Source: an uncultured Bifidobacterium sp.
GTDB lineage: Bacteria > Actinomycetota > Actinomycetes > Actinomycetales > Bifidobacteriaceae
NCBI RefSeq assembly: GCF_945269915.1
Contig: NZ_CALYOY010000020.1
Coordinates: 1-42,190, forward strand
Direction of reading: 5' to 3'
DNA: 42,190 nucleotides
The notes under the pieces were generated by a model that saw only the letters and a list, made by a program, of their open reading frames with translations, did no database searches and was not told the DNA's origin. Position 1 is the first letter of the stretch, and every line of letters begins with the position of its first letter. Positions 1 to 42,190 of the stretch are shown here, piece after piece. Made by a program: the position numbers and the translations under genes.

Positions 1-83
1 AGACATTATCTACAAGACCACGACCGGACCGGCTTGTAACCAGTACGGGCACCACGGAAGGCCCTTACCCGGCTTGGTTGCCT

Positions 84-956
84 TTACAGGACGGTATCGA
101 GAAACCCCCTGAAACGATCGGTGGTGGGGTGGTCGATGATCTTGGGACCACCCTGCTCGACGACCACACCCTCATCCATGAAGACGATCTGCTCGGCCAC
201 CTCACGGGCGAACCCCATCTCGTGGGTGACCACGACCATGGTCATGCCCTGGCCGGCGACCTGACGCATGACGCCAAGGACATCCCCGACCAGCTCCGGA
301 TCCAAGGCGCTGGTGGGCTCGTCGAAGAGCATGATGTCGGGGTGCATGGCCAGGGCCCGGGCGATGGCCACCCGCTGCTGCTGTCCACCGGAAAGCTGGG
401 AGGGATAATAATCCATCCGGTCACCCAGGCCGACCCGTTCCAGCTGGGCCTGGGCCTCCTCCCTGGCCTTGGCCTTGGGCACCCGGCCGACATGGACCGG
501 TGCCTCCATGACGTTCTCGAGGGCGGTCATATGGGGGAAGAGGTTGAACCGCTGGAAGACCATGCCGATCCTGGCCCGCTGACGGGCGATGGCCTTCTCA
601 TCCAGGGTCTGCAGGACCGCGCCATGAGAGGTCTCCACCTGCCTGTACCCGGTCAGTTCCCCATTGACGTAGATCTCCCCGGCAGTCCTGGTCTCCAGCT
701 GGTTGATCAGGCGCAGAAGGGTGGACTTGCCCGAACCGGACGGTCCCAGGATGGCGGTCACCGTGCCCGGCATGACCTCCAGACTGATCCCCTTGAGGAC
801 ATGCAGGTCACCAAAGACCTTGTGCACATCCCTGATGATGATGGCCGGTCTGGAGGAGCCCGACTGCTGCCTGACCTCGCCCAGGTCCCTCTTCACGCCC
901 GGTCCTCCCGCTTCCTCTGCGCCAGTGTTCATGTTCGGTTTCGCTCCCCTGCTCAT
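84..956 (-). CDS. Polar amino-acid ABC transporter ATP-binding protein (GlnQ/HisP type)
   Basis: ATPase of an amino-acid importer, powering uptake at the inner face of the membrane. In the 290-residue protein I see Walker A GPSGSGKS at 71-78, Q-loop Gln135, signature LSGGQ at 188-192, Walker B IMLFDE at 208-213, the D-loop SALD at 216-219 and the switch His245. These are complete and in order, as expected for the GlnQ/HisP/ArtP class. The first ~36 residues are a polar extension; an internal Met at residue 9 (position 932), with GGGGAG upstream, is an alternative start. The gene overlaps the permease by the 4-bp ATGA junction at 953-956, so the two are probably translationally coupled. Substrate within the polar amino acids (Gln, Glu, Arg, His, cystine) cannot be told from sequence. 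Confidence 0.93.
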
Positions 957-1930
957 GCGTTCAACCCCGCCATCAGGACCTGGTTGACCTTATCGACATC
1001 CTGCTTGGACTGGGTCTTGTCGCTCTCGCCATCAGAACCCTGTGAGGACTTGCTCACCAAGGGTCGCGAATCGAATCCCTTGCCATAGTGCTTTTCGAGC
1101 TGGGCCTGGATGACCATGAGGATGGAGGTGATGACCAGATACCAGATGCAGGCCACGATCAGAAGTGGAATGGTCTTGTAGATGCGGTTGGCGATGGCGT
1201 TGGTGGCGAACTGCAGCTCCAGGGTGAAGGGAACGGCCAGGGCCAGGGAGGTGGTCTTGAGCATGCCGATGGTCTCGTTGCCGGTGGGCGGCACGATGAT
1301 GCGCATGGCCTGGGGCAGGACGATTCTCCGCATGATCATCGAGGGGGGCATGCCCAGGGCCTTGGCGGCCTCGCTCTGACCCGGATCGACGGCCTCGATC
1401 CCGGCACGGACGATCTCGGAAAGGTAGGCGGCCTCGTTGAGTCCAAGACCCAGAACCGTGGCCACGGTGGCGTTCAGCAGGGTCTTGGTGTCGATGCTCC
1501 AGAACTCCGGTCCGAAGGGGATGCCTATGGCCAGCTTGGGAATCAGGACCGAGAGCAAGCCCCAGAAGACAAGCTGGGTGTATACGGGCGTGCCGCGGAA
1601 GAACCAGATGAAGAACCAGCTGACCCAACGCAGGACCGGGTTGGACGACTTGCGCATGACTGCCAGGATGATGGCCAGGACCGTGGCCAGAACCATGGCA
1701 TAGACGGTCAGGAGGAGGGTCCACTTGATGCCGTCCAGGACGTGCTCATTGAAGAGATACTTCCAGACGGTGGGCCAATCGAAGTTGGGATTGGTCACCA
1801 TGCCGTGGATCAGCATGGCCACGAAGACGGCCACGATGACGGCAGCCACGATCGGCCCCGGCTTGCGCACCGGTCTGGCCTGTATCCTGCCGGGGATATG
1901 AACCGAATCCGTCCCCTTCTTGGTATGCAT
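953..1930 (-). CDS. Polar amino-acid ABC transporter permease
   Basis: Membrane subunit of the same importer (HisM/GlnP family). The 325-residue protein starts with a basic, polar N-terminus, then a hydrophobic segment ([19 protein letters not shown]) and the core helices beginning [19 protein letters not shown]. The C-terminal half carries the EAA cytoplasmic loop ([10 protein letters not shown]), which docks on the ATPase. I chose the ATG at 1930 because GGAAGGA stands 8 nt upstream; an in-frame GTG at 1990 would add 20 residues but has a poorer ribosome site. The order binding protein, permease, ATPase on one strand is standard. The protein is longer than minimal ~220-residue permeases because of the N-terminal helix and a polar tail. 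Confidence 0.9.
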
Positions 1931-2019
1931 CTCCTGCTTCCTTCCGATTCGCTGGCATGTAATCAGGTCCAGCCTACCGCCCCGTGTCACCGGGTTCTCG
2001 GCCGCCCCTTGCCCTCGAA

Positions 2020-2056
2020 GGTCCGGCCTTGGTTGCTTTGAACCTACGGCCGGACC
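2020..2056 (-). terminator. Intercistronic stem-loop between binding-protein and permease genes
   Basis: A perfect 9-bp inverted repeat, GGTCCGGCC at 2020-2028 and GGCCGGACC at 2048-2056, encloses a loop with a further 4-bp GGTT/AACC pairing. It follows the end of the binding-protein gene inside the operon and has no U-tract. Such hairpins commonly protect or partly terminate transcripts so that the binding protein is made in excess of the membrane subunits; that role is inferred. Confidence 0.6.
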
Positions 2057-2101
2057 GCTTGCCTGTATCGGGGCCAGTCAGGACCGTCCCCTGGTTGTCT
2101 C

Positions 2102-3046
2102 TCAGTCGGCGACCGCCGGGTTGATCTCCGCCTTGTCGATGGCACCGCTCTGCACGCCCCAGTTCTTGAGGATCTTGGCATAGGTGCCATCGTCGATCAG
2201 CTTCTGCAGGGCTGCCTGGGTGGCCTCGGCCATACCGCTCCCCTTCTTCAGGGCAGCCCCCTGAAGGACGATATCGGTGTCCTTGCCCAGCTGCTCCAGC
2301 TGGCCCCCGGTCTGCTTGATGGCGTACCCGGTCACCTGGGAGTCCGCATAGAGGACATCGATCTTACCGTTGACCACCGCCGTGGCGGCATCGGTCTGCT
2401 GCTTGTAGGACTGAACATCCACGGGCTTCTTGCCCTTGGCCTTGCACTCGGCCGAGATCTTGTCGCTGGCCTGCTGCTCCTCGATGGTGCCTGTCTGCAC
2501 ACCGACCTTGACCCCGCAGATGTCATCGGGATCGATCTTGGAGGGGTTGCCCTTCTTGACGGCGAAAGCGGTACCGGCCTTGAAGGTGGTGACGAAATCG
2601 ACCGACTGCATCCGTTCCTTGGTGATGGTGAAGCTGGAGATGCCCGCATCGTACTTGCTCCCGATGGCGGGGATGATGGTGTCGAAGGAGGCGCTGACCA
2701 TATTGCCCTTGAGTCCCATGACCTTGGCGATGGCATTGGACAGATCCACGTCGTATCCGATGGGGGTCTTCCCGTCCTCGTCCATGAACTCACCGGGGGC
2801 GTAGGAGGTCTCCATGCCGACGGTCAGCTTTCCTCCCTTGGCCACCGACTCGGGCACCTTGGCCGCAATGGCGGGGTCCTTCTTGATGCCGCTCACATCG
2901 AAGGCCGCGGGGTGGGAACTGCCTTCGGACTTGCCCCCCTGGCTGGCCTTGTCCGCTCCGTCCGTTGTACCGCATGCGCCGACCGCTGCCAGAAGGACCA
3001 CACTCAGTGCGGCTGCCGCCGCCGTCTTCATCTTCCCCATCATCAT
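2102..3046 (-). CDS. Amino-acid ABC transporter substrate-binding lipoprotein (SBP family 3)
   Basis: Extracytoplasmic receptor of the importer, anchored to the membrane by a lipid. A basic N-terminus, hydrophobic stretch and lipobox VGAC with Cys25 mark a type II signal peptide in the 314-residue precursor. The mature part is a family-3 solute-binding protein: GKLTVGMETSYAPGEF near the start, IGYDVDLSNAIAKVMG, and VDFVTTFKAGTAFAVKKGN before the hinge. Three Met codons are clustered at the start with GGAG just upstream, so the first residues are uncertain. It is first in the three-gene operon and has a long AT-rich upstream region with repeated TTATGCA motifs. The ligand is a polar amino acid or derivative; which one is unknown. 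Confidence 0.92.
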   Translation of the reverse strand: MMMGKMKTAAAAALSVVLLAAVGACGTTDGADKASQGGKSEGSSHPAAFDVSGIKKDPAIAAKVPESVAKGGKLTVGMETSYAPGEFMDEDGKTPIGYDVDLSNAIAKVMGLKGNMVSASFDTIIPAIGSKYDAGISSFTITKERMQSVDFVTTFKAGTAFAVKKGNPSKIDPDDICGVKVGVQTGTIEEQQASDKISAECKAKGKKPVDVQSYKQQTDAATAVVNGKIDVLYADSQVTGYAIKQTGGQLEQLGKDTDIVLQGAALKKGSGMAEATQAALQKLIDDGTYAKILKNWGVQSGAIDKAEINPAVAD

Positions 3047-3113
3047 TCAGCTCCATCTCCAGAGACCGCCCTCGTACAACGGCCTCCACGACTTTTCTTG
3101 ATTGGTATGTACT

Positions 3114-3268
3114 ATTATGCACTCTTTTGTATTTTTATGCAGTTATGCATGTCCGCTACCTGGCGGCCCCATTCGGAAGGGTCCACATTCTCCTTGTGAT
3201 TGCAATGGTTATCGATGTCGGTAATCAGCCAACCACCATGAAGAACTCGGGCGTGTCGTTATGCATAA
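3114..3268 (-). promoter_or_regulatory. AT-rich upstream region with repeated TTATGCA motifs
   Basis: Upstream of the binding-protein gene, TTATGCA occurs at 3115-3121, 3135-3141 and 3143-3149. A perfect 10-bp palindrome TTATGCATAA lies at 3259-3268. A -10-like CATAAT on the minus strand (3114-3119) overlaps the first copy. Repeated copies in a promoter suggest an operator for an amino-acid-responsive repressor (an ArgR-type site is one option), but no regulator gene is adjacent and no good -35 box is visible. Confidence 0.4.
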
Positions 3269-3536
3269 AACATATCCCGCATTCACGATTGTTGGAGACA
3301 ATCCAATTGATCGAACTCCGATCCGTCAGGGCGGTGATACCAATCGAAGATGGTTCGGTTGCGCTGTTCCCCTGGTGGTGGGACCCAACCCGCCCACCAC
3401 CACAACCAGGCGGGCTGCGGCAACAACCCACCACCCCATAACCATGGCCGGACTGCACTACCGGGAGGGGGGGGGGACGGGTGAAAGCGGAGGCAGACCA
3501 GGCCTTGGACCCCGGGCAAGACCCGGCTTCACCCCG
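3269..3536. other. Non-coding stretch between smpB and the ABC importer
   Basis: I see no convincing gene in these 268 bases. They contain a G10 run (3467-3476), a perfect 10-bp inverted repeat (3373-3382 with 3393-3402, loop 10) and a short CCGGG/CCCGG hairpin just after the smpB stop codon. None is followed by a U-tract, so termination after smpB is uncertain. A tmRNA was looked for here because smpB ends next door; no tRNA-like ends or tag frame were found. Confidence 0.5.
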
Positions 3537-4013
3537 TCAGCGGCGTCTGTTCTTATAGCGCATGGCCCGCAGGGCCTCACGTTTGTCCTGCTCCTCGCGC
3601 AGGGTCTGGCGCTTGTCGTACTCGCGCTTCCCCTTGGCCACGGCTATCTCGACCTTGACCCTGCCGTCCTTGAAGTACAGGCTGAGGGGAACGATGGTGT
3701 AGCCCTTGGCCTGAATCTGGCGCTCCAGGTGAACGATCTGCCGGGAGTGGAGCAGGAGCTTCCTCTTGCGCTTGGGGGCGTGGTTGTTCCAGGTTCCATT
3801 CAGGTATTCGGGTATGTTCGCATTCTCCAGCCAGACCTCATGGTGCCTGTCGATGCTGACGAAGGCCTCGACCAGGGAGGCCCTCCCCTCACGCAGGGAT
3901 TTGACCTCGGTCCCGGTCAGGGCGATGCCGGCCTCAACCCTGTCTTCGATCTGGTAATCGTGACGGGCCCGCCTGTTCTGGGCAATCAAAGTCGTTCCGG
4001 TCTCCTTGGCCAT
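3537..4013 (-). CDS. smpB: SsrA-binding protein SmpB
   Basis: SmpB carries tmRNA into stalled ribosomes for trans-translation. The 158-residue protein has the full family layout. It opens with IAQNRRARHDYQIEDRVEAG, then GTEVKSLREG, NIPEYLNGTWNNHAPKRKRKLL and the LYFKDGRVKVEIAVAKGKREYDKR block. The C-terminal tail is basic (RYKNRRR) and becomes helical in the decoding centre in known homologues. Length is typical. AAAGGGGGA lies about 5 nt before the ATG. It is last in the run prfB, ftsE, ftsX, CHAP hydrolase, smpB, a conserved actinobacterial order. The ssrA gene itself is not in the neighbouring gaps. Confidence 0.97.
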   Translation of the reverse strand: MAKETGTTLIAQNRRARHDYQIEDRVEAGIALTGTEVKSLREGRASLVEAFVSIDRHHEVWLENANIPEYLNGTWNNHAPKRKRKLLLHSRQIVHLERQIQAKGYTIVPLSLYFKDGRVKVEIAVAKGKREYDKRQTLREEQDKREALRAMRYKNRRR

Positions 4014-4069
4014 GGCATCCCCCTTTCATCCGGGTCATCCTTCCGGGTTGTGCTGCACCGACGATAGCA

Positions 4070-4132
4070 CACAGGCACCGTCCGTCAAGGATGGCGCCTG
4101 TGTCGAAGCCGGATCCCGGTCTCGAACCGGGA
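4070..4132 (-). terminator. Two hairpins between the CHAP gene and smpB
   Basis: Just past the CHAP stop codon are TCCCGGT/ACCGGGA (4114-4120 with 4126-4132, loop 5) and CACAGGC/GCCTGTG (4070-4076 with 4096-4102). They may slow or partly end transcription, but neither has a U-tract. Confidence 0.4.
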
Positions 4133-4139
4133 CCGCGAA

Positions 4140-5546
4140 TCAGTAGTGCACGTACTGGTAGTTGCCTGCCCCGTAGACCGTCTCGTAGGCCGGGAAGGAG
4201 GCGAAGCCGGTGCCACCCTCGGAAATCAGCACCGAACCGTCCGAATTGACACGTTCAACGACAGCCACGTGCCCATAGGTCCAATCGGCATTCCAGTACC
4301 CCACGCGCTGCCCCCGGGCGAAGACCATGGCGGCACCCACGTGCGGGGTGTTGTTGACCAGGTAACCCAGACTACGCCCGGTGTTCGCCCAATCGGCTCC
4401 ATTGCCCATGTAGGATCCGACAGGCAGACTCAACTGCGAGCGACGGATGTAGGCCCAGAGTGTGCACTGACGTGCCGGATATGCAGCACCACCGACGGAG
4501 TTACCGGTGGGATGGCCGTAGCAGAAACCGGAGCCCTCGGGGCAATTGCCGGGAACGCCATAGTTCATGCCGCTGGCTCCACCACCGTTGCCGCCACCAC
4601 CGCCACCACTGGGCGGAGTCACCGGACCTGATGGCGGCGCGCCGCCGCCACCGGTCTGCTGGGAGCCGCCGGATGAAGGATCGACGGTGCCGCCCCCACC
4701 GGGCTGGTTCAGGGACTGAATCATCGATTCGGTGGCCACGATGTCGGCCGCTTCACGGGCGGCCTGGGTGGTAAGAGAGCTCTTCTGACTCTCCAGACTG
4801 GCCCGGGCCTGGGCACCCTGGTCGCGCAGGGCCTGGAGACTGTCCTGCTTGGCCTGGGCCTGGGCCGCGGCCTGCTGGGCATCAGCGGCCTGCTGGTCCG
4901 CCTTGGTCTTCAGACTGGTGATCTGCTTCTCGATGGCTTCCAGGCGCTGTTTGCGATTCATCGATGAGTTCAGGGTGTTGGCCGCATCGTTGGCGGTGTT
5001 GGCCTCGGATCTGGTCACTGCCGCATCGGACTGCATCTTGTCGACGAAGTCCTGGGTGCTGGACGACTTGGTCACGATGTCCATGACCTGGGAGGCATCA
5101 GACCCGTGGAACCCCTTACGGGCCATCTGGGCCACGCCGTCCTTGGCATCGTCGTAGTCGATGCCGGTCTGCTTGATCTTCTCCTCCAGGTCGGCCTTGT
5201 CGCGCTTGGCCGCCTCCAGGCGGTCATTGGTGGCCTGGGCCAGGCTATTGGCCTGCTCCGCATTCTGCTGGGCTTCCTGGGCATCCTTCTGAGCTGTGGG
5301 AATCTGGTTGGAGTTCAGATCGTCCAGGCTGAGAATCTGGTTTGCCAGATCGGCATCCACCCCGGCCAGCTTGCCCTTCAGGGCCTCATTGTTCTGCACC
5401 TTCTGCTGAAGATCATACCAGGTCGGAGCGGCCTGGGCCTGAGGCACCTTATCGACGTACCCGAAAGCCAAGGTTCCCACCAGGGTTGTCAGGGTCAGCA
5501 CGAGGCCAAGCGCAGCGTTCGTCCGTTTCGTACGCTTCATGTTCAT
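4140..5546 (-). CDS. Secreted coiled-coil CHAP-domain peptidoglycan hydrolase (PcsB/RipC-like FtsEX partner)
   Basis: Probable cell-wall hydrolase acting outside the membrane at the division site. In the 468-residue precursor, residues 1-40 are a signal peptide (basic start, hydrophobic core, AQA before Ala40). Residues ~45-280 are Ala/Gln/Lys-rich coiled coil, ~283-327 a Gly/Pro/Ser linker and ~334-468 a CHAP amidase/endopeptidase domain. The expected catalytic Cys361 (RQCTLWAY) and His426 (YGHVAVVE) are present, with Glu431 or Glu443 as the third residue. The same architecture is found in PcsB, whose coiled coil is held inactive until FtsEX signals. Position directly after ftsX supports that role. 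A start at the second ATG (5540) fits the GAAAGG site better (8 nt rather than 2). The exact bond cut is unknown. Confidence 0.88.
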   Translation of the reverse strand: MNMKRTKRTNAALGLVLTLTTLVGTLAFGYVDKVPQAQAAPTWYDLQQKVQNNEALKGKLAGVDADLANQILSLDDLNSNQIPTAQKDAQEAQQNAEQANSLAQATNDRLEAAKRDKADLEEKIKQTGIDYDDAKDGVAQMARKGFHGSDASQVMDIVTKSSSTQDFVDKMQSDAAVTRSEANTANDAANTLNSSMNRKQRLEAIEKQITSLKTKADQQAADAQQAAAQAQAKQDSLQALRDQGAQARASLESQKSSLTTQAAREAADIVATESMIQSLNQPGGGGTVDPSSGGSQQTGGGGAPPSGPVTPPSGGGGGGNGGGASGMNYGVPGNCPEGSGFCYGHPTGNSVGGAAYPARQCTLWAYIRRSQLSLPVGSYMGNGADWANTGRSLGYLVNNTPHVGAAMVFARGQRVGYWNADWTYGHVAVVERVNSDGSVLISEGGTGFASFPAYETVYGAGNYQYVHY

Positions 5547-5638
5547 GGCCTTTCATTCACTTCCAAATGGACTGTAGTCATTATGACAGATTTCGCTTCC
5601 TGGTTGCCGATTTCGGAGCACCCTCATTACATCACCTC

Positions 5639-6562
5639 TCAAGCCTTGAGATACCTGCGCAGGGAGATGGAGGATGCCAGGGCGGAGAGGACCATGGCAC
5701 CCAGGATCAGGGCCGGTGCCATGACCAGGACCGTCGTCTGATTGATGTAAGGCATCCACTGCACGGTCTTGGCCAGCCAATCGGTGATGAAGAGTTTGAC
5801 GATGGCGCTCAGGGCCCCCACAGCGAGGAGGGAACCCAGGAAGGAGGCCACGACGCCCTCCAGGATGAAGGGGAGGCGGATGGTCCAGTTCGAGGCACCC
5901 ACCAGACGCATGATCTCCGTCTCGTTCTTTCTGGAGGCGGCGCTCATCCTGATGGTGGTACCCGTCAGGAGGATGGCCACCACCACCATGACCACGGCCA
6001 GGACCAGGGTGACCACGGTCGCCCTGTTCAGAATCTTGAAGACGGGATCGAAGATCTGCCGCTGATCGGAAACCTCCTCGACCCCGTCCCTTCCACTCAA
6101 GACCTCGGTGACCACCTGGTACTTGGTGGGGTCCTTGAGTTTCAGACGGAGGGAATCCTGCATGTCGGCGGCGGTCAGGGTACGCCCCTCATAGGTCCCG
6201 TTGGGGTACTGCTTGAGGAAGGTGCCCTTGAAAAAGTCCTCACGGCTCTGGTAGGTGATCTTGGCCACCGAATCCCTGAGTTCGTTGTGGATCGTGGATT
6301 CCAGTTTGACGATCTCGTCCTTGGTGGGGGCCTTGCCGGTGGCGCATGAGGTGGCCTGGCTGGTGCCGTCCGGGCAGAGCCAGACGACCACCTCCACCTG
6401 GTCGTACCAGTCCCCCTTGGCCTTGGTTATCTGGGCCTGCATCAGACCCGATGCCCCGATGAAGAGGAAGGATATGAAAGTGACCAGCATGACGGAGAGG
6501 ATCATGGACCCGTTCCGGCGGAGATTATCCCAGGTGCTGGAAAGAATGAACCGCAGTCTCAT
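5639..6562 (-). CDS. ftsX: Cell-division ABC permease-like protein FtsX
   Basis: FtsX spans the membrane and passes FtsE ATPase cycles to a periplasmic or extracellular wall hydrolase. The 307-residue protein has the family fold: TM1 about 20-40, an extracellular loop about 41-180, then TM2 ~181-203, TM3 ~233-257 and TM4 ~277-299. The loop has two cysteines (63 and 73) that could form a disulfide, and would be the surface contacting the CHAP hydrolase encoded next. The cytoplasmic stretch with NETEIMRLVGASNW is typical of FtsX. It overlaps ftsE by 4 bp (ATGA, 6559-6562), indicating translational coupling. Confidence 0.96.
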   Translation of the reverse strand: MRLRFILSSTWDNLRRNGSMILSVMLVTFISFLFIGASGLMQAQITKAKGDWYDQVEVVVWLCPDGTSQATSCATGKAPTKDEIVKLESTIHNELRDSVAKITYQSREDFFKGTFLKQYPNGTYEGRTLTAADMQDSLRLKLKDPTKYQVVTEVLSGRDGVEEVSDQRQIFDPVFKILNRATVVTLVLAVVMVVVAILLTGTTIRMSAASRKNETEIMRLVGASNWTIRLPFILEGVVASFLGSLLAVGALSAIVKLFITDWLAKTVQWMPYINQTTVLVMAPALILGAMVLSALASSISLRRYLKA

Positions 6563-8070
6563 CGCCTATCGTCCTCCTGAACGCTCTCCTTGGCCGCCCC
6601 TCCCCGCACAGGCGGAGTCGGAGGGGCCGGCGGGGCCTGGGCGGGGGCCTTGTCCGCCCGATATGAAGACTGCACCTTTTGGCCGTTTGCCTGGGCCGGG
6701 TTTCCTGTTGGCCGTTCCGAAGCATCGGCCGACCGACCGGCCTGAACCGGGGGCTCAACCGCCCGGGCCGGAACCTGACCACCTTGCGCGGAAGACTGTC
6801 CGGCCCGGTGCCGGGCACTGCCGGCCGCTCCCGTCTGCGCCGAGGAGGGCTTGAAACGGTCATACCCGGCATCGGCATCCGCACCGACCCGGGAAGGACC
6901 GGACTCCGGCGTCTCGGTGGCGGCCTGACCGGCCCCGACATCGGACTCCTGGGGGCCTTCAACCTCACTATCAGTCTGGTCGGCCTCCTGCTGCGACCCG
7001 GAAGCCTGGTCTGCGGCCCTGTTCCTTCCGGCCTCTTCCAGATTCTTGATTCCCTTGCCCCAGGTGAGGGTGGTCTCAACGGGGGTGAAGACCTCACCGT
7101 ACCGGCCGGTTCGACCGGAATGGACCGAATTGGCCAAGCGGGCTATTCCCTCGTCCCCATACTGGGAATCGTGAATGGCCTCGGCCACTGCCTCGACCAC
7201 CTCGACAGCCCCCTTGGTCCCGTCGCTGATGGCCTTGTTCCTGGAGGCCTCAATCGTGGTCACACGGATCTTGGGCCTGGGGGCATCGCCCTGCTGGGCC
7301 TGGTCAAGGGCATCCCCGTCCCCGGGGTCGCGGATGGCGTGATGGGCCTTGGCCTCCACCTCGGCATCGGGGAAGAACTTGGAGGAGTCGTAGGAACCGT
7401 GTTCCTGGTCACGCATGATCTTACCGGTGTGGAGCTCCACCACCCGCTTGCGCATGGAGTTGACGATCTCCTCGTTGTGGGTGGCCATGACCACCGTTGT
7501 CCCGGTGCGGTTGATGGCGTCAAGGACCTCCATGATGCCCAGGGATGTGGTCGGGTCCAGATTGCCTGTGGGCTCGTCGGCCAGGAGAATCTGCGGATGG
7601 TTCACATAGGCTCGGGCCAGGGCCACACGCTGGGCCTCGCCGCCGGAAAGCTCGTGGGGATAGTTGTCTTCCTTGCCGGTCAGGCCCACCGTCTTCAGAA
7701 CCTGGGGGACCAGGGTCTTGATGGTGGAACGGCGGGCTCCGATGACCTCCAGGGTGAAGGCCACGTTCTGCCAGACCGTCTTGTTGGTCAGCAGCTTGTA
7801 ATCCTGGAAGACGAAGCCGATGGAGCGTCGGTAGCCGGGGACCTCGCTGTCGCGCAACCTGCGCAGGTCGTTGCCCGCCACACGAATCTCACCCTCGGTG
7901 GCCTCCTCCTCGTGCAGGAGCAGACGGAGCAAAGTGGTCTTGCCAGAGCCGCTGGCCCCCACCAGGAAGACGAAATCCCCCCGGTCGATGGCCAGGCTGA
8001 TGTTGTCCAGGGCAGGGCGGGACCCCTTCGGGTAGATCTTGGTCACGCCCTTGAGTGAAATCAGCGCCAT
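6559..8070 (-). CDS. ftsE: Cell-division ATP-binding protein FtsE with a long C-terminal extension
   Basis: ATPase partner of FtsX. Residues 1-~225 are a complete FtsE: IYPKGSRPALDNISL, Walker A GASGSGKT (38-45), Gln89, signature LSGGE (141-145), Walker B ILLADE (161-166), and His198. Ordinary FtsE ends near residue 230, but here another ~275 residues follow. Residues ~265-345 look folded (IRVTTIEASRNKAISDGTKG, then a stretch about the VHSGRTGRYGEVF region). The rest to 503 is Gln/Ala/Pro/Ser/Asp-rich and probably disordered. I chose the ATG at 8070 because the FtsE family begins there and GGAGGG lies 4-5 nt upstream. The extension is in frame and reaches the ATGA overlap with ftsX, so it is a genuine part of the gene. 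Confidence 0.95.
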   Translation of the reverse strand: MALISLKGVTKIYPKGSRPALDNISLAIDRGDFVFLVGASGSGKTTLLRLLLHEEEATEGEIRVAGNDLRRLRDSEVPGYRRSIGFVFQDYKLLTNKTVWQNVAFTLEVIGARRSTIKTLVPQVLKTVGLTGKEDNYPHELSGGEAQRVALARAYVNHPQILLADEPTGNLDPTTSLGIMEVLDAINRTGTTVVMATHNEEIVNSMRKRVVELHTGKIMRDQEHGSYDSSKFFPDAEVEAKAHHAIRDPGDGDALDQAQQGDAPRPKIRVTTIEASRNKAISDGTKGAVEVVEAVAEAIHDSQYGDEGIARLANSVHSGRTGRYGEVFTPVETTLTWGKGIKNLEEAGRNRAADQASGSQQEADQTDSEVEGPQESDVGAGQAATETPESGPSRVGADADAGYDRFKPSSAQTGAAGSARHRAGQSSAQGGQVPARAVEPPVQAGRSADASERPTGNPAQANGQKVQSSYRADKAPAQAPPAPPTPPVRGGAAKESVQEDDRR

Positions 8071-8197
8071 GGACCCTCCGTTCATCGGTAACCTCACCGA
8101 CATTAGCAACAAATACGACCTTACTCACCCTCACCACACCCCGACAGGTCAGAAGGCCGAAATCATGGCATCATCTCCACGCCAGCAGACCGTAGAG

Positions 8198-9337
8198 TCA
8201 CTTTCCGGCCGCTTCGCGCTCCTCCTGTTGTTCGCGACGCTGCTGGTGGCGCCAGCGGATGCCGGCCTCTATGAAGGCGTCGATGTTCCCGTCGAAGACC
8301 CCCTGGGTATCGGATGTCTCATGACCCGTACGCAGATCCTTGACCATCTGATAGGGGTGGAGCACATAGGAGCGCATCTGGTCACCCCAGCTGGCCTTGA
8401 TATCGCCGGCCAGCTCCTTCTTCTTCTTGGCCTCCTCTTCATGGCGCAGGACCAGGAGTCGGGACTGGAGGACAGCCATGGCGGCCGCCCTGTTCTGGAT
8501 CTGACTGCGTTCATCCTGCATGGTGACCACGATGTTGGTGGGCAGATGGGTGATGCGGACGGCCGAATAGGTGGTGTTGACACCCTGCCCACCAGGGCCG
8601 GACGAGCAGTAGGTATCCACGCGGATGTCCGAATCGGGGATGTCGATGTGGTCCGTGGGCTCCACCAGGGGGATGACCTCGACCGCCGCGAAGGAGGTCT
8701 GCCTGCGGCCCTGGTTGTCGAAGGGGGAGATACGGACCAGGCGGTGGGTGCCGCCCTCGACCGAAAGCCTGCCGTAGGCATAGGGGGCGTCCACCTGGAA
8801 GGTGGCCGACTTGATACCGGCCTCCTCGGCATAGGAGGTGTCCAGAACCTTGGTCTTGAAGCCGTGGCGCTCCGCCCACCGCATGTACATGCGCAGGAGC
8901 ATCTGGGCCCAGTCGGCCGCATCCACACCGCCGGCCCCGGACCGGATGGTCACCACGGCCGCACGCTCGTCGTACTCGCCGTCCAGGAGGGTCTGGATCT
9001 CCATGTCGGCCAGGTCGGAATTCAGGGACTCGACCTCCTTGCGGGCCTCGGCCATGGTGTCCTGGTCATCCTCCTCGCGCCCCAGTTCTTCCAGGGTCTC
9101 CACGTCATCCAGCCTGCTGGAGGCGGACTCCAGGTGCTTGAGCTGGGACTGGAGGGAAGAGAGCTTGCTGGTCACCTTCTGGGCGTTCTCCTGATCGTCC
9201 CAGAGACCCGGGGCGCTGGCCTCCTTCTCCAGGTCGGCTATCCGCGAGCGCAGACCTTCCGGGTCCAGCGCCTTGGCGATCATCTCGTACTTGGCCCGGG
9301 CCTGTGCAAGAGCCTGGGAAAAATCAACTTCTGCCAT
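8198..9337 (-). CDS. prfB: Peptide chain release factor 2
   Basis: RF2 reads UGA and UAA stop codons and triggers peptide release. The 379-residue protein shows the SPF anticodon-like tripeptide at 204-206 ([10 protein letters not shown]) and the catalytic GGQ at 249-251 ([10 protein letters not shown]). The N-terminal domain is helical. The whole protein is read in one frame with no early in-frame UGA, so the programmed +1 frameshift of the E. coli gene is absent; this is common in Actinobacteria. It heads the minus-strand run into ftsE. The ribosome site before the ATG is weak (GGTGAAACAAG). Confidence 0.97.
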
Positions 9338-9522
9338 CTTGTTTCACCATTCCATACGCCGGCCTCGAAACCTGCCGGACTGCATACGCACACATCTGTC
9401 TGTATTCCTCGAATGACGGTCATACCAACCGCTCGTTCACCTGTAGGGGTTCAGCATCCTCCCGGATTCCCACACTCACCGGCTGTCGGCCACGGACGAG
9501 GACCGGCACCGCAGGGCCAACG

Positions 9523-9654
9523 TCAAAGCCCACTGAAGATGGCGGGGACAATCAGACTGCCCAGGAGGGCGACAGCGATGACAAGGCAGACCACCCGGGC
9601 CACATTCCTACGCCTACGCTCACGACGCTCGCGTTCATCACTGTAATCACTCAC
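9523..9654 (-). CDS. Small single-pass membrane protein, hypothetical
   Basis: A 43-residue frame from a GTG at 9654. It has an Arg/Glu-rich cytoplasmic-looking head (SDERERRERRRRNVAR) followed by one clear transmembrane helix (VVCLVIAVALLGSLIVPAIF). AGGA lies about 9 nt before the start. The charge pattern predicts an inside N-terminus. I do not recognise a named family. It stands upstream of prfB on the same strand and faces away from dapD. Confidence 0.5.
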   Translation of the reverse strand: MSDYSDERERRERRRRNVARVVCLVIAVALLGSLIVPAIFSGL

Positions 9655-9782
9655 AGGGCAATATCCTAGCCATGCCCGGTCCCAACCACCAAGACCGGAC
9701 GAAGCCCCGCCCCTAACCTGTTCTATTCTGATTGGAAGCGGAAGGACCAAGCGGCCCACCCGGACGATAGGAAGGAGTCGAG

Positions 9783-10778
9783 ATGACAAGTGCAGGTACA
9801 GGATGGGGCTGGGGTCTGGCCAGCATCGACGCCCAGGGCAGGACTCTGGATGTCTGGTATCCTCATGCGGAGATATCGACCCCACCCGGTCCGGCGGACA
9901 GGCCGGCACATGGGTTCGATGCCCTGGTGCATGACCAACCCGATGCCCGCGGGGTCCGCAGGCAGCCCGTCTTCACGGTGGCCGACCTTGATGCGCCCAT
10001 CAGGGATGCGGCCGATGCCTACCTGCGTCTCCACCTGCTCAGCCTGCGTCTGGCCAGACCAAACACGATGAACCTCGACGGGATCTTCGATCATCTGACC
10101 AATGCGGTCTGGACCAACTACGGCCCCTTCGCCCCGGAGGACTTCGCCCTGCGCAAGACCGACCTGTTGGGGGCTGCGGGCCGATCCATGCCCGGAATCC
10201 CAGTGGTGGACGTGACCGTGCTCAGCATCGACAAACTGCCCAGAATGGTGGACTACGTGATCCCTTCAGGCGTCCGCATCGGCAATGCCGACCGGATCCG
10301 CCTGGGCGCCTACCTCTCCCCCGGTACCACGGTCATGCATGAGGGGTTCGTCAACTTCAACGCCGGCACCCTGGGCACCTCCATGATCGAAGGGCGAATC
10401 TCCCAGGGGGTCGTGGTGGGAGACGGCTCGGACATCGGCGGCGGGGCCTCCATCATGGGCACCCTGTCGGGCGGCGGCAAGCACAGGGTCTCCATCGGTG
10501 AACATTCCCTCCTGGGGGCCAACGCCGGCATCGGCATCTCCCTGGGCGACAACTGTGTGGTGGAGGCCGGACTCTACGTGACCGCCGGAACCAAAATCGT
10601 CCTGGGTGCCGACAGCGAAACGGCCAAGTACCTGGGCATCAAGAAGGATACGGTCAAGGGCTCCGAGCTCAGCGGCCGGAATCACCTGCTCTTCATCCGC
10701 AACTCCCAGACCGGACAGGTCCAGGTAAGGCTACGGACCAAGGGGATAGAACTGAACGGCAGCCTCCATAAGAACTGA
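9783..10778 (+). CDS. dapD: 2,3,4,5-tetrahydropyridine-2,6-dicarboxylate N-succinyltransferase
   Basis: DapD transfers succinyl from succinyl-CoA to tetrahydrodipicolinate in the lysine/meso-diaminopimelate pathway, feeding peptidoglycan and lysine. The 331-residue protein matches the long actinobacterial form: an N-terminal domain, then a left-handed beta-helix of hexapeptide repeats from about residue 155 ([20 protein letters not shown]). The [20 protein letters not shown] and [14 protein letters not shown] segments follow. The C-terminus has the AGTKIVLG turn and a [11 protein letters not shown] strand. AGGAAGGAG sits ~5 nt before the ATG. It is a single-gene unit converging on gltA. Confidence 0.94.
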
Positions 10779-10920
10779 CCCCGCCACAACGAGGCCCAGC
10801 CGGCATCAGCCGACGAACTCCCGTCGCTCCCACGTGCTATAGAACCCGCAAAAACGGAGTCGGCATGCTGAATCGGCAGAGGCGACCCGGTCCCCTACGG
10901 ATTCGCTCGGCTGCTTCCCG

Positions 10921-12213
10921 TCAACGGCGCCGATCGATGGGGGTGAAGGTTCGCTTGCCATGTCCGGTGTAGACCTGCCGGGGCCGTCCGATCTTCGAGG
11001 CGGGATCGTTCATCATCTCACGGTACTGGGCGATCCATCCCGGAATACGGCCCAGGGCGAAGAGGGTCGTGAACATCTGAGGGTCGAAACCGATTGCCCG
11101 ATAGACCAATCCCGTGTAGAAGTCCACGTTGGGGTAGAGGTGCCGGTCTACGAAGTAGTCGTCATGGAGGGCCATGTCCTCCAATTCCAGAGCCACATCG
11201 AAGAGGGACCTGTCGGCGGAGCCAAAGTGGTTCACCTCATCTTCCATGATGGCGTAGAGCCATTTCTTGGCGATGGCCGCCCGGGGGTCATAGGACTTGT
11301 AGACCCGGTGCCCCAGCCCTGAAATCCTGCCTCCCTCCTTCTTGGTCTCCTCAACATAGGCCCGCACACCCAGGCCGGAATCCCGTATCTCCTCGAGCTG
11401 ACGGAGCACCTGTTCGTTGGCTCCTCCGTGCAGGGGACCGGAAAGGGCGTTGATGCCGGCCGCCACGGCGGAATAGAGGTTGGCATGGGCCGACCCCGCC
11501 ACCCGGACGACCGAGGTGGAGCAGTTCTGCTCATGGTCGGCGTGGATGATCAGGAGCTTGTCAAGCGCCTGGACCATGAGCGGATTGGCCTGGTATGGCT
11601 CATAAGGAATGGCGAAGCTCATCCTCAAAAAGTCCTCCACATAGCCCCTGGTCTCGTCAGGGTAGAGCAGCGGTTCGTTCCTGCGGCGTCGGTGAATCAG
11701 GGAGACGACGGTACGAACCTTGGCCATGATGATGGCGCAGGCCTCGTCGAACTGGTCGGGGTCGCCGAACTCACAGGTGTCAGGGTGGAAAGTGGCCAGG
11801 GCGTTGACTGCCGAGGCCAGGACGCTCATCGGGTGGGCGCCCCTGGGGAAGGACGAGAGGAGGTTGCGGAAGTCCTCCCCCACGAAGGTGTGGTGGAGGA
11901 TCCGTTCACGGAAGTCATCGTACTGCCTCTGGTCGGGCAGGTCCCCATGAATCAGGAGCCAGGCCACCTCCAGGAAGTTCGAACCCTGGCAGAGTTCCTC
12001 GATCGGATACCCCCGGTAGCGGAGGATGGACCGGCTGCCGTCAATGAAGGTGATGGCCGACTCGCACTGGGCGGTGGTCAGGAAACCTGGGTCCAGCGTG
12101 ACCCATCCGTCGTTGCGCAGGGAGGAGACCAGGATGCCGTCGGGCCCCTGGGTGGACTTGACCAGCGGAAGATCGAACTCTGTGGCATCGACAACCAACC
12201 GTGCTGTTGTCAT
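10921..12213 (-). CDS. gltA: Citrate synthase (type II)
   Basis: Condenses oxaloacetate with acetyl-CoA to citrate in the cytoplasm. In the 430-residue protein, the family's active-site residues are His262 (GPLHGGAN), His302 (GLGHRVYKS) and Asp364 (NVDFYTG), with the HADHEQNCST segment at 224-233. Length and the N-terminal beta-rich domain fit hexameric type II enzymes. The ATG at 12213 has GGAGG 6 nt upstream; an in-frame upstream start would add 24 atypical residues. In bifidobacteria a partial TCA branch to 2-oxoglutarate supplies glutamate, so a biosynthetic role is likely. Two inverted repeats lie in its upstream region. Confidence 0.96.
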   Translation of the reverse strand: MTTARLVVDATEFDLPLVKSTQGPDGILVSSLRNDGWVTLDPGFLTTAQCESAITFIDGSRSILRYRGYPIEELCQGSNFLEVAWLLIHGDLPDQRQYDDFRERILHHTFVGEDFRNLLSSFPRGAHPMSVLASAVNALATFHPDTCEFGDPDQFDEACAIIMAKVRTVVSLIHRRRRNEPLLYPDETRGYVEDFLRMSFAIPYEPYQANPLMVQALDKLLIIHADHEQNCSTSVVRVAGSAHANLYSAVAAGINALSGPLHGGANEQVLRQLEEIRDSGLGVRAYVEETKKEGGRISGLGHRVYKSYDPRAAIAKKWLYAIMEDEVNHFGSADRSLFDVALELEDMALHDDYFVDRHLYPNVDFYTGLVYRAIGFDPQMFTTLFALGRIPGWIAQYREMMNDPASKIGRPRQVYTGHGKRTFTPIDRRR

Positions 12214-12333
12214 CCGACACCTCCATCTGTACCTGACGGACCGTCCGGCCAGTACGGTCACCAGGGTCGTGAGACGATGGAGCATCCCGATACCGGCGCG
12301 GAATTGCGGTCAGACTACCAGACGAAATCGTTC

Positions 12334-12385
12334 CTTCCGTTACCGGAAGATGATGTCAAATCACCCTGTAAACACCGGGGTTACA
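12334..12385 (-). promoter_or_regulatory. Inverted repeats upstream of citrate synthase
   Basis: In the gap before gltA lie a perfect 6-bp inverted repeat CTTCCG-4-CGGAAG (12334-12349) and a 19-bp quasi-palindrome TGTAA-9-TTACA (12367-12385, 7 of 9 pairs). A minus-strand TTGACA (12352-12357) sits between them but has no good -10 at 16-18 bp. They could be operator sites; unproven. Confidence 0.35.
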
Positions 12386-12406
12386 TGCGCAGGGAACCTG
12401 CACGGA

Positions 12407-13183
12407 TCAATCCCGCCGGGTCAGGATGACCGGTCCGTTCTCGGTGATGGCGATGGTGTGCTCGCTGTGGGCACCACGGGAGCCGTCGGACGATCGCAGG
12501 GTCCAGCCGTCCTTGGGATCCTGGAAGATCTCGTCCGTGGTGGCCAGGAACCAGGGTTCGATGGCGATGACCAGGCCAGGACGGAGCTTGTATCCATGGT
12601 GGGGAGTGCCGTCATTGGGAACATGCGGATCGCCGTGCATGATCCGACCGACGCCATGACCGCCGAATTCCAGATTGACGCTGTAGCCGTTACGGTGGGC
12701 CACCTCACCCACTGCGGCGGAGATGTCTCCCAGACGGTTGCCGGGATAGGCCTGGGCGATACCGGCCGCCAGGGCATCCTCCGTGGTCTTGATCAGACGC
12801 AGATCCTCGGGATCGGCATCGTCTCCCACTACGAAGCTGATGGCCGAATCACCGACCCACCCGTCCACGTTGATGGCCAGGTCCAGGGAGAGCAGGTCGC
12901 CGTCCTTAAGGTCATAGTCGAAGGGGACCCCGTGCAGGACCGCATCATTGACCGACAAGCAGATGTAATGGGCGAAGGGGCCGGTGCCGAAGTCCGGCGC
13001 ATAGTCCACATAACAGGACGTGGCCCCCTTGCGGGACTGAATCTGCTGCTTGACATAGTCGTCAAGATCGAGGAGGTTGACCCCGGGTTTGCTCATGGCC
13101 TCGAGCTCTTTGAGGATGCGACCGACGAACCTGCCCGCCGGCTTCATCTCCTCTATCTCCTGCTTGGTCTTCAACTCGATCAT
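12407..13183 (-). CDS. map: Methionine aminopeptidase, type I
   Basis: Removes the initiator methionine from new proteins. The 258-residue protein has the five metal ligands of the pita-bread fold, Asp101 (LDLAI), Asp112 (GDSAI), His176 (GGHGVG), Glu209 (AIEPW) and Glu241 (HSEHT). The substrate-side His84 (VLHGVP) is also present. There is no N-terminal zinc-finger extension, so it is the short type Ia form. AAAGGA precedes the ATG. It is followed by gltA after 193 nt and preceded by an HdeD-like gene, all on the same strand. Confidence 0.95.
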   Translation of the reverse strand: MIELKTKQEIEEMKPAGRFVGRILKELEAMSKPGVNLLDLDDYVKQQIQSRKGATSCYVDYAPDFGTGPFAHYICLSVNDAVLHGVPFDYDLKDGDLLSLDLAINVDGWVGDSAISFVVGDDADPEDLRLIKTTEDALAAGIAQAYPGNRLGDISAAVGEVAHRNGYSVNLEFGGHGVGRIMHGDPHVPNDGTPHHGYKLRPGLVIAIEPWFLATTDEIFQDPKDGWTLRSSDGSRGAHSEHTIAITENGPVILTRRD

Positions 13184-13321
13184 GCCTGTTCCGTCCTTTC
13201 AGATTCTCCGCGTATCCCCAGCGGCTGCACCATGCGTCGGTTTGGCGTTCAGCCGGATGCACGGCCTCACCCAGGTTCTGGTATCAGTCTTATCCGGTAA
13301 TCAGGACCGACAATCCCCAGA

Positions 13322-13990
13322 TCAGCGCCTGCCGAAGGAGAAAGCCCTGATGATGGAGACGATGCCCAGAACCAGAAGGGCGCATCCACTGAAGATGACC
13401 AGGAAGATGACCGAACCCAGAGGGTAGATCATGACGCAGATACCGGCCAGGATCGACACAACGCCGGAGAAGATGGTCCAGCCCGAATGCGGCAGCCCCC
13501 AGGAGGCCACCAGGCTCATGATCCCCTCCATGATCCAGGCGATGCCGACAATCATGGTGACAAGAATGGTCAGGGCCGAAGCGGACAGGGCCGTGTTCCT
13601 GACAATGACGATGCCACCGATGGCAATCAGGGCACCGAAGAGAACACCCAGAACGCGCCATCCGGCCGGCAATCCCTGTGCCACGATGGAGGTGGCCAAC
13701 CTGACCACGCCGGAGATGATGAAGTAGATTCCCAGGATGACGGTCAGCACGATCAGGGTCTTATCGGGCCACAGCAGGAGGGCGAGTCCCAGGACGACCG
13801 CAAGTGCGCCCATGGTCCCCAAGAGGACGCGGATGGTCTTCACGGTCCCCCCGGCCATACCCTCCACAATCAGTCTGAAGGGATCCATGGTCGGAATGGG
13901 GCCACCCTGGGGATTCCCGTTCCCATAGGGGCCCTGGTTCCGCCCTTCCCTGTACCAATCCGGATCTTGACCTTGGTTGGAATCTGACAT
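13322..13990 (-). CDS. HdeD/DUF308 family membrane protein
   Basis: A 222-residue integral membrane protein. Residues 1-~45 are a Gly/Asn/Pro/Gln-rich soluble head, followed by about six hydrophobic helices in three pairs. Examples are VLLGTMGALAVVLGLALLLW, LTVILGIYFIISGVVRLATS and VIFLVIFSGCALLVLGIVSI. The repeated pattern of a helix hairpin with a conserved Gly/Pro turn (LLWPDKTL, MIYPLGSV) is characteristic of DUF308/HdeD proteins, named for acid-resistance HdeD of E. coli. Function in Actinobacteria is not established. GAGGGG lies before the ATG. It is divergent from the M13 peptidase gene. Confidence 0.8.
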   Translation of the reverse strand: MSDSNQGQDPDWYREGRNQGPYGNGNPQGGPIPTMDPFRLIVEGMAGGTVKTIRVLLGTMGALAVVLGLALLLWPDKTLIVLTVILGIYFIISGVVRLATSIVAQGLPAGWRVLGVLFGALIAIGGIVIVRNTALSASALTILVTMIVGIAWIMEGIMSLVASWGLPHSGWTIFSGVVSILAGICVMIYPLGSVIFLVIFSGCALLVLGIVSIIRAFSFGRR

Positions 13991-14191
13991 AGTGCCCCTC
14001 TTTCACATGGTGCCGACGGCATCCACATGGGTGCCGCTTCTAATGTTCAGTCTAAACGAGGCCGGGAATTCGACTGTCTTTTTCCTCCCTCCGCTCACCC
14101 TGGTCATGACCGGCTTTCTTTGGTTTCCAGCAGGCTCCAGCCCCGTTACCCTGATGGCCCATGTCATCAAAAACGGTTAGGCTTGCTAGGT

Positions 14192-16285
14192 ATGACACAC
14201 CCAACAGAATCATCCGCCAGGTCCGGTCTGGACCCCGCCTCCTTTTCTTCCGTCATCCGGCCTCAGGACGACCTCTTCCGCTTCGTGAACGGACCCTGGA
14301 TCGACACCTACGCACTCCCCGAAGACCGCTCCCGGTTCGGGTCCTTCGACAAGTTGGCCGAGGACGCCGAGGGCCAGATCAGGGACATCCTGGAAGATCC
14401 GGACAACCCGGCCACCAAATCGACCATCCTCTACCGGAGCTTCCTCGATTCCCGGGCCATCGAAGCGGCCGGCCTGAATCCGATTCGCCCGGACCTGGCG
14501 GCCATCGACGCCGTCGAGGACAAGGCGGCCCTGACCTCGCTCCTGGGGCGGCTCAACCCCACAGGCGGCCCCGATCTCTTTGGCATCGCCATCTACGGCG
14601 ACCCGGGCAACCCCGGCACCAATGTGGCCCACATCGAACAGGCCGGACTGGGTTTACCCGATGAGGCCTACTACCGTGAATCCCACTACCAGCCCGTCCG
14701 CCAGGCCTATAAGGAGATGGTCGCCAGACTCCTGAGACTTGCCGGCTACGCACCGGACCAGGACCAGGCGATGGAACAGGCCGACAGAGTCCTGAATCTG
14801 GAGACCCGAATCGCCTCCAACCACTGGGACAACGTCTCTACCAGGGATGAGGACAGGACCTACAACCCCACCGACATGCACCAGCTGCAGCAGACCTTGG
14901 CCGATTTCGACCTGGCCGCCTGGATCAGGGCCTGGCAGGATGCCTATGATGCCAACCCAGCCGCCGCCGACCAGCCGGTCGACCTGACCGCCGCCCTGAC
15001 TCACACCATCGTCCACGAACCCTCCTTCCTGAAGGGACTCAACGGATTCTGGAGAGACAGCGACCTGGAGGACCTGAAACTCTGGGCCCGGGTGCACACC
15101 CTGATCGAGTGGGCAGGATTCCTGACCGAGGACTTCGACCAGGCCCGCTTCGACTTCTACGGAAAGGTGCTATCGGGTACCACTCAGATGCGCGACCGCT
15201 GGAAGCGTGCCGTCTCCCTGGTCAACGGAATAAGTGGTGAAGAGGTGGGACAGGAGTATGTCAGGCGCCACTTCCCACAGTCCAGCAAGGATCATATGGA
15301 GGATCTGGTCGGCAACCTGATCGAAGCCTACCGCGTCTCGATCTCCGCCAGCGACTGGCTGGGCGACGAGACCAAGGTCAAGGCCCTGGCCAAGCTCGAC
15401 AAATTCTCTCCCAAGATCGGATACACCGATAAGTGGCGGGATTACTCGGCCCTGCGGGTTCGTGAAGATGCGGGTCTGGTGAACAACGTCCGCCAGGCCA
15501 ACCTGTACGAGTCCGGGTACCAGTTCGGCAAGGCCGGCAAGCCAGTCGACAAGGACGAGTGGCTGATGAACCCGCAGACCGTCAACGCCTACTACGAACC
15601 GACCCTGAACGTCATTGTCTTCCCTGCCGCCATCCTCCAACCCCCCTTCTTCGATCCCGAAGCCGATGATGCGGCCAACTACGGAGGCATCGGCGCCGTG
15701 ATCGGACATGAGATCGGACATGGCTTCGACGACCAGGGCAGCAAGTACGACGGAGATGGCAGGCTCAACGACTGGTGGACACCCCAGGACCGTGTCAACT
15801 TCGAGGAACGGACCAAGGCCCTGATCGAACAGTACAACGGGTTCGTCCCCCGGCAGCTGGCCGAGAAGTACGCGGACGATCCCGACAAGGCACCTCATGT
15901 CAATGGCGCCTTGACCATCGGTGAGAACATCGGTGACCTGGGAGGCGTCAATATCGCCATCAAGGCCTATGCCCTGGCCCTGCAAGACAAGGCCGGCAAG
16001 GACATCGACACCAGCGCCCTGGCCATGGATGAGGCCCTGGATCAGGCACCGACCATGGACGGATACACCGGTCTTCAACGCTTCTTCCTGTCCTACGCAT
16101 CCATCTGGCGGACCAAGAACCGAGACCAGCTGGCCGAGCAGTACCTCCAGATCGACCCCCACTCCCCTGCCGAGTTCCGGACCAATGGTATCGCCAGGAA
16201 CGTCGATAAGTTCTATGATGCCTTCAGGGTGCAAACCTCGGATGGCATGTGGTTGGATCCGGCGGACAGGGTCCACATCTGGTAG
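14192..16285 (+). CDS. M13 family zinc metallopeptidase (PepO/neprilysin-like)
   Basis: A 697-residue oligopeptide endopeptidase. The zinc site is complete: HEIGH at 506-510 supplies two ligands and the catalytic Glu507. ENIGD at 578-582 supplies the third ligand, Glu578, and Asp582. Upstream is NAYYEPTLNVIVFPAAIL, the substrate-binding NAY/F strand. The C-terminal domain has PSPAEFRTNG-type ending residues (HSPAEFRTNGIARN), a family hallmark. The N-terminal half is the helical lid domain opening with RPQDDLFRFVNGPW. There is no signal peptide or membrane helix, so the enzyme is probably cytoplasmic, unlike mammalian neprilysin. The ATG at 14192 is chosen because the family N-terminus begins there; its ribosome site is weak. 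Confidence 0.94.
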   Translation: MTHPTESSARSGLDPASFSSVIRPQDDLFRFVNGPWIDTYALPEDRSRFGSFDKLAEDAEGQIRDILEDPDNPATKSTILYRSFLDSRAIEAAGLNPIRPDLAAIDAVEDKAALTSLLGRLNPTGGPDLFGIAIYGDPGNPGTNVAHIEQAGLGLPDEAYYRESHYQPVRQAYKEMVARLLRLAGYAPDQDQAMEQADRVLNLETRIASNHWDNVSTRDEDRTYNPTDMHQLQQTLADFDLAAWIRAWQDAYDANPAAADQPVDLTAALTHTIVHEPSFLKGLNGFWRDSDLEDLKLWARVHTLIEWAGFLTEDFDQARFDFYGKVLSGTTQMRDRWKRAVSLVNGISGEEVGQEYVRRHFPQSSKDHMEDLVGNLIEAYRVSISASDWLGDETKVKALAKLDKFSPKIGYTDKWRDYSALRVREDAGLVNNVRQANLYESGYQFGKAGKPVDKDEWLMNPQTVNAYYEPTLNVIVFPAAILQPPFFDPEADDAANYGGIGAVIGHEIGHGFDDQGSKYDGDGRLNDWWTPQDRVNFEERTKALIEQYNGFVPRQLAEKYADDPDKAPHVNGALTIGENIGDLGGVNIAIKAYALALQDKAGKDIDTSALAMDEALDQAPTMDGYTGLQRFFLSYASIWRTKNRDQLAEQYLQIDPHSPAEFRTNGIARNVDKFYDAFRVQTSDGMWLDPADRVHIW

Positions 16286-16288
16286 ACA

Positions 16289-16324
16289 TGCGCCTCCGGC
16301 CGCGGTGCCGCGGCCGGAGGCGCA
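16289..16324. terminator. Strong GC hairpin between convergent genes
   Basis: A perfect 17-bp inverted repeat (16289-16305 with 16308-16324) made almost only of G and C lies right after the M13 stop codon and before the end of the SSB-like gene on the other strand. A run of five A follows on the plus strand, so there is no U-tract after it for either transcript. It may still act as a bidirectional block. Confidence 0.6.
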
Positions 16325-16356
16325 AAAACCCCTACCGACAACCCATCAAAATGGAT

Positions 16357-16917
16357 TCAGAAGGCATCCGCTGACTGCTCGGATGCCTTCTCCGTATCAT
16401 CCGTTGGATCCGGAGCCCCTACGTGCTGGTCGGAGGCATCCTCACCCTCGGCATCCGATTCGAGACCTCCGGCCTCTTCGGAATTTCCCCCCGCCCCCGC
16501 TTCCGCCTTACCATCCCACGGGTCCCTGAATCCCTGCGAGTCAGGGTCATCAGGTTTGATCCTGATGAAGGATCCCTGCCCCAGATTCAGATCATGGCCC
16601 ACCCCGTCCGCTTCCAGGACCATGGTGGAGTGCGGCTGCCCACCACTGGTCCATTCCTCGGTCACCAGACCGCCGGACACCATGACCGGGTCCCCCTTAT
16701 GGAGTGATTGCAGAAGGTTCATGGCCAGGCTCCTGAAGGCCTTGACCGTTATCCATGTTGTAGGCCTTCTGGTCCATACGCCCCTGGCCGTGTCATAGTA
16801 GGCCGGCGTTGACCCCAGTCTGAAGGAACACACCGGGGTGGACCCCGGCTGGCCGATCCGTGTGGGGTCCTTTCCCACGAACCCGAACATGAGAACCCTG
16901 GATTCATTGGCTGCCAT
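16357..16917 (-). CDS. Single-stranded DNA-binding protein paralogue
   Basis: A 186-residue OB-fold protein. Residues ~5-112 match SSB: VLMFGFVGKDPTRIG, FRLGSTPAYYD, TTWITVKAFRSLAMNLLQSL and GDPVMVSGGLVTEEW. The tail is Gly/Ala/Glu/Asp-rich and ends SADAF rather than the acidic DDIPF-like tip that recruits repair partners. It keeps only a terminal Phe and nearby acids. It is not beside rpsF/rpsR, where the housekeeping ssb normally sits, so it is likely a second SSB, perhaps for recombination or uptake. AGAGG lies 6 nt before the ATG. It diverges from the exonuclease III gene. Confidence 0.85.
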   Translation of the reverse strand: MAANESRVLMFGFVGKDPTRIGQPGSTPVCSFRLGSTPAYYDTARGVWTRRPTTWITVKAFRSLAMNLLQSLHKGDPVMVSGGLVTEEWTSGGQPHSTMVLEADGVGHDLNLGQGSFIRIKPDDPDSQGFRDPWDGKAEAGAGGNSEEAGGLESDAEGEDASDQHVGAPDPTDDTEKASEQSADAF

Positions 16918-17214
16918 CGGTTACCTCTTTCATCGTGATCGAACATCCTTGTTGAAGGCCACCCGAAGGGACCCTGATCGGGAGAACCGACTGCCAGAGC
17001 GGGGGAAGGGGACTTGGCCTCCGTTCCAGGCGTTTCCCATCGAGTGGTGAGGTCCATCATGGGCCAGATGGGCTCAGATTCCCCCCTGCTGACGGGCAAT
17101 GTGGTCGAACATCGCCCCGAACCCGACCCTGTGCAGGGGAGCCACCTGCTGGCCCGGAGGAGGATAGACTGAAGAAGCAGACAGAGGCATGCCGGCACGG
17201 AAGGATCATCACTC

Positions 17215-18069
17215 ATGGTGCACACACTGGTCAGTTGGAACATCGACTCCCTCAACGCCGCCCTCCTGGGCAGCAGCGCCCGCGGATCCCTCTCCCTGAA
17301 TGTGGTGGATTCAATCAGGGACCTGAACCCCGACGTCCTGGCCATCCAGGAGACCAAACTCAATGACGACCAGAAGAAGACCGACAAGATCCTCAGAGCC
17401 CTGATGCAGTACTTCCCTGATTATCAAGAGGTCCATCGCATCTCCGAGCCACCCGCCCGCCGCGGATATGCCGGCACCCTGATGCTGTACCGGAACGATC
17501 TGCCCACACCCGAGGTCACCTATCCAAAGATCGGTGCCCCGGACACCATGGATGACGAGGGACGGATGATCACCCTGGAGTTCCCCGACTGCTTCGTCAC
17601 CACGGTCTACACCCCCAATGCCGGCTCGGGACTGGTACGGCTTGAACCACGCGGACACTGGGATGACTGCTACCGTGCCTACCTGAAGAAGCTGGATGCC
17701 AGCAAGCCGGTCCTGGCCTGTGGCGACTTCAACGTGGCCCATGAGGAGATCGACATAGCCAACCCCCGGTCCAACCACCATTCCGCAGGCTTCACCGACC
17801 AGGAACGCAACAAGTTCGGTCAGTTGCTGGATGCCGGCTTCACCGACACCTTCCGAAAGGTCCACGGACAGGCGGCGGGATACTTCGATGGCCAACGCAG
17901 CGTATACACCTGGTTCGCCCAGCGCGCCCTCACCAGCAAGGCCAACAACTCCGGCTGGAGGATCGACTACTGGCTGACCTCCGATCGCCTGGCCGACAAG
18001 GTCACGGTTTCCGAACCCGTTGACACCGGCACGAGAAGGGACCACCTGCCCATCCTGTTGCGAATCTGA
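17215..18069 (+). CDS. xthA: Exodeoxyribonuclease III / AP endonuclease
   Basis: Repairs abasic and 3'-blocked DNA. The 284-residue exonuclease/endonuclease/phosphatase-fold protein has Asn9 (SWNID), Glu46 (IQETKL), Tyr132 (VYTPNAG), Asp171 and Asn173 (GDFNVAH), and the RIDYWL strand. The Asp276-His277 pair sits in RRDHLPI; these are the expected metal and catalytic residues. The RLEPRGHWD segment fits ExoIII rather than other family members. A ribosome site AAGGA lies ~9 nt upstream. Its divergent neighbour encodes an SSB-like protein, and the two share a 297-bp upstream region. Confidence 0.93.
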   Translation: MVHTLVSWNIDSLNAALLGSSARGSLSLNVVDSIRDLNPDVLAIQETKLNDDQKKTDKILRALMQYFPDYQEVHRISEPPARRGYAGTLMLYRNDLPTPEVTYPKIGAPDTMDDEGRMITLEFPDCFVTTVYTPNAGSGLVRLEPRGHWDDCYRAYLKKLDASKPVLACGDFNVAHEEIDIANPRSNHHSAGFTDQERNKFGQLLDAGFTDTFRKVHGQAAGYFDGQRSVYTWFAQRALTSKANNSGWRIDYWLTSDRLADKVTVSEPVDTGTRRDHLPILLRI

Positions 18070-18305
18070 TCCAGGCAACCGTCATCTGAACCAGCCGGAC
18101 GAACCTATTCAGCCAACCGGACAGAATCTGGGATGACCGCAGGGCCATCCTGCTCAAAAGGCGAATCCCAAGGTCAATCACCACGATTGCGCACATCCGC
18201 CCGCAGCATCCGGGCAGGGATATGGAGCGCCCAGGTCGGACCACAAGAGTCGACCGGGCCGCTTTCCTTTCGCATCAATACCGGTGGGACCATCCGCGAA
18301 TCAAG

Positions 18306-20120
18306 TCAGTCCAGGGCCGCGATCCGATCAAGGATGACCTTGGCGGCCTGGTTGACGGGGACCGAGACCGAGTCGGACCCGTCACGGTTACGGATCTCGA
18401 TGGTCCCATTCTCGATGGTGTCACGCCCTGCGATGGCGACCAGGGGCACGCCGATCAGCTCCGCGTCCTTGAACTTGACGCCGGGGGAAACCTTGGGACG
18501 ATCATCGTAGAGGACCTCGACACCCTGCTCCTCCAGCTGGGAGACAAGGCCCTCGGCGGCTTGGAAGGCCTCCTCCTTCTTGCCTGTGGCCAGCACATGG
18601 ACCATGGCCGGCGCCACGGCCTTGGGCCAGGCCAGACCCCTCTCATCGTGGTGCATCTCGGCGATGCAGGCCAGGACACGGGAGATTCCGATGCCGTAGC
18701 AACCCATCCAGACGGGGACTGCCTTGCCGTTCTGATCCAGCACCTTCAGGTCCAGGGCCTGGGAGTATTTGAGACCCAACTGGAAGACCTGCCCGATCTC
18801 CACTCCCCGCTCGAAGCTCAGAGGCCCCGACCCGTCCGGACTCATGTCGCCATGACGGACCTCGGCAGCCTCGACCACCCCATCAGCCTTGAAGTCGCGC
18901 CCATAGACCGCATGGGCCAGGTGCTTCCCATCGGCATCCGCTCCGGTGACCCACTCCGAACCGGGGGCCACATGGGCATCAACCAGGTAGCGCACATGGT
19001 CGGCGGACTCGATGTCGCCACGCTGCGGTCCCAGGACCCTGGGCCCGATGTATCCCTTGACGAATTCAGGGTGGGATGCCAGGTCGGCCTCGTTGGCCTC
19101 CTCGATCTCGGCAGGGGCGAATTGGGCCTCAAGCCTCTTCATATCGACCTTGCGGTCTCCGGGAAGGCCGACCGCCACCAGCTCACGCCACCCGTCGGGG
19201 TGGTCCTCGTCAGCTGGATGCTTGACGGCGACGACCATGTTCTTCAAGGTGTCCTCAGCCGTCCACTCGCGTCCGTCCTGACGCGGATGGAGGTCATTCA
19301 ACCTCCCCACCAGGTTCTCGATGGTCTTGGAGTCGGGCGTATCCACCTCGGTCATATCCGGGGTGCCGGAGCGGTCGATCGCCTCAGGCTCAGGCGTGGT
19401 CAGGGCCTCGACGTTCCAGGCCTTGCCGGAGGGGGCCAGGGCGAAGGTATCCTCGCCGATGGGCAGGGGGGCCAGGAATTCCTCGGACTGGGACCCACCC
19501 ATGGGTCCGGAAACGGCATGGACGATGACATAGTTGACTCCCAGACGCTTGAAGATCCGCTCGTAGGCCCCGCGCTCGTCCTGATAGGCCTTCTGCAGCC
19601 CCTCCTCATCAATCGTGAAGGAGTAGGCATCCTTCATGACGAACTCACGACCACGAATCAGTCCTGCACGGGGACGGAACTCGTCACGGTACTTGGTCTG
19701 GATCTGGTAGAGGGCCACGGGCAGGTCCTTGTATGAGGAGTACATGTCCTTGACCAGGAGGGTGAACATCTCCTCGTGGGTGGGGGCCAAAAGGTAGTCA
19801 GCCCCGTGCCTGTCCTGGAGCCGGAAGAGATTCTCGCCGTACTCCTCCCAGCGGTGGGTGGCCTCGTAAGGCTCACGTGGCAGGAGGGCCGGGAAGTGGA
19901 CCTCCTGCGCCCCGATGCCGTTGATCTCCTCGCGGACCACATCCTGGACCTTGTCCAGAACCTTCAGGCCCAGTGGGAGCCAGGTGAAGATGCCGGGCGC
20001 CACCTTGCGCACATACCCCGCCCTCTGCAGGAGTTTCGCCGAGTCCACATCGGCATCGGCAGGATCCTCTCGCAGGGTCCTCAGGAACAGTGTTGACATG
20101 CGCATGGCTTTGGTACTCAT
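18306..20120 (-). CDS. proS: Prolyl-tRNA synthetase
   Basis: Charges tRNA-Pro. The 604-residue protein is the bacterial type. It has class II motif 2 (about 144-166, with [13 protein letters not shown]), the PTHEE loop at 113-117 and an inserted editing domain in the middle ([11 protein letters not shown]-like region onward). Motif 3 is [14 protein letters not shown], followed by an anticodon-binding domain. The reading frame stays open 312 bases further upstream, but those residues look non-coding. The family N-terminus ([17 protein letters not shown]) starts at the ATG at 20120. GGGAGG is only 1 nt before it, so the nearby ATG codons at 20105 or 20099 are possible. Confidence 0.95.
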
Positions 20121-20476
20121 ACCTCCCAAAGATATTCGCGCAAAGGGACATACCGGCTTGGGGACCATCATGGAACCCCTCAACGGAATGGAACCTCGGA
20201 CCGCCAAATGAGTGGGGCTGGACAGGAGTCTCACGTCTGGGTCCACCGACAAGGTTGCCATCGTCACCGGTGAAGCCTTGGGCATGGCTTCACCGGTGTT
20301 CCCCTCGTCCCTCACGTTGGCGGTGTCCTTATCAATGCCGACGGCGGCCATGCGGCACGGTAATCCGGATTGACATGGCAGAAGACGGGTTGGTCGGCAT
20401 CGGTCCGGTCGGACTTCCCTAGGCAATTGCACCTGAAGCGGATCGGCTCCACATCAGGGCGAACCCTTCTCCACCG

Positions 20477-20497
20477 ACCGGTAGACACCGGTATAGT
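20477..20497 (+). promoter_or_regulatory. Candidate promoter with doubled ACCGGT
   Basis: The 6-bp palindrome ACCGGT occurs at 20477-20482 and 20487-20492, exactly 10 bp apart, and the second copy overlaps a TATAGT -10-like box (20492-20497). No good -35 is seen. This would serve the GNAT gene; the repeat could be an operator. Confidence 0.35.
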
Positions 20498-20546
20498 GGT
20501 GAATTGAACAGATTCCACGGATTACATAGTGACAAGGCAGGCACCC

Positions 20547-21020
20547 ATGTCACCGACCCAGGCCATAACCATCCAGCCCTTCGCCAGCCTTGATGCGGAA
20601 CACATGGAGCTCCTTCTGGAGGCAGACCCCTCAGTCCGGATGGTTCATACGGTTTTCGCCCGGGCGGATGCCTATGAAATCCGGGTGGGAGACGACCTGG
20701 CAGGTGTCATGCTACTTGTCGGACCAGGTCCGGAGATCATGGAAATCGCCAATATCAGTGTGGCCCGGTCTCATCGCAGGCAGGGCCTTGGCAGGAGACT
20801 GATTGAACGTGCCCAGAAGGAGACGGTGGAGCTGGGGTACGGAAGATTGGAAGTCGGCACTGGTTCGACCAGTACGGAAGCCCTCCTCTTCTACCAGATA
20901 TGTGGTTTCCGCATGGACAGCATCGAGCGGGATTACTTCGCAGGCCGTTACGACCAGCCGGTTGTAGAGAACGGAATCATCCTTAAGGATATGGTCCGCC
21001 TGTCATGGATGCCCGACTGA
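20547..21020 (+). CDS. GNAT family N-acetyltransferase
   Basis: A 157-residue acetyltransferase of the GNAT fold. The acetyl-CoA-binding loop is RRQGLG at 77-82, preceded by the strand IMEIANISVA. The C-terminal part (TGSTSTEALLFYQICGFR) is the usual last strand-helix unit. The substrate is unknown. A start at 20547 is preferred over the GTG at 20529 because AAGGCAGG lies just before it. It stands alone, converging on the PIF1-like gene with only 43 bp between stop codons. Confidence 0.85.
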   Translation: MSPTQAITIQPFASLDAEHMELLLEADPSVRMVHTVFARADAYEIRVGDDLAGVMLLVGPGPEIMEIANISVARSHRRQGLGRRLIERAQKETVELGYGRLEVGTGSTSTEALLFYQICGFRMDSIERDYFAGRYDQPVVENGIILKDMVRLSWMPD

Positions 21021-21063
21021 CCCGCATCCGCCCTCCCAGGTCCAACCGAACAGACACACCTGG

Positions 21064-22470
21064 TCAGAAGAGCTGGTCCTGGGCGAATTCGTCTTCAGGC
21101 TCCTGACCGACAGCCCGCTTGGTGAAGGACCCGGGGCCCTCATCGTCCAGCCGGGCGCAGGCCGACTTGGAGTTGGCCCTCAGATCCGCATCCAGGATGA
21201 CGGCATCGGGAGAGACCAGGAAGGCGTGCTCGTTGATGCCGGTCAAATAGAGCCCGCCCAGGCTTTCCACACGGGAGAGGGCCACGTACCCCATGCCAGG
21301 CGCGAAGGTCCTTCTCAGATCCATGACGGCCCGGTCCAGGGTCATACCCTGGGACTTGTGGATGGTGATTCCCCAGGCGCACCTCAGGGGGACCTGGTTG
21401 ACGGCGGCCAGGACGGTGTCCCCGTCCATGGTCTCCCAGGAGGCCGGTTTCATCGTGACCACGTTTCCGTTCTGGAATGAGACGATCGGCCAGCCGCCCT
21501 TGGCCGTGCTGGTGAACCCCTTGACCGTACCGATGGATCCGTTGACATACTGGTGGTCCTGATCGTTACGCAGGGCCATGACCGCCGCGCCGGTCTTCAG
21601 GGCCAGATCCTCCGGGGCAAGCATGTTCTTCTTCAGCCGTTCCACCAACCTGGCCTCGCCACGGGATGTGGCCTCGTAGTGGTGGGCCTCCTCGTCGATG
21701 GCTGCCAGGCGCTGGTCGTTCAAGGTGTCGGCCTGCCTGTTGACCGGGAAGAGGTGGACCGCCACCAGACCCGGGGCCGGGACCGTCCCGACGCGGGTGG
21801 CCAGGACGTCGTGGTCCTCCTGGGTCACACCACCCTCCCTGATATCGGTCAGGACGGTCAGCAACTGCCCGTCATCCTGGCGATGCTGCTCGGTCAGGTA
21901 GCAGACCACCGGATCCAGATCCTGCCAGACCAGGGATTCCGTAACGAATCCATCCGGGTCCTTTCCCGCCTCAGCGTAGCGTTCCCGTGATGCCTGGCAC
22001 TCGGGCCCAGGCATCATGCCGCCCGCGTGGTTGGGTCGGGTGACCGGCGGGAGTTGGAAGAAGTCCCCCGAGAGAACCACCTGGATACCACCAAATGGTT
22101 CAGGACTGTGCCGAACGGCCCGGCAGGCCTGGTCCACCATGTCGAAGAGCCAGGCATGCATCATCGAGACCTCATCGATGACCAGGATGTCGGTTCCCGC
22201 GATCTGCCGACGCCGCCTGGTCTTGATCCTCCGCATCAGGGATTCGGTCATGCAGGTGGAGATGCCCACCCCGCTCCAGGAGTGGATGGTCTGACCGTTG
22301 ATATGGGTGGCGGCTATGCCGGTGGAGGCGGTTACGGCCACGACCGCCCCGTCCTTACGGGCCTGGTCGACGAACTCGTTCAGCACGAAGGTCTTGCCCG
22401 ACCCGGGAGCACCGGTGATGAAGGCGTTGGCCCCCGCGTTCAGTATGGTCAGGGCTTCGGATTGCTGCAT
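21064..22470 (-). CDS. PIF1-like superfamily 1B DNA helicase
   Basis: A 468-residue ATP-dependent helicase of the PIF1/RecD group (5'-3' direction in known members). Motifs are in order: Walker A GAPGSGKT at 20-27, Ia TASTGIAA at 47-54, II with Asp99-Glu100 (VIDEVSMMHA) and III GDFFQLPPV at 135-143. The C-terminal blocks CAWGITIHKSQGMTLDRAV and YVALSRV complete the helicase core. The helicase signature following motif II and the compact size fit bacterial PIF1 rather than RecD2. Possible roles are G-quadruplex or R-loop removal or recombination. There is no RecB/RecC neighbour. It precedes nothing on its strand and follows orn. Confidence 0.85.
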   Translation of the reverse strand: MQQSEALTILNAGANAFITGAPGSGKTFVLNEFVDQARKDGAVVAVTASTGIAATHINGQTIHSWSGVGISTCMTESLMRRIKTRRRRQIAGTDILVIDEVSMMHAWLFDMVDQACRAVRHSPEPFGGIQVVLSGDFFQLPPVTRPNHAGGMMPGPECQASRERYAEAGKDPDGFVTESLVWQDLDPVVCYLTEQHRQDDGQLLTVLTDIREGGVTQEDHDVLATRVGTVPAPGLVAVHLFPVNRQADTLNDQRLAAIDEEAHHYEATSRGEARLVERLKKNMLAPEDLALKTGAAVMALRNDQDHQYVNGSIGTVKGFTSTAKGGWPIVSFQNGNVVTMKPASWETMDGDTVLAAVNQVPLRCAWGITIHKSQGMTLDRAVMDLRRTFAPGMGYVALSRVESLGGLYLTGINEHAFLVSPDAVILDADLRANSKSACARLDDEGPGSFTKRAVGQEPEDEFAQDQLF

Positions 22471-22533
22471 GTCTCCATGGTGCCACGCCTGAGGTACATG
22501 GGCCTTGCCCCCAGCTCAGGTCGGCCGCCACAA

Positions 22534-23235
22534 TCAGTAGTCGGTCTTCTCGGGCTTGTTGGCATCCTCGACCGGGTTGCCGGACTCCTCATAGTGGCGC
22601 AGGAGACTGGTCCGCTCGATTTCCTCGGCTCCCGCCTTGGACCGGGCCTCGTCGGGGCCAGGGGCCGCCGTGAAGAACATGGAGCGGTAGTAGCGGAGCT
22701 CATCCATGGACTCGATGATGTCGGCCAGGGCCCGGTGACCGCCATGCTTGGCCGGCTTGTTCCTGTAGACGTCCGGGTACCAGCGGCGGGAGAGCTCCTT
22801 CAGGGTGCTCACGTCGATGACCCGGTAGTGCAGGAGGTTCATCAGGTCGGGCATGTACCGGTCCAGGAACTTCTTGTCGGACCCGACGGAGTTGCCGGCC
22901 AGGTGGGCCTTGCCGTGCTCGGGAAGGAAGGGCCTGATGTATTCGATGACCTGACGCTGGGCCTCGGCCAGATCCAGACCGGTCTTCATCTCCTCGATCA
23001 GGCCGGAGGAGGTGTGCATATGCCGGACGAAGTCATCCATGTGGTCCAGGGCGGCCTGGGAGGGCTTGATGACCAGGTCGATGCCCTTGTCCAGGACCTT
23101 CATGTTGAAGTCGGTGGGTACCACGGAAACCTCGCACAGCTCGTCGTGGAAGATATCCAGGCCGGTCATCTCGCAATCGATCCAGATCATGCGGGATTCC
23201 TCCGCGCTGAAGGTCAGATCATTCTTGTCGCTCAT
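22534..23235 (-). CDS. orn: Oligoribonuclease
   Basis: 3'-5' exonuclease that degrades 2-5-nt RNAs and pGpG to mononucleotides. The 233-residue protein has the DEDDh set: Asp20 and Glu22 ([10 protein letters not shown]), Asp120 ([11 protein letters not shown]), His167 and Asp172 (GGHRALADI). The spacing between Glu22 and Asp120 is the same as in E. coli Orn. The C-terminus is ~45 residues longer than the usual ~180, with a polar tail (EERSRK/EEIERT-rich) that I cannot interpret. AAAGGTG lies 6 nt before the ATG. The gene is just upstream of the PIF1-like helicase, 63 bp apart. Confidence 0.95.
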
Positions 23236-23374
23236 CTGCTCACCTTTCAGACCCGGGTCGCTCCCCGGATCGCTCCTTCCGCCACCTTGGACGGAACATT
23301 ACAAGATACCGCCAGGACATGACCGACCGGGGATTCCCCTTCCGGCGATTCCGACCCTGTCCGCGATGCGGTCG

Positions 23375-24376
23375 TCAGTCCCCGCCCACCGTGAGGATGA
23401 CCTTTCCGAACACTCCACCTTCGCTGAAGTGCCGGAAGGCCTGAGGGGCCTGGTCAAGGGTGTAGGTGGAATCAATCACCGGATGCAGGTCGGCCAGCTC
23501 GACGAACCTGAGCAGGCGCCTGAAATCCTCCAGGGAGCCCATGGTGTTGCCGTGGACGCGGATGTCCTGGAAGAAGACCCGGGTCAGTTCGGCACCCGGC
23601 TGGTCTCCTGAAGTGGCCCCACAGACGACGATGGTGCCGCCCGGGCGGACGGACCTGACCGAGTGGGACCAGGTGGCCGTCCCGACCGATTCCAGGACTG
23701 CATCCACCTTGTGGGGAAGCCGTTCCCCGCTGGCCACAACACCATCCGCGCCCAGCTGACGGGCCCTGTCCAATTTGTCCTGTCGACGCGAAGTCACGAA
23801 GACCTCCAGCCCTGCCGCATGGGCCAGCTGCAGGGAGGCGGTCGAGACGCCCCCACCCGCCCCCTGGATCAGGATGCTGTCCCCGGGCTTGACCCCGGCA
23901 GCCGTGAATATCATCGAGTAGGCGGTCAGCCAGCTCGTCCCCAGAGCCGATGCCTCCTGGAAGGTCAGGTTGCCGGGCATGGGCAGGACGTGGGCCGAGG
24001 GAACGGCCACCTTGGCCGCCATGGTCCCCTGATGGCGTTCCGAGAGGATGCTGCGCCCCTCCCCCGGACCAACCCCGGCGCCATCCCCGCCGACCACCGT
24101 GTAGGGAATGACCCTGCTCCCGGCCTTGGGACCGCCCTTGGTCCCCGGGATGTCGTCTTCCAGTATTCCCGCCGCATCGGTCCCCAGGATCATGGGCGTG
24201 GCCTGCGGGGAAAGACCCACCCCCTGGAGACTCCAGAGGTCGTGATGGTTCAGGCTGACAGCCCTGACAGCAATGGTCGACCAGAACTCATGCCTGTCAG
24301 GTTCGGGCCGCTCCCCGACCTCAAGCATGGAAAGTGGGTCCTCCCCGCAGACACCTTTCGCGTATACCGCCTTCAT
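23375..24376 (-). CDS. Medium-chain dehydrogenase/reductase, quinone-oxidoreductase-like
   Basis: A 333-residue NAD(P)H-dependent reductase of the MDR superfamily. It has the N-terminal GroES-like fold (AVRAVSLNHHDLWSLQG, ILGTDAAG), the nucleotide-binding glycine motif IQGAGGGVSTASLQLA and the C-terminal FRHFSEGGVFGKVIL signature. The structural-zinc cysteines of classical alcohol dehydrogenases are absent (the position reads GVGPGEGRSILSERHQG), which points to the zinc-free quinone-oxidoreductase/enoyl-reductase group. The ATG at 24376 has AGGAAGG 3 nt upstream, and the family N-terminus MKAV starts there. Substrate unknown. Confidence 0.88.
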   Translation of the reverse strand: MKAVYAKGVCGEDPLSMLEVGERPEPDRHEFWSTIAVRAVSLNHHDLWSLQGVGLSPQATPMILGTDAAGILEDDIPGTKGGPKAGSRVIPYTVVGGDGAGVGPGEGRSILSERHQGTMAAKVAVPSAHVLPMPGNLTFQEASALGTSWLTAYSMIFTAAGVKPGDSILIQGAGGGVSTASLQLAHAAGLEVFVTSRRQDKLDRARQLGADGVVASGERLPHKVDAVLESVGTATWSHSVRSVRPGGTIVVCGATSGDQPGAELTRVFFQDIRVHGNTMGSLEDFRRLLRFVELADLHPVIDSTYTLDQAPQAFRHFSEGGVFGKVILTVGGD

Positions 24377-24641
24377 CGGCCTTCCTTCCTCGACGCAGGG
24401 GCCGCAGACCACCGTCATCGGCGGCCATGGCCGAACGGAATCCGGACCGCACGGCCAGGGCAACCCCACTTCGATGAGAGCCTGTACGGCCCCTCACCTG
24501 CCACGAGGGTATCACCCAAGCGACAAGTCCGGGCCCATGTCATCATCCCCAATTGCCGCCTTACCGGATACGACTCGAGGCCATACCGTGCGGAACCCAT
24601 GCGAATCGACACTGGTGCGAACGTGGTCACCCGAAACAAGC

Positions 24642-24676
24642 GAAGGGCGCGTGGCCAAAACGGTCCTGCGCCCTTC
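24642..24676 (-). terminator. Hairpin after guaB
   Basis: GAAGGGCGC at 24642-24650 pairs with GCGCCCTTC at 24668-24676, a perfect 9-bp stem just past the guaB stop. On the minus strand it is followed by GCTTGTTTC, a weak T-rich stretch. The surrounding 324-bp gap (24377-24700) otherwise shows no gene; it must hold the promoter of the downstream reductase gene, which I cannot place. Confidence 0.6.
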
Positions 24677-24700
24677 ACCCGCCCAAGAGGGCCGAATCAC

Positions 24701-26260
<1,560 letters not shown>

Positions 26261-26285
26261 CAGACCCTGGTTGACCTGGATGCGC

Positions 26286-27464
26286 TCATTGGCCGAGCCC
26301 GGAACCATCGTGGTGGTCATCTCCCCTGGCATGCTCGGCCCGTTGCGCGGAAAGCCGGGCATTCTCCTGCCGAATCTCGGGGATACGCCGCCGATAATAG
26401 GGATAGAGGGTGGCGAAGGTCAGAAGGAGGGTGGCGATCAGGAAACCGATACCCACATAGAGCGGCCGGTAGAAGAGGATGAAGAGGGACCCGAAGGAGA
26501 TCAGGGCCGCCCAACCCCACAGAATCAGGACGGCCGAGCGGACGGAATGACCGATACGGAGCATCCTGTGGTGAAGGTGCATCCGGTCAGGATGCATGGG
26601 TGACTGCCCGTGGCTGAGCCGCCGAATGATGGCCAGGCACATGTCGAGGACCGGGATGAAAAGGACCAGGATGGGCAGGAGGATGGGCATGAAGGCGGGC
26701 AGGTAGATGCTGGCATGGATGGTGGCCGGATCCAGACGCCCGGTGACCACGATGGAGGCGCAGGTGATCAGGTAACCCAGGAGCATGGACCCCGAGTCTC
26801 CCATGAAGAGCTTGGCGGGGTGCCAGTTGTGCAGGAGGAATCCCACACAGGTCCCCACCATGGCCACGTCGATGAGGGTGGCCAGAGAGGCGTAGTCCGG
26901 CGAGATGCGGGCGATGATATAGGAGTAGATGGCGAAGGCGATGCCCCCGATGGCCACGATGCCCGATGCCAGGCCGTCCAGACCGTCCACGAAGTTGACG
27001 GCATTGATGGAGGCCACGATCAGGAAGGCCGTGATGGCCATGGAAAGACTGGGCGAGGCGGCGACCAGGGAGCCCAGGGGCAGGGAGATGATCTGCACCC
27101 CTCCCCAGGAGACGAAGACCGATATGAGCAGCTGACCGGCCAGCTTCAGCATCCAGTCCAGATCCCAGAGGTCGTCGGCCATGCCCAGGAGGCAGATGGC
27201 CACGGCCCCGCCCAGGATGACCCAGGCCTGGTGACCCGACTGGAAGAGGCCGGTGATGAAGGGGATGCGGGAGGCGAAGAACATGGAGACGGCGAACCCG
27301 ATCAGCATGCCCAACCCACCAAACCGGGGGGTCGGAACGGTGTGGACGTCGCGGGCCCGGACCTCACCCACCGCACCGATCCTGATGGCTATATGCCGCA
27401 CCATGGGCATGACCAGCCAGGTGGCCCCACCGGCGATGGCCGCGATGAACAGGTAGACCCTCAT
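26286..27464 (-). CDS. Polyprenyl-phosphate GlcNAc-1-phosphate transferase (WecA/TagO family)
   Basis: Membrane enzyme that puts a sugar-1-phosphate (usually GlcNAc) on a polyprenyl phosphate to start cell-wall or surface polysaccharide synthesis. The 392-residue protein has ~11 hydrophobic helices and the family active-site loops: Asp97-Asp98 (GMADDLWDLDW), NAVNFVDGLDGL at 154-165, MGDSGS at 221-226 and the HLHHR loop at 296-300. The tail is His/Arg/Asp-rich and cytoplasmic. It overlaps sua5 by 4 bp (ATGA, 27461-27464). In mycobacteria the homologue sits in the same place after the sua5-type gene. The sugar specificity is inferred from the family. Confidence 0.92.
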   Translation of the reverse strand: MRVYLFIAAIAGGATWLVMPMVRHIAIRIGAVGEVRARDVHTVPTPRFGGLGMLIGFAVSMFFASRIPFITGLFQSGHQAWVILGGAVAICLLGMADDLWDLDWMLKLAGQLLISVFVSWGGVQIISLPLGSLVAASPSLSMAITAFLIVASINAVNFVDGLDGLASGIVAIGGIAFAIYSYIIARISPDYASLATLIDVAMVGTCVGFLLHNWHPAKLFMGDSGSMLLGYLITCASIVVTGRLDPATIHASIYLPAFMPILLPILVLFIPVLDMCLAIIRRLSHGQSPMHPDRMHLHHRMLRIGHSVRSAVLILWGWAALISFGSLFILFYRPLYVGIGFLIATLLLTFATLYPYYRRRIPEIRQENARLSAQRAEHARGDDHHDGSGLGQ

Positions 27465-28120
27465 GCCCGGCCGCCTTCCTTCACGACTTCCCTGATGGCC
27501 TGGCGCAGGTCCTCCTGGCCGACCACACCCTGGCGGAGGATGCGGATGCCTTCGGGATCATCGGCATCGGCCGCGACGACCGAGCTGGCCACCGAACCGG
27601 GGGTCGGACCGCCATCCAGATAGCAGCCGACCGAATCACCCAATTGCTGACGGGCCTCGGCAGCCGTGCGAACACTGGGATTGCCTGACCTGTTGGCACT
27701 GGATGCCGCCAGCGGCCCGGTCACCGCAAGGAGGGCACGGCATATGTCGGAGTCGGGCACCCTCACCGCCTGGGTCCTGCAGCCTGCCTCCTGACGGGGG
27801 GTGCAGAGTCCGCATCCCTCTTCGACCCGGCAAATCGGCGAAAAGGGTCCGGGCAGGAAACGGTCGGCCAGGATATCCAAGGGAGCGGGCAGGCTCAGGC
27901 TCAAGGCGGGTATGGCCCCGACGGAATCCAGAAGGACCTGGATGGACTTGGTGCGGGGCCGGTGCTTGGCGGCGAAGAGCCTGGCGATGGCCAGATCGTT
28001 GAAGGGGTCACAGACGATACCGTAGACCGTGTCGGTGGGGATGACCGCCAGCCCCCCACTGTCGATCACCTCGGCCAGACGCAGCAAGGAATCTTGACTG
28101 CAATCCAGCACCTGACTCAT
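27461..28120 (-). CDS. L-threonylcarbamoyladenylate synthase (Sua5/YwlC/TsaC)
   Basis: Makes threonylcarbamoyl-AMP for the t6A modification at position 37 of ANN-decoding tRNAs. The 219-residue protein has GGLAVIPTDTVYGIVCDPFN, AAKHRPRTKSIQVLL and ASSANRSGNPS, the substrate-binding motifs of the YrdC fold. Its length matches the single-domain TsaC/YwlC form, not long Sua5. The frame stays open upstream, but the ATG at 28120 gives the family start; its ribosome site (AAAGG) is 11 nt away. It sits in the conserved run prfA, prmC, sua5, wecA. Confidence 0.92.
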   Translation of the reverse strand: MSQVLDCSQDSLLRLAEVIDSGGLAVIPTDTVYGIVCDPFNDLAIARLFAAKHRPRTKSIQVLLDSVGAIPALSLSLPAPLDILADRFLPGPFSPICRVEEGCGLCTPRQEAGCRTQAVRVPDSDICRALLAVTGPLAASSANRSGNPSVRTAAEARQQLGDSVGCYLDGGPTPGSVASSVVAADADDPEGIRILRQGVVGQEDLRQAIREVVKEGGRA

Positions 28121-28208
28121 CCGATTCACCGCCTTTCCTGCTCCTGCCGACCAACCAGCAAGCTGGGTCCATCGCCTGTCTGCCATGGGCGACCATGGTT
28201 TTACTCCC

Positions 28209-29183
28209 CTATTGTGCCCCATGGGCAGGTCTGCTGCCAGTCGGACCATCCGACCTGACCGCCATGAGGTAGCGATCCCGACCGGCAAGGTCCTGCCCGG
28301 TTTCAACCTTCCCGAATCCCTCCTGCCGGGCCAGTCGGCGCAGGGCCTCCCCCTGACTGCAATCATGCTCCATGACCAGGGCTCCCCCTGGGCGGAGCAG
28401 GTCTGCGGACCGTCTGATGATTCCCTGGGGTATCAGGCACCCGTCAGGGGAACCGCCATACAGGGCCATTTCAGGATCCCAATTCCTGACCTCGGGCTGG
28501 GTGGGCATCCGGTCCTGAGGGATGTATGGAGGGTTGCTGATGACCAGGTCGACGCGGCCATTCAACTCGGCAAGGACCTTCCCACTGGTGGCATCGCCGA
28601 GGACCAGCCGGTAAGCGGAACCCTGTTCGACCAGCGTTTCCGACTGTGCATCCACATTCCTCCGGGTCCAGGTGGCCGCCTCCTCCGAGGCCTCCACCGC
28701 CCAGACCCTGGCACCGTGGACCTCGGTGGCCACCGAAAGGCCCACCGCCCCGCTTCCGGCACAGAGATCGACCACCAGGGGGGTCGGCAATCCCCGGTCG
28801 GTCAGCCAATCCAGCCCCGCCTGGACCACGGTCTCGGTCTCCGGCCTGGGAATGAAAACCCCGGGCCCCACGTCCAGGTCGAGCATTCTGAAGGCCGCAT
28901 GGCCAAGGATGTACTGCAATGGCTCACGGTCGGACCGCCTTTGCAGGCAGTCGTGGTAGTCCTGCAAGACCTGGTCGGCCGCTCTGCCCGGGGCCGCGAA
29001 CCGGTCGAGCCCCCATCCGAGCAGGAGTCCCCTGTCCAGGTCGTGCAGGTCGGACCCTGCTGTCTCGGCAAGGAGGACCCGGGCATCATGTTCGGGGGTG
29101 TCCAGGCCCGACCCGCGGAGTACCTGGCGCCCCTCATCCACCAGGAGGTGCAGACCCATACGGTCATTGTCTGCGGAGGTCAC
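28209..29183 (-). CDS. prmC: Peptide chain release factor N5-glutamine methyltransferase
   Basis: Methylates the Gln of the GGQ motif in RF1 and RF2, raising release speed. The 324-residue protein has the REPLQYILG helix, SAM-binding motif I VDLCAGSGAVGLS (138-150) and the glutamine-binding NPPY at 217-220. A C-terminal TGSRPAHGAQ-type tail is beyond the family end. The start is GTG, overlapping the prfA stop codon (GTGA at 29180-29183); translational coupling to prfA is likely. An internal ATG at 29159 is an alternative. Both its substrates, RF1 and RF2, are encoded in this window. Confidence 0.93.
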   Translation of the reverse strand: MTSADNDRMGLHLLVDEGRQVLRGSGLDTPEHDARVLLAETAGSDLHDLDRGLLLGWGLDRFAAPGRAADQVLQDYHDCLQRRSDREPLQYILGHAAFRMLDLDVGPGVFIPRPETETVVQAGLDWLTDRGLPTPLVVDLCAGSGAVGLSVATEVHGARVWAVEASEEAATWTRRNVDAQSETLVEQGSAYRLVLGDATSGKVLAELNGRVDLVISNPPYIPQDRMPTQPEVRNWDPEMALYGGSPDGCLIPQGIIRRSADLLRPGGALVMEHDCSQGEALRRLARQEGFGKVETGQDLAGRDRYLMAVRSDGPTGSRPAHGAQ

Positions 29184-30268
29184 TCCTGGGCAGCCATTCT
29201 CTGGGCCTCGTCGGCCTGGATGTCCGAGTCGATGATGGCCTGCAGGTCCCCGTCCAGCACCTGCTCCAGGTTGTAGGCCTTGTACCCGGTGCGGTGGTCG
29301 ACGATCCTGCTCTCCGGGAAGTTGTAGGTCCTGATCCGCTCGGAACGGTCGAGGGAACGTACCTGCGAATGGCGCATATCGGCGGCCTGGGCGGCCTCCT
29401 CCTCATGCTTCATGGCCAGCAACCGGGACTTGAGCACCCGCAGGGCCGCCTGCCGGTTCTGGATCTGCGACTTCTCGTCCTGCATGGAGACCACGATTCC
29501 CGTGGGGATATGGGTCATGCGAACGGCCGAATAGGTGGTGTTGACCGACTGCCCGCCAGGCCCGGAACTCATGAAGATGTCGATCTTCAGATCCTTGGGG
29601 TCGATCTGGATCTCGTCGTCATCCTCGTCGGCCTCGGGGAAGACGATCACACCCGCCGCCGAGGTCTGTATCCTGCCCTGGGACTCCGTGACGGGAATCC
29701 TCTGGACCCGGTGCACGCCACCCTCATACTTCAGCGAGGCCCACACCCCCTCATCAGGGGACACCTGTCCCCTGGCCCTGATCGCCATCTGGGCGTCCTT
29801 GATCCCGCCCAGTTCGGTACGGTTCTCGCTCATGATCTCGGTGGACCAGCCGCGCTTCTCCGCGTAACGGGTGTACATGCGCATCAGGTCACCGGCGAAG
29901 AGGGCGGCCTCCTCGCCACCGGTGCCGGCCTTGATCTCCATGATGGTGTCGCGGGAATCATCCGGATCCCTGGGAATCAAGGCGGTCCGCAACCGTTCTC
30001 GGGCATCGGGAACCCGTTCGGCCAGCTCCTTGGCCTCCAGGGCGAACTCCTTGTCCTCTGCGGCCATGGCTTGGGCGGCCTCGCAATCCTCGATGAGGCT
30101 GGTGTATCGGCGATAGGCATCGACGATGGGGGCGAGTTCGGCATGGCGGCGACCCAGCTTGCGGATCTGGGCCGGGTCGGATGCCGATTCAGGCTGGCTC
30201 ATCTGGTGTTCCAGGCGCTGGTATTCCTCCAAGGCGACCCTGGCTGCCGGGAACTCTTCCTCACTCAT
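29180..30268 (-). CDS. prfA: Peptide chain release factor 1
   Basis: RF1 reads UAA and UAG. The 362-residue protein has the PVT tripeptide at 192-194 (RIPVTESQGR), which discriminates it from RF2's SPF. It also has the catalytic GGQ at 238-240 (SSGPGGQSVN). It has a helical N-terminal domain as in the family. Upstream is rpmE, separated by a strong terminator, so prfA may depend on read-through or on a promoter within the gap. Confidence 0.97.
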   Translation of the reverse strand: MSEEEFPAARVALEEYQRLEHQMSQPESASDPAQIRKLGRRHAELAPIVDAYRRYTSLIEDCEAAQAMAAEDKEFALEAKELAERVPDARERLRTALIPRDPDDSRDTIMEIKAGTGGEEAALFAGDLMRMYTRYAEKRGWSTEIMSENRTELGGIKDAQMAIRARGQVSPDEGVWASLKYEGGVHRVQRIPVTESQGRIQTSAAGVIVFPEADEDDDEIQIDPKDLKIDIFMSSGPGGQSVNTTYSAVRMTHIPTGIVVSMQDEKSQIQNRQAALRVLKSRLLAMKHEEEAAQAADMRHSQVRSLDRSERIRTYNFPESRIVDHRTGYKAYNLEQVLDGDLQAIIDSDIQADEAQRMAAQE

Positions 30269-30300
30269 CGAATCTCGCCCTCTCTGGCCGATTTACATAG

Positions 30301-30356
30301 AAAAAACGCCAGTTCCGAACCGGGCATAGCAGACGACCCGGGTCGGGACTGGCGTT
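30301..30356 (-). terminator. Rho-independent terminator after rpmE
   Basis: AACGCCAGT at 30305-30313 pairs with ACTGGCGTT at 30348-30356 and continues as a long GC stem. On the minus strand the stem runs into a TTTTTT tract (rc of 30301-30306). This is the clearest intrinsic terminator of the window. Confidence 0.92.
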
Positions 30357-30362
30357 GAAATG

Positions 30363-30575
30363 CTACTTGTTCTTCTTGCCGTAACGGGCTTCGAACCGTG
30401 CCACACGCCCACCGGTGTCGAGAATCTTCTGCTTGCCGGTGTAGAAGGGGTGGCAGTGCGAGCAGACATCAACCGTCATATGATCGCCGGGGGCGGTCGA
30501 ACGGGTGATGAAGGTGTTGCCGCACGAGCACGTGACCTCTACGGGATGATAATCAGGATGAATTCCCTGCTTCAT
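30363..30575 (-). CDS. rpmE: 50S ribosomal protein L31, zinc-binding type
   Basis: A 70-residue ribosomal protein that bridges the 50S and 30S subunits. Cys16, Cys18, Cys38 and Cys41 (VTCSCGN and [12 protein letters not shown]) form the zinc site, so this is the C+ RpmE form, whose cysteine-free paralogue replaces it when zinc is scarce in many bacteria. The [19 protein letters not shown] end is typical. AGGAG lies 6 nt before the ATG. Confidence 0.97.
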
Positions 30576-30646
30576 GATGAACTCCTAGGAGACAAACGGC
30601 ACCGGGTCGCCAACCCCTGTGGCCAGCGTGAACCGGAACCGCGATT

Positions 30647-30734
30647 ATTGTAGCTCACTCTCGGGAGAACCGCCCCGATTGCGCCACGCGCCGAATGGAT
30701 TTGCCCCGGAATTCTCGCATTCCAAGCCTATAAT
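30647..30734. promoter_or_regulatory. Divergent promoter region, rpmE and acetoin reductase
   Basis: On the minus strand, TACAAT (rc of 30647-30652) is a good -10 for rpmE. On the plus strand, TATAAT at 30729-30734 is a perfect -10 about 50 nt before the acetoin reductase ATG. Neither has a clear -35 at 16-18 bp. Confidence 0.5.
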
Positions 30735-30754
30735 CAAACCACCAGGCCATATGA

Positions 30755-31558
<804 letters not shown>

Positions 31559-31593
31559 TGCCCTGGGCTCCTTGCCCACTGGCCCTTGAACAC

Positions 31594-31639
31594 GAGGACC
31601 CCCGCCGGTTGGGCGTGAACCCAATCGGCGGGGGTCCTC
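31594..31639. terminator. Bidirectional hairpin between convergent genes
   Basis: A ~20-bp stem with one mismatch, GAGGACCCCCGCCG (31594 on) against CGGCGGGGGTCCTC (ending 31639), has a 6-nt loop and lies between the acetoin reductase and the C-S lyase gene stops. There is no U-tract on either side. Confidence 0.7.
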
Positions 31640-31653
31640 ATCGACTCTGGCAC

Positions 31654-32865
31654 TCAGGCGTTGAAGACGTACTTGTCCAGACGGTCCATGGCCTCCTTGA
31701 CCCGACTCAGGGGCAGGGCCAGGTTCATGCGGATGGCGCACGGCGCCTTGAACTGTCGTCCGTCCTGAACGGCCACGCCGACATCCCAGGCACGCTTTTC
31801 CAGCTGATCCAGGGTGAGGTTATGGTTCCTGCACCAGTCCGTGCAATCAAGGAAGAGCATGTAGGTGCCCTGGGGCTTGGAGACATCGACCCCGTCGAAA
31901 TGCCGGTCGATGTAGTCGCAGGCATAGTCCACGTTCCCGGTCAGGACCTGACGGAGTTCATCCACCCACTCCTGTCCCTCCGGCTTGTAGGCCCCGATCA
32001 GGGCATGCATGGACAGGACGTTCATGTCGTTGTAGTGGGCCTTGGAGCCCTTGGCCACGATCCGGTCGCGCAGATACCTGCTGTAGATGATGTGGTAGGA
32101 GCCAACCAGCCCGGCCAGGTTGAAGGTCTTGCTGGGCGCATAGAAGGCGGCCGTCCTGTTGCGGGCGTCATCGCTGACCGACTGGGTGGGGGTGTGCTTG
32201 TTGCCCGCCAGGATCAGATCGGACCAGATCTCGTCGGAGATGACCACGCATTCGTTCTCCTTGTAGACCTCCATGGCCTTCTCGACCTCCCACTTCTCCC
32301 AGACACGGCCACAGGGGTTGTGGGGGTTGCAGAAGACCGCCACATGGATGTTGTTCTCCTTGAGCTTGCGGTCCATGTCCTCGAAGTCCATCCTCCAGAC
32401 ACCCTGCTCGTCCTTCTTCAGCGGGCTGTGCACAATGTGGTAGCCGTTGTTCTCGATGCACATCGTAAAACCGACGTAGGTGGGGCTGTGAAGCAATACC
32501 GCATCGCCTGGAGCAGCAAAAGCCGTCAAGGTGGAGACGACCCCTCCCAGGACCCCGTTCTCATAACCGATGTCCACGGGTGTCAGTCCCTCCACACCAT
32601 TGCGGGTGCGCTGCCAGTTGATGATGGCATCGTAGTACTCGTCAGTAGGGCTGAAGTAGCCGAATGCCGGGTGCTTGGCGCGCTCGATGATGGCCTCGGG
32701 AATGGTAGGCACCGTCGGGAAGTTCATATCCGCCACCCACATGGGGATGACATCGAATCCCTCCTTGGGAGGGTCGGGCGCGAACCCTGGGTTGGCGCCC
32801 AAACCGTCAACCGCGATGGCATCCTTGCCATGCCTATCCATGATGGACGTAAAATCGTAGGTCAT
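31654..32865 (-). CDS. PLP-dependent aminotransferase / cystathionine beta-lyase (PatB/MalY type)
   Basis: A 403-residue fold-type I PLP enzyme. The lysine that binds PLP is Lys246 (APSKTFNLAG), with CNPHNPCGRVW at 179-189, the SDEIWSD segment holding Asp211, and Y130 (SPTYVGF) stacking on the ring. The N-terminus (IPMWVADMNFPTVPTIPEAI) is characteristic of the MalY/PatB group. Members of that group are mostly C-S lyases that split cystathionine or cysteine conjugates. AAAGGA stands before the ATG. It follows the amino-acid permease on the same strand with 74 bp between, so the two are probably co-transcribed and may handle an imported sulfur amino acid. Confidence 0.9.
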   Translation of the reverse strand: MTYDFTSIMDRHGKDAIAVDGLGANPGFAPDPPKEGFDVIPMWVADMNFPTVPTIPEAIIERAKHPAFGYFSPTDEYYDAIINWQRTRNGVEGLTPVDIGYENGVLGGVVSTLTAFAAPGDAVLLHSPTYVGFTMCIENNGYHIVHSPLKKDEQGVWRMDFEDMDRKLKENNIHVAVFCNPHNPCGRVWEKWEVEKAMEVYKENECVVISDEIWSDLILAGNKHTPTQSVSDDARNRTAAFYAPSKTFNLAGLVGSYHIIYSRYLRDRIVAKGSKAHYNDMNVLSMHALIGAYKPEGQEWVDELRQVLTGNVDYACDYIDRHFDGVDVSKPQGTYMLFLDCTDWCRNHNLTLDQLEKRAWDVGVAVQDGRQFKAPCAIRMNLALPLSRVKEAMDRLDKYVFNA

Positions 32866-32939
32866 TGTGTTCCTTTCTCAATCCTGACCGGGCGAGCCGG
32901 CCGACTGCAACAATTCACCAGCGGACCATGGCGATGCGT

Positions 32940-34445
32940 TCAGGAATCCGCATTGGACGCATCACCCTCGTCTGAAAGTGTATCCTTCAAGGCGTCCTCG
33001 CCGTTGACCGGTGTCGAATTCCCCGAGTCTCCACCAGAGACCGGTTCCGTCTTCCCCCCGTTTCTTCTGCGTTGGAGAACGAAAAGCACAGCAAGAAGAA
33101 TCATCCAAGGAATTGTCACCAGATAGCTGATTCTGTACTCGGGCATGATGGCCATCATGACCATGATCAGCATCATGAAGGCGAGCGCATAGAAATTGCT
33201 GAAGGGATAGAGCGGGAGCTTGAAGGTCAGCTCGTTCTCCTTACCCTCCCGACGTTTGATGCCGCGGAAACGATATTCACTCACCAGCTCGGCCACCCAG
33301 CTGAAGACCAGCATAAAGACCGTAATCGAAGAGAAGAGGGCGAAGGCCCGCTCAGGCAGGACGGCCATGAGGGCAATGCCCAGGAGCTGCATGAGTACAA
33401 CCGTCAGCACACTGACATAAGGGATCTTCTTCTTCGACACTCTTGACAGAATCGAAGGAGCGCTGCCTTGGAGGGAGAGGTTGTAAAGCTGACGACTGTA
33501 TATGAATATGCCGCTGCTTACTGCACTCAAGGAGGCGGTGATGATGACGAAGTTGATGATGGAGGCCGCGGCAGGAATGCCCAGTGACGCGAAGACACGG
33601 ACAAAAGGAGACCCCACGCCCTTCATCCTGTCCCAGGGCCACATGCACAGAATCACGAAGGTGGACCCGAGGTAGAAGAGGATGATGCTCCAGAACACCC
33701 CATTGACGGCACGGGGCATGGTCTTCTTGACATCCTTGGCCTCACCTGCCGTGTAAGCCACCGATTCCGAACCGCCGAAAGCGAAGGCCACCATGACGAC
33801 GGAGAACAGGAGCCCCGTCAGGCCGTTGGGCATGAAGCCATCGACCGTCAGGTTCCTGAACATGACGGGATCGCCTCCGTTGCCGATACCGGTGAAGATG
33901 ATGATCAGACCACCGACGACCATGACGAGAATGGTGACCACCTTCACGGCAGAGAGCCAGAACTGTGACTCACCATAGAAGCTGACGGATATCAGGTTGA
34001 TGACGGCCATCAGCACCATGCCGATCAAGCCGCTCGCCCATATGGGGAAGGAGGGGAACCAGAACTGAACGTACTTGCCCAGTGCCGTGAACTCCGCTCC
34101 TGACCCGGCCACACAACCGAGCAGGCTGGTCCAACCGATGGCATACCCGACGAATGGATGTATGTACCGGCTGGCATAGGACACGGTCGCACCCGATACG
34201 GGTTCGGCAGTAGCCATTTCCCCGACCGCCCGGCAAACGACGAAAATGGCTGCACCGGCCAGTGCATATGCCAGTAGGACGGATGGACCCGCATAGGATA
34301 TTGCGCCGGAGGATCCGTAAAACAGGCCGACACCAATGGCCCCACCGATGGCCATCATCCCCATCTGCCGGGTGTTGAGGCTACGGTTCAGGTCCTCTTC
34401 CTCATATTTCTCCGACGGACTGGACAATGAATCAAACGTACTCAC
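32940..34445 (-). CDS. Amino-acid permease, APC superfamily
   Basis: A 501-residue secondary transporter with 12 predicted membrane helices. The family features are the N-terminal MAIGGAIGVGLFYGSSGAI helix, FAFGGSESVAYTAGEAKD in the middle and a charged C-terminal tail. It is closest to GABA/lysine/arginine-type permeases (AAT family), but the substrate is not readable. The start is GTG with GAGGAGG 7 nt upstream. The gene is divergent from a YheO/DauR-like regulator across an AT-rich gap and is followed by the C-S lyase gene. Confidence 0.9.
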   Translation of the reverse strand: MSTFDSLSSPSEKYEEEDLNRSLNTRQMGMMAIGGAIGVGLFYGSSGAISYAGPSVLLAYALAGAAIFVVCRAVGEMATAEPVSGATVSYASRYIHPFVGYAIGWTSLLGCVAGSGAEFTALGKYVQFWFPSFPIWASGLIGMVLMAVINLISVSFYGESQFWLSAVKVVTILVMVVGGLIIIFTGIGNGGDPVMFRNLTVDGFMPNGLTGLLFSVVMVAFAFGGSESVAYTAGEAKDVKKTMPRAVNGVFWSIILFYLGSTFVILCMWPWDRMKGVGSPFVRVFASLGIPAAASIINFVIITASLSAVSSGIFIYSRQLYNLSLQGSAPSILSRVSKKKIPYVSVLTVVLMQLLGIALMAVLPERAFALFSSITVFMLVFSWVAELVSEYRFRGIKRREGKENELTFKLPLYPFSNFYALAFMMLIMVMMAIMPEYRISYLVTIPWMILLAVLFVLQRRRNGGKTEPVSGGDSGNSTPVNGEDALKDTLSDEGDASNADS

Positions 34446-34605
34446 TGGGACACCTCCTCTTTGAGCTGTTTGTAGTTATTTTATCACAACAATAATATTT
34501 TGTCTTCTTAATGATAGATTTTTTTGCATTGTGCTAGTATTTCCTGTACATACCGTTCCTGTTTCCAATCAATCGGCACCTGCCGTCGGCGGGAAGGAGT
34601 GCAGA
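34446..34605. promoter_or_regulatory. Divergent promoter/operator region, permease and YheO-like regulator
   Basis: This 160-bp gap is very AT-rich compared with the rest of the window. On the minus strand TAAAAT with AAGACA 18 bp upstream is a candidate promoter for the permease. An imperfect palindrome ACAAnA...TnTTGT at 34486-34503 overlaps it. On the plus strand TTGCAT (34524) with TACATA (34547) is a weak promoter for the regulator. The regulator may bind here; unproven. Confidence 0.45.
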
Positions 34606-35427
34606 ATGGGCGACGCTGATACCATCTCCCCAGCCTTGCGGCCTTTCGTCCCCTTGGTTGATTTTCTTGGGGAGCTATTGGGACATGACACCGAGGTCGT
34701 CCTGCAGGATGTCCAGGACTTCTCGCACTCAGTGGTCGCCATAGCCAACGGACATGTCAGCGGACGCAGCGTGGGCAGTCCTGCCACCGATCTGGTGCTG
34801 AGGATCTGGCAGAACCATGAGTTCGACCACCGGAACTATCTGGTCCACTATGCCGGGTACACCCGTGAAGGCCGACCCATTGTTTCTTCCACATTCTTCC
34901 TGAGGAACACTCAGGACCAGGTCATCGGTTTCCTGTGCATCAACTTCGACAATTCCATATTCAAGGAGACCAGCAAGGCCCTGCGCACAGCCAGCGACTA
35001 TCTGGATTCCATCAGCGCCAGCGGAACCCCCTTCCCCACGCACCGGGCGGATCAGAACCCTTCCGGCCGGGACAATACCGATGTGGATCGGCATGGTGCT
35101 GAACAACTCCACACCCCTACGGGTCAACAGCCGGTGGTCACCGACGGAACGCAGGAAATACTGTCGGTCAACGCAGAGGACCTCACCAAGCAACACATCC
35201 AGACCTTTGTCAAGGAACGCGGGGTCCAGCCCGAGCGAATGAACAAGTCGGAACGATTGAAGATGATCGCCGACCTTGACGAGTCCGGCGTCTTCCTGAT
35301 CAAAGGAGCCGTCGACACGGTGGCGGGCGCCCTCGGCATCTCCTCTCCGACCGTGTACCGATACCTGCACTCGGTCAGGAAGGGTGAAGAGGAAACGCCC
35401 GAGCAAGTCGCCGAAAGCGGCAAGTAG
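34606..35427 (+). CDS. YheO/DauR-like PAS-HTH transcriptional regulator
   Basis: A 273-residue regulator. Residues ~8-125 form a YheO-type PAS-like sensor (PLVDFLGELLGHDTEVVLQD, GHVSGRSVGSPATDLVL, IGFLCINFDNS). Residues ~140-185 are a polar linker of low complexity, and ~215-258 carry a C-terminal HTH with a GALGISSPTVYRYLHSV recognition helix. DauR of this family controls D-arginine catabolism in Pseudomonas. The ATG at 34606 has GGAAGGAG about 6 nt upstream. Its position divergent from an amino-acid permease and a PLP C-S lyase suggests it controls that pair in response to an amino acid; this is inference from context. Confidence 0.88.
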   Translation: MGDADTISPALRPFVPLVDFLGELLGHDTEVVLQDVQDFSHSVVAIANGHVSGRSVGSPATDLVLRIWQNHEFDHRNYLVHYAGYTREGRPIVSSTFFLRNTQDQVIGFLCINFDNSIFKETSKALRTASDYLDSISASGTPFPTHRADQNPSGRDNTDVDRHGAEQLHTPTGQQPVVTDGTQEILSVNAEDLTKQHIQTFVKERGVQPERMNKSERLKMIADLDESGVFLIKGAVDTVAGALGISSPTVYRYLHSVRKGEEETPEQVAESGK

Positions 35428-35477
35428 GGCCGCCTTGACAAGTTGCGGCGACACGCGGCCCAACCCTAACGAGACCG

Positions 35478-35505
35478 TTGACAGCAAGGTTGACGGGTGT
35501 ATGCT
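35478..35505 (+). promoter_or_regulatory. Promoter of the 35.5-35.9 kb RNA
   Basis: A perfect -35 TTGACA at 35478-35483, then 16 bp, then TATGCT at 35500-35505 (four of six matches to TATAAT). Transcription would start near 35512, with the first base in a small TAGAG/CTCTA hairpin. A second TTGACG occurs at 35490-35495. Confidence 0.65.
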
Positions 35506-35511
35506 ATCCAG

Positions 35512-35905
35512 TAGAGGTTATCTCTATACGGGGGAAACGTATATACGATAATTCGTTGAGGTTCTGATGATGAACCTCGGTATGGAGAGCATAATGCGTG
35601 GGTTCCCCCTGACAACGACTTCGATTCGTTATTCCATTCCGATTACGTTCTGGCCTTCCCGGCATCATTCCTGTCTGAACACGTAATCCGACGCTTCTTG
35701 GCCATTGGCCAATCTCCGAACCTTGCCCAGACCCGTCCGTATGGCAGCCGCCGGCCGGGGTGCAGGCAGAGGTCCGATTAAAAAACGCGCCTAGCTCTTT
35801 TCCCCCGGCTGCCATGCATATCGCCCCCTAGGGAGTGGTACATAGCATGGTGCTAGAGCTAGGCTGCGAAAGGACGGGCCCGAGCAGTTCGGGCCCGTCC
35901 TTCTT
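35512..35905 (+). ncRNA. Candidate large structured non-coding RNA with two pseudoknots
   Basis: Between a promoter and a terminator are ~390 nt with no convincing gene and at least ten helices, all read directly from perfect or near-perfect complements. 5' domain: 35521-35529 pairs with 35580-35588 (one G-U), and 35530-35536 with 35603-35609. The two are interleaved, which gives an H-type pseudoknot. Hairpins 35545-35556 and 35558-35578 lie inside. Middle: hairpins 35614-35630, 35641-35648 with 35681-35688, and 35698-35712. 3' domain: 35741-35750 with 35806-35815 (10 bp) interleaved with 35789-35798 and 35855-35864 (10 bp), a second pseudoknot. A terminator follows. I recognise no tmRNA, RNase P, SRP or 6S signature. 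Function unknown; it lies between the YheO-like regulator and the VOC/MerR genes. It may belong to a described class (raiA, GOLLD, ROOL, 6C and others), which a covariance search would settle. Confidence 0.7.
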
Positions 35906-35907
35906 AT
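35870..35907. terminator. Strong hairpin terminator at the RNA end
   Basis: AAGGACGGGCCCGA (35870-35883) pairs with TCGGGCCCGTCCTT (35889-35902), a 14-bp stem with a 5-nt loop, followed by CTTAT on the plus strand. On the minus strand it follows the VOC stop codon directly, so it can serve both sides. Confidence 0.85.
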
Positions 35908-35910
35908 AGC

Positions 35911-36459
35911 CTAGCAAGAACCACCAGTCTCCGGGACCCCCTCCCCATACATACCCCGGCCGAGCACCTGCAGGTAGCGACGGGCCTGATCCTGATCAGC
36001 CGGAAGGGCTGCGGTCAGGGTCACCTTCAGCCCCTCCGGAGTCCGTATAGCAGCCTCCAGGGAATTCCAGGGAACCCTCCGGGGCTTCCTGGTTGACCCG
36101 GGCAGTAACCGTTCGCAGGCTTCGACCATCCCTCCGATCTGATCCCTCGTCACGGCGATGCTCAGTTTGCCGATCGAATCAGCAGGCACCGTTCCTGGTT
36201 TACGGACCAGCAGTACATCCTGAAAGGCCCACCGCCGCAGATGCGTCATGGTGCCCGGCATGGTGTAGATGACGCCAAAGCCCAATCCCCGGGTCCAGAA
36301 ATCCACCGAATCCTCAAGGTCATTGCTGGGCAGGGTCATGAACAAGGGCATCGCGTATATGCCCTCATACGGCTCGTCAGGCAGGTCGCCGGAACCAGGT
36401 GCCGGAACCGGGCTGACCTCCGCCGCATCGAAATGACCTCCTCGTTTCCTTGTATTCAT
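35911..36459 (-). CDS. VOC (glyoxalase/bleomycin-resistance) family protein
   Basis: A 182-residue single-module VOC protein. The N-terminus is Arg/Gly/Asp-rich, then the fold begins MPLFMTLPSNDLEDSVDFWTRGLGFGVIYTMPG and ends with a strand that fits the paired βαβββ unit (AIRTPEGLKVTLTAAL). Metal ligands typical of glyoxalase I are not evident, so binding or sequestration of a compound is as likely as catalysis. The ATG at 36459 has AAAGGT about 7 nt before it and lies 55 bp past the MerR stop, so it is probably co-transcribed with that regulator and is its effector gene. Confidence 0.8.
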   Translation of the reverse strand: MNTRKRGGHFDAAEVSPVPAPGSGDLPDEPYEGIYAMPLFMTLPSNDLEDSVDFWTRGLGFGVIYTMPGTMTHLRRWAFQDVLLVRKPGTVPADSIGKLSIAVTRDQIGGMVEACERLLPGSTRKPRRVPWNSLEAAIRTPEGLKVTLTAALPADQDQARRYLQVLGRGMYGEGVPETGGSC

Positions 36460-36514
36460 GCGAGGACCTTTCTTTCGTCCATTCCGGGCCGGGGTTTCCC
36501 CTTGCCCCTCTCTC

Positions 36515-37348
36515 CTACCGCCAAATCGCCTTGGCTGGATCCAGACCATGCCTGCGCGCGTTGCATTCGATGGCCTCCACCAGCCAATTCGTCAGACCGG
36601 GTTCAAGTTCCTCATAATGATGCCTGAACCGTCCATCCGCCTCGTACATCCGAGCCAGGCAACAGTGCATGGAGGGCGTTACCCGGTACCAGTACAGGGC
36701 ATCACGGTGCCTTTCCGCCAGATCCATGGCTACCTCGCCACGAGGATCCACCCCACCCCTGCATGCCTCGGCCAAATCCGATTCCACCTCAACCAGGTGG
36801 GCCCCTGCCTCCTTCCGGTCATGCCGGCTCATGGTCACCACCCGCTCGCTGTATTCCAGCCATTCCCTGCTACCAGCCCACCGGGTCCGGGCCTGTCGCG
36901 ACCAGTCCCCATCATCTTCACCCGCACCCTGATTGCAATCCTCGGATACGGGAGTCGAATCGGAGGCTTCAAATCCTTCCTCAGCCTGGTTCAGGGATAT
37001 CAACTTGTTCAGGGTCTTCAGGATCTCCTGCAGTTCAACGATTTTCCCTTCCAGGGCGACCCGGGAATCCTCCATCTCACCCATGACCGCCGCAACCGGG
37101 GCGTCCAGGACCTCTCTGATCCGGTCGGAGTCGAATCCCAACTCCCGATAGACCATGACCCGCCTGAGCCTCTCCAGGTCGTCAGGACCATACTCCCTGT
37201 ACCCGGACCAGGTACGCGATGGCGATACCAGGCCGATTTCGTCCCAACGTCTGAGTACACGCCTGCTGACGCCCGTGGCCTCAGCCACCTCACCGATTCT
37301 GCAGTATCGCTCCTCGACGAGTTCCTCACCTGTCCGTTTCCCGTTCAT
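36515..37348 (-). CDS. MerR family regulator with TipAS-type ligand domain
   Basis: A 277-residue transcription activator. The N-terminal MerR winged HTH reads CRIGEVAEATGVSRRVLRRW and the helix continues IGLVSPSRTWSGYREYGP. A long coiled-coil linker follows, with an acidic insert. The C-terminal ~110 residues match TipAS (VAMDLAERHRDALYWY, ARMYEADGRFRHHYEELEPG), which in Streptomyces binds thiopeptide drugs covalently. Here the ligand is unknown. I take the ATG at 37348 as the start; a GTG at 37369 adds 7 residues. The ATG lies 6 nt after a TACTGT -10 box, fitting a leaderless mRNA. Confidence 0.9.
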   Translation of the reverse strand: MNGKRTGEELVEERYCRIGEVAEATGVSRRVLRRWDEIGLVSPSRTWSGYREYGPDDLERLRRVMVYRELGFDSDRIREVLDAPVAAVMGEMEDSRVALEGKIVELQEILKTLNKLISLNQAEEGFEASDSTPVSEDCNQGAGEDDGDWSRQARTRWAGSREWLEYSERVVTMSRHDRKEAGAHLVEVESDLAEACRGGVDPRGEVAMDLAERHRDALYWYRVTPSMHCCLARMYEADGRFRHHYEELEPGLTNWLVEAIECNARRHGLDPAKAIWR

Positions 37349-37354
37349 ACTCAG

Positions 37355-37385
37355 ACAGTAGACCCTCACCGGTGGTGAAGGTCAA
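37355..37385 (-). promoter_or_regulatory. MerR-type promoter with 19-bp spacer and palindromic operator
   Basis: On the minus strand -35 TTGACC (37380-37385) and -10 TACTGT (37355-37360) are 19 bp apart. The spacer and part of the -35 are a 23-bp near-palindrome (37361-37383): two 10-bp arms with 9 of 10 matches about a 3-bp centre. A 19-bp spacer holding a dyad is the hallmark of MerR-family promoters, which the bound activator shortens by twisting DNA. Confidence 0.75.
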
Positions 37386-37579
37386 GGCGGATGCATGGGT
37401 TGGCCGGGAATGGAAAGGCGGGGTATGCGAATGACCGGAAGGATCACCCAAGGGAGGGGCTCCCGACTCTCGGCAGCCAAAGTGATACAGTGTTCCCGGA
37501 AGGTCTTCTTCCCCGGACGAGATGCGCCGTACCCGGCCTTGACGACGACGCTGCATTGCATCATGGTTCGCGGAAGGAC

Positions 37580-38269
37580 GTGGTTATTGTGGTTGTTCTA
37601 CCCCTGTGGATACAGATTGTCGGATCCCTGCTCATACTGTCGGCCTTCGCCTGGGGTCAGATGACCGACATCCCCTCATCCGACATCGCCTATCCAGGCG
37701 TGAACCTCCTGGGTTCGGGTCTGCTGGCCCTGGATGCCCTCTCAGGCCGTCAGTGGGGGTTCCTCCTCCTTGAAGTCGGTTGGATCCTTGTCTCGGCGAT
37801 CGGCCTGGTCCGAGCGCTCCGGAATCGGACCCATAGGGCTGACAAGGCAATTCAGGCGGACGAATCCGACCATGAATCAGGACCGACCATGCGCACCGGC
37901 GATATTCAGATACATGCCATCGATGAGAACCTGACCGTCTGCAAGGTGGCAGACTACTCCGGAGTGGACCTGGACGCCCCCTTCCGCTTCACTGGCAACA
38001 CCGATGAGGAACACTCCCTGGTCTGCCCAACCGATCGCCTTCCCCCGCAACTGATTTCACGCAGTGATGGATGGCGCGCCTTCCGCATCCAGGGGGTTCT
38101 CGACTTCTCCCTGATCGGCATCCTTGCTCCGATCGCCACCCTGCTGGCCCAGGCCGGAATCGGCATTTTCGCCCTGTCCACCTACAACACGGACTATGTG
38201 CTGACACAATCCTCCGATTTCGACAGGGCGATGCGGATCCTCGCAGAATCCGGATACCGAATCGTGTGA
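37580..38269 (+). CDS. Membrane (CBU_0592-like) plus ACT-domain protein, possible fusion
   Basis: A 229-residue frame from a GTG at 37580. Residues ~1-80 hold two or three hydrophobic helices (LWIQIVGSLLILSAFAWGQ, LLGSGLLALDALSG, QWGFLLLEVGWILVSAIGLVRAL) of the CBU_0592 membrane family. Residues ~104-229 are an ACT-like domain (CASTOR/ACT_7 type: VDLDAPFRFTGNTDEEHSL, GWRAFRIQG, AQAGIGIFALSTYNTDYVL). Related proteins usually occur as two separate genes. No stop codon lies between the parts, but an ATG at 37889 with AGGA 6 nt upstream could start the ACT part alone. ACT domains bind amino acids, which would make this a membrane-anchored sensor; that is inference. Confidence 0.72.
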   Translation: MVIVVVLPLWIQIVGSLLILSAFAWGQMTDIPSSDIAYPGVNLLGSGLLALDALSGRQWGFLLLEVGWILVSAIGLVRALRNRTHRADKAIQADESDHESGPTMRTGDIQIHAIDENLTVCKVADYSGVDLDAPFRFTGNTDEEHSLVCPTDRLPPQLISRSDGWRAFRIQGVLDFSLIGILAPIATLLAQAGIGIFALSTYNTDYVLTQSSDFDRAMRILAESGYRIV

Positions 38270-38614
38270 GGTCTTGCGCTGGGACCGCGTACGGTCAACC
38301 GGAAAACGGTACCGTACTTGGAGGATGAGACGGCCTTGCGCCGTTCGTCGGACCGTCACTCTCCCATTTCTTCCAAGAGACCTTTACCCAGGTCGGAAAC
38401 GGTCTTCACTATCCCCAGCTACAGGGTCCACCGCTTTCGGCCCGAGTCGGAGATAAGCCCGTTCCTGTCAGCGACTGCGCAATCCAGGTGCCCTTTCCTG
38501 GCCTTGGTCACATCTGCGATCGGAGAAAGCGGCGGATTCGCCATCGCCTTCCCGCCTTGGCAATCCAAGATACAGCTTCACGAGCTGCATTGACCGAAAT
38601 CCGGGAAGCCGAAG
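38270..38614. other. Gap with a hairpin after the ACT gene
   Basis: No gene recognised in these 345 bases. A hairpin with GTACGGT (38289-38295) pairing ACCGTAC (38311-38317) plus an inner 4-bp stem lies 20 nt after the ACT stop and could be a terminator, but has no U-tract. The rest shows no coding bias that I can see. Confidence 0.45.
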
Positions 38615-40891
38615 TCACGATCCCCCGAAGGATCCACCACCAGAACCACCTGAGGAACCGCCGAAGGAACCGCCACCCGAACCACCGTCCGAACCGCCAG
38701 AGAACCCGTCCGAAGAAACGCCGGGCGAAGACACCTCTGATATCGCATTACCGAACGTGGTGAATGCATCCGAAACTTCGCTGCCCAGATCGTTAACGGA
38801 GGACACGGCGATATTATGGTTGCCATCAACCAATGAGCTCCAACCGGATGCAGATGTTTGAGTCGGGTAAATATCGGGGATGTTGTTGTTCACATTGCCA
38901 GATGCATCGAAGGTCAACCGCAGCAGGGATTTCTCGGACTTGCTTGCCAACCATGTGGCATCCGTGAGCTGCGGGCATTCCGCGGCGATCTGATGAACTA
39001 CCTCCTCGCTGATACCGAAGGCTGTTGCGTAGACCAGATATGAGTCAAAGAGTTTAAGGTTTACCTTGGTTTCATCACCGATATCTATGGGGTGAAGCAG
39101 ATGCTGACGGTAACCCACAACCTTTCCGGCCGTTTCCCTGCCGAAATCAGTCAGGACCTCGCTTGCCCCATAGGACATTGAGAAACTGGCGACGGCTATC
39201 AACGCCAGGGCCAAATACAAGCGAACATAAAAGGAGCCGTTAGGGAAGTCAATAAATATGATTGCCGCTGCCATCACCAACATCACGAACCCCAGAAGAT
39301 AATGGGAAAGTCGGATATCGGTTATGTGAGAATCCGTAAGCTCGGAATTCACTGCTTGCGTATATTGTTCGATCAACTTGAGACTGTCGGGATGGTTGGT
39401 CAGTGCCTCATTCAGCTGGTCCATATCACAAGTGTTTGGAGCATCCCCATCCACCGGAATGGCAGCTCGAAGGATATTAACGACCGCCTGCTCGCTTTTC
39501 GTCAGGCCCATTGCTTCCATTCTGCGTTGCCCAAGCGGGCGCGTAGTAATCCTCAGAGACCTGACTCTATTCGAAGTTGTCCCCTCGTGAAGTGAGGGAG
39601 ACGACCCTTGTTGGCCGTCTTCAACCGAGTCATGCGAACTGATGGAAATGGCCTTCTTCTTGGCAAGGGAGAGAATCGTGGCAGCGAAGAGATCGGATGC
39701 CTCGCTTTGCTTATCAAGCACGGTGTTGCAAATGGTGCCGGCGGCGGCAGGAGAAAGGTCCGATAGATCTTTGCAGTCAATCGGACCACCGTAATAATCC
39801 GTATCCCGATATGAGCGGAAAGCCGACCAGAGCTCGTAGCCGATGGCACAAATCGCCAGGAGAGGAACCAGGATGACGGCCAGTAACAGACGTATGGCAT
39901 AGAGCAGTTTCTTGATTCTCCAAGACCGGGCTTGAGACTGTTCGCTATCTGTTATGCGTTTTTCAGCCGATCCCTGTCGTACCCGGGCAACCCCCTTCGT
40001 GCTGGACACGTCAAAGGTCGTGACCAGGTCCAAGTACTGCGCAGGGCGCACCTTCCTGGCGAAGAACCGTATGGTTCCGTCCTTATCGATATCGACCCTT
40101 CCGTTTCCTTCGAAATGGAGCCAGGCCCGGGGATTGGCAGCAGCGGTCCCACCCGGCATATGGATGACTCCCGTCACGGAATCCACCGGAGTCGTGTTTT
40201 CCTCACCAATAGGTTCCCACTGAAAAGTTCCAACGTCATCGTAGGCAGTCGTCACCCCATGGAAGGTCATATCGACCTGGAAGACCTCATGGTCGGCGGA
40301 GGGGGTTTCCGGCATATTCCAACCGATCTCAACCTTGCACTCCTTCTTGGCCCCGCATGGATCCGCCGGTTCTCCACCGACTGATTCCCCCTGCCCATCC
40401 TTTGTGGAAGAATGATACTGCTGAAGCAATCCCGCCCCATCCACCTTGGCCAAATACCAAGTATCCTGCATCTCATGTTCCCAGCCGTCCTGCGAATAAT
40501 GACCTGAGGGGTCAATTGTCTTATCATCGGAATCAGTGGTCAGCTCCTTGTAGGCCGTATGGTCCGTCAGGTTTTTGACTGATACGTCACTGATACCCGT
40601 GAGGTTGCCGGACTTGATAGTGTAACGCTGGCACAATCGACGCCAGGGTCCGTTCCCTTTCGGCTTCAGATGGACATCAAGGATCTGGCTGATACGTAAA
40701 TCACCGTTCTGCTCTATCCGCACATCATAATGCAGGCTGTTATAAGACAGATCGGATTGAGTCTGCGACAACTCTTGGGTGGCAACGACATATACGAGGA
40801 AAGCCAAGAAGAGGGCCAGGATCATGCCTCTGAGGAACCGTGATGCACTCCAGCAATCAGAAAACTTGGATGGTTGAGTATCCGATGCCAT
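38615..40891 (-). CDS. DUF2207 family membrane protein with Gly/Ser-rich tail
   Basis: A 758-residue protein of the DUF2207 family. The layout is a membrane helix at ~22-38, an extracytoplasmic domain at ~45-320 (LHYDVRIEQNGDLRISQILD), TM2 ~330-354 and a large cytoplasmic part. TM3 ~531-549 and TM4 ~556-574 follow, then a second soluble region and a C-terminal Gly/Ser-repeat tail (SGGGSFGGS twice). Function is unknown in the family. The ATG at 40891 has GGAGGTG just upstream. A G10 tract lies 24 nt upstream of the start, downstream of a TATAGT (rc 40943-40948) that may be the -10 box. Base composition is lower in GC than most neighbours. Confidence 0.85.
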   Translation of the reverse strand: MASDTQPSKFSDCWSASRFLRGMILALFLAFLVYVVATQELSQTQSDLSYNSLHYDVRIEQNGDLRISQILDVHLKPKGNGPWRRLCQRYTIKSGNLTGISDVSVKNLTDHTAYKELTTDSDDKTIDPSGHYSQDGWEHEMQDTWYLAKVDGAGLLQQYHSSTKDGQGESVGGEPADPCGAKKECKVEIGWNMPETPSADHEVFQVDMTFHGVTTAYDDVGTFQWEPIGEENTTPVDSVTGVIHMPGGTAAANPRAWLHFEGNGRVDIDKDGTIRFFARKVRPAQYLDLVTTFDVSSTKGVARVRQGSAEKRITDSEQSQARSWRIKKLLYAIRLLLAVILVPLLAICAIGYELWSAFRSYRDTDYYGGPIDCKDLSDLSPAAAGTICNTVLDKQSEASDLFAATILSLAKKKAISISSHDSVEDGQQGSSPSLHEGTTSNRVRSLRITTRPLGQRRMEAMGLTKSEQAVVNILRAAIPVDGDAPNTCDMDQLNEALTNHPDSLKLIEQYTQAVNSELTDSHITDIRLSHYLLGFVMLVMAAAIIFIDFPNGSFYVRLYLALALIAVASFSMSYGASEVLTDFGRETAGKVVGYRQHLLHPIDIGDETKVNLKLFDSYLVYATAFGISEEVVHQIAAECPQLTDATWLASKSEKSLLRLTFDASGNVNNNIPDIYPTQTSASGWSSLVDGNHNIAVSSVNDLGSEVSDAFTTFGNAISEVSSPGVSSDGFSGGSDGGSGGGSFGGSSGGSGGGSFGGS

Positions 40892-41539
40892 ATGTTCACC
40901 TCCGCCGACGAGTATCCCCCCCCCCGGCCAACTAACCCCATCACTATAAAGCACCAACCACTGAATTAACCAGCAGAAGTGATCGATACCCAAGCTCATG
41001 GGCGAGGTGGATCTCCTCGGCTCGAACAATCGAACCAGGCAGTCCGGATAGGTGGTGCTATAGAGATGCGACTATCCGGTTGATGTTCTTTCAATGGCAT
41101 GGCAATAGGCGTCGGGGCCTGCCAACAGACCTTTATTATCGAGGCCTAGGGCAGGATTCCCGATCCGACGACTGGCCATTCGACCAGATGGTCGAAGTCC
41201 GCATACACCTATCGTCCGTCCTCTACCGCAGGAGTTTCGTCATACAGACGACTCTTCCATCCAGCGGCCATTTCCGTTTCGATGCGGGCGGTCTTCCATG
41301 CCATCCCCATGCGCGGGCAACAGCACCTGTTCGGCGATGACTATGGAGCCAAAACAATACATCTGGCAAAACCGACATTCCAGAGCCAATCTTGTCCGAC
41401 CTTTCATCCCGTTTGGGACAGATCACATGGCACTGACAGACCCCACGAGGCGATGTTTGACAACTCCGAAACCCGGACGATTCCAAAATCGGCATAGCCT
41501 CCGGTAGGCTGACTCAGGTCACAGCAAACGAAGAGCGAA
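40892..41539. other. Low-coding gap upstream of the DUF2207 and lipoprotein genes
   Basis: No gene recognised. The 10-base homopolymer C10 (40916-40925) is G10 on the DUF2207 strand. A TATAGT on the minus strand (40943-40948) may be its -10. A plus-strand TTGACA at 41457-41462 has no good -10 at 17 bp. A hairpin AGCCT-5-AGGCT lies near 41505. Confidence 0.4.
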
Positions 41540-42007
41540 ATGAAGAGGGCATTGTCGCATTGGCGGCCGTTACGACCATGGTGATGGGTTTGTCGGCATG
41601 TGGAGAAGACGCCTCGAACGGTGCCGACACCGGGAAGAAGCAGACCAGTTCCCGGAGAAGACCGGGAAGGGAACGGAAGCCCCAGGCCGGCCGACCTCAC
41701 GGGCACAAGGAGCAGGTGAACGGGTCCGACAAGGACCACTACCAGCAGGCCACCGTCACCACCGACACCATCGGAATCAACCCGGATCAGCCCCGACACC
41801 ACCAGTCCGTACCGGCCCGGCTGCATCACCCCCCCCCACCGCCTTCGGCGACTACCCATGGACCAGCCAAGGCGACAAGGACAAGATGGCGCAGAGCCTG
41901 CTCTCCTCGCAGGGTGCCACCAAGGACTTCAGCACGCGAACGGGGAGATCACCTACTCCTTTAGCACGATGAGCACCACGGCCACCGTCCATATCAAGAA
42001 ACAATGA
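41540..42007 (+). pseudogene. Frameshifted lipoprotein gene
   Basis: Pieces of one lipoprotein lie in different frames. MKRALSHWRP begins at the ATG at 41540. The next frame (from about 41560) has VMGLSACGEDASNGADTGKK, with a lipobox Cys. A further frame gives TAFGDYPWTSQGDKDKMAQS and SLLSSQGATKDFST. The last frame gives ANGEITYSFSTMSTTA and ends VHIKKQ at 42007. At least three shifts are needed. A C9 run (41829-41837) is in the Pro-rich linker, but the frame either side of it matches, so it is not an obvious cause. The gene is broken or the assembly carries errors; a functional product is unlikely as written. Confidence 0.65.
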
Positions 42008-42024
42008 TGACCACGTCTTGTCAT

Positions 42025-42053
42025 GGCTCCGCCTCGTCGGGGCTTTTCGTTTG
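42025..42053 (+). terminator. Intrinsic terminator after the lipoprotein gene
   Basis: GGCTCCG pairs with the CGGGGCT that follows the CCTCGT loop (one or two G-U pairs), then TTTTCGTTT. It lies 18 nt past the lipoprotein stop at 42007 and fits a rho-independent terminator. Beyond 42054, to the window end, I see no gene. Confidence 0.6.
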
Positions 42054-42190
42054 TGCGGGGTGATCCGGTTTGCGATTTACCGTACACGTACCGCACACCG
42101 GGGCATGCGTCACATGGTCCGAAGCTACGAGATAACCCTGCAACCGTTGTGGCTGTAGGGGTTCCGAACCTGTGGGGCCTCAGGGGCTTG

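Follow-up and report, generated by a model that had tools for sequence, protein, structure and literature searches.

A probable stand-alone noncoding RNA gene with a predicted two-domain pseudoknotted fold in Bifidobacterium

The window analysed here, a stretch of 42,190 nucleotides from an uncultured Bifidobacterium sp. (contig NZ_CALYOY010000020.1), contains a gap between a YheO-like gene (34531-35427, with PAS_6 and HTH_22 domains) and a convergent VOC gene (Glyoxalase domain) ending at 35911. The gap carries a candidate RNA gene on the same strand as the YheO-like gene, delimited by the following features.

35478-35505, plus strand: sigma-70-type promoter, TTGACA-16-TATGCT (consensus scan)
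35511-35905, plus strand: proposed RNA gene, about 390 nt, predicted transcript, with homologues in 21 of the 27 genus genomes compared
35870-35883/35889-35902, plus strand: 14-bp perfect terminator-type hairpin (helix count)

The promoter reported in a preliminary description of this DNA was confirmed, and the 5' end of the RNA is expected near 35511-35513. The terminator proposed there is present as a hairpin of 14 perfect base pairs, but its U tail is weak and a consensus terminator scan of 35380-35990 called none (0 found versus 0.7 expected by shuffling). The convergent VOC gene may use this hairpin as well. At the curated cut-offs of Rfam 15, all 4227 families of which were scanned, the whole window yielded only an L31-Actinobacteria ribosomal leader (30598-30642, minus strand) and a Guanidine-III riboswitch (37493-37554, plus strand, 44.4 bits). 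The open reading frame at the Guanidine-III aptamer (37391-38269, plus strand) has an ACT_7 domain and an apparently hydrophobic N-terminal part; its true start is probably later, since the listed start lies upstream of the aptamer.

The gap is unusually rich in helices. The preliminary description had counted ten, perfect or nearly so, and considered them more than chance would give; the count is approximately right, with nine perfect helices of at least 7 bp, terminator included, compared to a mean of 3.93 in 300 dinucleotide shuffles (2/300 reach nine), and three of at least 10 bp compared to 0.05 (0/300). With the terminator hairpin removed, the values are 7 versus 2.77 (5/300) and 2 versus 0.05 (0/300), respectively. 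The folding energy has z-scores of -4.1 and -4.7 in two computations with the terminator and a mildly unusual -1.81 without it, 15 of 300 shuffles being equally low; a fold with much of its pairing in pseudoknots would give so mild a value. The four interleaved helices proposed earlier all exist, three as perfect Watson-Crick runs (35530-35536/35603-35609, 35741-35750/35806-35815 and 35789-35798/35855-35864) and one with a single G-U pair (35521-35529/35580-35588). A 9-bp helix, 35529-35537/35799-35807, is also among the nine, and was not among the four helices for which the preliminary description gave coordinates.

A BLAST search over 27 genomes of the genus gave a match in 16, the window's own included. 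Five more loci, all diverged, came from R1, a covariance model built on the 3' core, bringing the homologues to 21/27. These fall into clade A (the window genome G000, G014 and G015), clade B (13 genomes) and clade C (G001, G002, G013, G021 and G026). R3, a model trained on clade C sequences only, finds 14 of the 16 A and B loci in the right place with E-values of 3.4e-5 to 0.0106, including the window (35770-35869, E 4.7e-4). It misses G014 and G015, both of clade A. A genome of another genus, G042, is matched more strongly (E 0.0078) than G011 and G025 are (E 0.0106). Over 189 genomes of the family, R3 returned 20, namely the five clade C genomes used for training, the 14 A and B genomes and G042, and R1 returned 22, the 21 of the genus and one locus in another genus (L042), where only a terminator-like hairpin is seen by eye. 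A BLAST search of the same 189 genomes with a clade C query gave the five clade C genomes and G016, the latter match (L048) being read as chance in an apparent coding stretch. In a sample of 345 genomes of the class searched with R2 (E<=0.01), only the window and L096 were found, and L096 is by eye a chance match whose 3' arm is absent. Searches over more than 40 genomes use stricter filters, by which weak matches may be lost. The RNA was not found in viral contigs with an exact pattern, nor in plasmids with blastn.

The homologues share a locus and its transcription signals. A -35 box precedes the RNA at 21/21 loci; by pattern, all 16 A and B loci have TTGACA with a -10 box TAT[GC][ACT]T, and the clade C loci have TTGACA (4/5) or TTGACT (1/5), with -10 boxes read by eye only. 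A terminator-type hairpin of differing sequence stands at the equivalent position in each of the three clades. In clade B promoters (e.g. L007), an inverted repeat, ACACCC-N6-GGGTGT, lies between the -35 and -10 boxes and is partly kept in clade A; it is a possible operator through which the RNA might be regulated. The RNA is divergent from an L31 (rpmE) leader at all 21 loci, with the core 0.6-5.5 kb away. In clade C this leader is only a few hundred bases from the RNA, and for this reason the two promoters may be coupled there. Within the roughly 1.2-1.5 kb covered upstream, a YheO match is found at 14/21 loci (B 13/13, A 1/3, C 0/5), two of which are more widely spaced, with the match 450 nt off the RNA. 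At two clade B loci (L009 and L013) the YheO-like match is in two pieces and the gene may be broken. On the 3' side, a tRNA-Met lies on the opposite strand within about 1.5 kb at 14/21 loci. The neighbours annotated, for part of the flanking genes, are YheO, VOC, MerR, L31, PrfA, PrmC, tRNA-Met and transporters. The longest open reading frame over the 21 loci spans 25-109 aa on the plus strand and 22-98 aa on the minus strand; by this comparison of lengths, which vary, no long frame is prominent, and a coding gene appears unlikely.

Two helices form the core of the 3' domain.

35717-35723/35770-35776, plus strand: P5 helix (35717-35776), from covariation; one A-C mismatch, in the window
35789-35797/35856-35864, with outer part 35786-35788/35866-35868, plus strand: P6 core helix (35786-35868), from covariation

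For P6, 11 pairs were counted, 35789/35864 being left out, and 98.2% of 165 cells from 15 distinct core sequences are paired, a level that 0/500 shuffles reach and that compares with 18-37% in slid controls. Double-sided changes occur at 4 of the 11 pairs (14/500 shuffles reach) and in 11 cells (0/500), with no excess of further pair types (128/500). For P5, the arms of which were picked by eye and without a slid control, 146 of 147 cells are paired over 21 loci and 7 pairs (0/1000 shuffles reach), with double-sided changes at 4/7 pairs (51/1000) and in 12 cells (0/1000), and again no excess of further pair types (326/1000); none of these shuffle counts is a probability, since shuffles ignore relatedness. 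In the five sequences of clade C alone, double changes that preserve pairing are found at 31 of the 129 predicted pairs. The corresponding figure for clades A and B together (16 rows) is 24/129 pairs with double changes, in an alignment the middle of which is doubtful; between clades, the middle of the RNA (about 35580-35715) aligns poorly. Both P5 and P6 are supported by compensatory changes across the clades, the margin over shuffles being slight for the number of double-changed pairs. What pairs as G-U on one strand reads as an A-C mismatch on the complementary one. G-U cells outnumber A-C cells by 14 to 1 in P5 and by 4 to 3 in P6, so that the comparison favours the plus strand mainly through P5, with P6 nearly neutral.

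The 5' domain, the pairings that may link it to the core and a further helix that crosses the core involve the following elements.

35521-35529/35580-35588, plus strand: helix alternative to P2 (35521-35588); both words in 3/3 clade A loci and 0/18 others
35525-35530/35538-35543, plus strand: P2 hairpin (35525-35543), TATACG-GGGGAAA-CGTATA, with a G-rich loop; read in 21/21 loci
35529-35537, plus strand: G tract CGGGGGAAA, 5' half of the predicted long-range pseudoknot; nine Watson-Crick pairs with 35799-35807
35558-35578, plus strand: P3 hairpin, GAGGTTC/GAACCTC; perfect in the window
35603-35609, plus strand: alternative G-tract partner, TTCCCCC, pairing with 35530-35536; perfect 7 bp in the window
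35741-35750/35806-35815, plus strand: helix crossing P5 and P6 (35741-35815); perfect 10 bp in the window
35799-35807, plus strand: C tract TTTCCCCCG, 3' half of the predicted long-range pseudoknot, inside the P6 loop

The arms of P2 are invariant in clades A and B, and varied yet mostly kept in clade C. The equivalent of P3 in clade B has 97.6% of 84 cells paired, compared to 24-57% in slid controls; no pair is changed on both sides, and the level is not in excess of shuffles (129/500 reach it). The G-rich P2 loop and the 3' tract UUCCCCCGGCU are present in 21/21 loci, and the C-tract TTCCCCCGGCT is invariant in 15 sequences of A2. With G-U allowed, the G tract and the C tract form consecutive pairs at all 21 loci (9 in clade A, 7 in B and 6-8 in C); being invariant, these partners cannot covary. 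Rival partners of the G tract are found in clades A and B. The equivalent of 35603-35609 offers 7-9 consecutive pairs, G-U allowed, at 16/16 A and B loci, with 8-9 at those other than the window's, and, counting Watson-Crick pairs only, 7 in L002 and L003 and at most 4 in clade B. In the stretch tested in clade C, this near partner reaches at most 6 consecutive pairs. RNAalifold on the A and B sequences chose yet another partner for the G tract. As several pairings of the G tract are found in A and B, they would compete there, and the far tract at 35799-35807 is, among the predicted partners, the only one common to the three clades. From these matches we infer that the P2 loop and the C tract pair in a long-range pseudoknot.

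These comparisons revise in part the two pseudoknots of the preliminary description, one at each end of the RNA. At the 5' end, the helix 35530-35536/35603-35609 has its equivalent at 16/16 A and B loci, but its crossing partner 35521-35529/35580-35588 is confined to clade A and competes with the local P2 hairpin. At the 3' end, P6 covaries, but its crossing partner 35741-35750/35806-35815 is likewise a feature of clade A, where 9/10 pairs are unchanged in the other loci and the outer pair is lost in L002 and L003; its words are absent in 18/18 B and C loci. The second partner of the G tract, 35799-35807, kept at 21/21 loci, had been missed. The broader proposal, that the plus strand encodes a large structured RNA of pseudoknotted topology, is supported.

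Promoter signals at 21/21 loci, upstream genes that change, no apparent long shared frame and a covarying fold point to a structured RNA acting in trans. The signals of a promoter and terminator of its own (the latter with a weak U tail in the window), together with helices that compensatory changes maintain (P6, P5 and clade C), are features of a stand-alone noncoding RNA. We therefore consider it probable that the gap holds a stand-alone plus-strand noncoding RNA gene with its own promoter and terminator, encoding a two-domain pseudoknotted RNA that probably acts in trans and represents a new class. The RNA would be about 390 nt long, or as much as about 470 nt among clade C loci, with a 5' domain made of the P2 hairpin with its G-rich loop and P3, a 3' domain made of the P5 and P6 core, and the two tied by pairing of the P2 loop with the invariant UUCCCCC tract inside P6. 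Judging from sequence comparison, it would be transcribed from the promoter described above and most likely act as a folded object, and less likely as a coding gene, mRNA leader or antisense RNA; a role as scaffold or in a ribonucleoprotein is a guess.

The invariance of the C tract, which is C-rich and lies in a loop, would also suit an antisense regulator, in which the seed UUCCCCCGG would pair with mRNAs at G-rich ribosome-binding sites and, when not in use, be covered by the G loop of P2. The UCCC-motif sRNAs of Gram-positive bacteria are a parallel for such a seed, and in clades A and B, which offer other partners for the G tract, the C tract could be freed. Complementary sites, searched as perfect 10-nt sites only, nevertheless show no enrichment: the counts over five genomes, which include the RNA gene itself, are 7, 7, 8, 6 and 8, and those of the reversed control in the same genomes are 24, 10, 11, 10 and 12. 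When 25 of the 31 sites outside the RNA were compared, a single cross-genome protein match was obtained, and it is weak (25% identity). We regard an antisense function as unlikely.

The stand-alone structured RNA preferred here was compared with known classes. Around the locus, 12 Rfam matches were obtained at E<=10, all sub-threshold, and at seven loci of the three clades scanned at E<=5 only sub-threshold matches fall on the RNA (e.g. ssnA, 20.8 of 37.3 bits, at L037, and BjrC68 near the terminator, 22.4 of 39 bits, at L039), with tRNA and L31 leaders above cut-off. No family thus reaches its cut-off at the locus or its homologues. The preliminary description saw no signature of tmRNA or RNase P, and correctly so: ARAGORN finds no tmRNA in the window, and the only RF00010 match of the genome is on another contig (C33:5480-5854, 296.9 bits). 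It left open membership of raiA, GOLLD, ROOL or 6C, which the scans do not bear out. The best raiA (RF03072) match in the genome is on another contig and scores 9.5 bits against a cut-off of 101.3, with none at the locus or its homologues, and the Rfam scans gave no match on the RNA to GOLLD, ROOL, OLE, 6C or 6S, families which we take to be in the library scanned.

The new RNA might still be a far-diverged member of raiA, Ms1/6S, OLE, ROOL or GOLLD, past recognition by the models, as these classes share the style of stand-alone, pseudoknotted RNAs with a vegetative promoter and divergence inside the new family is itself high. The raiA-motif RNA (ModT) is described in the available text of its report as a stand-alone pseudoknotted RNA of a few hundred nucleotides, found in Bacillota and Actinomycetota (PMC11706538). 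The new RNA, as predicted, is like it in these respects of build and unlike it in giving no match at its cut-off; among the part of the flanking genes that was annotated, comFC/raiA, a common though not strict neighbourhood of that RNA, was not seen. OLE, ROOL and GOLLD are similar as large orphan structured RNAs, for which homo-oligomers are described in the available text of PMC12286853; the new RNA differs in having no Rfam match, in being found in one genus only and in its absence from the viral contigs and plasmids searched. It resembles Ms1/6S in standing alone, Ms1, an RNA that binds the RNA polymerase core, coming from the same phylum, but has no 6S match in Rfam, and its predicted fold lacks the shape of a single long bubbled hairpin. 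A HAD-family hydrolase, the neighbour of the Ms1 locus, was not seen among the part of the flanking genes that was annotated; the available text of PMC9130861 reports Ms1 as absent from Bifidobacterium. With no Rfam family at cut-off, a raiA score of only 9.5 bits in the own genome, and a distribution that is limited to one genus and fits a single gain, a diverged member of these classes is decidedly unlikely. The class appears new in that no relative was found in Rfam 15, its broad type, the stand-alone structured noncoding RNA, being familiar; a full-text search found no report of this RNA in the literature as available.

A cis element, either the 3' UTR of yheO or the leader of a neighbouring gene, would account for the co-oriented YheO-like match that precedes the RNA in the window and at 13/13 clade B loci, but such a match is missing at 7/21 loci and 450 nt away at two more, each of the 21 loci has its own promoter signals and the next gene in the window is convergent, which makes this reading very improbable. 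That the helices are due to chance or reflect conservation of DNA, with no RNA, is hardly credible given the double compensatory changes and G-U tolerance, even if the folding energy without the terminator is only mildly unusual.

In the genomes searched so far, the predicted range of the RNA is this genus only. A pattern scan of named genomes gave 12 contigs, all of Bifidobacterium: B. asteroides (3), polysaccharolyticum, apousia, [indicum], xylocopae, mizhiense, mellis, choladohabitans, sp. 7101 and sp. B4142, which we take to be bee bacteria. At the syntenic place in the six RNA-less genomes of the genus and 14 other genomes of the family, only partial motif matches were seen (L060 and L077), neither core-like by eye; in 7 of these 20 stretches a tRNA-Met lies on the minus strand in the first 800 nt, on the side of the L31 leader. 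At L060, L061 and L063 (genomes G005, G006 and G017), no tRNA-Met was found in the 7 kb examined, and open reading frames of thioesterase and ABC-protein size adjoin the L31 leader; a local rearrangement may have removed the RNA there. In a tree of PrmC only (312 columns, with 3 of the 13 clade B genomes sampled), support is 100 for A and B together, 100 for the three sampled B genomes and 98 for C; clade A is recovered as a clade with its support value absent. The six RNA-less genomes form two further clades with support of 100 each, and the placement of G005, G006 and G017 has a support of only 32. With that weak placement (32), the distribution fits one gain and at most one later loss, consistent with a single origin of the RNA, and its narrow range suggests that this origin is recent.

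Beyond the reading of a stand-alone trans-acting RNA, we put forward, as a tentative extension, that the class had a single origin in bee-type bifidobacteria and functions as a large structured RNA machine or scaffold, possibly switchable or self-associating. Switching would involve the G loop pairing either with the C tract, a pairing available at 21/21 loci, or with the nearer pyrimidine tract in clades A and B (16/16). For self-association, the complementarity of the G loop and the C tract could in principle also be satisfied between two copies of the RNA, the loop of one pairing with the tract of the other.

New classes of large structured RNA are rare in bacteria. The abundance that such an RNA can attain is illustrated by raiA/ModT, which according to the available text of PMC11706538 rivals ribosomal RNA in C. 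difficile. The narrow range tempers the interest of the present class. Its three diverged clades serve the analysis of covariation, and, as the carriers include named isolates, the structure and function of the proposed RNA are open to direct study.
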